This document shows, one piece after another, positions 1 through 64,000 of a stretch of DNA of 64,000 bases. The notes below the pieces were generated by a model. That model did not search any database and was not told the DNA's origin. It worked only from the letters and a program-made list of their open reading frames with translations. The translations under genes and the position numbers were made by a program. Every line of letters begins with the position of its first letter. Positions within the stretch are counted from its first letter, which is position 1. The stretch comes from Flavisolibacter ginsengisoli DSM 18119 (GTDB lineage: Bacteria > Bacteroidota > Bacteroidia > Chitinophagales > Chitinophagaceae): assembly GCF_900129295.1 (NCBI RefSeq), contig NZ_FQUU01000002.1, positions 258,488-322,487 of the forward strand. The letters run 5' to 3'.

Positions 1-867
1 GAAACTGCAGAAGTTATTACAGCAACCTATGGAATAAAACGTTTTACCGAACAAGACGCATTAATTGATGCCTGCGATGCCATTGACGTGGTCACTCCTA
101 CTCAATTTCATTACTATATATGTGAGAAAGCCATAAAAAAAGGGAAGCATGTATTTGTGGAAAAACCTATGGCTCATACAATGGAAGAAGCCAGGACGCT
201 GGTAGCACTGGCAGCAGAATCTAAGGTGAAATTCCAGGTGGGTCATGTAGAGCGTTTCAACCCGGCCTTCCTGGCTGCAAAAGATCTTGAACTGAACCCC
301 ATGTTTATTGAAGTTCACCGGCTGGCCCAATTCAATCCCAGGGGTACAGAAGTTAGTGTTATCCTTGACCTCATGATCCATGATATAGACGTTATCCTTA
401 GCCTGGTGAAAAGCGAGGTAAAATCTATTTCAGCCAATGGTGTTGCTGTAATGACAGATACGCCTGACATTGCCAACGTACGCATTGAATTCAATAACGG
501 GTGTGTAGCTAATCTAACTTCCAGTCGCATATCCATGAAGAAGATGCGAAAGATCCGGTTGTTTCAAAAAGACGCGTATATTGGTATTGACTTCCTCGAG
601 AAAAAAACTGAGGTCATCAAATTAAAACAGGAATCCGATAAGAATGTATTTTCCTTTGACATTGAAACACCAAAGGGCACAAAGACCATTGCTATTGCCA
701 ATCCGACTGTACCTGAAGTAAATGCAATCAAAATGGAGCTACAGGAATTTGTTGCAGCCATCCAAAATAACACCCAACCTATAGTAAATGAGATTGACGG
801 TTTCAGGGCTATGGAAGTCGCACACCAGATTTTGTACAAGATCAATTATAACCTTACTGCTTCTTAG
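1..867 (+). CDS. Gfo/Idh/MocA family oxidoreductase (5' truncated by window)
   Basis: The frame is open from the first base and ends at TAG 865-867, so the N-terminal Rossmann nucleotide-binding part lies partly outside the window. Visible signatures are the EKPMA motif typical of the family's NAD(P) domain, a GHVERFNPA segment and an HDIDVI segment in the C-terminal substrate domain. The GHVERFNP signature is shared with sugar-nucleotide dehydrogenases such as GnnA/WlbA-like enzymes (family knowledge), so a nucleotide-sugar 3-dehydrogenase is a reasonable guess, but the substrate cannot be read from the sequence. It lies 4 bases before a sugar-transferase gene, which fits polysaccharide or lipid A precursor synthesis. 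An ATG at 88 is internal and is not the start. Confidence 0.85.
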   Translation, partial: ETAEVITATYGIKRFTEQDALIDACDAIDVVTPTQFHYYICEKAIKKGKHVFVEKPMAHTMEEARTLVALAAESKVKFQVGHVERFNPAFLAAKDLELNPMFIEVHRLAQFNPRGTEVSVILDLMIHDIDVILSLVKSEVKSISANGVAVMTDTPDIANVRIEFNNGCVANLTSSRISMKKMRKIRLFQKDAYIGIDFLEKKTEVIKLKQESDKNVFSFDIETPKGTKTIAIANPTVPEVNAIKMELQEFVAAIQNNTQPIVNEIDGFRAMEVAHQILYKINYNLTAS

Positions 868-871
868 GCAA

Positions 872-2266
872 ATGGGCAATCACAGAATCATCCACCCTTC
901 CTGGTACGCCTTGTCAGATTATGCCATGGGTTTTCTTGCCTGGGCCGGATTTTTTTTCTTACGAAAGAGTTTACTGCAGGAAGTGTATGAAACCGATTAC
1001 ACTTTCTGGTTAGGCGTATTTTTTATCCCTGCCGGATGGCTTATTCTATATGCGCTTGTGGGCAGTTACCACTCCCTTTATAAAAAATCAAGGCTCACAG
1101 AAACCTTAAGGACCTTTGTTTGTAGTTTTTTGGGATGCATTCTATTGTTCTTCCTTTTCATTTTGGATGATGTACATAATAATTATACATATTATTATAA
1201 AGCCTTTGCTGCTTTATTCTTTATTCATTTCTCCCTTACGCTTATTGGCCGGCTGATCATTTTAACCTACGCCAAAATACAACTGGACTCAAAAGCGGTA
1301 CGGTTCAAAGCGATAATTGTGGGGCACCCACTAAATGCAGAGAAAGTATTTGCTGAGTCTGAAAAGAATTTAGAAAGAGAGGGGTACTATGTGCAGGGAT
1401 ATATTGCTTCCGGAGAGGCAGTAGGGTTTTCATCTGTTATCGAAAAGCTTGGCGATTTAGAATATCTGGAACAAATTATTGATGAGCAAGAAATCAGCCT
1501 GGTTATCATAGCCATAGATAAGAATGAACAGCCGCTTATTGCAGCCATTATTAACAGGTTATCTGAAAAAGATGTTTCTATTAAGATCCAGGCAAATACA
1601 CTGGATATTCTTGCTGGTTCAGTCAGAACCAGTAATATCCTGGGGCCTGTTTTAATTGATCTGCACACAGGTCTTATGCCTGAATGGCAATTGCATATTA
1701 AAAGGGTGATAGATGTAGTATTATCATTTTTGTTCTTGCTGTTGCTTTCTCCTTTACTTGTGTACATTGCCATTAAAGTGCGCCTTTCATCGGCTGGTGC
1801 AATCATTTTTATACAGGAACGAATAGGATTTAAAGGCAAGCCTTTTAAAATGTTTAAGTTCCGGTCGATGTATGAAAATGCTGAAAAAGACGGACCTCAA
1901 TTATCATCAGATGGTGATCCCAGGATCACCAAATGGGGAAGGACAATGCGCAAATGGAGGCTGGATGAATTGCCCCAGCTTTGGAATATTTTGCGTGGAG
2001 ACATGTCACTCGTGGGACCTCGTCCTGAAAGGAAATATTACATTGAACAAGTGGTCGCGCAGTTCCCCTATTACAAGTACCTTTTAAAAGTGAAACCTGG
2101 TCTCACTTCATGGGGCATGGTACAATATGGGTACGCAGAAAACATAGAAGGAATTATGGAAAGAAGCAAATTCGACCTGGTTTATATAGAGAACATTTCC
2201 CTTTTACTTGACTTTAAGATTTTACTGCATTCCATGAGGATCATATTATTAGGAAAAGGCAAGTAA
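872..2266 (+). CDS. Undecaprenyl-phosphate sugar phosphotransferase (exopolysaccharide priming)
   Basis: This 464-residue protein has several N-terminal membrane segments (about residues 20-140), a central CoA-binding-like domain and a C-terminal bacterial sugar-transferase domain (about 276-464). The last domain begins with KRVIDVVLSF and contains LDELPQLWNIL and SLVGPRPE, the family's conserved core. Such enzymes transfer a sugar-1-phosphate from a nucleotide sugar to undecaprenyl phosphate in the inner membrane and so start polysaccharide repeat units. The ATG at 872 is chosen because it follows the upstream stop by 4 bases; the frame stays open back to 788, but that extension overlaps the upstream gene and has no family similarity. 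It is likely cotranscribed with the oxidoreductase. The sugar specificity is unknown. Confidence 0.9.
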   Translation: MGNHRIIHPSWYALSDYAMGFLAWAGFFFLRKSLLQEVYETDYTFWLGVFFIPAGWLILYALVGSYHSLYKKSRLTETLRTFVCSFLGCILLFFLFILDDVHNNYTYYYKAFAALFFIHFSLTLIGRLIILTYAKIQLDSKAVRFKAIIVGHPLNAEKVFAESEKNLEREGYYVQGYIASGEAVGFSSVIEKLGDLEYLEQIIDEQEISLVIIAIDKNEQPLIAAIINRLSEKDVSIKIQANTLDILAGSVRTSNILGPVLIDLHTGLMPEWQLHIKRVIDVVLSFLFLLLLSPLLVYIAIKVRLSSAGAIIFIQERIGFKGKPFKMFKFRSMYENAEKDGPQLSSDGDPRITKWGRTMRKWRLDELPQLWNILRGDMSLVGPRPERKYYIEQVVAQFPYYKYLLKVKPGLTSWGMVQYGYAENIEGIMERSKFDLVYIENISLLLDFKILLHSMRIILLGKGK

Positions 2267-2301
2267 TTCCTGCTGCATTTCAGATTTGCAAAATTGAATT
2301 C

Positions 2302-2309
2302 TATTTTTG
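2302..2309 (+). promoter_or_regulatory. Candidate -7 element TATTTTTG before the M1 peptidase gene
   Basis: TATTTTTG matches the Bacteroidota -7 consensus TAnnTTTG. It overlaps the TTG codon at 2307, so if it is used the transcript would begin near 2313 and translation would have to start at the second TTG (2325). No clear -33 TTG at the usual 17-19 base spacing is visible. Confidence 0.4.
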
Positions 2310-5174
2310 ATCAAACATATTTCCTTGCAAAAACTATTTCTCATCCTGGCTGCATGCTGCTTTTTCCATAATGGCATCGCTCAATATTGGCAACAAAAGG
2401 TTTCATACGTTATAGATGTAACGCTTAATGACAAGGAAAAAACATTGGATGCCTATGAAAAGATAACCTACACCAATAACTCTCCTGATACACTATCATT
2501 CATCTGGTTTCATCTCTGGCCAAATGCTTATAAAAACGATAAAACAGCATTTAGTGACCAGTTACTAGTCAATGGAAATACAAAATTCTATTTTTCTGAT
2601 AAGGAACAAAAAGGATATATAAACAGGCTGGATTTTAAAGTGAACGGTATACCGGCCCGAACAGTGGACCACCCGGAATATATAGACATTATTAAATTAC
2701 TATTGCCAAAACCACTTGCCCCGGGACAGGAAGTAATCATTAGCACCCCATTTCATGTAAAGTTGCCTTTTAATTTTTCAAGGGGAGGATATGATGGCCA
2801 ATCATTCCAGGTATCACAATGGTACCCAAAACCTGCAGTGTACGATCAAAATGGATGGCACCCTATGCCCTACCTTGACCAGGGAGAGTTTTACAGCGAA
2901 TTTGGCAGCTTTGATGTTCGCATCACAGTACCTGCCGATTACGTTGTGGCAGCTACAGGCAATTTGCAAAACGAGGAAGAACTAAAATGGATGGCTACAA
3001 GGAATGATACATCAGGTACGTTCCCAGCCCCCAGGACCCATACCAAAGTAAAACAAACCAGGAAGCCAGGATCAAAAACTATTAGCAACAATCCTGTACA
3101 GGCCACCGCCCAACAAGCCCAAACAAAAACACTTCAATACCTGCAAAACAAAGTGCATGATTTTGCATGGTTTGCCAACAAGAAGTTTATTGTTAATCAC
3201 GATTCCTGCCTGTTGCCTTCAGGAAGGCAAATCCAGGTATTTACTTACTATACAAGGGAAGAAAAAGAAACATGGAATGCATCAACTTCTTATGCAAAAG
3301 ATGCGATACGTTTTTATTCCAGTGAGGTTGGAGAATATCCTTATGATATTGTAAGCGTGGTGCAGGGCCCACAAAGTTTCGGGGGAGGAATGGAATATCC
3401 AACCATTACCATCATTTCTCCCATGCCTTCTGCCAAAGAACTGGATGTAACCATTGCACATGAAATAGGACATAACTGGTTTTACGGCATTCTAGCCAGT
3501 AATGAAAGAGACCATCCGTGGATGGACGAGGGCCTCAACTCTTTTTATGAAAAGAAATACACGGAAGGCAAATATGGAAGATCCAGCCAGGAAGAAGAAC
3601 TTTTCTTTCAAACGAAGGCCCTCAGACATACAGATCAGCCAATAGAAACAACTTCCCAACAGTTCAGCGAAAGTAATTACGGTCTTGTGGCCTATCATAA
3701 AACAGCTGAGTGGATGGCCTACCTGGAAGAAAAACTTGGAAAGGAAGCTTTTAGAAATGCCATGCAGCGTTATTTTAAGGATTGGCAATTCAGGCATCCC
3801 CAGCCTACTGACTTCCGGGAAGAGATAGAGCAAACGTCACCACAGGTGGCCAATGAATTGTTTCCTTTATTATCTAAAAAAGGCATCCTGCCAAACCATG
3901 AACTTAATGGTTCAACAATCATCTCTCCTGTAATAAAACATTCAGTCAGGAATTACCTGCTCAATCCAACCCGCAATGCACTGATCCTTTCACCTGCCAT
4001 AGGCATTAACAGCTACGATAAGTTTATGATAGGTGCCATTATTACTAATTACAAATTACCACCATCAAAATTCCAATTGCTGGCCATACCCTTGTATGGA
4101 ACAGGGTCCAAACAATTCAATTGGCTGGGCAAACTCAATTATACTATTACTTCCAACGGGATCATTCGTAAATCAGATGTATTTGTAAATAGCTCCCGAT
4201 TTTCAATGGATGAATTCACAGGTACAGCAGGAGAAAAGATCAGGATGCAATTCCGAAAGATCACTCCCGGCATTAAACTAACCTTCAGGGAAAATGATCC
4301 GCGAAGTACAATCAACAAGTACATACAATGGAAAACCTTTTTTATAAACGAGGAATCTATTCATTTCACCAATGACAGCATCATATCGGGAACGGATACA
4401 ACATTGGTCACCAGGTATTCAACTAATTCCAAAGACCGGTACCTGAACCAATTGAAGTTTGTTTATGAGAATTCCAGGGCACTTTATCCTTTCAATGCAA
4501 GCCTACTGGTTGAACAGTCAACTGACTTCATCCGCCCATCAATCACTGCCAATTATTTTTTCAATTACCCCAAAAAAGGCGGCTTGAATGTTCGCTTCTT
4601 TGCAGGTAAGTTTTTATACCTGAATGGAAAAACCATAGCTAAACAATTTGCCAACGACAGGTATCACCTGAATATGAGCGGGGCAAAGGGCTACGAGGAT
4701 TATACCTATTCAGATTATTTCATTGGCCGCAATCGTTTTGAAGGTCTGGAAAGCCAGCAGATAATGATCAGGGATGGAGGATTTAAAGTAAGAACGGATC
4801 TGTTAGCAGATAAAACCGGCAAAACTGACGACTGGTTGACAGCTTTAAATTTCACAACCACAGTCCCGGATAATATCAATCCCCTTTCAGTATTACCAGT
4901 GAAGATCCCTTTACGTCTTTTTCTTGATGTAGGCACTTATGCAGAACCATGGAAGACCAATACAGGTGATAGCAGGTTTCTGTTCGATGCAGGCATCCAA
5001 ATTCCTTTGCTGGCCGAAACATTGAATATTTATATACCATTGTTGTACAGCAAGACCTATGGAGATTACTTCAAATCTCATAAGCCTGAAACCTCTTTCT
5101 GGAAGAACGTTTCATTCAGTATTGATCTTTTTAATAGGGACATTAAAGCACTTAACCGCGAAGTGGAATTCTAA
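2307..5174 (+). CDS. M1 family metallopeptidase with C-terminal outer-membrane barrel-like region
   Basis: The 955-residue protein starts at a TTG; there is no upstream ATG, and TTG 2325 is an equally good start that leaves the signal peptide (LFLILAACCFF...IAQ) intact. Residues about 30-530 are an M1 aminopeptidase: GGGMEYP corresponds to the GAMEN exopeptidase motif, and HEIGHNW (about residue 384), followed by MDEGLNS, gives the zinc site HExxH-x18-E. From about residue 540 to the end the sequence changes to alternating hydrophobic/polar strands rich in aromatic residues and ends ...NREVEF, a terminal Phe as in outer-membrane beta-barrels. A surface or periplasm-facing anchored peptidase is inferred. 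The next gene overlaps its stop codon by one base. Confidence 0.85.
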   Translation: MIKHISLQKLFLILAACCFFHNGIAQYWQQKVSYVIDVTLNDKEKTLDAYEKITYTNNSPDTLSFIWFHLWPNAYKNDKTAFSDQLLVNGNTKFYFSDKEQKGYINRLDFKVNGIPARTVDHPEYIDIIKLLLPKPLAPGQEVIISTPFHVKLPFNFSRGGYDGQSFQVSQWYPKPAVYDQNGWHPMPYLDQGEFYSEFGSFDVRITVPADYVVAATGNLQNEEELKWMATRNDTSGTFPAPRTHTKVKQTRKPGSKTISNNPVQATAQQAQTKTLQYLQNKVHDFAWFANKKFIVNHDSCLLPSGRQIQVFTYYTREEKETWNASTSYAKDAIRFYSSEVGEYPYDIVSVVQGPQSFGGGMEYPTITIISPMPSAKELDVTIAHEIGHNWFYGILASNERDHPWMDEGLNSFYEKKYTEGKYGRSSQEEELFFQTKALRHTDQPIETTSQQFSESNYGLVAYHKTAEWMAYLEEKLGKEAFRNAMQRYFKDWQFRHPQPTDFREEIEQTSPQVANELFPLLSKKGILPNHELNGSTIISPVIKHSVRNYLLNPTRNALILSPAIGINSYDKFMIGAIITNYKLPPSKFQLLAIPLYGTGSKQFNWLGKLNYTITSNGIIRKSDVFVNSSRFSMDEFTGTAGEKIRMQFRKITPGIKLTFRENDPRSTINKYIQWKTFFINEESIHFTNDSIISGTDTTLVTRYSTNSKDRYLNQLKFVYENSRALYPFNASLLVEQSTDFIRPSITANYFFNYPKKGGLNVRFFAGKFLYLNGKTIAKQFANDRYHLNMSGAKGYEDYTYSDYFIGRNRFEGLESQQIMIRDGGFKVRTDLLADKTGKTDDWLTALNFTTTVPDNINPLSVLPVKIPLRLFLDVGTYAEPWKTNTGDSRFLFDAGIQIPLLAETLNIYIPLLYSKTYGDYFKSHKPETSFWKNVSFSIDLFNRDIKALNREVEF

Positions 5175-6094
5175 TGAAGGAACAAATGCTGATACAATAT
5201 GTTCCCCATGAAAACATCAATAAAGAGAAATGGGACCACAGCATCCTTACCGCTGGAAATGGATTGATCTACGCTTATTCCTGGTACCTGGACAGGATGG
5301 CGGATAATTGGGATGCCATTGTAATAGGCGATTATGAATTGGTGATGCCATTGCCATGGCGTAAAAAAATGGGAATAGATTACCTGTACCAGCCTGCCTT
5401 TGTTGCGCAGTTAGGCCTATTTGGAAATGATATTACTTCAGACCTGCTTCAACAATCTTTTCTTGCCATACCGGCGAAATTCAGGTACTGGGATATGCCG
5501 CTCAATCATGCAAATAATTATACTCTGGAGGAGTATCAATTGAATCAAAGAACCAATTACATTCTCTACCTGGATAAACCATACACAGAATTAAATAATA
5601 AATACAGGGAAACTACCAGGCGAAATATTAAAAAAGCATTGGGTTATGGTTGCATAGTAAAAAGTGGTATTGATATTAATGAGGTCGTCAGCCTTGCCAG
5701 TGAACAACCCCAACAAAATGAAACGACTGTACAGGATTACACAAACTTTGCCTATATCTATGGTCAATTAGCAAAGGGGAAAAAGGCCATAACTTATGGT
5801 ATCTATTCTACCACAAACCAATTGCTTGCTTCCTGCGCACTTCTATTTTCCAACAATAGGTGGTATTACATCCTGGTAGGCAATCATCCTAACGGCAGAA
5901 CAATGGGAGCCTCTCATTTATTGATAGATGCTTTTATAAAAGATCATGCAGGCAGGCAGGAGATCCTTGATTTTGAGGGCAGCGACCTGCGCAACCTGGC
6001 CTTTTTTTATAGCAGCTTTGGCGGTACGCAGGAAAGATATGCCACTATCAGGTTGAACCGTCTTCCATGGTATATAAGATGGCTTAAAGAATAA
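5174..6094 (+). CDS. FemAB/GNAT-like acyltransferase family protein
   Basis: The 306-residue protein has no signal peptide. The second half has the layout of FemAB-like/Acetyltransf_6 proteins: RETTRRNIKKA, then a strand-rich core, then GNHPNGRTMGASHLLIDAF and LDFEGSDLRNLAFFYSSFGG near the end. Relatives transfer acyl or aminoacyl groups in cell-wall or polysaccharide modification, but the substrate here is unknown. The ATG at 5174 shares its A with the stop of the M1 peptidase gene (TAATG), indicating translational coupling; ATG 5186 is an alternative. It may be the last gene of that transcription unit, because sucC has its own promoter. Confidence 0.7.
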   Translation: MKEQMLIQYVPHENINKEKWDHSILTAGNGLIYAYSWYLDRMADNWDAIVIGDYELVMPLPWRKKMGIDYLYQPAFVAQLGLFGNDITSDLLQQSFLAIPAKFRYWDMPLNHANNYTLEEYQLNQRTNYILYLDKPYTELNNKYRETTRRNIKKALGYGCIVKSGIDINEVVSLASEQPQQNETTVQDYTNFAYIYGQLAKGKKAITYGIYSTTNQLLASCALLFSNNRWYYILVGNHPNGRTMGASHLLIDAFIKDHAGRQEILDFEGSDLRNLAFFYSSFGGTQERYATIRLNRLPWYIRWLKE

Positions 6095-6141
6095 TGCTTC
6101 ACCTGCTTAAAAATCCCTAACATACCTATTCATCTCCTGTC

Positions 6142-6149
6142 TATCTTTG
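6142..6149 (+). promoter_or_regulatory. sucC promoter -7 element TATCTTTG
   Basis: TATCTTTG followed directly by CGGC fits the extended Bacteroidota -7 element seen several times in this window. The predicted transcript start near 6153 leaves a leader of about 14 bases before the ATG at 6167. Confidence 0.65.
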
Positions 6150-6166
6150 CGGCAAAATTTTGATAC

Positions 6167-7384
6167 ATGAATTTGCATGAGTACCAGGCAAAAGAACTAC
6201 TGAAAAAATATGGCGTTCCGGTACAGGAGGGTATTGCAGTCAGCACCCCCCATGACGCGGAAGAAGCCTATCGCCAGATAAAAACCCAATACGGAAGCAA
6301 CTTTGCTGTGGTTAAAGCACAGATACACGCAGGTGGCCGCGGTAAAGGAAAAGTTCGTGAAACAGGCATCAATGGTGTAAAAGTTGTTAAGTCGGTTGAT
6401 GAAGTTTGTGAAGTATCGCAAAAGATTCTGGGCGGAACGCTTGTTACCATCCAGACCGGCGAAGCAGGAAAAGTGGTTAATAAGGTATTGATAGCACAGG
6501 ACATGTATTATGATGGCCCCAGTGAGCGCAAGGAATTCTACCTTTCTATTTTACTGGACAGGTCAAAAGGTGAAAATGTGATCATGTACAGCACCGAAGG
6601 TGGAATGGATATAGAGGAAGTGGCCCACAAAACCCCTGAAAAGATCTTCAAGGAGTGGGTATACCCGGCCGGCTTGCTGCAGGGATACCAGGCACGTAAG
6701 ATCGCTTTTAACCTGGGGTTAAAAGGGGATGCTTTTAAGAACATGGTAAAGTTTGTTACTAATTTATATAAAGCCTACCTGGGTCTTGATGCTTCCATGC
6801 TCGAGATCAATCCACTTTTCAAAGCTTCCGATGACAAGATCGTTGCTGTGGATTGTAAAATGAACCTTGATGACAATGCACTGATGCGCCACCCGGACCT
6901 TGCTGCGATGCGTGATGTGGCCGAGGAAGATCCTACTGAAGTAGAAGCAGGTAAGCATAACCTGAATTTTGTAAAACTGGACGGGAATGTAGGTTGCATG
7001 GTTAATGGCGCCGGCCTGGCTATGGCAACTATGGATATGATCAAGTTGAGTGGTGGAGAACCAGCTAACTTCCTTGACGTTGGTGGCACTGCCAACGCTC
7101 AAACAGTAGAAGCAGGATTTCGTATCATCATGAAGGACCCTAAAGTAAAAGCTATCCTGATCAATATATTTGGTGGTATTGTACGTTGCGACCGGGTAGC
7201 GCAGGGGGTGATAGATGCCTATAAAAATATGGGCAACATTGAAATACCAATTATTGTTCGCTTGCAGGGTACCAATGCTGAAGAGGCTAAGAAACTGATA
7301 GATGAAAGTGGCCTTAAGGTTCAATCAGCTATTTTGTTAAGCGAAGCAGCACAATTAGTAAACAAAGCTGTTGCTGCAGCTTAA
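6167..7384 (+). CDS. sucC: Succinyl-CoA ligase (ADP-forming) subunit beta
   Basis: SucC is the ATP-grasp subunit of the TCA-cycle enzyme that interconverts succinyl-CoA and succinate with ATP formation in the cytoplasm. The 405 residues match the usual length of about 390-410. The N-terminus MNLHEYQAKELLKKYGVPV and KAQIHAGGRGKGKV are the family's ATP-grasp signatures; the C-terminal CoA-ligase domain contains NGAGLAMATMD, FLDVGGTA and NIFGGIVRCD. The alpha subunit gene (sucD) is not adjacent and not in this window, as is common in Bacteroidota. It has its own promoter and is closed by a strong hairpin terminator. Confidence 0.97.
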   Translation: MNLHEYQAKELLKKYGVPVQEGIAVSTPHDAEEAYRQIKTQYGSNFAVVKAQIHAGGRGKGKVRETGINGVKVVKSVDEVCEVSQKILGGTLVTIQTGEAGKVVNKVLIAQDMYYDGPSERKEFYLSILLDRSKGENVIMYSTEGGMDIEEVAHKTPEKIFKEWVYPAGLLQGYQARKIAFNLGLKGDAFKNMVKFVTNLYKAYLGLDASMLEINPLFKASDDKIVAVDCKMNLDDNALMRHPDLAAMRDVAEEDPTEVEAGKHNLNFVKLDGNVGCMVNGAGLAMATMDMIKLSGGEPANFLDVGGTANAQTVEAGFRIIMKDPKVKAILINIFGGIVRCDRVAQGVIDAYKNMGNIEIPIIVRLQGTNAEEAKKLIDESGLKVQSAILLSEAAQLVNKAVAAA

Positions 7385-7403
7385 ATAATACATTTTACAA
7401 TGT

Positions 7404-7440
7404 AAAAGGCTACGGGTATACCTGTAGCCTTTTCTGTTTT
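7404..7440 (+). terminator. sucC intrinsic terminator
   Basis: Stem 7404-7413 pairs with 7424-7433 (10 bp, AAAAGGCTAC/GTAGCCTTTT) around a small self-complementary loop, followed by a T-rich tail. It begins 20 bases after the sucC stop. Confidence 0.85.
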
Positions 7441-7505
7441 ATCCTATAAACAATAAACTTAAGTTATTATAATATAAAATATATTTTAACTGAAGAAATA
7501 AGCTA

Positions 7506-7513
7506 TAGTTTTG
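7506..7513 (+). promoter_or_regulatory. Candidate -7 element TAGTTTTG, predicting a leaderless transcript
   Basis: TAGTTTTG matches TAnnTTTG and ends 3 bases before the ATG at 7517, so a start site 4 bases downstream of the element falls on the A of the ATG. The region just upstream (7457-7498) is extremely AT-rich. Confidence 0.45.
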
Positions 7514-7516
7514 ATT

Positions 7517-7771
7517 ATGTCCGAATTCAATATTCCTATGATAGTGGATAACATTCGTTATCAATTTACATTTACCAGGATACATAGCCCCTTAGCTGAA
7601 AAGTATTTTGTAACTGCTAATAACTTTCTCTCTGAGCCATTTTCTTTTGAAATGAAAAAGGACGAAGCCGCCAACTGGAAAGTAATTCTACCTGCACCAG
7701 AATGGGCAATGGAAATAGAACAAAAACTGGCTGCTGCCATCCAGGAAAACCTTCCTGTTAATTCTATCTAA
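7517..7771 (+). CDS. Hypothetical protein, 84 aa
   Basis: This small soluble protein begins MSEFNIPMIVDN and has no signal peptide, membrane segment or cysteine. Residues 5-50 look strand-rich, and the C-terminal part (WAMEIEQKLAAAIQENL) should form an amphipathic helix. The frame is open from a TTG at 7511, but the ATG at 7517 is preferred. I do not recognise the family. It stands alone between the sucC terminator and the WYL regulator gene, with an AT-rich upstream region. Confidence 0.65.
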   Translation: MSEFNIPMIVDNIRYQFTFTRIHSPLAEKYFVTANNFLSEPFSFEMKKDEAANWKVILPAPEWAMEIEQKLAAAIQENLPVNSI

Positions 7772-7895
7772 AAAGAGGAATTATCATTTATATTGGCCCT
7801 TCTTTGTAAAGCTTCTGTTTGATCAGGAAGAATAAGATTTCCTTGTTACTAACAGGGAATTCCTACCTACCCTTCTATTATTTGCCATGCTGCAA

Positions 7896-7903
7896 TAGAT
7901 TTG
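7896..7903 (+). promoter_or_regulatory. Candidate -7 element TAGATTTG before the WYL regulator
   Basis: TAGATTTG fits TAnnTTTG and would give a leader of about 47 bases before the ATG at 7954. Confidence 0.4.
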
Positions 7904-7953
7904 CATTACCCAATAATGAATGGTGCAGCCCGATAATTTTATAAATCAATGTC

Positions 7954-8643
7954 ATGAATCGCATTGACAGGTTGTTAGGAATTGTCACATTTTTGCAAAC
8001 CAAAAAATATGTACCCGCAGAAAGGATCGCGGTCAAATTCGATATTAGCATAAGAACGGTTTACAGGGATATTAAGGCATTATCAGAATTAGGCATACCC
8101 GTTAGTTTTGAGAATTCAAAAGGCTACTTCCTGGTACAGGGTTATTTTCTGCCACCTGTATCTTTTACCAATGAAGAAGCCAATGCCCTATTGTTAACTG
8201 AAGCATTGGTATATGGATTTGCGGATCATTCTATCCAAAAGCATTATTCCACCGCATTAAATAAGGTAAAAGCAGTTTTACGTTCCAACCAAAAAGATAG
8301 CCTTGACATGCTATCCAATGCCATCCGCATTCAAAAACCCTCCTGTTATGATCTGCACCTGGAATATTTATCGGTATTACAAAATGCTATTACTGCGAAA
8401 AGGATCATTGAGTTAGAATATAAAAGCCTGGAAGAAAAGGTAAGCACAAGAAAAGTGGAACCGATCGGCCTCGTATTTTATGCTTTCAACTGGCACCTGA
8501 TAGGATGGTGTCATAAACGTATGGAGTACCGCGACTTTAAGGTTTCACGCATCTTATCAGTGCATCAATCAAACTTACCTTTCACTGTACCTGAACACAT
8601 GCACCTCAACGATTACATGAAACTATTACCGGTAAAATATTAA
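7954..8643 (+). CDS. YafY-type transcriptional regulator (HTH + WYL domain)
   Basis: The 229-residue protein has an N-terminal DeoR-like helix-turn-helix (MNRIDRLLGIVTFLQTKKYV, then VKFDISIRTVYRDIKAL) and a C-terminal WYL domain recognisable from AFNWHLIGWCHKRMEYRDFKVSRI. WYL regulators bind DNA and sense small ligands or nucleic acids through the WYL fold. The position suggests control of itself and of the DinB gene that follows 66 bases downstream, an arrangement that is frequent among YafY regulators, but no operator could be defined. Confidence 0.9.
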   Translation: MNRIDRLLGIVTFLQTKKYVPAERIAVKFDISIRTVYRDIKALSELGIPVSFENSKGYFLVQGYFLPPVSFTNEEANALLLTEALVYGFADHSIQKHYSTALNKVKAVLRSNQKDSLDMLSNAIRIQKPSCYDLHLEYLSVLQNAITAKRIIELEYKSLEEKVSTRKVEPIGLVFYAFNWHLIGWCHKRMEYRDFKVSRILSVHQSNLPFTVPEHMHLNDYMKLLPVKY

Positions 8644-8709
8644 TAGTTTTCAGACTGCCATAGGGTTGACAGTGGCACCCATTTATTTTGCTCTTCTAAA
8701 CATATACAT

Positions 8710-9210
8710 ATGACGTTCACTCAAAACTTTTTAAAAGAATTGGAAACAGAGGCCATTACTACACGAAAAATGCTTGACCGGGTACCAGATGATCAGTTTA
8801 GCTGGAAGCCGCATCAGAAAAGCATGAGCGTACTTGAACTTGCCACCCATATTGCAGAAATTCCCGGATGGATACCAATGGTATTGAATACATCTGAAAT
8901 GGACTTTGCCAATAATGATTACAAACGTCCAACTATCAATAACCACCAGGACCTGATAAACTATTTCACTCAATCAATGGAAGCTGGAAAAGCAGCTTTG
9001 TTAAGTGCAAAAGATGAACAGCTAAACGATACCTGGACAATGCGTAGTGGAGAAAAAATATTTTCTTCAGACCCAAAACTGGAAGTACTGAGAGGAGTTT
9101 TCAGCCAGGTCATTCATCACAGGGCGCAATTAGGCGTCTACCTGAGAATGCTTAATATTCCCATTCCCGGCAGTTATGGACCAAGTGCCGATGATGCTGA
9201 ATTTGCCTAA
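8710..9210 (+). CDS. DinB family protein
   Basis: This is a 166-residue four-helix-bundle protein of the DinB/YfiT-like metal-binding superfamily. The likely metal-binding histidines are in LATHIAEIPGW near the end of the second helix and in VIHHRAQLGVYLRML near the C-terminus. Members include thiol-dependent transferases and damage-inducible proteins of unknown activity. It lies directly after the WYL regulator and may be its target. The substrate is unknown. A second, more distant DinB protein is encoded at 22070-22588. Confidence 0.88.
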   Translation: MTFTQNFLKELETEAITTRKMLDRVPDDQFSWKPHQKSMSVLELATHIAEIPGWIPMVLNTSEMDFANNDYKRPTINNHQDLINYFTQSMEAGKAALLSAKDEQLNDTWTMRSGEKIFSSDPKLEVLRGVFSQVIHHRAQLGVYLRMLNIPIPGSYGPSADDAEFA

Positions 9211-9249
9211 ACTTCCAGTAACCCGGCACTGCCGGGTTATTTTAATATA

Positions 9250-9648
9250 TCATGCTTCTTCATATAATTCCAATGGCAGATCATCAGGATCCCTGAAGAA
9301 ACAAAATCGCCGGCCTGTATATTCATCAATTCGTATAGGCTCCACAGTGATGCTCTTGTTGACAAGATATTCCACAGCTTTTTCAATATTTTCTACCCGG
9401 AAAGCAAGGTGGCGTAAACCTGCCGCTTCCGGCGAGGAGGGTCGTGGCAAGGGATGAGGAAAAGAAAATAATTCAATGATATAATTACCATCCAGGCACA
9501 GGTCTAATTTGTAAGAGTTTCTTTCCTTCCTGTAAACTTCCTGTTTCACAGAAAAGCCCAACACCTGGGTATAAAATGCTTTAGAACGCAGGTAATTGCT
9601 GCAAATAATAGCAATATGGTGTATTCCCTTCAATCCTTCCATTTTCAT
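9250..9648 (-). CDS. VOC family protein (glyoxalase I-like)
   Basis: The protein is about 130 residues, a single glyoxalase/bleomycin-resistance fold. It starts GIHHIAIICSNYLRSKAFYTQVLGF, then has IELFSFP and LRHLAFRVENIEKAVEYL, with LPLELYE at the end. The order His, Glu, His, Glu is that of metal-binding VOC enzymes close to the SMU1112c/YaeR group (family inference). The start is ATG 9648 or ATG 9642; the second is preceded by an AAAGG at suitable spacing. The frame extends to a TTG at 9660, but a -7 element TACATTTG at 9665-9658 overlaps that codon. It converges on the DinB gene. Confidence 0.85.
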   Translation of the reverse strand: MKMEGLKGIHHIAIICSNYLRSKAFYTQVLGFSVKQEVYRKERNSYKLDLCLDGNYIIELFSFPHPLPRPSSPEAAGLRHLAFRVENIEKAVEYLVNKSITVEPIRIDEYTGRRFCFFRDPDDLPLELYEEA

Positions 9649-9998
9649 CCTTTGTATCAAATGTAGATCGAATACTCAAAAGCAGTAGAAGTGCAAGCTG
9701 TTTGCCTATAAATTACACCAAATAATAATCCCCTGCTTCTTCCGCAGGGGATCAAAAAATTCAGGCGGTGGTAGTGACTTGCTTCAAAGGGACAGACGCC
9801 TGTGGCTTTTCAAAGGTTTGAATCAAATGGTTTTTAATGGATACCTGGATTTTAGTTGGTTTTTCTCAGATGATTAAATATCACTCCTATTTTTCTCTAT
9901 ACCATCATCATAGATGCCTAATTCAATAGCCTACTAATTAATTTTAATTACACCTAGTTATTATCCCTTATTTCTCCAGCCAGTTATTAAATTGCGCC
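9649..9998. other. 350-base intergenic region with a hairpin and a short open frame
   Basis: This region has no convincing gene. It holds a perfect 9-bp hairpin (9728-9736 with 9744-9752). On the minus strand just before that hairpin there is a 34-codon open frame (9865 down to 9764, stop 9763-9761) without an ATG, reading ...IQVSIKNHLIQTFEKPQ.... The rest is AT-rich, and a -7-like TACATTTG for the VOC gene lies at 9665-9658. Confidence 0.5.
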
Positions 9999-10529
9999 AT
10001 GGAAATTTCAAATGGTTTACCAAAAGAGATCAACATCAGGAAAATAGAGGAACGTGACAACAGGGAACTCGCCTCCATAATTCGTTCTACATTGAAAGAA
10101 TTCGGGGCTAACAAACCCGGCACTGTATACTACGATAATACCACGGATTCGCTCTACCAGCTATTTGAAAAAACACCAGGATCTATTTATTATGTGGCAG
10201 AATACAATAATGAACTTGTTGGTGGCGGTGGCATTTTCCCTTCACCGGGTTTGCCTGGGGGCACCTGCGAATTGGTTAAAATGTACCTGTTGAAGAAAGT
10301 AAGGGGATTGGGATTAGGAAGATTGCTAATTGAAAGATCCCTGGATTTTGCTAAGGCTTATGGTTATACACAAGTATACCTGGAAACAATGCCCGAATTA
10401 AAATTAGCACTGAAAGCATATGAGAAGCTTGGCTTTAAATATATTGATTCAGCCCTTGGCAATACCGGGCATTTTGGTTGTGATCTTTTCATGACGCTTG
10501 ACCTGAACAAGCATGAAGCATCAACATAA
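9999..10529 (+). CDS. GNAT family N-acetyltransferase
   Basis: This 176-residue acetyl-CoA-dependent acyltransferase carries the acetyl-CoA pyrophosphate-binding loop in VRGLGLGRLLIERSL (the R/QxxGxG/A motif), preceded by the beta-4 strand CELVKMYLL and followed by VYLETMPELKLALKAYEKLGF, the usual motif B region. The acceptor substrate cannot be deduced. The ATG at 9999 follows an AT-rich non-coding stretch. The gene converges on the SprT-like gene with only 20 bases between the stops. Confidence 0.9.
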   Translation: MEISNGLPKEINIRKIEERDNRELASIIRSTLKEFGANKPGTVYYDNTTDSLYQLFEKTPGSIYYVAEYNNELVGGGGIFPSPGLPGGTCELVKMYLLKKVRGLGLGRLLIERSLDFAKAYGYTQVYLETMPELKLALKAYEKLGFKYIDSALGNTGHFGCDLFMTLDLNKHEAST

Positions 10530-10549
10530 ACTGAAAGATGGACAAGGGA

Positions 10550-11179
10550 TTATTGTTGTTGTTGTAAAGGAAGGCATTCGTAAACCGGGCTGAATAAATA
10601 GATCCTTTTTGTAGCCACTTCTTCACATCTGAAACGTTTCCTTATTTTCTCTCCTTTTTTGAACACTCTTCCATCCGGGGTTTTAAACAACATGCCAATA
10701 TTCACATCCTCTACAAAGACCAGGTGACCCTTTTTATCATCATAATTTTTAAGGGTGCGTAATAGCAATTCATCTGCACAACTGGAGGCAGCAGGATTGT
10801 GTAAAGATTGCATAAGGGCATGCCTGATATCATCAGGAAACACTTTATGCTCTATGAAGCGCGCCAGCAACTGCCCAAAAATAGCCTTCCATTCCCGGCC
10901 ATGTGAGGCTACTTTATTGCCATACTTTTCGAAAGTAAGTAAATGCGCCAGCTCATGCAGCAACGTGATCAGGAAGGCATATTTATTCAAATTACCATTT
11001 ACACTGATCCGGTGATTGCTGGCATGTGTGCGGTGACGGTAATCGCCGAGAATGCTTTTGCGGTCACGCGCAACAGTTAGATGCACATGATAAAACTGAA
11101 GATAAGCCAGTACTTCTTCCAGGGTATTGGGTGGAAGATATTCCTGTAGTGTTGAAATGGGGGCTTCTTTTTTACTCAT
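10550..11179 (-). CDS. SprT-like zinc metalloprotease domain protein
   Basis: The 209-residue protein has the zinc motif HELAH in LLHELAHLLTFEKYGN, with a probable third ligand in ASHGREWKAIF about 20 residues later, as in SprT/Spartan-like proteases. The C-terminal part contains GMLFKTPDGRVFKKGEKIRKRFRCEE but no CxxC zinc ribbon. The exact role in bacteria is not established. Its start overlaps the stop of the upstream membrane-protein gene by 8 bases, so it is the last gene of the bactofilin operon. Confidence 0.88.
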   Translation of the reverse strand: MSKKEAPISTLQEYLPPNTLEEVLAYLQFYHVHLTVARDRKSILGDYRHRTHASNHRISVNGNLNKYAFLITLLHELAHLLTFEKYGNKVASHGREWKAIFGQLLARFIEHKVFPDDIRHALMQSLHNPAASSCADELLLRTLKNYDDKKGHLVFVEDVNIGMLFKTPDGRVFKKGEKIRKRFRCEEVATKRIYLFSPVYECLPLQQQQ

Positions 11180-11573
11180 GAGGACTCTTCCTCAACAATT
11201 TCATTAGGATTGATACTTCCATAAAACTATATACCAGGTACAGGGCCATGCAGGTAAACAAGGCAGGTTTATTATAGGTTGTCTTGTAAAGAGATACATA
11301 AATAAATACCACAATTACACAAAGAAATAGTTTAATCATCATGCCTGAATAAACAGAACGGACAAAGACATGCGGATTAGGATTTTTCAATCCTTTCTGT
11401 GCCAGGAAAAAAGAAACAAGTGTGATCAGTAAAAGTATCAGGTTTCCTATAATGAGCACGTCCTGCTCCATTCCCCACCTGGCTAACATACTCCTCCCTG
11501 AAATAAAAAAAACATTCAAGGCAATAAAAAATATAGCTATTGGGAAAAACGACTTAAAGTTCCTCTTGGCCAT
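11172..11573 (-). CDS. Four-helix membrane protein, AtpI-like position
   Basis: This 133-residue protein has four predicted membrane segments (about residues 10-27, 38-58, 78-96 and 103-124) and little else. It directly follows AtpZ, where Bacteroidota usually encode a small AtpI/UncI-like protein before atpB, so it is probably the ATP-synthase assembly-associated protein of this group; this rests on context and topology, not on a recognisable motif. It overlaps AtpZ by 20 bases and the SprT-like gene by 8 bases. No atp structural genes follow in this window. Confidence 0.65.
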   Translation of the reverse strand: MAKRNFKSFFPIAIFFIALNVFFISGRSMLARWGMEQDVLIIGNLILLLITLVSFFLAQKGLKNPNPHVFVRSVYSGMMIKLFLCVIVVFIYVSLYKTTYNKPALFTCMALYLVYSFMEVSILMKLLRKSPHE

Positions 11574-11799
11574 TATCTGTTTTCTTTTTTGAAGTATCCT
11601 TTACCAATTGATAGATCATGACCACCAATATAAAAAAGGGCAGTAACCATACCAGGAGTGGCATGGAAAACCTGGCCCATTGATCTATTTTCATTCCAAT
11701 AAATACAGCCAGCCCCAGCGACACAAATAATTGTGTACCCCACCCGGCATATCGCATCAGGTCTGAATTTGGCCTATTTTGCTTCTGCTGTTTGTTCAT
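11554..11799 (-). CDS. AtpZ/AtpI family protein
   Basis: The 81-residue membrane protein reads MRYAGWGTQLFVSLGLAVFIG, then KIDQW and a second hydrophobic helix (PLLVWLLPFFILVVMIYQL), which is the AtpZ/AtpI arrangement of two helices with a G-rich first helix. Members are thought to help assemble the F1Fo ATP synthase or act in Mg2+ handling. ATG 11799 is preferred over TTG 11802. The start lies inside the last 26 bases of the bactofilin gene. Confidence 0.8.
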   Translation of the reverse strand: MNKQQKQNRPNSDLMRYAGWGTQLFVSLGLAVFIGMKIDQWARFSMPLLVWLLPFFILVVMIYQLVKDTSKKKTDNGQEEL

Positions 11800-12190
11800 C
11801 AACTGTACTCATTACTACCACGCTTGCCGGCACTGCACCCATCTGGCATTGACCATTAAATATTGCTGTTGGATCAATTTGCAGGGTGGCAGCATGGATA
11901 TTTCCCTGCACATTACTTTCACCACGAAGTTGCAATACTTCCATTACCGTGATATTGCCATTGACCTTACCGGTAATATCTGCCTGCTTGCCATGAATAT
12001 TGCCTTCTACGTATCCTGTAGGGCCTATAACTACCTTGGCTGAGGAGATCACGTTTCCGTGAATGGTACCATCTATACGCAGGTCGTTCTCACTTTTTAC
12101 ATCGCCCTGCAAATTAGTGCCTTCACTGATCAGTGTGGCACTGTTGCCGATCTTGTCGGAGATGCCATTGGTTTTTTCTTTGTTGAACAT
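11774..12190 (-). CDS. Bactofilin (polymer-forming cytoskeletal protein)
   Basis: This 138-residue protein has a short disordered N-terminus and then the bactofilin right-handed beta-helix built from hydrophobic repeats (ISEGTNLQGDVKSENDLRIDG, HGNVISSAKVVIGPTGYVEGN, VNGNITVMEVLQLRGESNVQGN, ATLQIDPTAIFNG). Bactofilins polymerise without nucleotides and place cell-wall enzymes. The gene lies 27 bases downstream of a membrane coiled-coil protein that resembles the N-terminus of M23 peptidases, the usual bactofilin partner. Confidence 0.92.
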   Translation of the reverse strand: MFNKEKTNGISDKIGNSATLISEGTNLQGDVKSENDLRIDGTIHGNVISSAKVVIGPTGYVEGNIHGKQADITGKVNGNITVMEVLQLRGESNVQGNIHAATLQIDPTAIFNGQCQMGAVPASVVVMSTVDEQTAEAK

Positions 12191-12217
12191 AGGAATTGGT
12201 TTATGGATTAAAAATAA

Positions 12218-12613
12218 TCAATCATTTGAGATTTCCTCCTTCGGAACCTGGAATTGTGTGGTATCGAGCTTTAAATCAGCATTTCCCCCTAACACTTTTT
12301 TTAACCCGTCAATATACTGCACCTGGTAATTGACCTGCTTTTCCAGTGAATCTGTAACATATTTAAGCTGGCGGTACTCCCTGCCTATGCCTGCATTTCC
12401 ATATCCGGGAATATAATATTTGAGGGGGGTAAAGACGATCAGTGCCACAGTGAGGCCTGTCAAAAGCACAAATATGGTACTCAGCATGATATAAACACTC
12501 ATACGGGAAAGCCGAAAGGTAACCACCTCCTCATACGTGTCATCATTCATGACCACAAGCCGGTAGCGGTTCTGTAATCGCTGCAAGGTGGAACCGGCAT
12601 CTAGTTTTGCCAT
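12218..12613 (-). CDS. Membrane coiled-coil protein resembling the N-terminus of M23 peptidases
   Basis: This 131-residue protein has a cytoplasmic start (RLQNRYRLVVMNDDTYEEVVTF), one membrane segment (about 38-62, MLSTIFVLLTGLTVALIVF) and a periplasmic part with IGREYRQLKYVTDSLEKQV likely helical. This is the layout of the N-terminal third of Bacteroidota M23 endopeptidases encoded next to bactofilins, but the peptidase domain is absent and the gene ends with PKEEISND. It is the first gene of the minus-strand operon. Function is inferred only: a membrane anchor or regulator for bactofilin. Confidence 0.75.
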   Translation of the reverse strand: MAKLDAGSTLQRLQNRYRLVVMNDDTYEEVVTFRLSRMSVYIMLSTIFVLLTGLTVALIVFTPLKYYIPGYGNAGIGREYRQLKYVTDSLEKQVNYQVQYIDGLKKVLGGNADLKLDTTQFQVPKEEISND

Positions 12614-13145
12614 AGAAATCTGTTATGGCGCTAAAGATAGAGAAAACCCTGTCACCCAATAATCAACCATTACTATGACCAAAATGAGCTTTCAATTATT
12701 CACATTAAAATATTAATTTATTCATACCCCGCCGTTACAACTGGAACCCCCATATTAACTATCCAGTTTTAAACTTCAGGATTCCTGTTTTGAAGTAACC
12801 AAAAGTCATGGAAATGAAGAGATAAACCATAGATATCCCGAGGATATCCCGAGGATAAGCCGACGATAAGCCGACTCTTATAGAGTCGGGATATCCCCGG
12901 GACATCTATGGTTTATGTATGTGATAACGGTAGGATACGATGCAGTTTGGTAGTAGTTTGAAATAAGCTGGAACAAGCCTTGATAGCCTGGCTTTTTCTT
13001 AGAAGAATTGGTAAATGGAGCAAAAAAATGCAGATATTGCTTGTAGACAGAGTCTGGAAACCAGGTTAAAAACCAAAATAAATACTTCGTATTTATACTA
13101 AAATCTTTGAATTTCAGTTTATAACAGTTTAGTTTGCGACCGAAA
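12614..13145. other. Non-coding region between divergent genes, about 530 bases
   Basis: No gene is supported here. Next to the minus-strand operon is a -7-like TATCTTTA followed by GCGCC (minus strand, about 12635-12642). In the middle is a 95-bp palindromic element at 12822-12916, listed separately. Before the PorW gene is TTAGTTTG followed by CGACC (13129-13136), one mismatch from TAnnTTTG. The remainder shows nothing recognisable. Confidence 0.6.
12822..12916. repeat. 95-bp palindromic element with internal 11-bp tandem repeats
   Basis: Perfect 13-bp outer arms, ATAAACCATAGAT (12822-12834) and its complement (12904-12916), enclose two copies of GATATCCCGAG (12832-12842, 12843-12853), two copies of GATAAGCCGAC (12854-12864, 12865-12875), a small palindrome GACTC-TTATA-GAGTC (12873-12887) and GGGATATCCC (12888-12897). 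The whole can fold as a long imperfect hairpin on either strand. It is intergenic, and I saw no second copy in the window. Confidence 0.75.
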
Positions 13146-16130
13146 ATGAGTATTACCCGTCCATTGTTATTAGGCCTTATTGGATTGCTTGGAAGTGCTG
13201 CTTTTGGGACATTATCAGCACAAATGGGCTTTAACCTGGAGGTAAAAAAGCCAAAGCCTTACGAGGAACGGGTTTTGAAAGCTGAAAAGACCCCTACTGA
13301 TAAAAAGATCAAGCCTACCAAGCGATTTTTCCAAAACCTTACTACGCATTACAATTACTATTTCAACGCCAATAATAAGCTTAACGAGGTTATAGAAAGA
13401 GCTAAAGCAAGCCACAGGGACGATTATGCTCAGCTATTACCTTTCTATAATTATAGCCTTGATGCTACAGCTGGCGACCAGCAGGAGCTGGATTCCGTAA
13501 TATATAAATCCCAGACTGGCCTGGTCATGCATGACCTGCGCAGCGACTGGGCAGACAATATGTACCTGCTTTGGGGCGCAGCCTATTATTTCCAGAAGAA
13601 ATTCGATTCTGCCTCCCTCATGTTTCAGTTCATCAATTATGCGTTTGCAGAAAAGGAAAAGGATGGCTATTATAAATATATTGGCAGCCGCATGGATGGC
13701 AATAACGCCCTAAGTATCTCAACCAAAGAAGATAATAGCCTTGTAAAAAAAGTATTTTCCACCTCACCCAGCCGTAATGATGCTTTACTATGGCAGGTAA
13801 GGACCTTGATAGCAAATGATAACCTGGACCTGGCCGGAACACTTATTGCCACCCTGAAAAATGACCCCGGATTCCCCGAACGCCTGCATGATGAACTGGA
13901 AGAAGTCCAGGCATTCTGGTTTTACAAAAACGGCATATGGGATAGTGCTGCAGTTCATCTTTTACAAGCACTTGATGTGGCGCAGAATAAACAGGAGAAG
14001 GCAAGATGGGAATACCTTGCTGCGCAATTATTTGAAAAGAAAGGAAATATAGAGGAGGCCCGCAACTGGTATAGTAAATCAATAGGCCATGGCACAGATC
14101 CAATAATGGATGTGTATGCCCGGCTGAACCTGGTACGCATAAATAAGGAGGGCGGCGAAAACTATATTGACCAAAATATTGCTGAGTTGCTGAAGATGGC
14201 TAAAAGAGACCGGTTTGCTGATTACCGGGACATCATCTATTACATGGCCGCCCAGATGGAGATAGACCGGGGAAATTTTGCTGCTGCCCAGGAACTACTT
14301 TTAAAAGCATCAAAATATAATAATGGCAACCTGGCATCGCGCAGCAATGCTTTCTTAATGATTGCGGACCTGGCATATAATCAGAAAAATTACAAAACCG
14401 CAGCATCTTTTTATGATAGTGTCCGCACAAATGAGCTCAAAGAGGAAGAAGTAAAAAGAGTTGAATCCCGCAAGCCATCACTTGCCAAAGTGGTAGCAGA
14501 TATGGCTGTTGTTTCCCGGCAGGACAGCCTGCAACGGATAGCTTTGATGCCCGAAAATGAACGTAAAGAACTCATAACCAAACTTGCCAAGAAACTTCGA
14601 AAGCAACAGGGCCTGGCTGAAGAGAACTCAGGGGCATATGCAAGTGGTAATCTGCCTGTCATTTCTCCGAATGCTCCTCCAGTAGATCTTTTCAATACTG
14701 AGACCAAGGGAGAGTGGTATTTCTATAATAATGGCTTAAGAACAGGTGGTGCTGCACAGTTTAAACAAGTATGGGGTAACAGGCCTAATACCGATAACTG
14801 GCGAAGGTTTTCTCAGGTTTCAAATCAGCTACTGGCCAAGGTTCCGGCAGGCGCCACGCCCAATGCGCCCCAGGCTGCGCCAACAACTCCTGTTGACAAT
14901 ACCCCGAGTTACGAAACTTTGATAAAAAATGTTCCGTTAACACCAGAAGCAGTTCAGTTTTCCAACGACTCCATCAAGAATTCGCTTTTTAACCTGGGTA
15001 ATGTGTACCTGAATGAAATGGAAGATTATGCTTCGGCTATAGAAGCGTTTGAAAGATTGCGCAGCCTTGATGCCTCCTATGCGAAAATGGATGAAGTTTT
15101 ATTTGGTTTATATTATGCCTATTCAAAAACAGGCAATACAGGAAAAGCCAGTGAAGTGAAAAACCTGCTTTCCGGGAAGTTTGCGGGATCAAGGTTTACC
15201 TCTATTGTAACTTCAGGAAAGGATCCTGCTGCAAAACAAGGAGTATCTCCACAATCAACCAGGGATTACGAAGCTATATATGACCTGTTTTTAGAAGGGA
15301 AGTTTGACGAAGCTGAAGCTGCAAAGAAAAGAGCTGATAGCATATATCAAACCAATTACTGGCAACCACAGCTACTTTACATAGAGGCCGTTTACCACAT
15401 ACGCCAAAGGGATGACAGCACAGCCAAAAGCGTTTTGAACACCCTGATAGCTCAAAATGGAAATACACCCCTTGGCGCAAAAGCAAAGAACCTTCTTAAC
15501 GTGCTAAGCCGGCGACAGCAGATTGAAGATGAATTGAATCGCCTGAATATTCAGCGCCCGGCAGAGGATACTGCTAAAGTTGTTTTGCAGCCCGTGATCA
15601 AGCCCGAGGAACCCAAATACCAGATGGCACAAAGAGACACTGTGCTTGCTAAAAAACAAGACCAGCCTTTAGTAAAAGCTGTACCCCAACGACCAGTGGA
15701 TACACTGGCTCAAAAACCTATTGTTGTACAGAAAAAAGTGAACACTGTATACCAGTTCGAACCTGCTTTTGGTCATTATGCAGTTATAGTTTTGGAAAAA
15801 GTAGATGGCATTTTCAGTGGTGAAGCCAAAAATGCATTTTCCAGGTATAATAAAGAAAATTATTACAACCAGGATCTTCCGGTTAATGTGGTGGACCTTG
15901 ATTCAGTTCACAAGCTGATGTTGATAGGGTCATTTGATAATGCGCAGAAGGCTATTGAATATGTTCAAAAGGCACGTAAACTGGCTCCAAATGAAATTGT
16001 GCCCTGGCTGAAGCCTGAGAAATATTCATTTAGCATCATAACTTCTTACAACCTGGAAGTATTACAAAACCTTAAGGACTTAAACCAATACAAGAAATTT
16101 TTGGAGCAAAACTTGCCCGGTAAATTATAG
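13146..16130 (+). CDS. porW: Type IX secretion system protein PorW/SprE-like (TPR protein)
   Basis: The 994-residue secreted protein has an N-terminal signal peptide (ITRPLLLGLIGLLGSAAFG...LSAQ) and then KRFFQNLTTHYNYYFNANNK, WADNMYLLWGAAYYFQKKFD and many helical TPR-like repeats, with a conserved C-terminal domain (FGHYAVIVLEKVDGIFSGEAKNAF and following). This architecture is that of PorW/SprE, a periplasm-facing component required for type IX secretion and gliding. Family members are usually lipoproteins, but here no lipobox cysteine follows the signal sequence. ATG 13146 is preferred to the in-frame TTG at 13134. A Pro/Gln/Thr-rich linker lies near residues 570-590. It appears monocistronic. 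Confidence 0.85.
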   Translation: MSITRPLLLGLIGLLGSAAFGTLSAQMGFNLEVKKPKPYEERVLKAEKTPTDKKIKPTKRFFQNLTTHYNYYFNANNKLNEVIERAKASHRDDYAQLLPFYNYSLDATAGDQQELDSVIYKSQTGLVMHDLRSDWADNMYLLWGAAYYFQKKFDSASLMFQFINYAFAEKEKDGYYKYIGSRMDGNNALSISTKEDNSLVKKVFSTSPSRNDALLWQVRTLIANDNLDLAGTLIATLKNDPGFPERLHDELEEVQAFWFYKNGIWDSAAVHLLQALDVAQNKQEKARWEYLAAQLFEKKGNIEEARNWYSKSIGHGTDPIMDVYARLNLVRINKEGGENYIDQNIAELLKMAKRDRFADYRDIIYYMAAQMEIDRGNFAAAQELLLKASKYNNGNLASRSNAFLMIADLAYNQKNYKTAASFYDSVRTNELKEEEVKRVESRKPSLAKVVADMAVVSRQDSLQRIALMPENERKELITKLAKKLRKQQGLAEENSGAYASGNLPVISPNAPPVDLFNTETKGEWYFYNNGLRTGGAAQFKQVWGNRPNTDNWRRFSQVSNQLLAKVPAGATPNAPQAAPTTPVDNTPSYETLIKNVPLTPEAVQFSNDSIKNSLFNLGNVYLNEMEDYASAIEAFERLRSLDASYAKMDEVLFGLYYAYSKTGNTGKASEVKNLLSGKFAGSRFTSIVTSGKDPAAKQGVSPQSTRDYEAIYDLFLEGKFDEAEAAKKRADSIYQTNYWQPQLLYIEAVYHIRQRDDSTAKSVLNTLIAQNGNTPLGAKAKNLLNVLSRRQQIEDELNRLNIQRPAEDTAKVVLQPVIKPEEPKYQMAQRDTVLAKKQDQPLVKAVPQRPVDTLAQKPIVVQKKVNTVYQFEPAFGHYAVIVLEKVDGIFSGEAKNAFSRYNKENYYNQDLPVNVVDLDSVHKLMLIGSFDNAQKAIEYVQKARKLAPNEIVPWLKPEKYSFSIITSYNLEVLQNLKDLNQYKKFLEQNLPGKL

Positions 16131-16233
16131 GTGAAAAAATATATAAGGTATATGTAACCCAGGTGTTCTGAAACACGATAACCCTGGTTCCTGATTTTAT
16201 TGTTTAGTTAATTGTAGCTGGCAAACTTTAACC

Positions 16234-16261
16234 TTGCATTACACCCTATTTTTTAGTTTTG
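16234..16261 (+). promoter_or_regulatory. Promoter for the small ORF and PBP gene (TTG-N17-TAGTTTTG)
   Basis: TTG at 16234-16236 is separated by 17 bases from TAGTTTTG at 16254-16261, an exact match to the TTG-N17-19-TAnnTTTG architecture known from Flavobacterium and relatives. It lies upstream of the 38-codon ORF and the PBP gene. Confidence 0.65.
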
Positions 16262-16284
16262 AAGGTTTAAAAGAAGATAAAGGG

Positions 16285-16401
16285 ATGATTATGCTAAATA
16301 AGCATTTTCTCTCTTATCTTGCCGGAACCCTGGACAAGGAAACAGAAGAAGTATTGGATTCTACTCTCCTGTTTTCAAAATCCCTTAAATATATCTCATG
16401 A
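16285..16401 (+). CDS. Candidate small ORF (38 aa) coupled to the PBP gene
   Basis: The frame starts at ATG 16285, or more likely ATG 16291, which has AAAGGG at good spacing, and reads MIMLNKHFLSYLAGTLDKET and so on for 38 codons. It stops with TGA inside the ATGA of the PBP start codon, the classic overlap for translational coupling. The peptide is helical and charged, with no membrane segment; the pattern YLAGTLDKETEEVLDSTL is loosely like the start of anti-sigma or FecR-type proteins, but this is weak. It sits between a good promoter and the PBP gene, so a leader or regulatory peptide is possible. Confidence 0.45.
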   Translation: MIMLNKHFLSYLAGTLDKETEEVLDSTLLFSKSLKYIS

Positions 16402-18833
16402 AAAAAAGCGTACGAATCTTTTGGACCATTGTTCTCTCCTGCGTTGGCGTTTTTGTATTTTTTGTTTTTCTATGTATGGTAGGCGTGTTTGGTAAGCTTC
16501 CTTCCTTAAAGGAACTCGAAAATCCAAGCATTTTACAATCATCAGAGGTGTATGCATCTGATGGAACTTTGATGGGTAAATATTACAGGGAAAGAGGTAA
16601 CAGAAGCAACTCTGATTACAGGGATATTTCAAAACATGTTATCAATGCCCTGGTAGCTACAGAAGATGAGCGTTTTTACAGCCACTCGGGCATAGATGTA
16701 AAATCTACTTTAAGGGCTGTGTTCCTGTTAGGTAAGGAAGGCGGAGGTTCTACCATTACCCAGCAATTAGCAAAAGCATTATTAGCCCAGGGAAGTAAGA
16801 ACAGGGCATGGAGGGTAATAGAAAAGTTTAAGGAATATATAGTTGCCATCAGGCTTGAAAGAAACTTCACCAAGGAAGAGATATTAGCACTTTATTTAAA
16901 TGCCGTGCCTTACGGAGACAATATTTATGGAATAAGATACGCGGCGCGCACTTTTTTTCAGAAGGAACCTGACCGTTTAAATCCTGTGGAAGCTGCCGTG
17001 CTTGTGGGTATGCTAAAAGGAAATTATTTGTATAACCCAAGGGTACACATGAAGGCGGCATTTGACCGAAAAAATGTAGTGATAGGCCAGATGGAAAAAA
17101 ATGGATACATCACTCCGGCCGAAGCAGCAAGGTATAAGGTGATGCCCATTCCACTTAACTATAAAAAGCTGGATGAAAATTCGGGTTATGCTCCTTACTT
17201 CAGGGAAGTATTAAAGGACGAGCTGGAAGATATATTAGAAGGTTTGACAAACGCCAGTGGTGATCCATATAATGTGTACGATGACGGACTAAAGATCTAT
17301 ACTACTATCAACCCCAAGATGCAGCAATATGCTGAAGAAGCAGTAGCACAACAAATGCCTGTACTTCAAAAAGCTTTAAACAATCAAAGAAGTATCAAAT
17401 CGGGAAGTGTATGGAAGGATCACCAGGATGTGCTGGATCGTGCTATGCGGAACAGTGACCGGTGGAGAAACCTGAAAGATGATGGACTGACAGATGAAGA
17501 GATAAAAAAGACATTTTCAGTAAAAACGGAAATGAAGGTTTTCGCCTGGAATAAAAACAGGGAAACAGATACGGTGATGACACCTATGGATTCTATCAAA
17601 TATCACAGGCAAATGATGCAAACAGCCTTTATGGTAAATGATCCTGTTACTGGCGAAGTAAGGGCCTGGGTAGGTGGTATTGACTTTAAGACCTATAAAT
17701 TTGACCATGCCAATTTAAAGACCAAACGGCAGGTAGGGTCTGCTATCAAACCCTTGTTGTATTGCCAGGCCATGGAAGAAAGAGGTTTTACACCTGAAAC
17801 CATGGTAGAAGATGTGCAGCAGACTTTCGGTAAGGATCAATTGGTTCCAGCCACCGGCAAATCGTGTACGGGGCGTACAATGACCATGGCTTCAGCTTTA
17901 GCCTGGTCGCGAAATTGTGCCACGGCCTATATAATGAAACAGGTTGGGCCTGCACAATTCGCCAATTTTATAGAACGCCTGAATATTCCTACCAAGATAG
18001 AACCCTACCCTTCTATAGCGCTGGGATCTTGTGATCTTTCCTTATTTGAAATGATGTGGGGTTACTCTATTTTCCCTGGACATGGCTTCTCTACAAAGCC
18101 AAGCTTTATCTCACGTATCGAAGACAGGAATGGTAATGTGATCAAGCGGTTTGATCCTGGTATGAACCGTAAAGAAGCAGTGAGCGAAGTAACGGCATAC
18201 AATATGTGTAAGATGATGGAAGGGCCAGTGACCAAGGGAACAGCAGCCGGGCTAATGCAGGCATTGGGTGCAAAGGAAATGGGAGGTAAAACCGGTACCA
18301 CCAATGGTAATGCTGACTTCTGGTTCATGGGTTATTCGCCACAACTGTTAGCAGGTGTTTGGGTGGGAAGTGATGACCGTTTTATCAGTATTGAAAGTGC
18401 AGCATTTTTTGGAGGTACAGCAGCACGACCTATCTGGCAATCTTTTTTCAAGAAAGTGTATAATGATAAGACACTTGCTATAGACAGAAATGCAGAATTT
18501 GTGAAGCCTGCAGACCTGCAAAATGAGATCAACAATGCGGATATGATGAGAATCATTGATGAAACGGTTCCTTCAGATGACAATACAGGTACTAACGCGG
18601 ATGAATATACACTGGATACCTCTCATAATATCCCGGCTGAGTCGCAGGCGCCCATTGATGAAAACGCACCTATTCAAAAGAACACCAATCCAAAGAAGGA
18701 CACAACAAAGAAGAATACAAAGATTGGCGAAATGAATCAAACCGATCAGAAGCCCGAGAAGAAAGGCTTTTTCAAACGCCTGTTTGGAGGTAAGGATAAA
18801 AACAAGGATGAGAACAAGCCAAATGATTATTGA
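16398..18833 (+). CDS. Class A penicillin-binding protein (PBP1A-like)
   Basis: This 811-residue bifunctional peptidoglycan synthase has one N-terminal membrane anchor (residues 8-30), a family-51 transglycosylase domain (about 55-230; ATEDERFYSHSGID with the catalytic Glu, and GGSTITQQLAKALL) and a transpeptidase domain (about 400-680) with the Ser-x-x-Lys motif in VGSAIKPLLY (about residue 447), SRN, and KTGTT (about 631). It ends in a charged Lys/Asp-rich tail of about 60 residues after the transpeptidase. It polymerises and cross-links glycan strands at the inner membrane. The ATG overlaps the stop of a 38-codon ORF. Confidence 0.95.
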   Translation: MKKSVRIFWTIVLSCVGVFVFFVFLCMVGVFGKLPSLKELENPSILQSSEVYASDGTLMGKYYRERGNRSNSDYRDISKHVINALVATEDERFYSHSGIDVKSTLRAVFLLGKEGGGSTITQQLAKALLAQGSKNRAWRVIEKFKEYIVAIRLERNFTKEEILALYLNAVPYGDNIYGIRYAARTFFQKEPDRLNPVEAAVLVGMLKGNYLYNPRVHMKAAFDRKNVVIGQMEKNGYITPAEAARYKVMPIPLNYKKLDENSGYAPYFREVLKDELEDILEGLTNASGDPYNVYDDGLKIYTTINPKMQQYAEEAVAQQMPVLQKALNNQRSIKSGSVWKDHQDVLDRAMRNSDRWRNLKDDGLTDEEIKKTFSVKTEMKVFAWNKNRETDTVMTPMDSIKYHRQMMQTAFMVNDPVTGEVRAWVGGIDFKTYKFDHANLKTKRQVGSAIKPLLYCQAMEERGFTPETMVEDVQQTFGKDQLVPATGKSCTGRTMTMASALAWSRNCATAYIMKQVGPAQFANFIERLNIPTKIEPYPSIALGSCDLSLFEMMWGYSIFPGHGFSTKPSFISRIEDRNGNVIKRFDPGMNRKEAVSEVTAYNMCKMMEGPVTKGTAAGLMQALGAKEMGGKTGTTNGNADFWFMGYSPQLLAGVWVGSDDRFISIESAAFFGGTAARPIWQSFFKKVYNDKTLAIDRNAEFVKPADLQNEINNADMMRIIDETVPSDDNTGTNADEYTLDTSHNIPAESQAPIDENAPIQKNTNPKKDTTKKNTKIGEMNQTDQKPEKKGFFKRLFGGKDKNKDENKPNDY

Positions 18834-18848
18834 TACTATATCGAAAAC

Positions 18849-18880
18849 AAAAAGCCTCTTTATGGAGGCTTTTTGTTTTA
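18849..18880. terminator. Bidirectional terminator between PBP and alcohol dehydrogenase genes
   Basis: Perfect 10-bp stem AAAAAGCCTC (18849-18858) with GAGGCTTTTT (18865-18874), loop of 6, flanked by A and T runs so that it can serve both convergent genes. Confidence 0.85.
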
Positions 18881-18930
18881 TAATGCATTTCATTTCCTTA
18901 GCCCGTTAGGCAAAAAAACAAATTATTAAT

Positions 18931-20088
18931 TTATGGTTTAAGAACAACTTTTACGCAATCATCTACCTTGTTCTTGAACATGTCATATCCCCTGGTAGCA
19001 TCTGAAAGAGGAATCTTGTGTGTGATAATATCATCCAGCACTACTTTGCCATCTCTTACAATTTCAAACAAATGGTCTATATATTTTTGAACAGGTGCTT
19101 GTCCAAATTTCATAATGAGCCCTTTATCAAATATGCGGTGAATAGGAAAGTTATCATATGGACTTCCATATACACCCACAACTGAAACAATACCGCCTCT
19201 GCGCACTGCCTGCGTGCACCAGTCAATAACTTTCATTGTTCCTTTCTCAGCATTCCACACAGCTTTTGCCTTTTCAAGAAAAGAACGTTCGGCTTCTGTT
19301 CCTACTGCATCTATGGCTACGTCCGGGCCCCTGCCATTTGTCATTTCCCTGAGCTTTTCCATTAAATGTTCATCGTGCGCATTGAGTGTTTCCACCTTAT
19401 TGACCTCCTTCGCTTTATTAAGCCGGTAGTCTAAAGGATCAACTGCTATCACTCTTTTTGCGCCACGAAGCCAGGCCGCTTTTTGCGCCATAAGACCAAC
19501 AGGCCCGCTACCGAAAATGACGACTGTTTCCCCGCCTTTCACTTCTCCCCAGTCAACAGCAGTCCATCCCGTAGGGAAGATATCTGTCAGGAATAACACC
19601 TGGTCATCGCTCAACCCATCTGGTATGATCTTAGGACCATAATTAGCCTTTGGTACCCGTACATATTCCGCCTGTCCCCCACTGTAGCCACCATACAGAT
19701 CGGTATAACCAAACATACCACCACCTTTGCCTTTCATCATATCGCCTTCAGGCCCATAATGATCAGGATTGGTTTGTTCACAATGCCCGGGTAAATCATG
19801 TGCACAGAAAAAACATTGGCCACATGCGATTGGAAAAGGAACCACTACTCTATCGCCCTTTTTAACCTTTTTAACTGCTGGTCCAACCTCTTCCACAATA
19901 CCCATGAATTCATGACCCAAAACCTGGTCACGCAGTTGAGGGAAAAACCCATCATATATGTGAAGATCTGAACCACATATGGCCGTTGACGTTACTTTAA
20001 GTATAATGTCATCCGGAGCTTCAATCCCCGGATCCGGCACATTGTCAACACTAATATCTCCAATCTTGTGAAACACCGCTGCTTTCAT
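18931..20088 (-). CDS. Zinc-dependent alcohol dehydrogenase (formaldehyde dehydrogenase-like)
   Basis: This 385-residue medium-chain dehydrogenase carries the catalytic-zinc segment CGSDLHIYDG and GHEFMGIVEEVG, the structural-zinc cluster CGQCFFCAHDLPGHC (four Cys) and the NAD-binding GSGPVGLMA followed by AVDPLDYRLNKAKE. The length and the long insert with GEGD-like YGPEGDMMKGKGGGMFGY place it near glutathione-independent formaldehyde dehydrogenases (family inference). The true substrate is not certain. It stands alone, converging on the PBP gene across a shared terminator. Confidence 0.9.
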   Translation of the reverse strand: MKAAVFHKIGDISVDNVPDPGIEAPDDIILKVTSTAICGSDLHIYDGFFPQLRDQVLGHEFMGIVEEVGPAVKKVKKGDRVVVPFPIACGQCFFCAHDLPGHCEQTNPDHYGPEGDMMKGKGGGMFGYTDLYGGYSGGQAEYVRVPKANYGPKIIPDGLSDDQVLFLTDIFPTGWTAVDWGEVKGGETVVIFGSGPVGLMAQKAAWLRGAKRVIAVDPLDYRLNKAKEVNKVETLNAHDEHLMEKLREMTNGRGPDVAIDAVGTEAERSFLEKAKAVWNAEKGTMKVIDWCTQAVRRGGIVSVVGVYGSPYDNFPIHRIFDKGLIMKFGQAPVQKYIDHLFEIVRDGKVVLDDIITHKIPLSDATRGYDMFKNKVDDCVKVVLKP

Positions 20089-20218
20089 ATGCTATTTTTT
20101 AAATTAGACAAGCAAATAATAAAATCCAGTGCAGTAAAAATCACGCCATGTGAAGGTTAAATTGACTGGTGAATAGCAGAGTCGGCACAACATTTTCAGT
20201 AGTATGTAAAAAGCTATT

Positions 20219-20791
20219 ATGAATACCAGAAAAGATAACAGTAACAGGATACCAGAAAATGATCCATCCAAAGCAATTGATAGCAAAAAAGAGGTAGCCG
20301 ACTCCAATGACGAAAAGATTGACCAGGATTTTCCAGGATACCCTCATTATCCAGCCAAAGAGGATATTATGGATCAGCGTACAGATACGCATCGCGTAGA
20401 TATGGATGTAGAAAATATTCCCGCAAACCGTAATACAACAGGTGTTAGTCAAAGGTTTTCAAATGATTCCGATAGACAAAGGTCAGAAAACGCTATGCAA
20501 CCTCAGCCTGGCTCTGGTAATGATGACCTCGGGATTAAAATGGGTAATGAAGCAGACGTTACAGATGATGAATTGGCAGTTCTTAATGCGACCGATGCCG
20601 AAATTGGGGTACCACAGAATATTTCCAATGAAGACCTGGCTGACCTTGATGTTCCCGGAAGCGACCTTGATGATGAGAATGAAAGCATTGGAGAAGAGGA
20701 TGAAGAAAACAATTATTACAGCCTTGGTGGCGACAGGCATGAAGGACAGGAAGAAGATCCTTATTCTGATCCAAAGCGGGGTAATGATTAA
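20219..20791 (+). CDS. Hypothetical acidic, probably disordered protein, 190 aa
   Basis: This strongly hydrophilic protein is rich in Asp, Glu, Asn and Ser, with no signal peptide, membrane segment or cysteine. Acidic stretches such as DDELAVLNATDAEIGVP, DLADLDVPGSDLDDENE and EEDEENNYYSLGGD dominate the C-terminal half. A repeated motif around D-x-E-L/D-L-A-x-L may be a short acidic repeat. I do not recognise the family. The coding frame is long, free of stops and in good context after a divergent intergenic region, so I consider it real. Confidence 0.75.
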   Translation: MNTRKDNSNRIPENDPSKAIDSKKEVADSNDEKIDQDFPGYPHYPAKEDIMDQRTDTHRVDMDVENIPANRNTTGVSQRFSNDSDRQRSENAMQPQPGSGNDDLGIKMGNEADVTDDELAVLNATDAEIGVPQNISNEDLADLDVPGSDLDDENESIGEEDEENNYYSLGGDRHEGQEEDPYSDPKRGND

Positions 20792-20829
20792 GAAAGCCCA
20801 GGGATCAATAATGCTATATACTGTGCTTT

Positions 20830-21237
20830 ATGAATAACGGCAAATATGTATTATTTATCTTTTGCTTCTTAGCGGCATATTGCAGCCCTATGCGAAAGAT
20901 TAATATCAAGAACAGGTCAGGAGGTGATGTAGATGTTACCTGGAAATTAAAAGATCTGGATAGCCTGTATTTAAGCCCATTCTTTCTGAGCAATTCAAAA
21001 ACAGTTGCCTTCCACTTAAAAAGCAATAAACCTTATAATGATATAAAAATGTCCTTTGGCATGGGCTCCTGGCCAAAGGACAGTTTATATGCCATAACAG
21101 AAAGATTGGAATCCTTAGAGATAAAATCACATGGGGGCACCATATTCCTGGACTCATCTGATAAAATATTTTCTTTTTTATACCACAGGAGAAAAGGAAT
21201 AGGTAACCGTAAGATTGAAATACTGATCACAAAATGA
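20830..21237 (+). CDS. Hypothetical exported protein, 135 aa
   Basis: The N-terminus KYVLFIFCFLAAYCSPMRK is a signal sequence and could be a loose lipobox (Cys after AAY), so a lipoprotein is possible. The mature part is strand-rich with a charged C-terminus (KIFSFLYHRRKGIGNRKIEIL). No known domain was recognised. It lies 38 bases after the acidic-protein gene and may be cotranscribed with it. Confidence 0.65.
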   Translation: MNNGKYVLFIFCFLAAYCSPMRKINIKNRSGGDVDVTWKLKDLDSLYLSPFFLSNSKTVAFHLKSNKPYNDIKMSFGMGSWPKDSLYAITERLESLEIKSHGGTIFLDSSDKIFSFLYHRRKGIGNRKIEILITK

Positions 21238-21318
21238 ATTCGGTCATTATTAACAATCATTGCACTTCGTTAATAAAAGGGATCAAATTATTTACAGATT
21301 CATTACCTGAATAACAGC

Positions 21319-22053
21319 ATGGGAAGTATAAAATGGCATATTGGATGCTCCGGATTTCATTATAAAGAATGGAAGGAAGAATTTTATCCGGCGGGATTAG
21401 CCCAAAGTAAATGGTTCAATCATTATACGCAACATTTTAATACACTTGAACTCAATGTTACCTTTTATCGTTTTCCCACACTAAAATCATTGCAGGTATG
21501 GAATGAAAAATCACCTGATGGTTTCAGCTTTTCGTCTAAAGTGCCAAGGTCAATCACGCATTATAAAAAGTTTATCGATACCGAAAGAATGATGGATGAT
21601 TTCTATTGTTTGTTAAAAGAAGGATTGGGCAACAAACTGGGTTGCGTGCTGACACAACTTCCCCCACAATTTAAATATTCTGAAGAAGGCCTGGAACGTA
21701 TACTGAAACAGTTAAACCCTGGTTTTAATAATGTGATTGAATTCAGAAATGAAAGCTGGTGGAGAAAAGACGTTATGGATATCTTAACTGAACATCAGGT
21801 AAGTTTTTGCGGGGTAAGCTTTCCCAAGATCATTTACGATGATGCCATCATAAACAGGCCCTTAGCCTATTATCGCTTTCACGGAGTGCCAAGGCTGTTT
21901 TATTCAGAATATGAAGCATCCTTTATTGAGAAGATCTACCAACAACTAAGCAGCAATACCACTGTAACAGAAGCATTTATTTATTTCAATAATACGGCAT
22001 CAACAGCAGCCCTGCATAATGCCCGGCAGTTTAAAAAACTGGCAGGAGAATAA
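21319..22053 (+). CDS. DUF72 domain-containing protein
   Basis: This 244-residue TIM-barrel-like protein of the DUF72 family (YecE-like) is recognised by GCSGFHYKEWKEEFYPAGL at the N-terminus, FNTLELNVTFYRFP, FSSKVPRSITHYKK, VIEFRNESW, YYRFHG and YIYFNNT-like IYFNNTASTAA. The family has no established biochemical function. The following DinB gene starts 17 bases after its stop, suggesting one transcript. Confidence 0.93.
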   Translation: MGSIKWHIGCSGFHYKEWKEEFYPAGLAQSKWFNHYTQHFNTLELNVTFYRFPTLKSLQVWNEKSPDGFSFSSKVPRSITHYKKFIDTERMMDDFYCLLKEGLGNKLGCVLTQLPPQFKYSEEGLERILKQLNPGFNNVIEFRNESWWRKDVMDILTEHQVSFCGVSFPKIIYDDAIINRPLAYYRFHGVPRLFYSEYEASFIEKIYQQLSSNTTVTEAFIYFNNTASTAALHNARQFKKLAGE

Positions 22054-22069
22054 TCTTTACCTTAATGGA

Positions 22070-22588
22070 ATGATAGCGCAAACTCCATGGATAGAAAGGA
22101 CTTTTAATTTTGATTTTCCTTTAGGTCTGTTCCCCGTTATTTTTAGCAGGCTGGAAGGAAGCATCTTCAGGTTACATAGCCTGCTATTGAATGCAGACGA
22201 GGACCTATGCAGTATTAATGATAAAGGTTGGTCGGTAAAAGAACACACAGGACATCTCAGTGACCTGGAAGGATTGTGGAAGAAAAGACTTGAAGACTTC
22301 ATGTCGAATAAAGCTATTTTAACACCTGCCGACATTAACAATCCAGGAACCAAAGAGGCGCGTCACAATGAAAAAACTCTGGAGCAATTGCTATCCCAAT
22401 TCACTTTAAAAAGACAGGGAATGCTGGAGTCTGTTTATAATGCGGATACCGCCTTATTATCCCGTACATCAGTACATCCAAGGTTGAATATACCTATGAG
22501 GTTTATTGATGCCCTGTATTTTGTAGCTGAACATGATGACCACCATATCAGTGCGATCTCTACCCTGTTAAGAAAACCTGTAGGATAG
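22070..22588 (+). CDS. DinB family protein
   Basis: This 172-residue protein of the DinB superfamily contains GWSVKEHTGHLSDLEGLWKKRL, with a metal-binding His at the end of helix 2, and VAEHDDHHISAISTL near the C-terminus with the other ligands. The start ATG 22070 is preferred: the frame is open into the DUF72 gene from 22019, but that part only overlaps it. Function is unknown; DinB proteins bind divalent metals and several act as thiol transferases. It is probably cotranscribed with the DUF72 gene. Confidence 0.88.
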   Translation: MIAQTPWIERTFNFDFPLGLFPVIFSRLEGSIFRLHSLLLNADEDLCSINDKGWSVKEHTGHLSDLEGLWKKRLEDFMSNKAILTPADINNPGTKEARHNEKTLEQLLSQFTLKRQGMLESVYNADTALLSRTSVHPRLNIPMRFIDALYFVAEHDDHHISAISTLLRKPVG

Positions 22589-22627
22589 GCTTTTCGGGTA
22601 ACAATGATATAATGATCGTGAAGTGAT

Positions 22628-24241
22628 TTATTGTACCACTTCTGTGATCACTTTCCCAATGGAAGCATCTGGCATCTGAATATGAAGCATCGCAGCAAGT
22701 GTAGGTGCAATATCTGTCATGTACACCTCCCGGTTAGAGTTGCCATGCTTTATTTTCCAACCGAACCATACGAGGGGTATATGCGTGTCATAAGGATTCC
22801 ATAATCCATGTGATGCCCCTACCCTCCAGCTATCAACACCGGCAGGCTTGAATATGATTATTATATCTCCACTTAAGCTGGGATTATAACTATTATTCAA
22901 AACCGTCTTTAAATTTCCAGGAATTGATGAAAGATTAATATTGGACATATCTATGGCGAAATCTACAGAAGGATTTCTTTCAAGGAAATCTATGATATAC
23001 CTCTTAACTTCTTTTTTATCGATACTGTTTTTTGCCAATACGGTATCATTTAAATAATATTGGTAATTAATATACCTGGCAATTATATTCTTGACTTTAA
23101 AATGATTTTGCAAGCTGTCATTCAAAGAAACTCTTAATGCTGCTTCTTCCAAACCAGCTACATTAATTTTATTATCGTACAGGAAAGTGGGGTTATGGGC
23201 TACACCATGATCTGATGTGAGAAATAAAAGGTATTGTCCTTTACCAATTGTCGCGTCCAGGTATTTAAAGAAGGTGGAAAGATCCTTGTCCAACCTTAGA
23301 TAAGTATCTTCCACTTCAATTGAATTAGGTCCAAAGCTGTGTCCTATATAATCAGTAGAAGATAGGCTTAGAGCCAGGAAATCTGTGACTCCCCTTTTAC
23401 CTAACTGTTCTGCCTTTATGGCTTCACGGGCCATGTCGAGGGTATATGTATTACCAAAAGGAGTGGTTCGGAAAGATTCATAACGGTTAGCAACTATTGT
23501 CGCTGTTTTGTGAGGGAAGGTAATATCTTCAGTCCCTAATTTATTTTCATATCGATTACTATCAGTGGTACTTTGATCATAGGACGCAATTGGATATAAG
23601 GTATTCCAGTTCTGTTTCAGATAGACATCAGGAGTTTTTTTAGCATTGAATGCTTTGACCCATGTTGGCAGATCTTTCATATAATAGCTGCTGCTGATCC
23701 ATCCGCCACTTGCGTTATCAAACCAATAGGAGGCATTGGAAAGGTGTCCACCTGGCAAAATAGATGCCCTGTCTTTTAAAGCAATTGATATTGTTTTTGT
23801 TTTAAAATTGGTCGCCAGCCTCAATTGGTCAGTTATGGTATTAGCCCACAAATTTGCCGGCGACATCTCACCAGCAGTAGAACTGCTACCCACGGTACTT
23901 ACTGTTGTATCATCGGTACAATACACTATTTTCTTCTGTGACTTGTCATACCAGTAATTACCCATGATACCGTTTAAAGCAGGTACACTACCCGTATAAA
24001 TACAAGAATGACCAGCTGCAGTATGTGCAGGCAGGTAAGGAATAAAAGTATTCTCACAACTAAATCCTTCTGAAAGCAATCTTTTGAATCCTCCATCACC
24101 ATACCTATCATAGTAACGGTATAAATAATCCCAACGCATCTGATCCACAACAAGGCCAACCACTAGTTTTGGTCTGTTCAATGATTGTCCCTGCCCTGCA
24201 ATAGAAAGGACTGCCAACAATAAAACCGCAATTTTCCTCAT
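22628..24241 (-). CDS. pafA: PafA-type alkaline phosphatase
   Basis: This 537-residue secreted enzyme of the alkaline phosphatase superfamily has signal peptide KIAVLLLAVLSIAGQGQS. It matches the Elizabethkingia PafA active site in order: metal ligand Asp33 in VVDQMRWDYL, nucleophile Thr74 in PAHTAAGH, Asn95 in GNYWYD, Lys156 and Arg158 in LKDRAS, then DYIGHS, TSDHG and DTHIPLVW for the remaining zinc ligands. It should hydrolyse phosphate monoesters in the periplasm and supply phosphate from organic sources. The ATG is at 24241; a TTG precedes it. It diverges from the gene at 24338. Confidence 0.92.
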   Translation of the reverse strand: MRKIAVLLLAVLSIAGQGQSLNRPKLVVGLVVDQMRWDYLYRYYDRYGDGGFKRLLSEGFSCENTFIPYLPAHTAAGHSCIYTGSVPALNGIMGNYWYDKSQKKIVYCTDDTTVSTVGSSSTAGEMSPANLWANTITDQLRLATNFKTKTISIALKDRASILPGGHLSNASYWFDNASGGWISSSYYMKDLPTWVKAFNAKKTPDVYLKQNWNTLYPIASYDQSTTDSNRYENKLGTEDITFPHKTATIVANRYESFRTTPFGNTYTLDMAREAIKAEQLGKRGVTDFLALSLSSTDYIGHSFGPNSIEVEDTYLRLDKDLSTFFKYLDATIGKGQYLLFLTSDHGVAHNPTFLYDNKINVAGLEEAALRVSLNDSLQNHFKVKNIIARYINYQYYLNDTVLAKNSIDKKEVKRYIIDFLERNPSVDFAIDMSNINLSSIPGNLKTVLNNSYNPSLSGDIIIIFKPAGVDSWRVGASHGLWNPYDTHIPLVWFGWKIKHGNSNREVYMTDIAPTLAAMLHIQMPDASIGKVITEVVQ

Positions 24242-24337
24242 CAAAAATTATTTAAGTGGCAAATTTAGTTGTTGAATGACCTCCGGGAAAATTGATGCAT
24301 TATTATTAAGTGAATACCTTTAGCAGGATAATTTTAT

Positions 24338-25153
24338 ATGAAAAGATTTGTACTTCTACTTTTTACTTTTAGTAGCCTCCGGGTCACTTCTCAAAATAAT
24401 ATAGTGAGCCTTATCCAGGCAGAAAAGGATTTTGCTGCCTATTCAGTATCTCATAATACCAAAGCAGCATTTTTAAAATATCTTGACAGTGCGGGAGTAG
24501 TGTTTGAAAACGGCAATCCTGTGAATGGAATAGAAGCATGGAATAAAAAAGAAGTGCGGAAGGGAATTTTAAACTGGCATCCCCAATTTGCAGAAATATC
24601 AGCATCTGGCAACCTGGGATATACTACAGGTCCATGGACCTTTCAGCCCAAAACAATAACAGATAGTGTAGTTGCGAGAGGACAATATGCTACGGTCTGG
24701 CAACTTGACAAAAAAGGAAACTGGAAATTTATAGTAGATCTTGGTATTAATGAAACCCCCATCGCTGATATAAAGGAGGTTGAAGAAATAAATGTAAATC
24801 TGAAAACATACGCCCCTATTGATTTAAGCTCCCTTTTAAAAGCGGAGAAAGCTTTTATCTGGCAATTCAACAATGATAAGATAAAGGCATATAAACAATA
24901 CCTTTCAAAAAAAACGGTTTTGAACAGGAACAGGCATTTACCAGCGACCCGGGCAGAGGAACTGGCCAATAGCATTAGCGAAACTCCTGCTGAAATTAAA
25001 TTCCAGGTCGACCATTCAGGCATTTCTAACAGCGGAGACCTGGGGTTTGTTTATGGAATAAGTTTGTATAAGGATAAGAAAGAAAATTATTTACGTGTGT
25101 GGCGTAGAGAAAATCATGGTTGGAAAATAGCCATGGATGTGGTTCGATATTAA
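24338..25153 (+). CDS. Secreted protein with two NTF2-like (DUF4440/SnoaL) domains
   Basis: This 271-residue protein with signal peptide KRFVLLLFTFSSLRVTSQ carries two similar halves: AEKDFAAYSVSHNTKAAFLKYL...YATVWQLDKKGNWKFIVDLG, and AEKAFIWQFNNDKIKAYKQYL...YLRVWRRENHGWKIAMDVV. Each follows the NTF2/DUF4440 pattern with an N-terminal helix and a final W-K-I strand. The fold is used by many enzymes and binding proteins, so no activity can be assigned. It is divergent from pafA, with a -7-like TACCTTTA (about 24315) between them. Confidence 0.75.
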   Translation: MKRFVLLLFTFSSLRVTSQNNIVSLIQAEKDFAAYSVSHNTKAAFLKYLDSAGVVFENGNPVNGIEAWNKKEVRKGILNWHPQFAEISASGNLGYTTGPWTFQPKTITDSVVARGQYATVWQLDKKGNWKFIVDLGINETPIADIKEVEEINVNLKTYAPIDLSSLLKAEKAFIWQFNNDKIKAYKQYLSKKTVLNRNRHLPATRAEELANSISETPAEIKFQVDHSGISNSGDLGFVYGISLYKDKKENYLRVWRRENHGWKIAMDVVRY

Positions 25154-25294
25154 GATGATATAAGGTCTTTTACCTCATTAAAACTTAAGCATGCTGCCTT
25201 AAAACCTTATTCTTTTAACACATGATCGCTTTGATTGTTTTTGCATTCTTCCCTAACCTTAACCTTTCAAAACCCCTATTCATGCTGAATTTCT

Positions 25295-25302
25295 TATTTT
25301 TG
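25295..25302 (+). promoter_or_regulatory. Promoter -7 element TATTTTTG of the alpha-oxoamine synthase gene
   Basis: TATTTTTG followed by CGACC is the extended -7 pattern. The predicted leader (about 108 bases) is long for this window and contains a tiny frame, ATG 25353 to TAA 25373 (6 codons). Confidence 0.6.
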
Positions 25303-25413
25303 CGACCGCAAACAGACAGGATTTATACCGGACCACTCTATTATTCAGCACTAATGAAAGGTGTAATTCGCTAAAAATTCATGTTATTCATAAATTAAAA
25401 CTGTAAATGTGAT

Positions 25414-26718
25414 ATGGCAGATCTTTTTGAACGTCTTGTGAAAAATTATGGTCCCCTTGGGCAGCATCGCGAAAGAGCGCATGGTTATTTTGCATTCCCC
25501 AAACTGGAAGGAGAAATAGGAAGTAGGATGAAATTTAGAGGGAAGGATGTTATAGTATGGAGTTTAAATAACTATTTAGGATTGGCTAACAATCCTGAAG
25601 TACGCAAAGCTGATGCTGAAGCTGCAGAACAATATGGTCTTGCTACGCCAATGGGTGCTCGGATGATGAGCGGAAATACCAATTTTCATGAACAACTGGA
25701 AAAAGAGCTAGCTGAATTTGAAGGAAAAGAAGATGCCTGCCTATTGAACTACGGTTATCAGGGCATGGTAAGTATTATTGATGCCTTATGCAGTCGCCAT
25801 GATGTAATAGTTTATGATGCAGAAAGCCATGCCTGTATCATTGACGGAGTCCGTTTACATCCTGGTCATCGATATGTTTTTAAACATAATGACCTTGAGG
25901 ACCTGGAAAAACAATTACAGCGCGCTACAGCACTAGTTGAAAAACAAAATGCAGGTGGCATCCTTGTTATTACTGAAGGTGTCTTTGGAATGGCCGGGGA
26001 CCAGGGTAAATTAAAAGAGATCATCTCTTTAAAGGACAAGTACGAATTCCGTATGCTTGTAGATGATGCACATGGTTTTGGTACATTGGGAAAAACAGGT
26101 GCCGGGGCCGGTGAGGCACAAGGAGTGCAGGATAAAATTGACCTGTATTTTTCAACTTTTGCCAAATCGATGGCTTCAATTGGTGCTTTTGTAGCAGGAG
26201 ATAAAGCTATTATTGATTATATCAGGTACAATATCCGTAGCCAGATATTTGCCAAGAGTCTTCCTTTACCAATAACAATTGGAAATTTAAAAAGACTTGA
26301 TCTTTTAAGAACCAGGCCAGAATTTAAAGACAAGCTTTGGGAGAATGCCATGAAATTGCAGAATGGCTTAAAAGAAAAAGGATTTGACATAGGAAATACT
26401 GATTCTCCTGTTACCCCCGTTTATATGAAAGGTGGTGTGGAAGAAGCAACTGCCATGGTTATGGACCTGAGAGAGAACTACGGAATTTTTGCTTCGGTAG
26501 TGGTATATCCTGTTATTCCTAAAGGACATATTATTTACCGCCTCATACCAACCGCCGTACATACCGACCAGGATATTGAAGAAACCCTGAAAGCTTTTGA
26601 AGAAACAAAGAAAAAGCTTGATAACGGGGATTACAAAGTTGAAGCTATTCCTGACATGGCAGAATACAGTGCAAAAAGATTTGAATATTTTGGCAGCAAA
26701 CCCAAATCCTCCAAATAG
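25414..26718 (+). CDS. PLP-dependent alpha-oxoamine synthase (probable serine palmitoyltransferase)
   Basis: This 434-residue fold-type I PLP enzyme is recognised by NNYLGLANNPEVRKA, MGARMMSGNTNFHEQLE, VDDAHGFGTLGKTGAG and the PLP-lysine segment FSTFAKSMASIGAF. The family joins amino acids to acyl-CoAs (KBL, AONS, ALAS, SPT). The lysine context and the sphingolipid-making nature of Bacteroidota favour serine palmitoyltransferase, the first step of sphingolipid synthesis, but 2-amino-3-ketobutyrate ligase cannot be excluded from sequence reading alone. It is about 35 residues longer than typical members, the extra part being at the C-terminus (after KLDNGDYK). It is monocistronic with a strong terminator. 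Confidence 0.85.
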   Translation: MADLFERLVKNYGPLGQHRERAHGYFAFPKLEGEIGSRMKFRGKDVIVWSLNNYLGLANNPEVRKADAEAAEQYGLATPMGARMMSGNTNFHEQLEKELAEFEGKEDACLLNYGYQGMVSIIDALCSRHDVIVYDAESHACIIDGVRLHPGHRYVFKHNDLEDLEKQLQRATALVEKQNAGGILVITEGVFGMAGDQGKLKEIISLKDKYEFRMLVDDAHGFGTLGKTGAGAGEAQGVQDKIDLYFSTFAKSMASIGAFVAGDKAIIDYIRYNIRSQIFAKSLPLPITIGNLKRLDLLRTRPEFKDKLWENAMKLQNGLKEKGFDIGNTDSPVTPVYMKGGVEEATAMVMDLRENYGIFASVVVYPVIPKGHIIYRLIPTAVHTDQDIEETLKAFEETKKKLDNGDYKVEAIPDMAEYSAKRFEYFGSKPKSSK

Positions 26719-26740
26719 GATAACATAATAATTATAGACA

Positions 26741-26764
26741 AAAGCACCGCCCCGGCGGTGCTTT
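26741..26764 (+). terminator. Terminator after the alpha-oxoamine synthase gene
   Basis: Perfect 10-bp stem AAAGCACCGC (26741-26750) and GCGGTGCTTT (26755-26764) with a 4-base loop; only a short T run follows. Confidence 0.75.
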
Positions 26765-26841
26765 CCTGTAAATAAGGCATTGTAAATCTTAACGTAATCC
26801 AAACAAATAGAGCATTCCTGCACTTGCTTAACTTGCTCCAT

Positions 26842-26849
26842 TATTTTTG
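26842..26849 (+). promoter_or_regulatory. Promoter -7 element TATTTTTG of the DPP4-type peptidase gene
   Basis: TATTTTTG matches TAnnTTTG; the predicted leader is about 33 bases. A TTG at 26824 lies 15 bases upstream, slightly closer than usual. Confidence 0.55.
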
Positions 26850-26885
26850 TAAGCCCTACATTTACCCATAAATCTTTCTAAACGC

Positions 26886-29051
26886 ATGAGAAGTTTATTT
26901 TTATTTTTCTTTTTCATTCCCTTACTAACGATTGCCCAGAAACAAAAGATCACGCTTGAGGACATTTACAAAAAGCCAACCTTCAGAGGCGAATACGTAC
27001 CTGGATTTGAAAAGGACGATGATGAGAAATTATTTGACCCCTCTACTGTAACTGATGCTTCAGGCAAAGGGATCGATACAAAAGATTATACTGTTAGTGC
27101 TGACAAGAAAAGAATACTTTTCTTTAATGGTCGTGAGCCTATATACCGCCGATCTTCGAAATCAACAGTGTATCTCTATGATATAGCATCAAAGAAAACG
27201 ATACAACTGAATGAGGGTAAGGTGCTGCACCCTACCTTTTCACCTGATGGTTCCAAAATAGCCTATGTATTTGATAACAACCTGTATGTTTATGACATCG
27301 CCGGCGCCAAAACCACCCAGGTCACTACAGATGGAAAATGGAACCAGGTTATCAATGGTAACTGTGATTGGGTATATGAAGAAGAATTTGAATTTACACG
27401 CGCTTTTGAATGGAGTCCAAATGGTACTTATATAGCCTATTACAAATTTGATGAAAGCAAGGTAAAGGAATATGAATTTACTGTCTTTGACAAAGCTTAC
27501 AATGAACAGTATACCTACAAATATCCAAAAGCAGGAGAGCAGAATTCCAAAGTGGATATTCATATATACAATGTTTTAAATGGCCAGGATGTTAAGGCAA
27601 AGTATCTCCAGGGGGACATTTATATTCCACGAATTAAATGGACACAACAGGACGATAAATTGGTTATCTACTGGATGAACCGTCACCAGGATGACTTGAA
27701 ATTATTAATGACCGAGGCTTCAACAGGAAACCTTCAGACCTTGTATGAAGAAAGTAATAAATACTATGTAGAGATCAATGACAACTGGTGGTTCCTGAAG
27801 GATGGTAAAAACTTCATTTTCACCAGTGAAATGAACGGGCATAATCAATTATTTCTCTATAGTCTTGATGGGAAAAAGCGGGTAACTATCAGCAAAATGA
27901 AATATGACATCGCAGAAGTAAATAGTGTTGACGAAGATGCACGTATGGTGTATTATACCCTTGCCTATCCCACTCCAATGGACCGTAATGTATTTGCTTC
28001 TGATTTTGATGGAAGAAACACCTACATTCTTACAAAAGGAGCTGGCTGGCACAGGGTTGAATTCAATAAAGACCATTCACAGTTCTATGATTTTTACTCT
28101 AACATCAATACTCCACAAACAGTTGCCTTATATACTGTTCAAAAAGACAAAAAAGGTATAACAGCGATAAAAACAAAAACCGTCAATGAAAATGAGAAGC
28201 TGAAAAAAGCATTGGACAATTATGAATTGGGAACGGCCGACTTTCTTCGTATCCCTAACTCTAAAGGAGATACACTCAATGGATGGATGCTGAAACCCGG
28301 CAATTTTGATCCTAAGAAAAAATACCCTGTACTATTTTGTAACTATGGTGGGCCTGGATCACAACAAGTGGTCAATAGATATGGGGCGGCTAGCATGTGG
28401 CACCAGCTCTTAGCCCAAAATGGTATTATCGTAGTCAGTATAGACAATACCGGAACAGGTTTTAGAGGAGAAGAATTTAAAAAGAAGACGTACCTGCAAT
28501 TGGGCAAATACGAGATAGAAGACCAGATAGATGCTGCTAAATACCTTGGTTCTCTGCCCTATGTAGATAAGAACAGAATAGGTCATTGGGGCTGGAGCTT
28601 TGGAGGGTTTATGAGTTCCCTTGCCATTACGAAAGGGTCGGATGTCTTTAAGGCGGCTGTAGCAGTAGCTCCTGTAACTTCCTGGAGGTTTTATGATAAC
28701 ATCTATACCGAACGTTATATGCGTACCCCCCAGGAAAATCCTGAAGGATATGATAATAATTCCCCAATCAATTTTACTGATAAAATAAAAGGGAAGTTTT
28801 TATTAATTCATGGAACTGCAGATGATAATGTCCATTTTCAGAATAGCGTGGAAATGGTAAAGGCTCTTGTAAAAAGCAATATAGATTTTGAAAGCGCTTA
28901 TTATCCTAATAAAAATCATGGCATCTCAGGTATGGCTGATAACACCAGCTTTCACCTTTGGTCAAAAATGACGAAATGGATCTTTGAGAACCTAAGGGAT
29001 AATACCACACCGCTGGGAAGCGACCAGGAAAAGAGCAAAAAAAGCTTTTAG
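26886..29051 (+). CDS. S9 family peptidase, dipeptidyl peptidase IV type
   Basis: This 721-residue secreted serine peptidase has signal peptide RSLFLFFFFIPLLTIAQ. The N-terminal beta-propeller (about 40-470) includes DWVYEEEF, the Glu pair that binds the substrate amino terminus in DPP4. The C-terminal alpha/beta hydrolase domain contains the nucleophile in GHWGWSFGGFMSS, Asp in HGTADDNVHFQ and His in NKNHGISG. Such enzymes remove X-Pro dipeptides from peptides in the periplasm. It ends with a short Lys/Ser-rich tail and a long hairpin terminator. Confidence 0.94.
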   Translation: MRSLFLFFFFIPLLTIAQKQKITLEDIYKKPTFRGEYVPGFEKDDDEKLFDPSTVTDASGKGIDTKDYTVSADKKRILFFNGREPIYRRSSKSTVYLYDIASKKTIQLNEGKVLHPTFSPDGSKIAYVFDNNLYVYDIAGAKTTQVTTDGKWNQVINGNCDWVYEEEFEFTRAFEWSPNGTYIAYYKFDESKVKEYEFTVFDKAYNEQYTYKYPKAGEQNSKVDIHIYNVLNGQDVKAKYLQGDIYIPRIKWTQQDDKLVIYWMNRHQDDLKLLMTEASTGNLQTLYEESNKYYVEINDNWWFLKDGKNFIFTSEMNGHNQLFLYSLDGKKRVTISKMKYDIAEVNSVDEDARMVYYTLAYPTPMDRNVFASDFDGRNTYILTKGAGWHRVEFNKDHSQFYDFYSNINTPQTVALYTVQKDKKGITAIKTKTVNENEKLKKALDNYELGTADFLRIPNSKGDTLNGWMLKPGNFDPKKKYPVLFCNYGGPGSQQVVNRYGAASMWHQLLAQNGIIVVSIDNTGTGFRGEEFKKKTYLQLGKYEIEDQIDAAKYLGSLPYVDKNRIGHWGWSFGGFMSSLAITKGSDVFKAAVAVAPVTSWRFYDNIYTERYMRTPQENPEGYDNNSPINFTDKIKGKFLLIHGTADDNVHFQNSVEMVKALVKSNIDFESAYYPNKNHGISGMADNTSFHLWSKMTKWIFENLRDNTTPLGSDQEKSKKSF

Positions 29052-29068
29052 CATTAATTATATAATTT

Positions 29069-29110
29069 TAAAACAGGCCGTTTCAAATTTCTTTGAAACG
29101 GCCTGTTTTA
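29069..29110 (+). terminator. Long hairpin terminator after the DPP4-type gene
   Basis: A perfect 19-bp stem (29069-29087 with 29092-29110), loop TTTC, with the core ACAGGCCGTTTCAA; it ends in a T-rich stretch. Confidence 0.85.
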
Positions 29111-29278
29111 TATTGATAGGCTGTGCAGGCTTATGTTTAATCTATCTATTACTGTTTATCAATTCTGCAGGATTAAAAAACATATACTAAGTCAACCATT
29201 TTTTAGTTGATAAACTTTTCAAGCTAGCACTATTTCATATTCCCTAACTTATTTTTTCTGGTTGTATCTTCATTATTC

Positions 29279-29854
29279 ATGAAGAAAATTGCAGTTGCCA
29301 TAACAGGCGCAAGTGGATCAATTTATGCAAAACTGGTATTGGAAGCTCTTACCCAATTAAAAGACCAGGTTAGTGAATTATCTGTTGTTATGACTGATAA
29401 TGCCCGACTGGTGTGGCAGACAGAGTTAGGCAATGAACAGTATGAAACATTTGATGCCAAATATTTTTCAACCAAAGATTTCATGGCACCTTTCGCATCT
29501 GGATCAGCTCAATATGATGCGCTCATTATTGTACCCTGCTCTATGGGTACACTGGGAAGAATTGCTTCGGGTATTTCCAATGATCTTATAACAAGAGCAG
29601 CAGACGTAATGCTTAAGGAAAGAAAAAAACTAATTTGTGTAATTCGCGACACACCGTACAATCTTGTTCATATTCGAAATATGGAAACTGTTACTTTATC
29701 CGGGGGCATTATATGCCCTGCTTCTCCCTCTTTTTACAGTCTTCCTCAATCTATTGAAGAAGCAGTACGAACTGTTACTAATCGTGTGGTTGATCTTGTT
29801 GGCTTAACAAATCGTTCATATCGTTGGGGACAAAAGAACTTACCCGAGGATTAG
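29279..29854 (+). CDS. ubiX: UbiX family flavin prenyltransferase
   Basis: This 191-residue protein starts KKIAVAITGASGSIYAKLVLEAL, the FMN-binding loop of UbiX, and contains IVPCSMGTLGRIASGISNDLITRAADV and RKKLICVIRDTPYNLVHIRNM, all conserved in the family. UbiX attaches a dimethylallyl group to FMN to make the prenylated cofactor of UbiD decarboxylases. No ubiD gene is nearby; it must lie elsewhere. The length is typical (about 190). The stop is 1 base from the stop of the convergent cytochrome gene, with no terminator between them. Confidence 0.93.
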   Translation: MKKIAVAITGASGSIYAKLVLEALTQLKDQVSELSVVMTDNARLVWQTELGNEQYETFDAKYFSTKDFMAPFASGSAQYDALIIVPCSMGTLGRIASGISNDLITRAADVMLKERKKLICVIRDTPYNLVHIRNMETVTLSGGIICPASPSFYSLPQSIEEAVRTVTNRVVDLVGLTNRSYRWGQKNLPED

Positions 29855-29855
29855 A

Positions 29856-30692
29856 TCAATTATTGTAATTACCACCAGCATTGATCCAGTCAACAATTTT
29901 TTGCTGGTCTGCAGCAGACAATGCAGCATTTGGTGGTTGGGGCATTTGAGTTGCTGTACCTGCCTGGTCCACCGCCCTGGCTTTTATCCTTGCTTTATTG
30001 GTGACTATGTTACAATCAACTGCCCAATTCATTCCTCCATTCTGTACCGTATTATTATGACAGGAAACACAGTTGGTTTGAAGAATGTTCTTTACCGCGC
30101 TGAATAATGCACCCGGAGCCACAGGATCTATTTTCACGGTTGCAGAATTGGAACATCCGTCAGCATTTTTAGCAACCACTGTATAAGTTCCAACCGCTAG
30201 GTTTGTGAATTGATTGGAAGCCTGGAATGCACTGTTATTTATACTATAAGTAAACCCAGTTCCACCAGTTGCTGTAATGGAAATAGTCCCTCCGGTGCCA
30301 CCGCACGGCACACCATTAGTTGCCGTGCCATTGACAATAATATTCACACCGGAACAACTATTTTCTGCCACCACTGTAAAAGATTTACTTCCCGAACAAC
30401 CATTGGAATTTTTGGCTGTAATATTATAATTACCGGGAGCAAGATTCGTAAAGTTCCCTGAAGATTGAAAAGCTCCATTATTAAGGCTGAATGTAAAACC
30501 TGTACTACCGGTTGCACTAGCTGCAATGCTTCCATTATTCTGTCCTGAAGTAGCATTGGTAACAGTTCCGGCAATGGCAATTGTTATACCTGCGCAGGGA
30601 TCAGCAGGTGTATTGGTGCTTCCACCGCCTTTGCTACAGGAATAATAGAGTATACTCATTAAAAAAAGGACTAACAAGGATAAATGCTTCAT
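29856..30692 (-). CDS. SprB-repeat lipoprotein with C-terminal cytochrome c domain
   Basis: This 278-residue exported protein has an N-terminal signal ending LYYSCSKGGGS, a loose lipobox. It carries two SprB-like repeats (about 30-110 and 112-190), each with the pattern GSTGFTFSLNNGAFQSS...NLAPGNYNITAKNSNGCS, and a C-terminal single-haem domain with CVSCH (about residue 210), a probable distal Met in ATQMPQPPN and a final helix IVDWINAGGNY. Fusing adhesin-type repeats to a cytochrome suggests a surface or periplasmic electron-transfer protein. It sits downstream of aconitase, separated by a shared terminator. Confidence 0.85.
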   Translation of the reverse strand: MKHLSLLVLFLMSILYYSCSKGGGSTNTPADPCAGITIAIAGTVTNATSGQNNGSIAASATGSTGFTFSLNNGAFQSSGNFTNLAPGNYNITAKNSNGCSGSKSFTVVAENSCSGVNIIVNGTATNGVPCGGTGGTISITATGGTGFTYSINNSAFQASNQFTNLAVGTYTVVAKNADGCSNSATVKIDPVAPGALFSAVKNILQTNCVSCHNNTVQNGGMNWAVDCNIVTNKARIKARAVDQAGTATQMPQPPNAALSAADQQKIVDWINAGGNYNN

Positions 30693-30780
30693 ACAATGGT
30701 TTTGGTAATTGTATATACGCTATCCTTTTATTTTGGTTGCTTGTAAGGATTGCTATGCTTTTATATATTCGGATAATGAC

Positions 30781-30816
30781 ATTAAAAAAGCGAGGCATTG
30801 GCCTCGCTTTTTTAAT
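30781..30816 (-). terminator. Terminator of the aconitase gene
   Basis: Perfect 16-bp stem (30781-30796 with 30801-30816) around ATTG, with A and T runs at both ends. It lies just downstream of the aconitase stop and upstream of the SprB-cytochrome gene, both on the minus strand. Confidence 0.85.
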
Positions 30817-30833
30817 ATTAGATGCACACAAGA

Positions 30834-33101
30834 TTATATCTTGCCAAATTGTTTCCTGATTAGATTCAAAGCACTTCCAGCCTTAAACCATTCTATCTGC
30901 TGCTCATTATAAGTATGATTTAATTTGATCTTGTCAGCTTTCCCATCTGAATGATTTAATACAGCAGTAACCTGTTTTCCAGGGACAAAATCTGAAAGAC
31001 CAATGATATCTATTGTATCATCCTCCTGGATCTTTTCGTAATCATCCTTATTAGCAAAAGTTAGGGCCAACATTCCCTGTTTTTTGAGGTTTGTTTCATG
31101 AATCCGTGCAAAGCTTTTAACGATAATAGCTCTAACACCCAGATGCCTTGGTTCCATGGCTGCATGTTCTCTTGAAGAACCTTCACCATAATTCTCATCT
31201 CCCACAACAACTGAACCTATACCTGCTGCTTTATAAACCCTTTGAGTAGCTGGTACAGGACCATATTCACCTGTTAATTGGTTTTTTACAGTATCTGTTT
31301 GATTATTGAAATAATTAACAGCACCAATGAGCATATTATTGGAAATATTATCAAGGTGTCCGCGATATTTTAACCATGGACCCGCCATGGAAATATGATC
31401 GGTGGTACACTTTCCTTTTGCTTTGATAAGCAATTTTAAACCCATTAAATCTTTTCCATCCCAAGGTGTAAAAGGACTTAATAATTGCAAACGTTGCGAA
31501 CTTGGACTTACAGCAACTTCTACCTCTTTACCATTTGCAGAAGGCGCCAGGTACCCCGGGTCCTCCACTGAAAATCCTTTAGGAGGCAATTCATATCCCT
31601 TAGGTTCATCAAGCATTACTTCCTGGCCAATTTCATTAATTATCTTATCCTTTAATGGATTAAAAGAAAGACGGCCGGCTATAGCATAGGCTGTTACTAT
31701 TTCAGGAGATGCTACAAAGGCATGTGTAGAGGCTAACCCATCGTTTCGTTTTGCAAAATTCCTGTTGAAGGAAGTCACAATGGTATTTTTCCTGTTAGGG
31801 TCATCGATATGGCGAGCCCATTGACCAATACATGGACCGCAGGCATTAGCTAACAATACCCCTCCTATTTCACCAAAAGTTTCCAAATAACCGTCCTTTT
31901 CAATTGTATATCTTACTAACTCCGATCCTGGAGTAACTGTAAATTCACTTTGGGCCTTTAAACCTTTTGTTTTCGCCTGGCCAGCAATGGATGCAGAACG
32001 GCTTATATCTTCATATGAAGAGTTGGTACAAGATCCGATAAGAGCCACTTCTATTTTATCAGGCCATCCATTAGCTGCAACAGCTTCCGCCATTCGGGAA
32101 ATTGGAGTTGCAAGATCCGGCGTAAAAGGTCCATTAACATATGGCTCCAATTCATTCAGGTTGATCTCTATCAGCTGATCATAGTATTTTTCAGGATTTG
32201 CATAGACTTCAGGATCAGGACGGAGGTATTCTTTTACATGATCAGCAAGGTCAGCAACTGCTGCCCGACCTGTAGCTTTCAGGTAAGCACCCATTTTATC
32301 ATCATAGGTGAAAAGAGAACAGGTAGCTCCAATCTCCGCTCCCATATTACAAATAGTAGCTTTACCAGTAGCGCTCAGGCTGTCCGCACCTTCTCCAAAA
32401 TATTCAACAATAGCTCCGGTTCCGCCCTTTACAGTCAGTATACCGGCTACCTTCAGGATCACATCCTTGGCCGCAGTCCAACCATTCATTTTTCCAGTCA
32501 GTTTAACACCGATCAGTTTTGGCATTTTCAGCTCCCAGGGAAGTCCTGCCATAACATCCACGGCATCTGCGCCACCAACCCCAATGGCAATCATACCCAA
32601 TCCTCCGGCATTAGGAGTATGCGAATCTGTGCCTATCATCATTCCTCCTGGAAAAGCATAGTTTTCCAATACAACCTGGTGAATGATTCCAGCTCCTGGC
32701 TTCCAAAAACCTATGCCATATTTATTAGATATGGAAGAAAGGAAATCGTATACTTCTTTATTTGTATCAATAGCTGCACTCAGGTCCTGGTCAGCACCAA
32801 GTTTAGCTTGTATCAGGTGATCGCAGTGGACTGTAGAAGGAACAGCGACTGTATCGCGCCCACAGGTATCAAATTGGAGCAAGGCCATTTGGGCTGTTGC
32901 ATCCTGCATAGCCACCCTATCTGGTGCGAAATCAACGTAATCTTTACCTTTTTCGTACGTTTTAGTAGCTGGCTTAAAAATATGAGAATAAAGGATTTTT
33001 TCCGCAAATGTCATAGGGCGGTTCAAGAGGTTGCGGGCGGTTTGAACCTTGAAGGGTAATTCACTATAAACTTTCTTTATCAAATCCAGATCAAAAAGCA
33101 T
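30834..33101 (-). CDS. Aconitate hydratase (mitochondrial type)
   Basis: This 755-residue TCA-cycle enzyme isomerises citrate and isocitrate in the cytoplasm. The start ...[16 protein letters not shown], the Fe-S ligands in [11 protein letters not shown] and [10 protein letters not shown], and the swivelling domain with [15 protein letters not shown] match the mitochondrial-type aconitase family, common in Bacteroidota and shorter than AcnA (about 890 residues). Together with sucC it is the second TCA gene here, though 23 kb apart. It has its own promoter with a 60-base leader. Confidence 0.96.
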
Positions 33102-33165
33102 AGGTAGATTTTTAAGGTAGAGTTCGTTCAGGCATTGCTTTTGCTATCCTGTTTAAAAAGTGGTG

Positions 33166-33173
33166 CAAAGTTA
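33166..33173 (-). promoter_or_regulatory. Aconitase promoter -7 element TAACTTTG
   Basis: On the minus strand TAACTTTG followed by CACC fits the extended -7 pattern; the predicted leader is about 60 bases. Confidence 0.55.
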
Positions 33174-33240
33174 CTTAAAACCACGTTAGAATTTAGCCAT
33201 GGAAGAGTTGTATTATGACAAAAAAATATAAATTAGCGAC

Positions 33241-33462
33241 ATGAAGAGGTTTAAAACATTTATTGAATGGCAGGCATTTGGAGTTTGTTCTGCTATTGGT
33301 GACAGATTGGGAATAGCAACATCGCGTATCCGTATGTGGTTTATGTATATCTCTTTTTTGACACTTGGTTCACCTATAATAGTTTATATGGTTCTCGCTT
33401 TTTGGATGAATATCAAAAGGTATATACTTGCTGCCCGCAGGAACCCGGTGCGTTATCTTTAA
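33241..33462 (+). CDS. PspC domain protein
   Basis: This 73-residue protein has FGVCSAIGDRLGIATSRIRMWFMY followed by one hydrophobic helix (ISFLTLGSPIIVYMVLAFWM), the PspC domain layout of a short N-terminal region and a membrane helix. PspC domains occur in phage-shock responses to membrane stress. It lacks any further regulatory domain and stands alone between aconitase (divergent) and cysteine desulfurase (convergent). Confidence 0.85.
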   Translation: MKRFKTFIEWQAFGVCSAIGDRLGIATSRIRMWFMYISFLTLGSPIIVYMVLAFWMNIKRYILAARRNPVRYL

Positions 33463-33652
33463 TTTCTTTTAAGGAGAGTAGTGTTTCCCTAAAGCCTTAT
33501 TGGTAATGCCAGATAAAACTTTATTACCAAAGGATAATCTGGTGTTTCTAAATGGTTTTTATGACCTTTAGTTCCCATAACCTGGACAGAGAAAGTGTGA
33601 AGAACCTGCAATTGGTTGGCGAAACGTTTCTATTTATTAAGCTTCTATTTAC

Positions 33653-34789
33653 TTATAGGAGTTCTTTAAGCTTTTCCACTACCTTGTCCACTTCATCTAT
33701 TGTATTGTATTTGCTAAAGGAAAACCGGACAGTTGTATAATGATCTTCTTTATGCAAAGCCTTCATTACATGAGATCCTGCATTAGCACCGCTGGAACAA
33801 GCGCTGCCACCTGAGGCACAGATATTATTAATATCAAGGTTCATTAAAAGAAACTCAGAATGATCAGTTTTGGGGAAACATACACTCAACACTGTATACA
33901 AGGCATCATCTCCACAATTAAAACTTACACCGGGTATATTTTCTTTTATTTTTTCGGCCATGTAAAGCTTTAATTTCCGTATGTTATTACTTTCTTTTTC
34001 ATAATCATCCATTGCTATATCCAGCGCCTTTGCAAAACCAACAATGCCATATACATTTTCAGTACCGGCACGCATATTTCTTTCCTGTCCACCCCCGAAA
34101 ATAAAGGGCTTTATGTTGATGTCTTCATTTACATATAGTATTCCTACACCCTTAGGTCCATGAAATTTATGACTTGACGCAGAAATAAAATGCACATGAA
34201 TCTCACTGAGATTTATTGGATAATGACCCACAGTTTGAACACAATCAGAATGAAATATGGCATTATATTTTTGACACAATTCCCCTACTTTTTTGATGGG
34301 CAATAAAACACCTATTTCATTATTTGCATGCATTAAACTAACCAGGCATTTATGCCCCTTCTCTGTTTGTTCTTCCAATTGAGATTCAAGATCCACAAGG
34401 TCAATATGGCCATCTTCCTTAAGCTTAACATAACTCACTTCCACGTTGGTAGTATGTCCGTAATGCTCAACTGTATGCAGCACCGCATGGTGCTCTATTT
34501 GCGATGTAATGATATAGCTACAGCCAAGATCACGAATTGAAGCAGCAATAGCCGTGTTGTTACTTTCCGTTCCACCACTTGTAAAGAAAATAGAACCTGG
34601 CTTTACGCCCAGTGCTTTGGCTACAGATTTCCTGGCATTTTCTATAGCCAGGCGGGTTTCCCGGCCATAAGAATATATTGAAGAAGGATTTCCAAAATTT
34701 TCTTTCATATATGGAAGCATGGCTTCCAGTACCTCAGGTGATAAAGCAGTTGTTGCTGCATTATCAAAATAGATGCGTGTATCATTCAT
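33653..34789 (-). CDS. Cysteine desulfurase family protein (NifS/IscS-like)
   Basis: This PLP enzyme of about 378 residues moves sulfur from cysteine to an acceptor for Fe-S clusters or tRNA thiolation. YFDNAATTALSPEV, GNPSSIYSYGRETR, the PLP lysine in SASSHKFHGPKG and the active-site cysteine in ASGGSACSSGAN are all present. The start ATG 34789 gives the family N-terminus MNDTRIYFDNAATT; the frame is open to ATG 34837, which would add 16 unconserved residues. It has no isc/suf partner genes nearby, so the sulfur acceptor is unknown. Confidence 0.92.
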   Translation of the reverse strand: MNDTRIYFDNAATTALSPEVLEAMLPYMKENFGNPSSIYSYGRETRLAIENARKSVAKALGVKPGSIFFTSGGTESNNTAIAASIRDLGCSYIITSQIEHHAVLHTVEHYGHTTNVEVSYVKLKEDGHIDLVDLESQLEEQTEKGHKCLVSLMHANNEIGVLLPIKKVGELCQKYNAIFHSDCVQTVGHYPINLSEIHVHFISASSHKFHGPKGVGILYVNEDINIKPFIFGGGQERNMRAGTENVYGIVGFAKALDIAMDDYEKESNNIRKLKLYMAEKIKENIPGVSFNCGDDALYTVLSVCFPKTDHSEFLLMNLDINNICASGGSACSSGANAGSHVMKALHKEDHYTTVRFSFSKYNTIDEVDKVVEKLKELL

Positions 34790-34881
34790 GGGTAATGAAC
34801 TATTTTTTAATACCTTATCAGTAATGGTCACAGGCATAACCGATCAATATTTGAATTAAATGCCAACAAGGCTATGGTTTT

Positions 34882-36273
34882 TTAACTGCATTCTTTAATG
34901 TCCTGCATTAGTCTTTTGGCAATATTATTCGCAGTAGTCTCAAAGTTACTTTCTGCATAAATACGGATTATTGGTTCTGTGTTTGAGGTTCTCAAATGCA
35001 CCCAGTCCGAATCAAATTCGATCTTCAGTCCATCCTCAGTATTTATAGGGTTATTCTTATACTTCTTTTTTATTTTATCGAATATGGAACCAACATCAAT
35101 TCCATTTTCGAGTTCTATTTTATTCTTGGAAATAAAATAATCCGGATAGTTACCACGAAAAGATTTAAGTCCTTTTTTAAAATTGGCAAAATGACTTAAA
35201 AACAAGGCAATACCTATCAAAGCATCACGTCCATAATGGAAATCCGGTACAATTATTCCTCCATTACCTTCCCCACCTATAACTGCGTTAGATTCTTTCA
35301 TTTTTCTTACCACATTGACTTCTCCAACCGCAGAAGGAAAATACTCGCCTCCATGTTTTTCAGTGACATCTTTTAATGCTTTAGTGCTACTCATATTACT
35401 CACCGTATTTCCCTTTCTCTTACTTAAAACATAATCTGCCACAGCCACAAGGGTGTATTCTTCGCCAAACATGCTACCATCTTCACACACAAAAGCAAGG
35501 CGGTCAACATCAGGGTCTACTGCAATTCCAAAGTCAGCCTTTTGCTTAACCACTTCATTGCTAAGTGCAGTCAGGTATTCTGGCAAAGGCTCAGGGTTAT
35601 GGGCAAACCTGCCATTCACTTCACCATTCAAAACAACTACATCAGCAACGCCCAGTGCCCTTAATAACTGTGGAACAATCAAAGCGCCAGTAGAATTGAT
35701 ACAATCAACTACAACCTTATATTCTTTTTTAGCTATAGCCTCCTTATCAATTATTGGATAATTTAAAACCAGTTCTATATGCTTTTCCAGGTAGCTGTCA
35801 TTTTCAAGGATGCTTCCCAGTTTATCTACAACTGCAAAACCCAATTCTTCTGACTTAGCCCTGCTCAAAACTTCAGCGCCCACTTCAGCATCTATAAATT
35901 CACCAGCATCATTCAACAACTTCAAAGCATTCCATTCCTTCGGATTATGACTTGCCGTAATAATGATCCCTCCATTTGCATTCTCAAGTTTGGTAGCTAT
36001 TTCAACTGTAGGGGTTGTAGAGTATCCAAGATCTATTACATCAATACCCAGGCTCACAAGAGTATTCACTACCAATTGACTTACCATGCTTCCTGATATA
36101 CGGCCATCGCGTCCTACCACTATTTTTGCAGGAAGGGACTTATTATATCTTCTTTCAGCAATAATATTTCCATAGGAAGCTGTAAACTTTACAACATCTA
36201 TAGCTGTTAAAGATTCACCTGGCTTGCCACCAATAGTTCCTCGAATGCCTGAAATGCTCTTAATCAATGCCAC
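34882..36273 (-). CDS. glmM: Phosphoglucosamine mutase
   Basis: This 463-residue enzyme converts glucosamine-6-phosphate to glucosamine-1-phosphate for peptidoglycan and lipopolysaccharide precursors. It starts at a GTG (36273). The active-site phosphoserine lies in IIITASHNPKEWNALK, the metal loop in AVDPDVDRLAFVCEDG, the sugar-binding GGEGNGGIIVPDFHYGRDA, and the phosphate-binding LRTSNTEPIIRIYAE near the end. Its promoter is back-to-back with that of the methyltransferase gene at 36393. Confidence 0.93.
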   Translation of the reverse strand: MALIKSISGIRGTIGGKPGESLTAIDVVKFTASYGNIIAERRYNKSLPAKIVVGRDGRISGSMVSQLVVNTLVSLGIDVIDLGYSTTPTVEIATKLENANGGIIITASHNPKEWNALKLLNDAGEFIDAEVGAEVLSRAKSEELGFAVVDKLGSILENDSYLEKHIELVLNYPIIDKEAIAKKEYKVVVDCINSTGALIVPQLLRALGVADVVVLNGEVNGRFAHNPEPLPEYLTALSNEVVKQKADFGIAVDPDVDRLAFVCEDGSMFGEEYTLVAVADYVLSKRKGNTVSNMSSTKALKDVTEKHGGEYFPSAVGEVNVVRKMKESNAVIGGEGNGGIIVPDFHYGRDALIGIALFLSHFANFKKGLKSFRGNYPDYFISKNKIELENGIDVGSIFDKIKKKYKNNPINTEDGLKIEFDSDWVHLRTSNTEPIIRIYAESNFETTANNIAKRLMQDIKECS

Positions 36274-36319
36274 AAAAACAAATTTAACCCCCTCGCCGAC
36301 AGTTGGAGATTAGGGGTGG

Positions 36320-36327
36320 CAAAAATA
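36320..36327 (-). promoter_or_regulatory. glmM promoter -7 element TATTTTTG
   Basis: Minus-strand TATTTTTG followed by CCACC; predicted leader about 43 bases. It shares the 119-base gap with the divergent promoter at 36372. Confidence 0.6.
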
Positions 36328-36371
36328 CGGTTTTAAGATTTCTCCCTGAAAGTTGAAATGCCTCCTGAGGT

Positions 36372-36379
36372 TACTTTTG
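36372..36379 (+). promoter_or_regulatory. Methyltransferase promoter -7 element TACTTTTG
   Basis: TACTTTTG fits TAnnTTTG and would give a leader of only about 10 bases before ATG 36393. Confidence 0.55.
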
Positions 36380-36392
36380 TAAAAAACAAGTG

Positions 36393-37160
36393 ATGCCCAT
36401 AAAAGAATGGTATAAAGAATGGTTCAACTCTCCTTATTATCATAAACTATATTTTGAACGGGATGAAAATGAAGCACGGCAATTTATGGACAGACTAGTT
36501 GACCATTTGAAACCTCCATCCGAAAGTTTCATGCTGGACCTGGCATGCGGCAAGGGAAGACATAGTAAGTACCTGGCATCCAAAGGATTTGATGTTACCG
36601 GAATAGACATTTCAGCTGAAAGTATCAATTATGCCCTGCAGTTTGAAAACAGCCGCCTTCATTTCTTTCAGCATGATATGCGTTTACCGTCATGGATCAA
36701 CTATTTTGATTATGTATTTAATCTCTTCACTTCATTTGGGTACTTCCCAACACGAAGAGAACACGATGATGCAATGAGGACAATGGCCCAATGTACTAAA
36801 CCAGGTGGCAAAATATTAATTGATTATCTCAATGTACATTTTGTAGAAGAAGGCCTGGTCCATAATGAATTAAAACAAGTGGACGGAACAGAATACGAGA
36901 TTCACCGGTGGCATGATGATGATTATTTTTATAAACGAATCATTGTCAAAGATGAACTCCTTGAACATCCTGTGGAATACACAGAAAAAGTTGCCAAATT
37001 TAGTCTGGGAGATTTTACAGAAATGCTCTCTTTTCAAAATTTGCAGATACTAGAGGTATTTGGTGATTATTATTTAAAACCATATAGTGTTACCACCACT
37101 CCCAGGATGATCATCCTTGCAGAAAAGAAACCATTAAAATTATCAAAAAACAGTATATAG
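36393..37160 (+). CDS. Class I SAM-dependent methyltransferase
   Basis: This 255-residue protein contains the SAM-binding motif I in FMLDLACGKGRHSKYLASKGFDVTGIDIS, with later FNLFTSFGYFPTRREHDDAM and PGGKILIDYLNVHF (motif for strand 5). The C-terminal part (GTEYEIHRWHDDDYFYKRI) is typical of small-molecule or general Methyltransf_11/25 proteins. The substrate is not identifiable. The frame includes a GTG codon just before the chosen ATG. It is convergent with the sulfatase gene at 37166, only 5 bases away. Confidence 0.88.
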   Translation: MPIKEWYKEWFNSPYYHKLYFERDENEARQFMDRLVDHLKPPSESFMLDLACGKGRHSKYLASKGFDVTGIDISAESINYALQFENSRLHFFQHDMRLPSWINYFDYVFNLFTSFGYFPTRREHDDAMRTMAQCTKPGGKILIDYLNVHFVEEGLVHNELKQVDGTEYEIHRWHDDDYFYKRIIVKDELLEHPVEYTEKVAKFSLGDFTEMLSFQNLQILEVFGDYYLKPYSVTTTPRMIILAEKKPLKLSKNSI

Positions 37161-37165
37161 TTTTC

Positions 37166-39154
37166 CTAGGGGTGCTTCAAATTTCCTACAGGCTTATTGT
37201 TGATAAGCATATATTTTGCCGTTTCATAATAAGCTGTGGCTATTTCAGACAATTTTCTTTGAATAGAATCTAGCTGGGACTTACTATAAGTAACTTCGTT
37301 ATTTAGCTGATGTAATTCTTCTTTATTAAAGTTCAGGTTTTTAGTAAAATAGAAATGGTTGCTAACAATACCGATCCTTCCTTCATCATGCGCAATAGTA
37401 AAAGCATAATGTTCCCTGCCATTATTTTGAAGTAAATCTTTGCCAAGAGTCGTATTAAGATATGTTTGCCCAGCTATGCCAGCAAGGGTTGGCAAAACAT
37501 CTATTTGCGAAACAACTTCGGATCTTTTTTGAGGAGGTAATAATTCAGGTGCATAAATTATAAAAGGTACATGTTCTTCAGTTAGCCTTTCATCAGTCCA
37601 GACTGAGGGATAAACAGCCTTAGCATTTCCTGAAACTCCATGATCACCAATAAAAACAAAAATGGTATTCTTAAAATAGCTTTCATTTTTTGCAGCTTCT
37701 ATAAAATGCTTTATACTGAAATCAAAATAACGGAATGCATTATATTCTTCGACAGTTTCAAAACCCCATTTTTCAAGTTCAGCAGGTAAAGGTGCCTGTT
37801 TTTGGAATTCCTTGTCTCCATCAGGAATTGTAAATGGCCTGTGATTATCAGCAGTCTGAATAATGGCAAAAAATGGATTCTTTTGTTTAGAAAACACACT
37901 ATTGGCTTCTTTTAAAAGATCCATATCACTTATGCCCCAAACATTAACAGGCTTTGACTTGAATTTTCCTTCAGTTATCAAATCAACACCACTAATATTT
38001 TTCACCAATCCTTCGAAATTATTAAAGCTAGGACTGCCGCCAAGGAAATAAAATTTTTGATAACCCTTAAAATCATTAATAATAGTATGCTGGTGAATTG
38101 CCTCAGGATTGCGGCTACTAAACTTTGACAATTGGACATCGGGAATGCCTGTTAACGTCGCAAAAAGACCTCTGGCAGTTGAAAAATGAGGTGTAAAACA
38201 ATGGGTGAAGAATATGCTACTATCTGCTATTGATTGGAAAAATGGAGTTGTGTTCAAAGCATTGCCACTCAGGCTGCTCTTATACATACTAAATGACTCA
38301 CAGAGCACCAAAACAATATTAGGCCTGGATGACAGGCTATTTGATGAAGGATGAATTACCCGGTTATAAGAAAAATTATCCCTATCAAGATCCATTAGTC
38401 CAGCCATAACAGGAAATAGCTCTTTTGCTTTGGATTCACTGAATTGAGGCTTCCGGAACTTTAATGTGGAGAAGAAGTTTTGGAGAGGATTTAAAGCCAG
38501 GTAAGATTTGAAGCTGTCACTGTATGTAAATGCCGCATTCCATTTTAAAGGTTGACTCCCGATTCTCCCATAAGCAATCATAGCCAGGAACAATGCCGTT
38601 GCTAAAAACCATTTCCTGTCATATTGTATGGCCTTTCCCTGGGTCTTCAATGATACTTGCCCATGGAGTTTACGGAACATATTACGGATCAAAAGGACAG
38701 ATAAGACAAGACCTGCTACCATCCATATTATTGGATAGGATTGCCATAACATAGCAGCTGAAATACCTGGATCTTCGGCAAAATTCAGTGCACTGGCATT
38801 CAATCTGGTCTTATTATAGGAAAAACAACCAAAATCCGCAGCAAAAAAGAAAAAAATAAAAAAGGTTGCTATTGCAAGGTACCAGGTCCAGAATTTCTTG
38901 GTCTGTTCTGAATAAAACGGCGACCATTCCCGAAAGAAGCTTGCCACTACAAGGGGCAAAAGGATAAAGCTTATCCAGCGAAGATCATATCGCAGTCCCA
39001 ATAAAAATGATGGAATATGGTCACTGAGAAGCTTACCATCTGGTTTAAATGCAATAAAGGTGATGAAACGCTGAAGAGTGAACATCAATAAAAAGACTAC
39101 CATAAGGTTTAGAACCCAATGTAAAGTTTTAGGTAATCTTAATTTGAAGAGCAT
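37166..39154 (-). CDS. LTA synthase-like sulfatase-fold membrane protein (copy 1)
   Basis: This 662-residue protein has about five N-terminal membrane segments (to about residue 170) and a periplasmic sulfatase-fold domain. Catalytic signatures are LVLCESFSMYKSS (metal Glu), the nucleophile Thr in FSTARGLFATLTGIPDV, GDHGVSGN (Asp-His) and EEHVPFIIYAPE. This resembles LtaS/phosphoglycerol or phosphoethanolamine transferases that decorate lipids or glycans; Bacteroidota lack lipoteichoic acid, so the acceptor is unknown. A close paralog lies directly upstream (39398-41383). Confidence 0.88.
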   Translation of the reverse strand: MLFKLRLPKTLHWVLNLMVVFLLMFTLQRFITFIAFKPDGKLLSDHIPSFLLGLRYDLRWISFILLPLVVASFFREWSPFYSEQTKKFWTWYLAIATFFIFFFFAADFGCFSYNKTRLNASALNFAEDPGISAAMLWQSYPIIWMVAGLVLSVLLIRNMFRKLHGQVSLKTQGKAIQYDRKWFLATALFLAMIAYGRIGSQPLKWNAAFTYSDSFKSYLALNPLQNFFSTLKFRKPQFSESKAKELFPVMAGLMDLDRDNFSYNRVIHPSSNSLSSRPNIVLVLCESFSMYKSSLSGNALNTTPFFQSIADSSIFFTHCFTPHFSTARGLFATLTGIPDVQLSKFSSRNPEAIHQHTIINDFKGYQKFYFLGGSPSFNNFEGLVKNISGVDLITEGKFKSKPVNVWGISDMDLLKEANSVFSKQKNPFFAIIQTADNHRPFTIPDGDKEFQKQAPLPAELEKWGFETVEEYNAFRYFDFSIKHFIEAAKNESYFKNTIFVFIGDHGVSGNAKAVYPSVWTDERLTEEHVPFIIYAPELLPPQKRSEVVSQIDVLPTLAGIAGQTYLNTTLGKDLLQNNGREHYAFTIAHDEGRIGIVSNHFYFTKNLNFNKEELHQLNNEVTYSKSQLDSIQRKLSEIATAYYETAKYMLINNKPVGNLKHP

Positions 39155-39397
39155 GGCAGCGAGAAGTTTTATAACAGAACTGCAAAAAAACTGATTTTTA
39201 ATGGGTTCGCCAATGACTATTCGCCCAATAGACCTTGTTTAGAGACCATTTGTCACAATGTTTAACATCTCCTGGGGCAAGACAATAAGAATAAACCCTT
39301 TTTCCTCCTTTTATACAGGTTTCCCATTTTCAAAATACTGTAAAGTATCAGCTCTACGTTCTTTATTTTAAAATATAAAGCATGGATTGACCCAGGT

Positions 39398-41383
39398 TTA
39401 CTTATTCTTCTTATTGTGATAGAGTAAATAGCGGGCAGTTTCATAGTAAGCTTCGGCATACTTACTCAATACAGATTTTACACTGTCTGCTACCTTAGCA
39501 GGTATTGGATTATTGTTACGAATTGAAGCCAGTTCAACTCCCGGCTTTCCCAATGTCTTCCTTAAGTAATAATCTCCACCTATCATACCTATCTTTTTCT
39601 CATCAGGATCAATGATAAACGCACTTGAGGAACGAAAAGGATCAGCATATAAAGCAGAGTCGAAAAGATTCCGGCCCATTCCTGTGTTGACGTATGGCTC
39701 TGAAATAAAGCCTGCAATGGAAGGCAAAACATCCAGCTGTGAACAGTTATTGGTTTTCCTGTAACCCTTAAGACCTGGATAATAAAATAAAAGTGGTACA
39801 TGCACCGTAGTCAAAGCCTGTTGGTTCCAGGCATGGGGGAACATATTACCAGCATCACCCCTTATACCATGATCACCTACAAATACAAAAACCGTATTTT
39901 TAAAATAAGTTTGTTTCTGAGCAGCTTCAATAAACTTTCTGTAAGAAAAATCAGTGTAACGAAATGCATTGAGTTCATCATTACTGACAAACCCATATTT
40001 CTTCAATGAATCTTCGGGCAGATCTACCTTTCTAAATTCATTTAAATCTTCCGTTGGAATGGTATAGGGCCGGTGGTTATCAGCAGTTTGAATGATAGCA
40101 AAGAAGGGCTTTTTTTGTTGTCCCAATATTTTATTGGCATTTAAGAAAACATTTTTATCGCTAATTCCCCATACATCTATTTTCTCAGCATTATAGTCGT
40201 CCTGCTCGTAAAGTTTCAAACCGTCAATATTGTACTTAAGCAATCCTCTTATATTGGCCCAACTGGCACTCCCGCCAATAAAGTAATATTTTTCATACCC
40301 ATGGAATGAGTTGAGTATAGTATTCTGGTCAACAATGACCGGGTTTCGGCTCGATGTTTTTGGAGCTTCCACATCAGGTATTCCGGTAACGGTCGCCCAA
40401 ACACCACGGGCCGTGCCATAACTTGGCGTAAAACAATGGTCGAAAAAGATTCCTTGTTTGCTTAGCGAATCAAAATAGGGAGTTGGATTCAAAGGATTGC
40501 CCCACATGCTACTTTTATAAGCGCTAAAACTTTCACAGATTACCAGGATAACATTGGGTTTCTGGCCAGCTGGTAAGGGTCCGTTGGGATACACTGCCCT
40601 GGCATAATTCAAGGAGTTACTGTCTAATTGTGCCACTCCAAGATAGTTTGCCATCAATCTATAATTGGACCTGGCCTTTTTCTCATTAAAAGTTGAACTT
40701 CTGAAAGAAAGGGTACTAAAAAAGCTTTGCATGGGATTTAGAGCCAATTGAGCTTTGAATGAATCTTTTAAGGTGAAAACATCGCTCCACCGAAGTGGGA
40801 ATTGGCTTAAAGTTCCCCAAACGGCCGCTATAAGCAGGGCTAAAAAAGGGATGGTCCAAAGCTTAGCCTTACCACTAGTGCTGGATGGAAGCTTTTGAAA
40901 AATATGTAGTAACCTGGAAAATAATATACCAATAACGATTACAAATACAATGATCAGTAAAAAGCTACGGATGACCGGGTAGGTTTGCCATACCATATGT
41001 AATGAAATACCTGCATCCTGCATATAATTCAGCACTGAAGCATTCAAACGCTGATGCAGGTAATCATAATGAAAGAAATCAGTGATGTATAAAAACAAGG
41101 ACAGAAAAAACAATAAAGAAAGAAAAACAACCCAGAATTTTTTGGCATTCCTGTTCTTAAATGGATTTAAAAATGGTACTGCACATAGGATGAGCATCAA
41201 TAATCCAAGCACACAGGCTACCCGAAGATCAAGCCGAAGACCCATAAAAAAAGCATCCAGCGGAAAAGGGTACTGGTGAGGTTTATAGTAGACATAAAAA
41301 AAAAGCCGAAAACAGGTAAGTAACAACAGAAATAACAAAATGACACTGGAAATCCATCTTAACAGTCGTGGTAACTTAGGCAT
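39398..41383 (-). CDS. LTA synthase-like sulfatase-fold membrane protein (copy 2)
   Basis: This 661-residue protein shares the same layout and most motifs with the downstream paralog: about five membrane segments, then LVICESFSAYKSS, the nucleophile region YGTARGVWATVTGIPDV, VGDHGIRGDAG and TVHVPLLFYYP. Both copies share DNHRPYTIP-type and GDHG segments almost word for word, so they arose by tandem duplication and diverged in the membrane part. The 243-base gap between them holds no recognised signal. It is divergent from the PAP2 gene. Confidence 0.88.
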   Translation of the reverse strand: MPKLPRLLRWISSVILLFLLLLTCFRLFFYVYYKPHQYPFPLDAFFMGLRLDLRVACVLGLLMLILCAVPFLNPFKNRNAKKFWVVFLSLLFFLSLFLYITDFFHYDYLHQRLNASVLNYMQDAGISLHMVWQTYPVIRSFLLIIVFVIVIGILFSRLLHIFQKLPSSTSGKAKLWTIPFLALLIAAVWGTLSQFPLRWSDVFTLKDSFKAQLALNPMQSFFSTLSFRSSTFNEKKARSNYRLMANYLGVAQLDSNSLNYARAVYPNGPLPAGQKPNVILVICESFSAYKSSMWGNPLNPTPYFDSLSKQGIFFDHCFTPSYGTARGVWATVTGIPDVEAPKTSSRNPVIVDQNTILNSFHGYEKYYFIGGSASWANIRGLLKYNIDGLKLYEQDDYNAEKIDVWGISDKNVFLNANKILGQQKKPFFAIIQTADNHRPYTIPTEDLNEFRKVDLPEDSLKKYGFVSNDELNAFRYTDFSYRKFIEAAQKQTYFKNTVFVFVGDHGIRGDAGNMFPHAWNQQALTTVHVPLLFYYPGLKGYRKTNNCSQLDVLPSIAGFISEPYVNTGMGRNLFDSALYADPFRSSSAFIIDPDEKKIGMIGGDYYLRKTLGKPGVELASIRNNNPIPAKVADSVKSVLSKYAEAYYETARYLLYHNKKNK

Positions 41384-41436
41384 AACTCGAAAGCGTCAAA
41401 TTTAATTAATTACTTTTACGGCTTAAGTTAAAGTAC

Positions 41437-42015
41437 ATGCAGAAAGTTTTCGAAGCGGACAGGTACTTATTCCAATTGGTCAATAATAAATGGAGCAATC
41501 CTTACTTTGATACCTTAATGCCCTTGGTTCGAAATGCCAATTTCTGGATTCCATTGTATCTTTTTCTTCTTGTTTTTGCCCTGTTTAACATTCCAAAAAG
41601 CGGTTGGTTTATATTATTTGTGGTGTGCACCGCTGCTTTAACGGATGTATTAAGCAGTCACATCATTAAGAACCATATATTTAGGCTTCGGCCTTGCCAG
41701 GACCCCTCACTGATTGGCACTATCCGGGTTCTGGCTAGCTATTGTCCCCAAAGTTCCAGCTTTACCTCATCTCATGCTGCAAATCATTTTGGTCTGGCCA
41801 CTTTTGCCAGCGTTACGCTTTACCGTTATGCAGGCAAATGGATCTACCTGACCTACCTCTGGGCATTTCTCATTATCTATGCGCAACTTTATGTGGGCGT
41901 ACATTACCCCATTGATGTTTTTTGTGGAGCTCTATTGGGTGTAATGGCAGGACTTTTGACTGCATGGATATATCAAAAAAAATGGGCTGGCCCTAACTTA
42001 GATAACCAAATTTGA
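41437..42015 (+). CDS. PAP2-type lipid phosphatase
   Basis: This 192-residue membrane phosphatase has five or six hydrophobic segments. PAP2 motif 1 is KNHIFRLRP, motif 2 lies in SSSFTSSHAANHF, and motif 3 in AQLYVGVHYPID, with the catalytic His and Asp. The Arg normally preceding the motif-3 His (SRxxxxxHxxxD) is replaced by Gln here. Related enzymes remove phosphate from lipid A or from undecaprenyl pyrophosphate. The stop overlaps into the next gene by proximity: CorC starts 3 bases later. It is divergent from the LTA-synthase-like pair. Confidence 0.85.
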   Translation: MQKVFEADRYLFQLVNNKWSNPYFDTLMPLVRNANFWIPLYLFLLVFALFNIPKSGWFILFVVCTAALTDVLSSHIIKNHIFRLRPCQDPSLIGTIRVLASYCPQSSSFTSSHAANHFGLATFASVTLYRYAGKWIYLTYLWAFLIIYAQLYVGVHYPIDVFCGALLGVMAGLLTAWIYQKKWAGPNLDNQI

Positions 42016-42017
42016 TA

Positions 42018-43319
42018 ATGGAAATTTTAATATTGCTGGGATTAATCATACTAAATGCAGTTTTTGTAATGTCTGAAATTGCCTTGGTTTCTGCCAGGAA
42101 ACCAAGGTTGGAAAGCATGGCAGAGAAAGGGGATAAAAAAGCCGGTGTGGCTTTAAAATTATCGAATAATCCTGAATTATTTCTGTCGGCCGCCCAAATC
42201 GGGATCACCTTAATTGCTATTTTAACCGGCGTCTATTCCGGTGAACGCTTTAGTGTATACCTTGAACCATCTATTCATAAAATTGATGCCTTACAAGCTT
42301 ATTCTAAAACAATTTCAACTACAATAGTTGTAATAATTGTCACCTTTCTTTCTATTGTATTTGGCGAGCTAATACCTAAAAGAATAGGTTTGCTTAATGC
42401 AGAACGAATAGCAAAGATAGTTGCGCCAATTATGCACGGTTTTGCCAGGTTTACACATCCTATTGTTTGGCTCCTTAACAGAACTAGTAATCTTTTCTTT
42501 ACCATTTTCAATATCCGTAGAACTAAAGATGAAACAGTGACAGAAGAAGAAATAAAGGCTATTATTTCTGAAGGAACTGAATCAGGCACTATTGAGGAAG
42601 AAGAAAAAGAAATGATTGAGAGAATATTTCATTTGGGAGACAGAAATATTACTTCTCTCATGACCCATAGAAGTGATATCATCTGGTTCGATATTAATGA
42701 TAATGAAGAAAATATCCGGGAAAAGATAGTACTGGAACCCCATTCAGTATATCCAATTTGCGATGGAGAAATAGACAATATAAAGGGAATGGTCTCAATA
42801 AAAGACCTCTACATTATTGATGATTTTACATTATTTAAAGATGTAGTTCAGCCAGCCATGTTTGTACCGGAGAACAATACTGCATACCAGGTAATGGAAA
42901 AATTCAAGGAAACCAAAAGCCATTCATGCTTTATTGTAGATGAATATGGAAGTTTACAGGGTATGATCACATTGAATGACATCCTTGAAGCAATTGTTGG
43001 TGATATACCTCAAACAGGCATACAGGATTACGAGATCGTGGAAAGGGAAGATGGAAGTTACCTGGTGGATGCACAGATCCCTTTTTATGATTTTTTAAGC
43101 CGGTTTGGCAAAGCAGATTGGGCAAGCAATGAAGAATATTCTTTTGACACGTTAGCCGGATGTATTCTTCAGGAACTTGAAAGGATCCCCAAAACAGGTG
43201 ATAAATTATCCTGGAGGGGTTTTGAAATAGAAGTAATGGATATGGACGGACATCGTATCGATAAGGTTATGGTTATACCTGGGAAGGAAATAACAGATGA
43301 AATGGAAGAAAATGAATAG
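42018..43319 (+). CDS. CorC/CNNM-type hemolysin family protein
   Basis: This 433-residue protein has an N-terminal DUF21 transmembrane domain (about 1-140, FVMSEIALVSARKPRLESMAEKG and following), a CBS-domain pair (about 200-320; LMTHRSDIIWFDI, VYPICDGEIDNIKGMVSIKDL, SCFIVDEYGSLQGMITLNDILE) and a C-terminal CorC/HlyC transporter-associated domain (RIDKVMVIPG). Family members handle Mg2+ or Co2+ efflux at the inner membrane. The ATG at 42018 follows the PAP2 stop by 2 bases, so the two are one operon. Confidence 0.9.
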   Translation: MEILILLGLIILNAVFVMSEIALVSARKPRLESMAEKGDKKAGVALKLSNNPELFLSAAQIGITLIAILTGVYSGERFSVYLEPSIHKIDALQAYSKTISTTIVVIIVTFLSIVFGELIPKRIGLLNAERIAKIVAPIMHGFARFTHPIVWLLNRTSNLFFTIFNIRRTKDETVTEEEIKAIISEGTESGTIEEEEKEMIERIFHLGDRNITSLMTHRSDIIWFDINDNEENIREKIVLEPHSVYPICDGEIDNIKGMVSIKDLYIIDDFTLFKDVVQPAMFVPENNTAYQVMEKFKETKSHSCFIVDEYGSLQGMITLNDILEAIVGDIPQTGIQDYEIVEREDGSYLVDAQIPFYDFLSRFGKADWASNEEYSFDTLAGCILQELERIPKTGDKLSWRGFEIEVMDMDGHRIDKVMVIPGKEITDEMEENE

Positions 43320-43353
43320 ATATCATGCTAAATTCTTACATGCCTTTTAATAC

Positions 43354-43920
43354 TTAAAATAGGAAGCTGGCCCGTGTTGCAGGATAATCAAGTTTAGTAC
43401 TTTGGCGCCTGCCATTAACTACAACATGAACTATATTGATCTGGCCATCATTAAAATCATGAAGAAGGGAATTTACAATATCTACCTTTTTACAGGTAGA
43501 AACTCCATTTACCTGGAAATAGCAATAAGCAGACTCCTTATCTTTTTCGTAACCGATATATGAAAGCTTAACAGGTTTACCTTCTATAAAAACAGATAAA
43601 TGCTTAGAGACATAATCAGGAATTAATTTATCTAAAACAACTTTACTTATCCCATCAGAAAAATCAACAGGTGTTTTATAATCCTTATTCAAGGTTGTTT
43701 CAAAATCTTCTGCAAATAATTTACAACTTATCTCAAGCGTCTTCTCTTTTGAATTTTGGTTAATCTCCGTAACAGATATATAAAACGGATGATAAGCAAC
43801 TTTATCAGAAGGAAAGCCAGTAAAAACCGGATTTGACAAGATTTGTTGTTTATTTGGCGTAAACGAGGTTCCCCACCAAAGTATACTTAAGGCAAACCAT
43901 TTATATATTTTAACAACCAT
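43354..43920 (-). CDS. DUF6702 family protein
   Basis: This 188-residue exported protein matches DUF6702: HPFYISVTEINQNSKEKTLEISCKLFAEDFETTL, YVSKHLSVFIEGKPVKLSYIGYEKDKESAYCYFQV, then SLLHDFNDGQINIVHVVVNGRRQSTKL. The N-terminal hydrophobic stretch (IYKWFALSILWWGTSF) is a signal or anchor. The family is of unknown function and in Bacteroidota lies with HupE/UreJ and M1 peptidase genes, as here; DUF6702 faces away from the other two. Start ATG 43920 is preferred over the TTG at 43926. Confidence 0.88.
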   Translation of the reverse strand: MVVKIYKWFALSILWWGTSFTPNKQQILSNPVFTGFPSDKVAYHPFYISVTEINQNSKEKTLEISCKLFAEDFETTLNKDYKTPVDFSDGISKVVLDKLIPDYVSKHLSVFIEGKPVKLSYIGYEKDKESAYCYFQVNGVSTCKKVDIVNSLLHDFNDGQINIVHVVVNGRRQSTKLDYPATRASFLF

Positions 43921-44008
43921 TAGCAAAGTTTATTTTTCATTTACAAAAGTCTGGTTTATTTTGAACCCTTAACTGTAAAAAAGGTTAAAACAGCCTAATT
44001 CTCAAGGT

Positions 44009-44689
44009 ATGGAAGAAGAACTATCTTTTTTCATATCCTTACTTTCACAAGAAATGAATGACTTTGTTTTTTACTTTAAGATTGGTTGGGAACATATAAT
44101 CAATATAGAAGCCCTCGACCATATTTTTTTTATAGCGGCTCTAGCTGCTGTGTATATGCTTAAAGACTGGAAGCAAGTTTTGGTTCTTGTAACAGCTTTT
44201 ACTCTAGGACATACCATTACTTTGGTTTTGAATTCGCTTGACTTCATTGAAGTTTCCTCTTCCTGGGTAGAATTCCTGGTGCCTTGTACTATAATATTCA
44301 CTGCAGTATCCAATTTGTTCCTGAAAAATTTCTCATCCCGCGCCATAAGAATCAATTATTTCCTAGCCTTGTTTTTTGGTCTAATACATGGATTGGCCTT
44401 TGCCAATACATTGCGAATGATTATTTCACAGGACCAGAGCTTTGCTTTGTCTATGTTTAGTTTTAGTGTTGGCCTGGAGATAGGCCAAATTCTCATAGTT
44501 TTTTTAATACTGTTGTTAGCAGAAATTTCAGTTGGGCTCTGGAAATTAACAAGACGCGACTGGATAATTTTCCTGTCTTCAGCTGTTATGGCACTAGCTA
44601 TTGAAATGGCAGCTGAAAGGTGGCCTCATCAAAAAGATCATGCTAATAGGATTTCAATAGGTAATACGTATCAAAAAAGTGTATACTGA
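44009..44689 (+). CDS. HupE/UreJ family membrane protein
   Basis: This 226-residue protein has about six membrane segments. HupE/UreJ signatures are GWEHIINIEALDHIFFIAALA, TAFTLGHTITLVL and FGLIHGLAFANTL, whose conserved His and Asp residues fit a metal-ion (nickel or cobalt) permease; transport by this copy is not proven. It lies between DUF6702 (divergent, 88 bases away) and an M1 peptidase gene, and an M1 substrate or metal link is possible. ATG 44009 was chosen; a later start at 44054 would shorten the N-terminus. Confidence 0.9.
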   Translation: MEEELSFFISLLSQEMNDFVFYFKIGWEHIINIEALDHIFFIAALAAVYMLKDWKQVLVLVTAFTLGHTITLVLNSLDFIEVSSSWVEFLVPCTIIFTAVSNLFLKNFSSRAIRINYFLALFFGLIHGLAFANTLRMIISQDQSFALSMFSFSVGLEIGQILIVFLILLLAEISVGLWKLTRRDWIIFLSSAVMALAIEMAAERWPHQKDHANRISIGNTYQKSVY

Positions 44690-44822
44690 CTACCCAAATT
44701 TTGGTCAAGGAATTATCTATATTAAATTTTCTGATAGAAATAAAAAATGTTGAAGTTTCTGTAAGGATATTAGTTTGTAAAAAAACGTATTTACTTTTTA
44801 ACACTATAAATAATAAAAGCAC

Positions 44823-47216
44823 ATGAAGAAGGTTTTCTTGTTTTTTGCATCAGCCGGGCTCATAGCCACTGCAAATGCACAAAACATTCAAAACAATCCA
44901 GGCTCAAATCATGCCAACAAATTTGAGCAAATGGGTACTAGCCTCCCGACTCCAAATGAATACAGGACGGCAAGTGGAGCTCCGGGACCTAAGTACTGGC
45001 AACAACGTTGTGATTACGATATCAAGGCAACCCTTGATGAAAAAAATCTTAAATTGACTGGCAGTGAAACGGTAACTTACTTTAACAACTCTCCTGATGT
45101 TCTTACCTATTTATGGTTACAGTTGGATGAGAATCAGCATTCCAAATCTAAAAATGCTAATTATCAAAACAGTAATAGCATGCCTCAAAATGCCACTTTA
45201 CAGCAAATAAAGGCAATGGAGGATAACAATAAGGAAAATGAGTATGGAGTGAACATTGTTAAATTATCTGATGCCACAGGTAAATCGCTAAAGTATACAG
45301 TAAATAAAACGATGATGCGTGTGGACTTACCTGCGCCTTTAAAACCAGGCCAGAAGTTCATATTCACATGTGACTGGAATTATAAGATTGCCGACCGTAT
45401 GACTTTAGGTGGTCGGGGTGGATATGAATATTTTCCTGAAGACGGTAATTATTTGTTCACTATGACCCAGTGGTACCCGCGTCTTTGCGTGTATAGCGAT
45501 TTCCAGGGTTGGCAGAATCACCAGTTCACAGGCCGTGGAGAATTCGCCCTGACCTTTGGAAACTTCAAGGTTCAAATGACAGTACCTGCAGATCATATTA
45601 TTGGATCAACAGGTGAATGCCTGAATTACCAGCAGGTTTTAAGTCCTTCACAATATAGCAGGTGGCAAAAAGCTCAAACTACAAAAGAGCCAATTGAAGT
45701 AGTAACCCTCGCTGAAGCAACATCTGCTGAAAAACAAAAAAGCACTAAAACAAAAACCTGGATATTTAAGGCAGAAAATGTAAGAGATTTTGCCTGGGGT
45801 TCTTCAAGAAAGTTTGTTTGGGATGCAATGCCAACAACTGTAGAAGGCAAAAAGATCATGTGTATGAGCTTTTACGGAAAAGAAGCCTATGGTTTATACC
45901 GTAAATTCTCTACCAAAGCAGTAGCACATACCATCAGGAGTTATTCTAAATTCACTATACCTTACCCCTACCCTGTAGCCCAAAGTGTAGAAGCTGCAAA
46001 TGGAATGGAATATCCAATGATATGTTTCAATTATGGCCGGACAGAAAAGGACGGCACTTATAGCGAGAATACCAAATATGGAATGCTGGGTGTAATCATA
46101 CATGAAGTAGGTCACAATTTCTTTCCTATGATTGTGAATAGTGATGAACGCCAGTGGAGTTGGATGGATGAAGGTCTTAATACATTTGTAGAATACCTCA
46201 CAGAAGAACTATACGACAATAAGTTTCCTTCTCGTCGCGGACCAGCCTTTACCATTACAGATTACATGAAATTGCCAAAAGACCAGTTGGAGCCTATTAT
46301 GACCAACTCAGAAAACATTATTGGTTTTGGTCCAAATGCTTATAGTAAACCTGCCACCGGTCTTAATATTTTGCGAGAGACAATTATGGGACGCGAATTA
46401 TTTGATTATTCATTTAAAGAATACGCCCGTCGTTGGGCATTCAAACATCCAACACCAGCTGACCTTTTCCGCACAATGGAAGATGCCAGCGGGGAAGACC
46501 TTGACTGGTTTTGGAGAGGATGGTTCTATAGTACAGATGCAACTGATATCTCGCTTGATTCGGTAAAATACGCCCGTGCTGTAGCCTCTAAAGAATTGCC
46601 AGCCAACAGACGCCGTGGAGGTAATGAAAGCAATATGCAATCCTTACCAAAGCCTGTTGTTAATTCTTTTGATGATATTTCCAAGATCAGGAACCGCCAG
46701 GATCCAAATATTAAATTCCAGACAGATGTAGATACCTCTCTCCGTGATTTTTACTGGAGATATGACAGGGGACTGGAACCTTATGATTCTACAAAATATG
46801 AGGTAGCCTCTAGTGGACCTAATGTAGAAGTTTTGAATGATGCTGAACAGCAGGAAGTGGCCACAAAATATTTCTACGAATTAAGCTTTACCAATAAAGG
46901 TGGTCTTGTAATGCCAATCATTATAGAATGGACGTTTAAAGATGGATCTAAAGAAGTGGACAGGATACCAGCACAGGTATGGCGACTGAATGAAAACCAT
47001 GTTACCAAGTTCTTTATGAAAAATAAAGAGGTAGCCGGTATCAAATTAGACCCAATGCGCGAAACAGCAGATATTGATGAAAGCAATAATTCCTGGGGAA
47101 ATGTTCAACAGGAACCTTCAAAGTTTGCTGTATTTAAAGCCAAACAAGGAGCAGCCCGTGGTCAAAGCCAGGGGATCAATCCTATGCAAAAAGCAAAAGA
47201 AAAGAAAGATTTCTAA
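44823..47216 (+). CDS. M1 family metallopeptidase (second copy)
   Basis: This 797-residue secreted aminopeptidase has signal peptide KKVFLFFASAGLIATANAQ. It carries NGMEYPMICF (the GAMEN-like motif) and the zinc site HEVGHNFFPMIVNSDERQWSWMDEGLNTFVEY. No barrel-like C-terminus is seen; the tail is Lys/Gln-rich (QGINPMQKAKEKKDF). It follows HupE/UreJ and probably acts outside the inner membrane. It is a different paralog of the M1 peptidase at 2307 and closes with a strong terminator. Confidence 0.95.
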   Translation: MKKVFLFFASAGLIATANAQNIQNNPGSNHANKFEQMGTSLPTPNEYRTASGAPGPKYWQQRCDYDIKATLDEKNLKLTGSETVTYFNNSPDVLTYLWLQLDENQHSKSKNANYQNSNSMPQNATLQQIKAMEDNNKENEYGVNIVKLSDATGKSLKYTVNKTMMRVDLPAPLKPGQKFIFTCDWNYKIADRMTLGGRGGYEYFPEDGNYLFTMTQWYPRLCVYSDFQGWQNHQFTGRGEFALTFGNFKVQMTVPADHIIGSTGECLNYQQVLSPSQYSRWQKAQTTKEPIEVVTLAEATSAEKQKSTKTKTWIFKAENVRDFAWGSSRKFVWDAMPTTVEGKKIMCMSFYGKEAYGLYRKFSTKAVAHTIRSYSKFTIPYPYPVAQSVEAANGMEYPMICFNYGRTEKDGTYSENTKYGMLGVIIHEVGHNFFPMIVNSDERQWSWMDEGLNTFVEYLTEELYDNKFPSRRGPAFTITDYMKLPKDQLEPIMTNSENIIGFGPNAYSKPATGLNILRETIMGRELFDYSFKEYARRWAFKHPTPADLFRTMEDASGEDLDWFWRGWFYSTDATDISLDSVKYARAVASKELPANRRRGGNESNMQSLPKPVVNSFDDISKIRNRQDPNIKFQTDVDTSLRDFYWRYDRGLEPYDSTKYEVASSGPNVEVLNDAEQQEVATKYFYELSFTNKGGLVMPIIIEWTFKDGSKEVDRIPAQVWRLNENHVTKFFMKNKEVAGIKLDPMRETADIDESNNSWGNVQQEPSKFAVFKAKQGAARGQSQGINPMQKAKEKKDF

Positions 47217-47233
47217 GCTATAATTCCATAAAC

Positions 47234-47264
47234 AAAAAGACCACCCCGAGGGTGGTTTTTTTGT
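47234..47264 (+). terminator. Terminator after the second M1 peptidase gene
   Basis: Stem ACCACCC (47240-47246) and GGGTGGT (47250-47256), flanked by A5 and T7 runs, 18 bases after the stop. Confidence 0.85.
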
Positions 47265-47311
47265 TTCAATTAGAATAGAATGAATTTATCAGGTACTATT
47301 TTACTTTGTGT

Positions 47312-47752
47312 CTAAAATTTCCATTCTGGCAGAAGCATTATTTCTGATAGCGATTCGCCCCTCTTTTCCCATGCTATAGTAAAAAGTCCATTAGTGATGA
47401 CAATAAAATTTACCGGAACACTCATGTTATAGCGCAAAACCTGCTGAAGCACATTTTCATTCAAACTTACCTGTGGAGCCTTACACTCTATCATCATCCA
47501 TGGCTTATGGTTAGCATCATAAACTAAAACGTCAAAACGCTTTTTTAATTCATTCAGTTGTATTTCCTTTTCTACAGCTATTAATGAAGAAGGATACCCT
47601 AAACCCTGTACAAGGTAATTTATGAAATTCTGACGAACCCATTCTTCTTCTGTCAAGAGCAGCCATGATTTACGTATAGCATCAAAAACGAAGCGCTTTT
47701 CACCCTCATTTCTGATACTGAATTGCGGCTCAGGAAATTGAACTGCTATCAT
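47312..47752 (-). CDS. HsdR_N-like PD-(D/E)XK nuclease-fold protein
   Basis: This 146-residue protein corresponds to the type I restriction enzyme R-subunit N-terminal domain family (HSDR_N_2). The conserved catalytic residues are visible as KKRFDVLVYDANHKPWMMIECKA (Asp, then Glu-Cys-Lys). No ATPase, methylase or specificity subunit is present nearby, so this is a stand-alone nuclease-fold protein, not a restriction system. It is divergent from the AMP nucleosidase gene with only 30 bases between the two ATG codons. Confidence 0.88.
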   Translation of the reverse strand: MIAVQFPEPQFSIRNEGEKRFVFDAIRKSWLLLTEEEWVRQNFINYLVQGLGYPSSLIAVEKEIQLNELKKRFDVLVYDANHKPWMMIECKAPQVSLNENVLQQVLRYNMSVPVNFIVITNGLFTIAWEKRGESLSEIMLLPEWKF

Positions 47753-47756
47753 GCAT

Positions 47757-47764
47757 CAAACCTA
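47757..47764 (-). promoter_or_regulatory. Candidate -7 element TAGGTTTG, predicting a near-leaderless transcript
   Basis: Minus-strand TAGGTTTG fits TAnnTTTG and ends 4 bases before the ATG of the HsdR_N-like gene (47752), so the transcript start would fall at or next to the ATG. Confidence 0.4.
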
Positions 47765-47782
47765 ATCATTAAATTCGTAGCC

Positions 47783-48553
47783 ATGAAGACTAAAGATGAT
47801 ATCGTTCACAATTGGCTGCCGAGATATACGGGACAGCCCCTTGAAGATTTTGGAAAGTATATATTACTTACAAACTTCAGTAATTATGTACAACTATTTG
47901 CAAAATGGCATGATGTTAAGATAATAGGTACTGATAAGCCAATGCAATGCGCTACGGCAAATGGTATTACAATTATAAATTTTGGTATGGGTAGCCCTAC
48001 AGCTGCAACTGTAATGGATCTTTTAACTGCCATTCAACCTGAAGCAGTATTATTTCTTGGAAAATGCGGAGGCCTGAAAAAACGAAATAAATTGGGTGAC
48101 CTCATTATACCTATTGCAGCAATAAGAGGTGAAGGAACATCTAATGACTACTTCCCAATGGAAGTTCCCGCCCTTCCAGCGTTCGCATTGCAAAAAGCCA
48201 TTTCAACTACCATCCGTGAATATGAGGTAGACTACTGGACTGGCACTGTATATACTACCAACAGGAGGGTTTGGGAACATGATGAAGAATTCAAGGAATA
48301 TCTCCAAAAGATCCGGGCTTATGCTATTGACATGGAAACGGCTACTATCTTTTCAGTGGGTTTTTATAATAAGATCCCAACCGGGGCATTGTTGTTAGTC
48401 TCAGATTCGCCCATGACCCCAGAGGGTGTTAAAACCGAGGAAAGCGATAAAAAAGTAACCGAGCAATTTGTAGAACGACATATTCGTATAGGTATAGATT
48501 CATTAAAGCAGTTGATCAATAATGGACTCACTGTTAGACACCTTCGTTTTTAA
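47783..48553 (+). CDS. amn: AMP nucleosidase (short form)
   Basis: This 256-residue enzyme hydrolyses AMP to adenine and ribose-5-phosphate. MKTKDDIVHNWLPRYTGQPL begins the family; ANGITIINFGMGSPTAATVMDLL is the phosphate/ribose site, LFLGKCGGLK and MDMETATIF the nucleobase site, and LVSDSPMTPEG a final conserved loop. It is the short Bacteroidota form lacking the regulatory N-terminal domain of E. coli Amn (484 residues). ATG 47783 was chosen; the frame extends upstream to 47723, but that part is only an open-frame extension overlapping the divergent gene. Confidence 0.9.
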   Translation: MKTKDDIVHNWLPRYTGQPLEDFGKYILLTNFSNYVQLFAKWHDVKIIGTDKPMQCATANGITIINFGMGSPTAATVMDLLTAIQPEAVLFLGKCGGLKKRNKLGDLIIPIAAIRGEGTSNDYFPMEVPALPAFALQKAISTTIREYEVDYWTGTVYTTNRRVWEHDEEFKEYLQKIRAYAIDMETATIFSVGFYNKIPTGALLLVSDSPMTPEGVKTEESDKKVTEQFVERHIRIGIDSLKQLINNGLTVRHLRF

Positions 48554-48562
48554 TTACTGCAC

Positions 48563-48940
48563 ATGAAACTATCAATCTTCCTCGTAGTTATTTTCTCCAC
48601 CTGGTCATGTAATACAATGAAACATGCCAGTAGTTCCTGCTTTAAGGGCAGGCTGGAGATCAAAGGAGCTTGTATGAACTATACTATAAAGCTGCTTCAA
48701 GGTGACCTTGATACAACTCTTATAGTAAAAAGCTGGATAAATGAAAGTACAGGGAGATCTTATTCAAATGTATTTGCATTAGGTAGCAGGTGTTCGTTCC
48801 CAGGGGATATACGGGAAGGGCAGGAATTTTATTTTGTCCTTGATACATCTACTGTGCAAAATTGCGCAGTATGTATGATGTATTATCCTGTTCCTTCCAA
48901 ACAATTATCTATTAAGGTGCTTCCGGAAGCATGCAAATAA
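48563..48940 (+). CDS. Small Cys-rich exported protein, 125 aa
   Basis: The protein begins MKLSIFLVVIFSTWSCNTMK, a signal that could be a lipoprotein sequence with Cys 16. Seven more cysteines lie in the mature part, some paired (CFKG, GACMNY, SRCSFPG, NCAVCMM, EACK), which suggests disulfides or metal binding in the periplasm. Family not recognised. It starts 9 bases after the AMP nucleosidase stop and its end overlaps a start-like ATG of the ABC gene, so the three may be one transcript. Confidence 0.7.
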   Translation: MKLSIFLVVIFSTWSCNTMKHASSSCFKGRLEIKGACMNYTIKLLQGDLDTTLIVKSWINESTGRSYSNVFALGSRCSFPGDIREGQEFYFVLDTSTVQNCAVCMMYYPVPSKQLSIKVLPEACK

Positions 48941-48948
48941 GTTATTTG

Positions 48949-50637
48949 ATGAATCCAATTATTAGCATTCGTGATCTGTCTATTGATTTTGTGAAGGAAG
49001 GGGAAACAACCCAGGCCGTTAAACACATTTCATTTGATGTGCATAGGGGGGAAATTGTTGGCATTGTTGGAGAAAGTGGTTCTGGAAAATCTGTCACCTC
49101 ACTTTCCATTTTACAACTTCTGCCTGCGCCACCTGCAAAATATCCCAATGGTGAAATCTTATTTTCCCAGGAGGGGTTGGAGATTGTAGACTTGCTACAC
49201 TGTTCCAAAGCATCTATACAGGAGATCAGGGGACATAGGATCGGAATGATATTCCAGGAACCTATGACTTCACTCAATCCAGTAATTACCTGTGGCAAGC
49301 AGGTGATGGAAGCTTTACAGGTTCATAAAAAAATATCTTTTGCTAAAGCAAAACAACAAACTATTGAATGGTTTGAAAAAGTAAAATTACCTGACCCTTT
49401 GACTACTATTAATAAATATCCCCACCAATTAAGTGGTGGCCAGAAGCAAAGGGTTATGATCGCCATGGCCATGTGTTGCAATCCTTCACTACTAATTTGT
49501 GATGAGCCCACCACCGCATTGGATGTCACTGTTCAAAAAACCATTCTATCTCTGATCAAAGAACTGCAGCAGCAACAAAACATGGGTATTATATTTATTA
49601 CTCATGACCTTGGAGTTGTAAAGGAAATAGCCGACAAGGTGATTATAATGTATAAAGGTGAAATAGTTGAACAAAATTCTACAAGCAATATATTTTTACA
49701 CCCTGAACATCGCTATACAAAGGCACTGATTGCCTGTCGCCCGGCTTTGCATTCAAAAGGAGAAAAACTTCCCATAGTCAGTGACTTCATGGAGAAGAAA
49801 AAAGAAAATGTCATTTCTAAGCAACCTGCTTCAGTAAGCATTCCAAAAAAGGAAATAGTCATGGAGGTGAGAAACCTGGTGGTTCAATATCCTTCCCGTA
49901 GTAACTTTTTGGGTAAAATAAAAAGCCATTTTACAGCGGTAGATCATGTCAGCTTTACTATCCTCAAAGGTGAAACTTTAGGTTTGGTTGGTGAATCAGG
50001 ATGTGGAAAAACAACACTTGGACGGACAATTTTAGGGCTTATTGAGCCTACCGGTGGAGAAATACTTTATGATGGAAAGAATATCACTCACTTAACTAAA
50101 GATGAGATCAAACAACTAAGGAAAGATGTGCAGTTAGTATTCCAGGATCCTTACTCTTCTCTTAATCCTCGCCTTACAATTGGGGCAGCCATAGCAGAAC
50201 CCATGAAAATTGCGGGTCTGCACCAGGACAGCCATACCAGAAAACGCCAGGTAGCTAAACTTTTAGACCAGGTCAATCTCTCGGGAAAAGTTGCAGATCG
50301 CTATCCCCACGAATTCTCAGGTGGCCAAAGACAACGTATAGTAATTGCAAGAGCATTAGCTTTAAACCCCAACTTCCTTGTTTGTGATGAATCCGTTTCG
50401 GCGTTGGATGTAAGCGTTCAGGCCCAGGTATTGAATCTGCTAAATGAATTAAAGAATGAACTGGGGCTAACATTATTATTTATTTCTCATGACCTTTCTG
50501 TGGTTCGTTTCATGAGTGATCGAATCATGGTGATGCATAAAGGCAAAATTGTAGAAGAAGGCATTTCGGAAAATATTTACAATAATCCCCAAAATCCATA
50601 TACTCGTGAATTATTGCAATCAGTGCCTGGTACCTGA
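48949..50637 (+). CDS. ABC transporter ATP-binding protein with two fused ATPase domains
   Basis: This 562-residue protein carries two ABC ATPase domains in tandem. Domain 1 (about 5-250): Walker [12 protein letters not shown], signature LSGGQKQR, Walker [12 protein letters not shown]. Domain 2 (about 300-560): [30 protein letters not shown]. Both carry the oligopeptide-type C-terminal extension ([17 protein letters not shown] and [16 protein letters not shown]). This DppD-DppF-type fusion (as in YejF/GsiA) powers peptide uptake with a permease pair; no permease or binding protein is encoded nearby. Start ATG 48949 follows the preceding gene; the frame is open from an earlier ATG at 48931 that overlaps it. 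Confidence 0.93.
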
Positions 50638-50715
50638 TTGAAACTAAGAAAATAGTTTGCAGAAAGTAATGCCATAAATATCAGAATTCAAAAAATTATT
50701 ATATAAGTCTTAGTA

Positions 50716-50753
50716 GATATTTATAAAAAACTGGCCGGTTTTTTATAAATATC
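50716..50753. repeat. Perfect 16-bp inverted repeat upstream of the queA leader promoter
   Basis: GATATTTATAAAAAAC (50716-50731) is followed by a 6-base loop TGGCCG and the exact complement (50738-50753). The A6...T6 stem around a GGCC centre may be a bidirectional terminator for the ABC gene, which ends 79 bases upstream; being one base from the -7 element TATTTTTG at 50755, it could also be an operator. Confidence 0.8.
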
Positions 50754-50754
50754 T

Positions 50755-50762
50755 TATTTTTG
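50755..50762 (+). promoter_or_regulatory. Promoter -7 element TATTTTTG of the queA leader
   Basis: TATTTTTG followed by CGGCC is the extended -7 pattern and predicts a start near 50766, about 153 bases before the queA ATG. No TTG at the expected -33 position is seen; the 16-bp palindrome occupies that place. Confidence 0.6.
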
Positions 50763-50765
50763 CGG

Positions 50766-50900
50766 CCTTTAAGCCAAATGACCTTCCCCGGTGCCGTAAG
50801 ACCGAGGTGTAAATGTTAAGGGTTATAAGCACAAGGATATTCCCTGGCTTCCCCTTCTCTTGCCCCTGCACACTGCCCCGATCAAGTCCGAGGCTATACA
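50766..50900 (+). ncRNA. Candidate structured RNA in the long leader of queA
   Basis: This stretch is clearly richer in G+C than its surroundings and folds into a rod by eye: AGCC (50772-50775) with GGCU (50892-50895), GAC (50780-50782) with GUC (50886-50888), GUGU (50807-50810) with ACAC (50870-50873), AAGGG (50818-50822) with CCCUU (50852-50856), AAGC (50827-50830) with GCUU (50847-50850) and AGG (50834-50836) with CCU (50843-50845). A side hairpin CGGU/ACCG (50789-50792 with 50801-50804) lies near the 5' end. A long imperfect rod with an internal bubble recalls 6S RNA; identity is not established. Two short frames inside (13 codons from 50778, 41 codons from 50813) are probably not genes. 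Confidence 0.4.
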
Positions 50901-50918
50901 TAAATACTAAAATAGTCC

Positions 50919-51968
50919 ATGAAGCTTTCACAATTTAAGTTTGACCTTCCCTTAAATCTAATTGCCCAACATCCTGCTAAAAAACGTGAAGATGCCCGAA
51001 TGATGGTTGTACATCGTAAAACGGGACAAATCGAAAACAAATTATTTAAGGATATACTCGAGTACTTCGATGACAAAGACGTTTTTACTGTAAATAATAC
51101 AAAGGTTTTTCCCGCAAGAATGTATGGCCGTAAAGAGAAAACAGGCGCAAAAATCGAAGTATTCTTATTACGTGAGTTAAATAAAGAACATCGTCTCTGG
51201 GATGTAATTGTTGATCCCGCAAGAAAGATACGCGTAGGCAACAAATTATACTTTGGCGATACCGAGGAACTGGTGGCTGAAGTAATTGATAATACTACTT
51301 CACGTGGTCGTACCATCAAGTTTCTTCATGAAGGTTCTGAAGATGAATTCAGGCTGGTTCTAGAAAAATATGGAGAAACCCCATTACCAAAATATATCAA
51401 GCGCAAGCCGGATGAGGAAGACCGCGAACGTTACCAGACTGTTTATGCAAAGCATGAAGGTGCTGTAGCTGCCCCTACCGCAGGGCTGCACTTTAGCCGC
51501 GAACTTATCAAGCGTTGTGAGATCAAGGGCATCCGCTTTGCCGAGGTAACCCTCCACACTGGCCTAGGTACTTTCCGTCCTATTGAAGTTGAAGATCTCA
51601 GTAAACATAAAATGGATGCCGAATATTACCGTATTGAAGATGCTGCCTGCAATATTGTAAATAAGGCAAAAGAAACGAGTCATCGGATCTGTTCTATAGG
51701 CACTACAACAATGAGAGCACTGGAATCTTCAGTAACTGCACAAAAACTTTTAAAACCTTCAGAGGGATGGACAAATATATTTATTCATCCTCCTTACGAC
51801 TTTAATATTGCGGATTCATTAGTTACCAATTTCCATCTTCCAAAAACAAGTTTGTTGATCATGACCTGTGCATTTGCTGGTTATGACCTTACAATGGAAG
51901 CTTATAAAAAAGCAATTAAGGATAAATACCGCTTCTTCAGTTATGGTGATGCCCTGCTGATCGTTTAA
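50919..51968 (+). CDS. queA: S-adenosylmethionine:tRNA ribosyltransferase-isomerase
   Basis: This 349-residue enzyme makes epoxyqueuosine in tRNA by transferring the ribosyl group of SAM to preQ1. Signatures are [21 protein letters not shown] at the start, [68 protein letters not shown] and [18 protein letters not shown]. Length is typical (about 345). It is read from a promoter 153 bases upstream through the structured leader, and it ends in a terminator shared with the convergent lysC. Confidence 0.96.
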
Positions 51969-51985
51969 CAAGTTTTGATATAATT

Positions 51986-52014
51986 AAAAAAACCTCCTTA
52001 TTGGAGGTTTTTTT
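51986..52014. terminator. Bidirectional terminator between queA and lysC
   Basis: Perfect 12-bp stem AAAAAAACCTCC (51986-51997) with GGAGGTTTTTTT (52003-52014), loop of 5 bases. Confidence 0.88.
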
Positions 52015-52036
52015 ATTATTTCCTTATAATTTATTT

Positions 52037-53356
52037 CTACAATCCAAACAAACCACTGTTTAATTGTTGCAACACTTTTTTCTTTTCATCAGCTGCCACA
52101 AGCACAGAAATATTGTGTATACTTCCGCCATAGGAAACCATGCGAACATTAACATTAGCCAGGCAGTCAAAAACTTTCTTTAGGGTATTGGCATCGGATG
52201 CTATCTCATTTCCCACAATGGAAACAATTGTTTGATTTCTGTCTACTGCAACCGTACTGAATACTTCCAACTCCCGAATAATATCAGGTAGTGAAGTTTG
52301 ATTATCTATCGTCAAAGAAACAGCTACCTCTGAAGTAGTAATCATATCAATGGGTGTACGATATTTTTCAAACACCTCGAAAACCTTTCTCAAAAATCCA
52401 TACGCAAGCAGCATCCTGCTACTCTTAACATTAATGGCAATGATCCCATCCTTGGCAGCAACTGCCTTAACACCTTTGGAGGCTGCTTCCTCAGCTATTA
52501 ATGTTCCTTTTGCAGATGGTGCCATGGTATTTAAAAGCTTTACAGGCACCTTATACTGTTGTGCAGGCCATATGGAAGCAGGGTGAAGAATTTTAGCTCC
52601 AAAATAGGCCAACTCCGCAGCTTCATCAAAGCTCAATTGTTCAATGGGAACAGTTTTATTTACAATCCGTGGATCATTATTATGCATCCCATCAATATCT
52701 GTCCATATTTCACACACGGAGGCCTTGATAGCTGCTGCTATCAGAGAAGCACTATAATCGCTTCCGCCCCTTTTCAAATTGTCAACCTCTCCTTTTGAAT
52801 TCCTGCATATGTAACCCTGGGTGATAAATAAAGACTTCTGTCCAAATTGCTTTAAAAGCCTGTTCAACTTTTCTCTGATCACTTCCACCTGTGGTTCATC
52901 ATTTGCATCAATGCTCATGAACTCCAGTGCAGGCAGCAATTCATGGTCTATTCCCTTCTCCGATAAATAAACACTGAATAATTTGGTGGAAAGCAGCTCG
53001 CCCTGCGCCAGGATATCCTTATTGAGCGCTTCATTATAAGATATGCGTAATATAATATTGAGGAACTCAAAATGCTCCTTTAAAATATTCTCAGCCTTCT
53101 GTATTGAGACTGGCTGTTTAACCAATTCAGCAACGAATTTTTTATATTGATCTTCTAATTGGTCAATCTTGCTTTTTGCTAACTCCTTATCTCCATTGGA
53201 TAAAGCAGTTCCTATTTCTACCAAAGCATTTGTTGTTCCTGAAACAGCACTGAGTACTACAATCTTTGGCTCATTATCAGTGGTGATAAGAGTGGCAACA
53301 TCATGCATACGTGCCGGCTTACCTACAGAGGTACCACCAAACTTCATTACTTTCAT
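52037..53356 (-). CDS. lysC: Aspartate kinase
   Basis: This 439-residue enzyme phosphorylates aspartate, the first step to lysine, threonine and methionine. MKVMKFGGTSVGKP opens the catalytic domain, GGSDYSASLIAAAI, WTDIDGMHNNDPRIV and AAELAYFGAKILHP mark the substrate and ATP site, and two ACT domains (about 300-439; VFEVFEKYRTPIDMITTSEVAVSL, SIVGNEIASDANTLKKVF) form the regulatory part for end-product inhibition. It stands alone as a monofunctional enzyme, not fused to homoserine dehydrogenase. Its promoter lies 23 bases upstream. Confidence 0.95.
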   Translation of the reverse strand: MKVMKFGGTSVGKPARMHDVATLITTDNEPKIVVLSAVSGTTNALVEIGTALSNGDKELAKSKIDQLEDQYKKFVAELVKQPVSIQKAENILKEHFEFLNIILRISYNEALNKDILAQGELLSTKLFSVYLSEKGIDHELLPALEFMSIDANDEPQVEVIREKLNRLLKQFGQKSLFITQGYICRNSKGEVDNLKRGGSDYSASLIAAAIKASVCEIWTDIDGMHNNDPRIVNKTVPIEQLSFDEAAELAYFGAKILHPASIWPAQQYKVPVKLLNTMAPSAKGTLIAEEAASKGVKAVAAKDGIIAINVKSSRMLLAYGFLRKVFEVFEKYRTPIDMITTSEVAVSLTIDNQTSLPDIIRELEVFSTVAVDRNQTIVSIVGNEIASDANTLKKVFDCLANVNVRMVSYGGSIHNISVLVAADEKKKVLQQLNSGLFGL

Positions 53357-53379
53357 TTCCTAAAACCTTTATTTGGCCG

Positions 53380-53387
53380 CAAATATA
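53380..53387 (-). promoter_or_regulatory. lysC promoter -7 element TATATTTG
   Basis: Minus-strand TATATTTG followed by CGGCC is the extended -7 pattern; predicted leader about 20 bases. Confidence 0.65.
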
Positions 53388-53402
53388 GGCCTACCAATTT
53401 TT

Positions 53403-54494
53403 TCAGGACTTGACATTAACCATTTCTACTCCAAATTTTTCCGCCAGGTATTTCAGGTCGTCCACCACGGGTCCTAGCAATGGAATCCCATTGATCATGC
53501 GTACATTTTCCATTTCTCTCTCAGGGTCGCCAGGAATGATTACTTTTTCGAACCCCGAAGCTGGCCTGGCTTCCCGAAAGCGTTTTATCCATTGGTCCAT
53601 GTGTTTTTTAAATTCTTCAGCAGGTCGGAAAGCATCAATACGCATGGCACCAAAGAAATGCCCGATACCTTTGCCTGGCATATAGGTAGGCATAGGAACA
53701 TAGGCAGGAAAAGGGGGAACCCAGGGACCATAATTGGCACCACTTAGTACCGCGGAAAATATATCAACAATAGCCCCAAGAGCATACCCTTTATGACTTC
53801 CATGTTCTTTATCTCCACCAAGTGGCAATAAAGCACCTCCGGCCTTTAATTCATGGGGATCTGTAGAAGATTTCCCTGTTTTGTCCTGTATCCATCCGGG
53901 AGGCGCAACGCCACCCTTTCTTTGCAATATTTCCAATTTACCATTGGCAGCGGTAGTAGTAGCCATATCCGCCACAAATGCTGGTTGTTCCCCGGCAGGG
54001 ATCGCAACACAAATGGGGTTTGTTCCCAGTAACCTTTCTACAGAGAAAGTAGGTGCAACAAGTGGGCTGGCATTGGTCATTGAAATACCTATCATGTCTT
54101 CTTCCAGGGCCATCATTGAATGATACCCGGCAATACCAAAATGATTACTGTTTTGAACACTCACCCAACCTGTGCCCACCTGTTTCGCTTTTTCAATTGC
54201 TATCCTCATAGCCTTAGGGGCAACTACTAATCCTAACCCGCTATCTCCATCCACTGTGGCAGTAGAGGGCGTTTCGTGCAGGATTTTTATTTGAGGGCAG
54301 GCATTGACCCTTTTTGCATCCCACAAACGGACATATCCACTTAAGCGTGCTATTCCATGGGAATCCACTCCTCTTAAATCTGCAGAAAGTAAAACCCGGG
54401 AAGCTAATGCTGCATTTTCTTCATCACAACCTATTTGAAGAAAAATATTCCTTGCAAAATCCAATAATTGCCTGTAACTGAAAATCTGGGACAT
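53403..54494 (-). CDS. Ldh family oxidoreductase (malate/L-lactate dehydrogenase-like)
   Basis: This 363-residue protein of the Ldh_2 family, NAD(P)-dependent enzymes acting on 2-hydroxy acids or ureidoglycolate, is recognised by ADLRGVDSHGIARLSGYVRLW, VSVQNSNHFGIAGYHSMMAL, SMTNASPLVAPTFSVERLLGTNPI, FVADMATTTAANGKLEI and HKGYALGAIVDIFSAVLSGA. Substrate is not defined by sequence alone. ATG 54494 is preferred over the TTG at 54500. It lies downstream of ssb in the same direction but after a terminator, and 46 bases from the lysC start. Confidence 0.9.
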   Translation of the reverse strand: MSQIFSYRQLLDFARNIFLQIGCDEENAALASRVLLSADLRGVDSHGIARLSGYVRLWDAKRVNACPQIKILHETPSTATVDGDSGLGLVVAPKAMRIAIEKAKQVGTGWVSVQNSNHFGIAGYHSMMALEEDMIGISMTNASPLVAPTFSVERLLGTNPICVAIPAGEQPAFVADMATTTAANGKLEILQRKGGVAPPGWIQDKTGKSSTDPHELKAGGALLPLGGDKEHGSHKGYALGAIVDIFSAVLSGANYGPWVPPFPAYVPMPTYMPGKGIGHFFGAMRIDAFRPAEEFKKHMDQWIKRFREARPASGFEKVIIPGDPEREMENVRMINGIPLLGPVVDDLKYLAEKFGVEMVNVKS

Positions 54495-54570
54495 GCGCAA
54501 AGAAACAACAAAACGGGGAAGCGATAAAAGCCCTTGCTTTACAACACCATGTTCATCAAATGCTTATAAT

Positions 54571-54602
54571 AAAAAAATGCTCCCGTTTCCAGGAGCATTT
54601 TA
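54571..54602 (-). terminator. Terminator of ssb
   Basis: Perfect 10-bp stem (54574-54583 with 54592-54601) and an A-run that reads as T-run on the minus strand, just after the ssb stop. Confidence 0.85.
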
Positions 54603-54634
54603 ATTAATACTTAGACTTGCGAAATAAGTTATTT

Positions 54635-55060
54635 TTAGAATGGAAGGTCGTCTGCAACATCATCAACGCTGGCAGGTGCTGAAGATTCCTGCCGACTGGC
54701 TGAAGGTGCTTCATACTGGCTGCCGCCTCCGCCTACATTATCTCCTTTACGTCCCAGCAATTGAACTTCTCTTACTCTTAAAGAAAGAGAGGCTCCTGCT
54801 GTACCATCTGCACGGGTAAAGCTTCGAACTTCAGGTGCACCTTCCACAAAAACCTGTGTACCTTTTTGAAGGTATGGGGCCACCGCTGTTCTATCAGTCC
54901 AGTAGGCACAATCAACCCATGTCGTTTTCTCCTGGTTATTGCCTTGGCTGTCCTTGTACTTTTCAGTATGGGCTACTGTAAAGTTGATTACATTTCTTCC
55001 GTTTACTGTGTTTACTACGCAATCTTTTCCAAGATTGCCAATTACTTGCATTTTAATCAT
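54635..55060 (-). CDS. ssb: Single-stranded DNA-binding protein
   Basis: This 141-residue OB-fold protein binds single-stranded DNA in replication and repair. MIKMQVIGNLGKDCVVN, VNFTVAHTEKYKD-type NFTVAHTEKYKDSQGN, TTWVDCAYW and VFVEGAPEVRSF cover the OB domain. After a Gly/Ser-rich linker it ends DDVADDLPF, the acidic tip that recruits partner proteins. Start ATG 55060 gives the family N-terminus; a TTG at 55069 precedes it. The gene is a stand-alone copy. Confidence 0.94.
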   Translation of the reverse strand: MIKMQVIGNLGKDCVVNTVNGRNVINFTVAHTEKYKDSQGNNQEKTTWVDCAYWTDRTAVAPYLQKGTQVFVEGAPEVRSFTRADGTAGASLSLRVREVQLLGRKGDNVGGGGSQYEAPSASRQESSAPASVDDVADDLPF

Positions 55061-55282
55061 AGTGCTCAATATTAGGCGGAAAAGATACGGATTTTTGGCC
55101 TCTTTAACACCTCAGAAAATATAAGAAAATTGTTATTCTTTAGCCCCCATCGAGGCAAGAATTTGTCAATCTCCGAAGGCTATCCTGGCTGCTAATATAG
55201 CCCTCCTGATTAATGCAATTGTTTATCGTTAAAACCCTAAAATTTAGGCGGTGGTCATTATATTTACCATCAATCTTTACTT

Positions 55283-56143
55283 ATGAATAGATTTCTGATT
55301 AGTTGCCTTTCACTCCTTATATTCAACAGTTCTTTTGCAGGCAAAGTTGATACCGTTAGTATTTACAGCAATGCCATGCATCGTTCTTACAATTGTGTGG
55401 TTATTACTCCGGATTCTTATAAAAAGAAAGAGAGTTTTCCAGGTATATACTTATTACATGGTCATTCAGGGGCTTACAATAATTGGATTAAAAAAGTGCC
55501 CAAATTGAAAGAATATGCTGACCAGTACCAGGTGATCATCATTTGCCCTGATGGAGCTTATAGCAGTTGGTATTTTGATAGTCCTGTAGATAGTACAATG
55601 AAATTTGAAACTTATATTTCAAAGGAAGTACCGGCATTTATAGACGCTCATTACAAAACAATTAAGGATCGCCTTGGAAGGGCAATAACTGGTCTTAGCA
55701 TGGGCGGACATGGTGGGTTATTCCTTGGGTTCAGGCATTCAGATTTCTTTGGTGCCTGTGGAAGTATGAGTGGGGCACTTGTTATTGATTATATTACTGA
55801 TCCCCATTATGAAGTTGACAAAAGGCTTGGCGATACCTTAAAGAACAGGCATTACTACAAAGAACTATCTATTATGCATGAAATGGAACATTTCAGAAAA
55901 GATTCATTGGCAATAATCATGGATTGTGGTACCGAGGATTTTATTGTTCAAATGAGCAGGGAAGCACATAAGAAAATGCTTGATCTTAAAATCCCTCATG
56001 ACTATATTGAAAGGCCAGGAAAACATGATTGGGCTTACTGGTCTAATGCTATACAGTACCAGCTTTTATATTTCCACAATTTTTTTGAACAGTATACAAG
56101 CAGGCAAAAAGAAACTGCTTTAACCAGCTCAAGGAGATTCTAA
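55283..56143 (+). CDS. Secreted esterase, alpha/beta hydrolase fold
   Basis: This 286-residue protein has signal peptide NRFLISCLSLLIFNSSFAG. It follows the esterase family related to S-formylglutathione hydrolase and feruloyl esterases: YLLHGHSGAYNNWIK (oxyanion region), the nucleophile Ser in TGLSMGGHGGLFLG, an acid in DCGTEDF and the catalytic His in GKHDWAYW. The ester substrate is unknown. It converges on a MORN/YwqK-like gene with a hairpin covering the intergenic gap. Confidence 0.88.
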   Translation: MNRFLISCLSLLIFNSSFAGKVDTVSIYSNAMHRSYNCVVITPDSYKKKESFPGIYLLHGHSGAYNNWIKKVPKLKEYADQYQVIIICPDGAYSSWYFDSPVDSTMKFETYISKEVPAFIDAHYKTIKDRLGRAITGLSMGGHGGLFLGFRHSDFFGACGSMSGALVIDYITDPHYEVDKRLGDTLKNRHYYKELSIMHEMEHFRKDSLAIIMDCGTEDFIVQMSREAHKKMLDLKIPHDYIERPGKHDWAYWSNAIQYQLLYFHNFFEQYTSRQKETALTSSRRF

Positions 56144-56165
56144 AAGCAGGAATTATCACTTCCGC

Positions 56166-56205
56166 ATAATAATAAAGGCAATATGATTAAGTGCCTTTAT
56201 TATTA
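56166..56205. terminator. Bidirectional hairpin terminator overlapping the stop of the YwqK-like gene
   Basis: A stem of 14 bp or more, AATAATAAAGGCA (56168-56180) with its complement (56192-56204), loop of 11 bases. The right arm includes the TAA stop of the minus-strand gene (56203-56205). Confidence 0.75.
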
Positions 56206-56901
56206 TCCGCCGGTGCTTCCGGTGCGCACTTTTATTTTCTTCTTACCGGCATTCTTTTTTTCAAAATCCAGGACAGCCTGGGGTTTTGACATTACTTTCT
56301 TTTCGTCCTTTTTTACCGTGGCTTCGCCAGTGGCTGGATCAATTGGCGCCATATCATCTTCAACAACCTTTGGCTTTTCTTTTGGCTTATCCATTACCCA
56401 TTCTTCTGTCTTTTCAATAGTTCCCATTTGTGGATCATAGAATCGCCATGTTCCATTCTTGTATGAGTTAGGTTCAACCTTTATTGCCTTTCTTCCCACA
56501 ACTTTTGTAGGGTCCTGCAAATCGTACACATTGACAGTATCATAAGGATTTTTAGGGTCTATGGCTCTCCATGATTCTTCCCTCATCAATTCACCCTGGT
56601 AGTTAAAATATGTGTTCTTGCCATCCTTATATCCATACCTGTAGTTTTCAATAGCGATCAGATCACCCTCTAAAGAAAAACGGCGCCAGGTGCCCTCTTT
56701 TTTATCATTCCAGAATATTCCTTCTTCCTCATATCCTCTTTCACCTCTCAGGTCATCTATATGCACCACCCAGGGACCTTGCTTCTGCCCCTTCATATCA
56801 ATACGGTTTAAGGTGTCGCCCTTTGCTCCAATAATATAGTTTTTCCATTGAGCCTGTGCAGAGACAGAGATCAACAGGATAAGAATGAATAGGTAGCGCA
56901 T
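56203..56901 (-). CDS. Secreted MORN/YwqK-like repeat protein
   Basis: This 232-residue protein has signal peptide RYLFILILLISVSAQA. It carries short Gly/Trp-rich repeats of the YwqK/MORN type: GQKQGPWVVHIDD, KKEGTWRRFSLEGDLIAIENYRYG, KDGKNTYFNYQGELMREESW and YKNGTWRFYDPQ. These repeats form sheets that often bind partners or membranes, and YwqK relatives are known from toxin-antitoxin loci, although no toxin is adjacent. The C-terminal 60 residues are Lys/Glu/Pro-rich and probably disordered. Function unknown. Confidence 0.78.
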   Translation of the reverse strand: MRYLFILILLISVSAQAQWKNYIIGAKGDTLNRIDMKGQKQGPWVVHIDDLRGERGYEEEGIFWNDKKEGTWRRFSLEGDLIAIENYRYGYKDGKNTYFNYQGELMREESWRAIDPKNPYDTVNVYDLQDPTKVVGRKAIKVEPNSYKNGTWRFYDPQMGTIEKTEEWVMDKPKEKPKVVEDDMAPIDPATGEATVKKDEKKVMSKPQAVLDFEKKNAGKKKIKVRTGSTGG

Positions 56902-56946
56902 AGTTTAGTATGTTTGGAATCCTTTAAACGTACAAAGGAAGATTTT

Positions 56947-59454
56947 ATGCATTCAAAATTAACTTATTGTCTCCCTATCCTTACCCTTCTCCTCGTTACA
57001 ATTTTGTCAAATGCACAAGTCGGGTACACTCCGGGTGATATTCGTTTGAAAAGCTTAAAGCAAAGGCAGGCACTGGTAGAAAGGTCCTTAGTAAATAATG
57101 TCAAATTCCGTAATATCGGCCCTACAGTCATGAGTGGCAGGGTTGATGACATTGAAGCCAATCCCGACGACCCTACCGAATTCTATGTTGCCTACGCTTC
57201 AGGAGGCTTGTGGCATACCACTAATAACGGGCAATCATTCACTCCCATTTTTGACAGTTCAGAAGTTATCAGCATTGGAGATATAGCAGTAAACTGGAAA
57301 ACACGAACCATATGGGTAGGTACCGGAGAAGTAAACAGCAGTAGATCTTCCTATTCAGGTATCGGAGTATACAAAAGCAAGGATGAAGGTAAAACCTGGG
57401 AATACCTGGGGCTTCCGGAATCTCATCATATTGGAAAAATAGTGCTGCATCCTACTGATGACAATACGGCCTGGGTTGCGGTTTTAGGACATTTATATTC
57501 TCCAAATAAAGAAAGAGGCGTTTATAAAACCACAGATGGTGGCAAATCCTGGAAACAAACGCTTGCTATAGACGACAATACCGGGGCAGTTGACATGGAT
57601 ATAAATTTGCAAAATCCTGACGAGCTATATGCCACAGCCTGGTATCGCACCCGTAGGGCATGGAATTTTGAGGAAAGCGGGAAATCCAGCGGCGTATATA
57701 AAAGTATTGATGGAGGTACAACGTGGCAATTGATCTCAACGCCTGGATCCGGGTTACCTACCGGGGCTAATATTGGCAGAATGGGTGTGGCAGTATACCC
57801 AAAAGATCCTCAAATAGTTTATATCATTGTAGACAATCAACAGGCTAAGCCCGATACTGCAAAAAAAGATAGCCTGGTATATGCGATAAATGAATTAAAA
57901 GATTTGTCGGTTGAACAATTTGCAAACCTCGATGAAAAAAAGCTGGACACCCTTTTTAAAAGGAATGGTCTTTCTAAGAAATACAATGCACGAATGGTCA
58001 AAGAAATGGTTGCCCATAACCAGTTAAAACCAACATCATTGTACGATTATTTCTATGTAAATACAGGATTTGAATCAAACCCTATTGGCGCGGAAGTTTA
58101 CCGGAGTGATAATGGAGGCAAAACCTGGAACAAGACAAATAAGGCAGAAATTCCCATTTTCTTTTCCTATGGATATTATTTCGCTAAGATCTATGTTTCT
58201 CCTTATAACCCTGATAAAGTCTTTGCCCTTGGTCTTACATCTCAGGTGTCACTGGACGGTGGCAAAACATGGAAAAGTATGGATAAGCAAAACGTTCACA
58301 GCGACCATCATGCATTGTGGATAGATCCTAAAAGAGATTCTCATCTTATCAATGGAAACGATGGAGGTGTCAATATTACTTATGATAATGGTGAGCATTG
58401 GTTCAAAGCTTATACACCAGCAGTGGGTCAGTTTTATAATATCACTGTAGATAATGATAAACCCTACAATGTATATGGTGGTTTACAGGATAATGGTGTA
58501 TGGTATGTCCCGTCAACAAATTATCGTAATTCCTTTAACGGAAATGGCCAGACCCAATTAGAGGACAGGGCCAAAAATATTGGCGGTGGGGATGGAATGC
58601 AGGTTCAGGTTGACCTCCGCGATAATACGACCACTTATTATGGATCTCAATTTGGAAATTACTCACGAAGCAACCGCATAACAAAGGAAGGCACAAAAAA
58701 CATTACGCCTAAACATGAGTTAGGGGAAAAGCCTTTAAGGTTTAACTGGCAGGCACCCATATTACTTAGTTCCCATAATAATGACATCGTTTATTTTGGA
58801 AGCAATAAGTTTCATCGCTCATTTAACCAGGGAGATACTATGATCGCTCTTACAGGTGATCTGACAAAAGCATCAAGAACTGGCAATGTTCCTTATGGCA
58901 CTTTAACCACCATTTCAGAATCACCAATCAGGTTTGGGCTTATCTATACCGGTTCAGATGATGGTAATGTCTTTGTAACAAAGGATGCTGGTGCTAATTG
59001 GGAACTAATTAGTGCAAAACCTAAAAAGAAATCAATCCTTCCGCAAGAACGTTGGGTCAGCCGCATTTTCGCTTCCCGGTTTAAGGAAGGAAGAGTTTAC
59101 CTTTCTTTTAATGGGTATCGCAATGATGATTTTGCTCCTTATCTATTTATAAGCAATGATTATGGAGCCACATGGAATATGCTTGGAAAAGATCTTCCCA
59201 TGGAGCCGATTAATGTTGTCAAGGAGGATCCTAAAAATGGAAACATTATATATGTAGGAACTGATGGCGGCCTGTATGTAAGTTTCGATAATGGAAGATC
59301 TTTCATGGCATGGAATGCCGGGTTGCCTAAATCAATTCCTATCCATGATATTGCCTTCCAGGAAAGAGAGAATGAAATAATCCTGGGCACCCATGGACGC
59401 AGCCTGTATGTTGCATCTTTAGATAAGATCCAGGAGGCAGCTCCAAAACCATAA
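56947..59454 (+). CDS. Secreted sortilin/BNR-repeat beta-propeller protein
   Basis: This 835-residue exported protein has signal peptide LPILTLLLVTILSNAQ. Repeated Asp-box/BNR motifs are visible throughout, for example KSKDEGKTWEYL, KTTDGGKSWKQT, SIDGGTTWQLI, RSDNGGKTWNKT, SLDGGKTWKSM, DNGEHWF, KDAGANWEL and SNDYGATWNM, the arrangement of VPS10/sortilin-like and glycosyl-hydrolase-like propellers. An insert at about 290-360 is helical (DLSVEQFANLDEKKLDTLFKRNGL). Such proteins are common in Bacteroidota secretomes and their ligands are unknown. Start ATG 56947 follows AAAGGA at good spacing. Confidence 0.85.
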   Translation: MHSKLTYCLPILTLLLVTILSNAQVGYTPGDIRLKSLKQRQALVERSLVNNVKFRNIGPTVMSGRVDDIEANPDDPTEFYVAYASGGLWHTTNNGQSFTPIFDSSEVISIGDIAVNWKTRTIWVGTGEVNSSRSSYSGIGVYKSKDEGKTWEYLGLPESHHIGKIVLHPTDDNTAWVAVLGHLYSPNKERGVYKTTDGGKSWKQTLAIDDNTGAVDMDINLQNPDELYATAWYRTRRAWNFEESGKSSGVYKSIDGGTTWQLISTPGSGLPTGANIGRMGVAVYPKDPQIVYIIVDNQQAKPDTAKKDSLVYAINELKDLSVEQFANLDEKKLDTLFKRNGLSKKYNARMVKEMVAHNQLKPTSLYDYFYVNTGFESNPIGAEVYRSDNGGKTWNKTNKAEIPIFFSYGYYFAKIYVSPYNPDKVFALGLTSQVSLDGGKTWKSMDKQNVHSDHHALWIDPKRDSHLINGNDGGVNITYDNGEHWFKAYTPAVGQFYNITVDNDKPYNVYGGLQDNGVWYVPSTNYRNSFNGNGQTQLEDRAKNIGGGDGMQVQVDLRDNTTTYYGSQFGNYSRSNRITKEGTKNITPKHELGEKPLRFNWQAPILLSSHNNDIVYFGSNKFHRSFNQGDTMIALTGDLTKASRTGNVPYGTLTTISESPIRFGLIYTGSDDGNVFVTKDAGANWELISAKPKKKSILPQERWVSRIFASRFKEGRVYLSFNGYRNDDFAPYLFISNDYGATWNMLGKDLPMEPINVVKEDPKNGNIIYVGTDGGLYVSFDNGRSFMAWNAGLPKSIPIHDIAFQERENEIILGTHGRSLYVASLDKIQEAAPKP

Positions 59455-59583
59455 ACATTCTAACTGCTTTCTTGGTAGGGCACAATACAGATCACATAAA
59501 TAATCCGGAGACTTTATTAAACCATTACCGGGACTAAAGAATTATACATGATATGATTGATATTGATGTATAAAGCATTTACA

Positions 59584-60753
59584 TCAATTCATACTTACGG
59601 TATATCTTCCAAGCATACCATTTCTTGATTGTCCGTCAATTGATTTGGATTCTATGCCAATAAAGTATTTATCAGGTGCTAAAGACACAGATGCAGACAG
59701 ACTTCCGGCATCATCAATACTCTTTACACAAACTCCCTGCTTGTTATAGATCTTCATTCTCAATGCGAGGTTAGCTCCCTCACCATTTCCTAAACACTTC
59801 GGTTCGGCCTTTATTATCGAAGCACCATCTTTTACATCCATATAAAAGTAGTCTATGTCTGATCCATTATTTATAATTCCTTCCGCTTTCTCCTGGAACT
59901 TATCGGACCGTTGCATTTCAGAATTCTCATCCGGTTTCAGACCTAAAACATTTGATATAATGGCTACATCATCCTGTATATTATTATAACCATTTGCTGT
60001 TGGCCCCTTATACCAGGTGGTTACATTTCGGTAATAACCTATGCCCATAATAGGTGCCCATCCAATCCGGCCGTCACCCACTCCTTCATTGTATTCAGAA
60101 ATAAAATTTCCTGAATTATCATATAGTGCCTGGTGTTGAAGGTTTAATGTATGTCCTAGTTCATGTGATATTGCCTCAGCAATAAACTTTTCATTGTAAC
60201 TAAGCAAGGTGCTAAAAACAAAACACGGTGTGTTATTGCCCCATGTAAATGAATTATTATAGGAAGTGCCACCTACCACTCCAAACCAGTCCCATGTTTC
60301 TGTGATGATAACACGCATTCTTTTCTGGGGGCTTGTAGCATTATATACATTTTCATCAGTAGTCACCACAACATTAAATGGAGAAAAATCTTCGCTAACC
60401 CTATCCAGTATTTTATCTTCATCAATAGCAGCAACATTAGCAGGGGCACAATTGATTGGACCTGAAATATTCCACAAAGTATTTGTTACTACCTGGCCGT
60501 CAAAGTCCAGGTATATTGTTGCATTTGGAGGTGTAATAGTACCAGTTTGTTTTGGTTTCTTCTTAAATCCACTGACATCAGCCGATGGAGCCCGCCTTGT
60601 TGTATTAAAAACCTGCAAACCGAATTTACAAGCCTCTGGTTTTGAAATAACTTTAGTTTCTGAAACAGGTGGTTGAACTGCAGCAGGTGTTTCAAGGTTC
60701 TTTTTTGTGCAGGATATTATAAGTATCAGGAGCACTACAGGTGAAATTCTCAT
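59584..60753 (-). CDS. Metzincin-type zinc metalloprotease lipoprotein
   Basis: This 389-residue lipoprotein starts MRISPVVLLILIISCTKK, with the lipobox Cys at 15. The zinc motif HELGHTLNLQH (HExxHxxGxxH-like, though Asn stands where Gly is usual) lies near residue 215, preceded by a domain starting ATIYLDFDGQVV. Residues after 290 form a strand-rich domain (YFYMDVKDGASIIKAEPKCLG, then SLAPDKYFIGIESKSI) of the PPC/carbohydrate-binding type. It probably degrades peptides at the cell surface. ATG 60753 is preferred; the frame is open to 60789. Confidence 0.85.
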   Translation of the reverse strand: MRISPVVLLILIISCTKKNLETPAAVQPPVSETKVISKPEACKFGLQVFNTTRRAPSADVSGFKKKPKQTGTITPPNATIYLDFDGQVVTNTLWNISGPINCAPANVAAIDEDKILDRVSEDFSPFNVVVTTDENVYNATSPQKRMRVIITETWDWFGVVGGTSYNNSFTWGNNTPCFVFSTLLSYNEKFIAEAISHELGHTLNLQHQALYDNSGNFISEYNEGVGDGRIGWAPIMGIGYYRNVTTWYKGPTANGYNNIQDDVAIISNVLGLKPDENSEMQRSDKFQEKAEGIINNGSDIDYFYMDVKDGASIIKAEPKCLGNGEGANLALRMKIYNKQGVCVKSIDDAGSLSASVSLAPDKYFIGIESKSIDGQSRNGMLGRYTVSMN

Positions 60754-61024
60754 AAATATTCCTTCATTTACCTTCCGGTATGGAATCATGGTCAGCTGGA
60801 ACTTGAGGTGATCAGGATTTCAAAAGGAAGTGGCTTTCTAAATTTAATGAATTTATATATGATAAAAAGGAAAAATGTGCCAATTCTTTTTAGCCTGTAA
60901 ATACTATTAAATTAAGCTCATCCTTATGAAGAAAGGTGTAGAAGTGTGGAATTCTCTTGACAATAGGCTTTCACCTAACCATAAATGGGTATTTATTTTT
61001 CAACGTTACCAAACTATGTAAATC

Positions 61025-62311
61025 TTAAAATATTTTGAATCGCTCTACACATGACCGCTCTAATGCTTCCCTGTCATCCGGATGTGCAATATTGATCAAA
61101 GCCCTTGCCCTTTGTCGCAGGTTCTTTCCAAATAAATAAGCAATTCCATACTCTGTTACTACATAATGTACATGCGCCCTGGTTGTCACTACCCCTGCAC
61201 CGGACTTTAATACAGGCACTATACGAGGCACTCCCCTGGCTGTTCGTGATGGTAATGCGATAATAGGCTTTCCTCCTTCACTCAATGCAGCACCACGCAT
61301 AAAATCCATTTGTCCGCCTACGCCGGAAAATTGGTAGGTGCCAATGGAATCAGAACATATTTGCCCGGTAATATCAATCTCTATGGCGCTGTTGATAGCC
61401 ACCATTTTGTTATTCCGCCTTATAATATGAGGATCATTTACATAATCGATATCCAAAAACTGGAAGGCAGGATTATCGTCAACGTAATCATAAAGTCTTC
61501 GAGTTCCAAGGGCAAAGCCAGCAACGGCCTTATGGGGATGAATGCGCTTATACTTATTGTTAATAATATCCTTTTCAAAGAGATCAACAATTCCATCTGA
61601 ACACATTTCTGTATGAATTCCAAGATCCTTATGCCCGGCTAATGAATGAAGCACTGCATCGGGAATAGAGCCAATACCCATTTGAAGGGTACTCCTGTCT
61701 TCTATAAGAGAAGCAACATATTCACCAATGCGCATTTCAGCAGGTCCTGCCTTTTCACCAAAACTAGTTTCATACAGAGGTTCATTACAATCCACCATTG
61801 CATAAAAACGGCTGCTGTGTATCAAACCATCACCATGGGTCCGGGGGACGTTGGGATTCACCTGAGCCACTACATATTTGGCTGTATTGACTGCCGAACG
61901 GGCAATATCTACTGAAACCCCCAGGGAGCAATACCCATGTATATCAGGAGGTGATACCTGCACAAGAGCGACGTCAATAGGCAGGATATTCTGTTTGAAC
62001 AGTTCAGGTATTTCACTCAGGAATACGGGCACATAATCAGCCAATCCTTCATTTACAGCATTTCGTATAGCTGCAGATACAAAAAGAGAATTGATCTTAA
62101 AACTATCAACCAACCCGGGTTTATCTACATATATATCACCATAAATACTGATAAAGACTAATTCAACATCTTTAAGACGATATGATTGCTTGGCAAGTGC
62201 CCTTAATAAACACGTAGGTGTCTGGGCACTCCCCTGTACAAACACCCGGTTACCTGATTGAATAATTTCAAGAGCCTCTTCTGGTGTTTTAAAGACAATG
62301 GGAACTTTCAT
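61025..62311 (-). CDS. Acetyl-CoA hydrolase/CoA-transferase family protein
   Basis: This 428-residue protein of the acetyl-CoA hydrolase/transferase (cat1/YdiF-related) family acts on CoA thioesters. NRVFVQGSAQTPTCLLRAL, ALVQVSPPDIHGYCSLGVSVD, MGIGSIPDAV and TEYGIAYLFGKNLRQRARALINIAHPDDREAL are typical; the Glu-containing segment HTEMCSDGIVDL and GGQMDFMRGAALSEGG carry the catalytic features. Acetate or 4-hydroxybutyrate as partner cannot be separated by sequence. Start ATG 62311 is preferred; the frame is open to 62329. Confidence 0.9.
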   Translation of the reverse strand: MKVPIVFKTPEEALEIIQSGNRVFVQGSAQTPTCLLRALAKQSYRLKDVELVFISIYGDIYVDKPGLVDSFKINSLFVSAAIRNAVNEGLADYVPVFLSEIPELFKQNILPIDVALVQVSPPDIHGYCSLGVSVDIARSAVNTAKYVVAQVNPNVPRTHGDGLIHSSRFYAMVDCNEPLYETSFGEKAGPAEMRIGEYVASLIEDRSTLQMGIGSIPDAVLHSLAGHKDLGIHTEMCSDGIVDLFEKDIINNKYKRIHPHKAVAGFALGTRRLYDYVDDNPAFQFLDIDYVNDPHIIRRNNKMVAINSAIEIDITGQICSDSIGTYQFSGVGGQMDFMRGAALSEGGKPIIALPSRTARGVPRIVPVLKSGAGVVTTRAHVHYVVTEYGIAYLFGKNLRQRARALINIAHPDDREALERSCVERFKIF

Positions 62312-62432
62312 ACTAATGCAAAATGACAAAATAAAAAGATGACCATGTATGATTAATATTATATAATAACCTAATTATGATCAAATTTGCAGGCATAGCT
62401 TTAGTATAGAAAGGAAATAGAAATTTAGTTGC

Positions 62433-64000
62433 ATGCAGCCAAAGGCAAAAGAGATCCGATATTTTTTTTACAGCCAGGCTTTTGCCGATGGCCTAAGAAC
62501 CACTATTTCCATCCTGCTACCCTCACTAATACTTTCCTATTTTAAACTTCTTAATGCAGGTTTAAGTATTTCCCTGGGCGCATTATGTGTTAGTCTTGCC
62601 GATGCACCAGGACCTATGATACACAAACGCAATGGGATGCTCTTTGCTGCCGTCTTTGTATTTATCATTACGTTGCTCACTTCCCTGGCCAGTGCTAATG
62701 TCTATACCATGGGCATATTGATCTTATTGTCTACTTTTTTTTTCTCCATGTTCAATGTGTATGGTGTCAGGGCAAGTGCCGTAGGTAGCGGGGCCATTCT
62801 TGCCATGATATTGACAATGGATAAAATCGTTCCTAAACCACAGATCTTAAGTGAGGGTATATTGATCCTTCTTGGGTCTATGTGGTATTTCCTTGTTAGC
62901 ATAGCGTTTTACAAGATCCAGCCTTACAGGGCAGGTCAAAGAATTCTTGGTGAATGCATCCGTACCATTGCAACCTTTCTTTCAATCAAGGCCGATTTTT
63001 ATAATCCCAAAACAGACCTGGAAAAGGATTATTCTAAAATGGTTGCACAACAGGTGGCTGTCAATGAAAAGCAGGATGCGGTAAGGGAAATATTATTCAA
63101 AACCCGGCAGATCGTCAGTGAAAGTACAGCAACGGGGAGGAAATTGGTTTTAACCTTCGTTGAAACCATAGATCTTTTTGAAGACATCACAGCCACTTAT
63201 TACGATTATGCTTCCTTGAGAAAAAAATACGAGAACACAGGCGTACTGGAAAAAATTTCCTGGTTTATTAAAGATGTGGCCTTTGAACTGGACCAGATGG
63301 GAATAGCCATCCAGGTGAATAGCCCATATAAACAACGTTTTGATTTTGAAAAACAACTTCTTCAATTGAAAGAAGACATAAATGAAACTGGCAAAGAAGA
63401 AGGTGCAAGTAACCTTGTTTTGAGAAAGATACTTGTCAATGTTAGAAGATTGGTGCAGCGGGTGCTGGAACTGCAGGAATACTTTGAAAAAGGCGCTCCC
63501 GGAAAAGAAAAAACCACTTTAGACCATTCCCATTTCGTTACCCACCAATCTCTTGATCCAAAAATATTCCTTGACAACCTATCCTTACAATCTTCTGTAT
63601 TTAAACATGCCTCACGGGTGGCGATAGCCTCTATATTCGGATATATATTCGTAAACCTTTTTGCCTACGGACATCATAGTTATTGGGTGTTGATGACCAT
63701 AGTCTTTATGCTGAAACCTGCTTTTAGCCTGACCAAGCAAAGAAATATAGAACGGATAATAGGCACTGTCATTGGCGGATTATTAGGGATAGCTCTATTA
63801 CTTTTCGTTTCAAATAAAGAAGTACTCTTCGGTATTATGGTAGTGTTAATGATCCTCAATTATTCATTGGTAAGGATCAATTACCTGGCAATGGTACTGT
63901 GCCTGACACCATTTGTACTAATCCTGTTCAGTCTTTTAGGAGTCAGTGTACTGGATGTAGCCAAAGAAAGAATTCTTGATACTGTATTGGGCTGCACTAT
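62433..64000 (+). CDS. FUSC family (YccS-like) membrane protein, 3' truncated by window
   Basis: The frame from ATG 62433 is open to the end of the window, 522 codons so far. It reads MQPKAKEIRYFFYSQAFADG, with several membrane segments in residues 20-165 (SILLPSLILSYFKLL, LFAAVFVFIITLLTSLA, ILILLSTFFFSMFNVYG), a cytoplasmic helical stretch (about 170-380), and a second membrane block starting with VFKHASRVAIASIFGYIFVN and containing YWVLMTIVFMLKPAFSLTKQRNIERIIGTVIGGLLG, the FUSC signature. FUSC proteins resemble aromatic-acid or efflux transporters; the substrate is unknown. It is divergent from the CoA-transferase gene. Confidence 0.9.
   Translation, partial: MQPKAKEIRYFFYSQAFADGLRTTISILLPSLILSYFKLLNAGLSISLGALCVSLADAPGPMIHKRNGMLFAAVFVFIITLLTSLASANVYTMGILILLSTFFFSMFNVYGVRASAVGSGAILAMILTMDKIVPKPQILSEGILILLGSMWYFLVSIAFYKIQPYRAGQRILGECIRTIATFLSIKADFYNPKTDLEKDYSKMVAQQVAVNEKQDAVREILFKTRQIVSESTATGRKLVLTFVETIDLFEDITATYYDYASLRKKYENTGVLEKISWFIKDVAFELDQMGIAIQVNSPYKQRFDFEKQLLQLKEDINETGKEEGASNLVLRKILVNVRRLVQRVLELQEYFEKGAPGKEKTTLDHSHFVTHQSLDPKIFLDNLSLQSSVFKHASRVAIASIFGYIFVNLFAYGHHSYWVLMTIVFMLKPAFSLTKQRNIERIIGTVIGGLLGIALLLFVSNKEVLFGIMVVLMILNYSLVRINYLAMVLCLTPFVLILFSLLGVSVLDVAKERILDTVLGCT

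Follow-up and report, generated by a model that had tools for sequence, protein, structure and literature searches.

The leader of queA in Flavisolibacter ginsengisoli DSM 18119 carries a small hairpin with a CCGUAA loop that recurs before queA in its relatives, and we propose, with a probability of roughly 0.5, that this leader is a cis-acting control element, a translational operator that would be read through its C[C/U]GUAA loop by a putative factor. What comparison between relatives shows is that the loop is constant, that the stem covaries, that the place before queA is kept, that in some genomes the stem runs into the start codon and that the family has a closing helix close to that codon. 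By the same comparison, the conserved parts of the leader are a -7 box, the hairpin at 50789-50804 and a closing helix that includes the pair 50772/50895, and its interior is variable. Positions are those of the window, that is, the whole 64,000 nt stretch of DNA that was analysed.

Anatomy of the queA leader

In the window queA lies on the plus strand at 50919-51968 and encodes a tRNA preQ1(34) S-adenosylmethionine ribosyltransferase-isomerase of 349 aa, identified by NCBIfam models NF001140 and TIGR00113, both above their cut-offs. An ABC-transporter-like open reading frame upstream ends at 50637, and a 62-aa minus-strand open reading frame (50743-50931) overlaps the leader. The 40 nt inverted repeat at 50715-50754 (no strand assigned), which an earlier sequence-only reading had called a perfect palindrome, makes 19 of 20 Watson-Crick pairs when its mismatches are listed and has one T/G position beside its centre; its GC core and T runs lead us to regard it as probably a two-way terminator. 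Directly 3' of this repeat is the promoter box TATTTTTG (50755-50762, plus strand), which we assign to the Bacteroidota -7 type, with the consensus TAnnTTTG. Similar boxes were found 5' of the hairpin in most of the queA leaders that we inspected. The box bears out the promoter-like start proposed earlier, and the 156 nt between it and the queA ATG at 50919 (50763-50918, plus strand) make up the predicted untranslated leader.

The conserved hairpin, CGGU-GCCGUAAG-ACCG, occupies 50789-50804 of the plus strand, an assignment based on the fold, the pairing and conservation in relatives, and it is the 5' side hairpin that the sequence-only reading had drawn. Comparison of loops across leaders places the loop core CCGUAA at 50794-50799, with G opposite G at the loop edge; below the four pairs of the stem there is a C/A mismatch, followed by two C-G pairs (50786-50787/50806-50807). 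The hairpin is enclosed by a closing helix on the same strand, in which the outer arms AGCC (50772-50775) and GGCU (50892-50895) and the inner arms GAC (50780-50782) and GUC (50886-50888) pair with one another, and leader-specific helices are seen in relatives. Between hairpin and 3' arms lies a CT-rich insert (50808-50880, plus strand) whose length and sequence differ between relatives and for which blastn gave no match in relatives of the same genus. The GC-rich, CT-rich body described earlier in AT-rich DNA is indeed present, sub-windows over 50820-50899 having a GC content of 0.57-0.60 with more C than G, against 0.20-0.35 in the flanks. No terminator was seen between leader and queA, and copies of the leader elsewhere in its own genome were limited to short matches with E >= 0.66.

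The sequence-only reading had also drawn the leader as a rod with paired segments nested from 50772/50895 to 50836/50843. It can be seen that the outermost pair of this rod falls inside the AGCC/GGCU helix, which is backed by relatives. The inner part, to about 50836/50843, lies in the variable insert; it does appear in the minimum-energy fold, but it is not conserved. The 153 nt at 50760-50912 folded just as dinucleotide shuffles do (z = 0.00, with 95 of 200 shuffles equalling or beating the leader), and for this reason we dropped folding energy as evidence. The minus strand of the leader gave z = -1.67, and 50700-50920, which includes the inverted repeat, gave z = -2.37. We conclude that the leader is a real feature with a core that differs from the rod, and that the above-chance evidence for its structure is comparison between relatives, not energy.

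A constant loop on a changing stem before queA

Among the blastn matches listed, 16 of 17 genomes of the same genus have all or some of the block 50753-50807 just before queA. The match in one genome (G010) was just 21 nt long with an E value of 0.04, and for another (G013) no match to the block before queA was among those listed. The stretch 3' of 50807 was mostly without a match in these genomes. To go beyond the genus we assembled 223 non-duplicate queA upstream regions, 128 from the family, which we judged from named relatives to be the Chitinophagaceae, and 95 from other families of the same class. Duplicates, defined as sharing the same 100 nt before the start, were left out, as were L152, L172 and L036, the last of which is not queA; L179 and L180 were grouped with the family and L032 with the other families.

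We found that hairpins with a C[C/U]GUAA loop and no fewer than four stem pairs were present in 115 of the 128 family leaders and in 27 of the 95 leaders from other families, the remaining 68 of which had no hairpin by this criterion. When the leaders were put through 50 rounds of dinucleotide shuffling, using 230 nt rather than 330 nt (the shorter span giving 114 and 27 in the unshuffled leaders), such hairpins arose on average 0.62 times in the family set (maximum 2) and 0.22 times in the other set (maximum 1). None of fourteen control hexamers taken as loops gave more than a single hairpin per set within 170 nt. CUGUAA, the only other loop found, is rarer than CCGUAA. The loop stays the same while stems vary widely among the 95 other-family leaders, for example UUAAUAAA/UUUAUUAA, UUGAAUU/AAUUCAA, UAAAUC/GAUUUA and AAAAUUA/UAAUUUU, and all seven stem pairs change on both sides across 33 hairpins. 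Covariation among homologous queA leaders had been suggested as a check by the sequence-only reading, and the constant loop, covarying stem and kept place before queA answer it in favour of a conserved structure. Among named genome records the hairpin was present at 60 of the 78 usable queA loci (of 80 in all), and it was present at none of 15 loci inspected from other classes of the phylum. Two variants were also seen: a CCAGUAA loop on a CUAGCC/GGCUAG stem in the last 60 nt before queA (L393), and AUCAUG-CCGAAA-CAUGAC about 85 nt before queA (L464).

Within the family, bases 5' of the hairpin pair with a stretch that lies a little upstream of the start codon. This closing helix takes the form AUGAC/GUCAU in many leaders, and CUGUAUAAC/GUUAUACAG, UUCACGA/UCGUGAA or CCAACGU/GCGUUGG in others. 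An unrestricted test of the helix was weak, since only 15 of 105 leaders beat all 20 of their shuffles, and we therefore made a restricted test in which the 3' side was confined to 14-48 nt before the start, a range chosen after the leaders had been inspected. In this test, across 71 non-redundant leaders and uncorrected for relatedness, leaders paired with themselves at 13.30, compared with no more than 12.77 in 2000 permutations between leaders. With promoter box, hairpin and closing helix all recurring before queA across the family, the earlier description of a structured RNA stands, and the suggestion that it may be a queA-regulating leader gains support.

We measured the distance from the 3' end of the hairpin to the ATG in the 141 leaders that have the hairpin within 230 nt; it was no greater than zero in 14 of them, 1-20 nt in 15, 21-60 nt in 18, 61-120 nt in 81 and more in 13. 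The 3' arm includes the whole AUG in seven leaders and its first base in four more. In named Chitinophaga loci, at least five of them (L475, L479, L481, L485 and L487), UUCAUA-CCGUAA-UAUGAA stands at the start codon in place of UUCAUG-CCGUAA-CAUGAA, a compensatory change of one base pair next to the AUG, and in Taibaiella sp. KBW10 (L494) CAUAUC-CUGUAA-GAUAUG is found at the start codon. The position of the hairpin at the start codon in some genomes points to translational control. Direct occlusion of the start would not be general, however, because most family hairpins are 61-120 nt away from it and the stem in the window has only four pairs.

We also compared the leader with known RNA classes. 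The whole window gave no match to Rfam at gathering thresholds, and a search of 50500-51100 at E <= 10 gave 11 low-scoring matches, none of them to the 6S, 6S-Flavo, preQ1 or queA models; 6S-Flavo and preQ1 were those that the sequence-only reading had named as ones to try. Its suggestion of a 6S-like RNA is not supported by these results, the conserved part being a small hairpin and not a long rod; the likeness to 6S RNA and 6S-Flavo lay in the rod with a bubble, the interior of which is not conserved. The preQ1 riboswitches share with the leader a queuosine-related gene downstream, and differ in that their covariance models do not match.

The closest relative in Rfam is RF03093, the queA RNA, an orphan motif of 59 nt typed 'Gene; sRNA', for which Weinberg et al. 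2017 is reportedly the source paper. It has the same place before queA, and its first hairpin is UUCAUG-CCGUAA-CAUGAA. The window shares with it the location upstream of queA and the CCGUAA hairpin loop, but has another stem in place of the UUCAUG hairpin, a longer and variable insert, and a score below the gathering threshold; as the model fails on the window, we did not file the leader as a member. That threshold was reached by only five of 76 leaders scanned (L107, L108, L111, L119 and L129), a sample that included L032 from another family and in which 60 leaders taken in consecutive blocks contributed three. In some leaders of the family both forms of the hairpin are present, which links the window type to RF03093. 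We conclude from these comparisons that RF03093 is one narrow form of a wider hexaloop element. The earlier suggestion of an unknown class thus stands in so far as RF03093 misses the window, and not in so far as an orphan relative already exists. Within the collection of papers searched, no text names the queA RNA motif or the CCGUAA loop in those words, and none was found on a queA leader and riboswitch in Bacteroidetes.

The hairpin before other genes and in arrays

A bare-hairpin model, R1, built from stems of at least five pairs, was run on 139 genomes of the class; the full pairing of its matches is thus partly a matter of selection, and the window's own hairpin is not among the matches listed. 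Many of the single R1 matches fell within coding regions, and after visual inspection we left these out. In one genus (g208, three genomes) the hairpin lies just before the start of metH in all three (L269, L328 and L339) and just before that of metF in two (L334 and L333), and in the third (G483, L327) the contig breaks off immediately beyond the hairpin. With scores short of the whole-protein cut-offs, NCBIfam recognised methionine synthase in the truncated metH pieces and methylenetetrahydrofolate reductase in the metF proteins. A single case of a nine-pair CUGUAA hairpin was seen just before a plsX-like open reading frame (G397, L314 position 764).

SAM or methionine metabolism is common ground for QueA, MetH and MetF, and the leader might accordingly be a metabolite riboswitch in which hairpin and closing helix together bind SAM, methionine or a queuosine precursor as an aptamer, controlling translation of queA and elsewhere of metH and metF. 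The closeness of the closing helix to the start codon would suit such a switch. Outside the family, though, all that could be recognised is a hairpin with a loop of six nucleotides on any stem, in leaders that are often short, which leaves little room for a pocket; there is no match to known riboswitch families, and the arrays described next are left unexplained. We regard a riboswitch as unlikely.

The hairpin is also found in tandem. A tandem hairpin pattern gave 151 matches in 47 of 396 class genomes, whereas the pattern in reverse gave 42 in 34 genomes; not all of these matches are arrays, and 13 of the 47 genomes, all from a single genus, have just one or two apiece. No match was found in the genome of the window. 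Reading of the loci gave 22 clusters of at least three hairpins, with 3-21 copies each, and 21 of the 22 (131 hairpins) lay wholly on one strand, the exception (L272) being an AT-rich palindrome. These loci were found through a loop search and some are interrelated (L248, L250 and L261; L366 and L367), and what links arrays to leaders is the shared loop and its closing pairs. One-strand arrays of 5-21 C[C/U]GUAA hairpins lie between genes at L256 (1330-1850), L360, L344, L355, L275, L265, L250 and L307. L256 combines a TAGATTTG box with 12 hairpins and one that is terminator-like, with most CCGUAA hairpins present in its minimum-energy fold, and a terminator-like hairpin with a CCGUAA loop ends L258, L275 and L307. 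Such arrays may be stand-alone RNAs. Rfam gave no match at gathering thresholds for any of 18 loci scanned, arrays and single hits together, and no hairpin was seen in the queA leaders inspected in several array-bearing families (for example L197, L199 and L244). In one genus (g136; L248, L250 and L261) the array lies between a panB-like open reading frame upstream and a 187-aa open reading frame downstream, and in family f80 and a relative, units of two or three hairpins lie near a ribB/ribBA-like open reading frame (L345, L347, L348, L351 and L354).

The terminator-like members of these arrays, together with the few stems that are repeated within several of them like duplicated repeats (L343, L344 and L355), would fit a stabilising or terminator hairpin that these genomes simply favour and that has no specific reader. 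On that explanation the lack of any comparable hexaloop before queA and the overlap with start codons are unexpected, and the motif YCCYGTAAGR is only modestly in excess in the genome of the window (86, against 56 for its reverse). We consider this explanation improbable.

With the start approximated at some loci, 28 of 29 tgt leaders had no hairpin, and we rejected a regulon of the queuosine pathway on this result. The same result bears on mimicry of the anticodon. The anticodon loop of tRNA(Tyr) is CUGUAAA, and preQ1 at G34 is the substrate of QueA; the hexaloop contains (U/C)-G-U-A-A, CUGUAA is the sole alternative to CCGUAA, and it is attractive to imagine that the hairpin imitates queuosine-tRNA(Tyr) and is bound by QueA or Tgt in autoregulation. 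The commoner loop, however, has C at the position of U33, which is invariant in tRNA, and neither the bare tgt leaders nor metH, metF and the arrays find an explanation, so that we give mimicry little credence. A mini-ORF reading AUG-CCG-UAA was ruled out, as other stems place other codons before CCG.

A small RNA in its own right, of the 6S type or another, that is upstream of queA only by its position would accord with the promoter box, the terminator-like repeat upstream and the Rfam typing of RF03093, but it is very improbable given the lack of a 6S match, the place before queA kept across the class and the absence of any terminator seen before the gene, and as 11 leaders other than that of the window have the hairpin running into the start codon, the probable independence proposed by the sequence-only reading is unproven.

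Proposed mechanism and comparison with known systems

The reading that we prefer for the queA leader is that of an operator acted on in trans, because a trans-acting factor best explains the fixing of the loop alone, the hairpin before other genes and its multiplication in arrays. The putative factor, most likely an RNA-binding protein, would read the loop and hold hairpin and closing helix shut, limiting access of the ribosome to the queA start, and release of the leader would then permit translation of queA. The arrays could serve as decoys for the same factor, as CsrB does for CsrA, a step to which we attach less weight. Extended to its full scope, the proposal is of a Csr-like network in Bacteroidota in which CsrA is not detected, where the putative factor would read C[C/U]GUAA hairpins lying upstream of, or overlapping, the starts of queA, metH and metF and so tie queuosine modification of tRNA to the supply of SAM and methionine, with RNAs of 3-21 copies as decoys; in this form it is tentative, and we would sooner bet against it than for it.

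RF03093 is recast, since the hexaloop is kept and the surrounding sequence is not, as part of a class-wide element rather than an orphan motif. If the links to metH, metF and the arrays hold, they would point to a new kind of post-transcriptional regulator in bacteria without CsrA. A passage of PMC12119571 reports the genus Bacteroides to be generally without Hfq, ProQ and CsrA, and the RbpB motif quoted there, GUAGGAUA, is unlike the C[C/U]GUAA loop. A search for CsrA itself (PF02599, E <= 0.01) found it in none of 18 genomes, and the control search was positive in E. coli, B. subtilis and T. maritima.

The likeness to CsrB/RsmZ decoys and CsrA operators is that one loop motif is carried on many hairpins, in target leaders as well as in arrays. 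The systems differ in that the array loop is C[C/U]GUAA and not the GGA of Csr/Rsm, and in that CsrA was not found in any of the 18 genomes. The iron-responsive element, which we offer as an analogy only, differs in loop sequence, bulge, host and protein, and resembles the queA hairpin in having a constant hexaloop on a variable stem, placed before a start codon and read by a protein.
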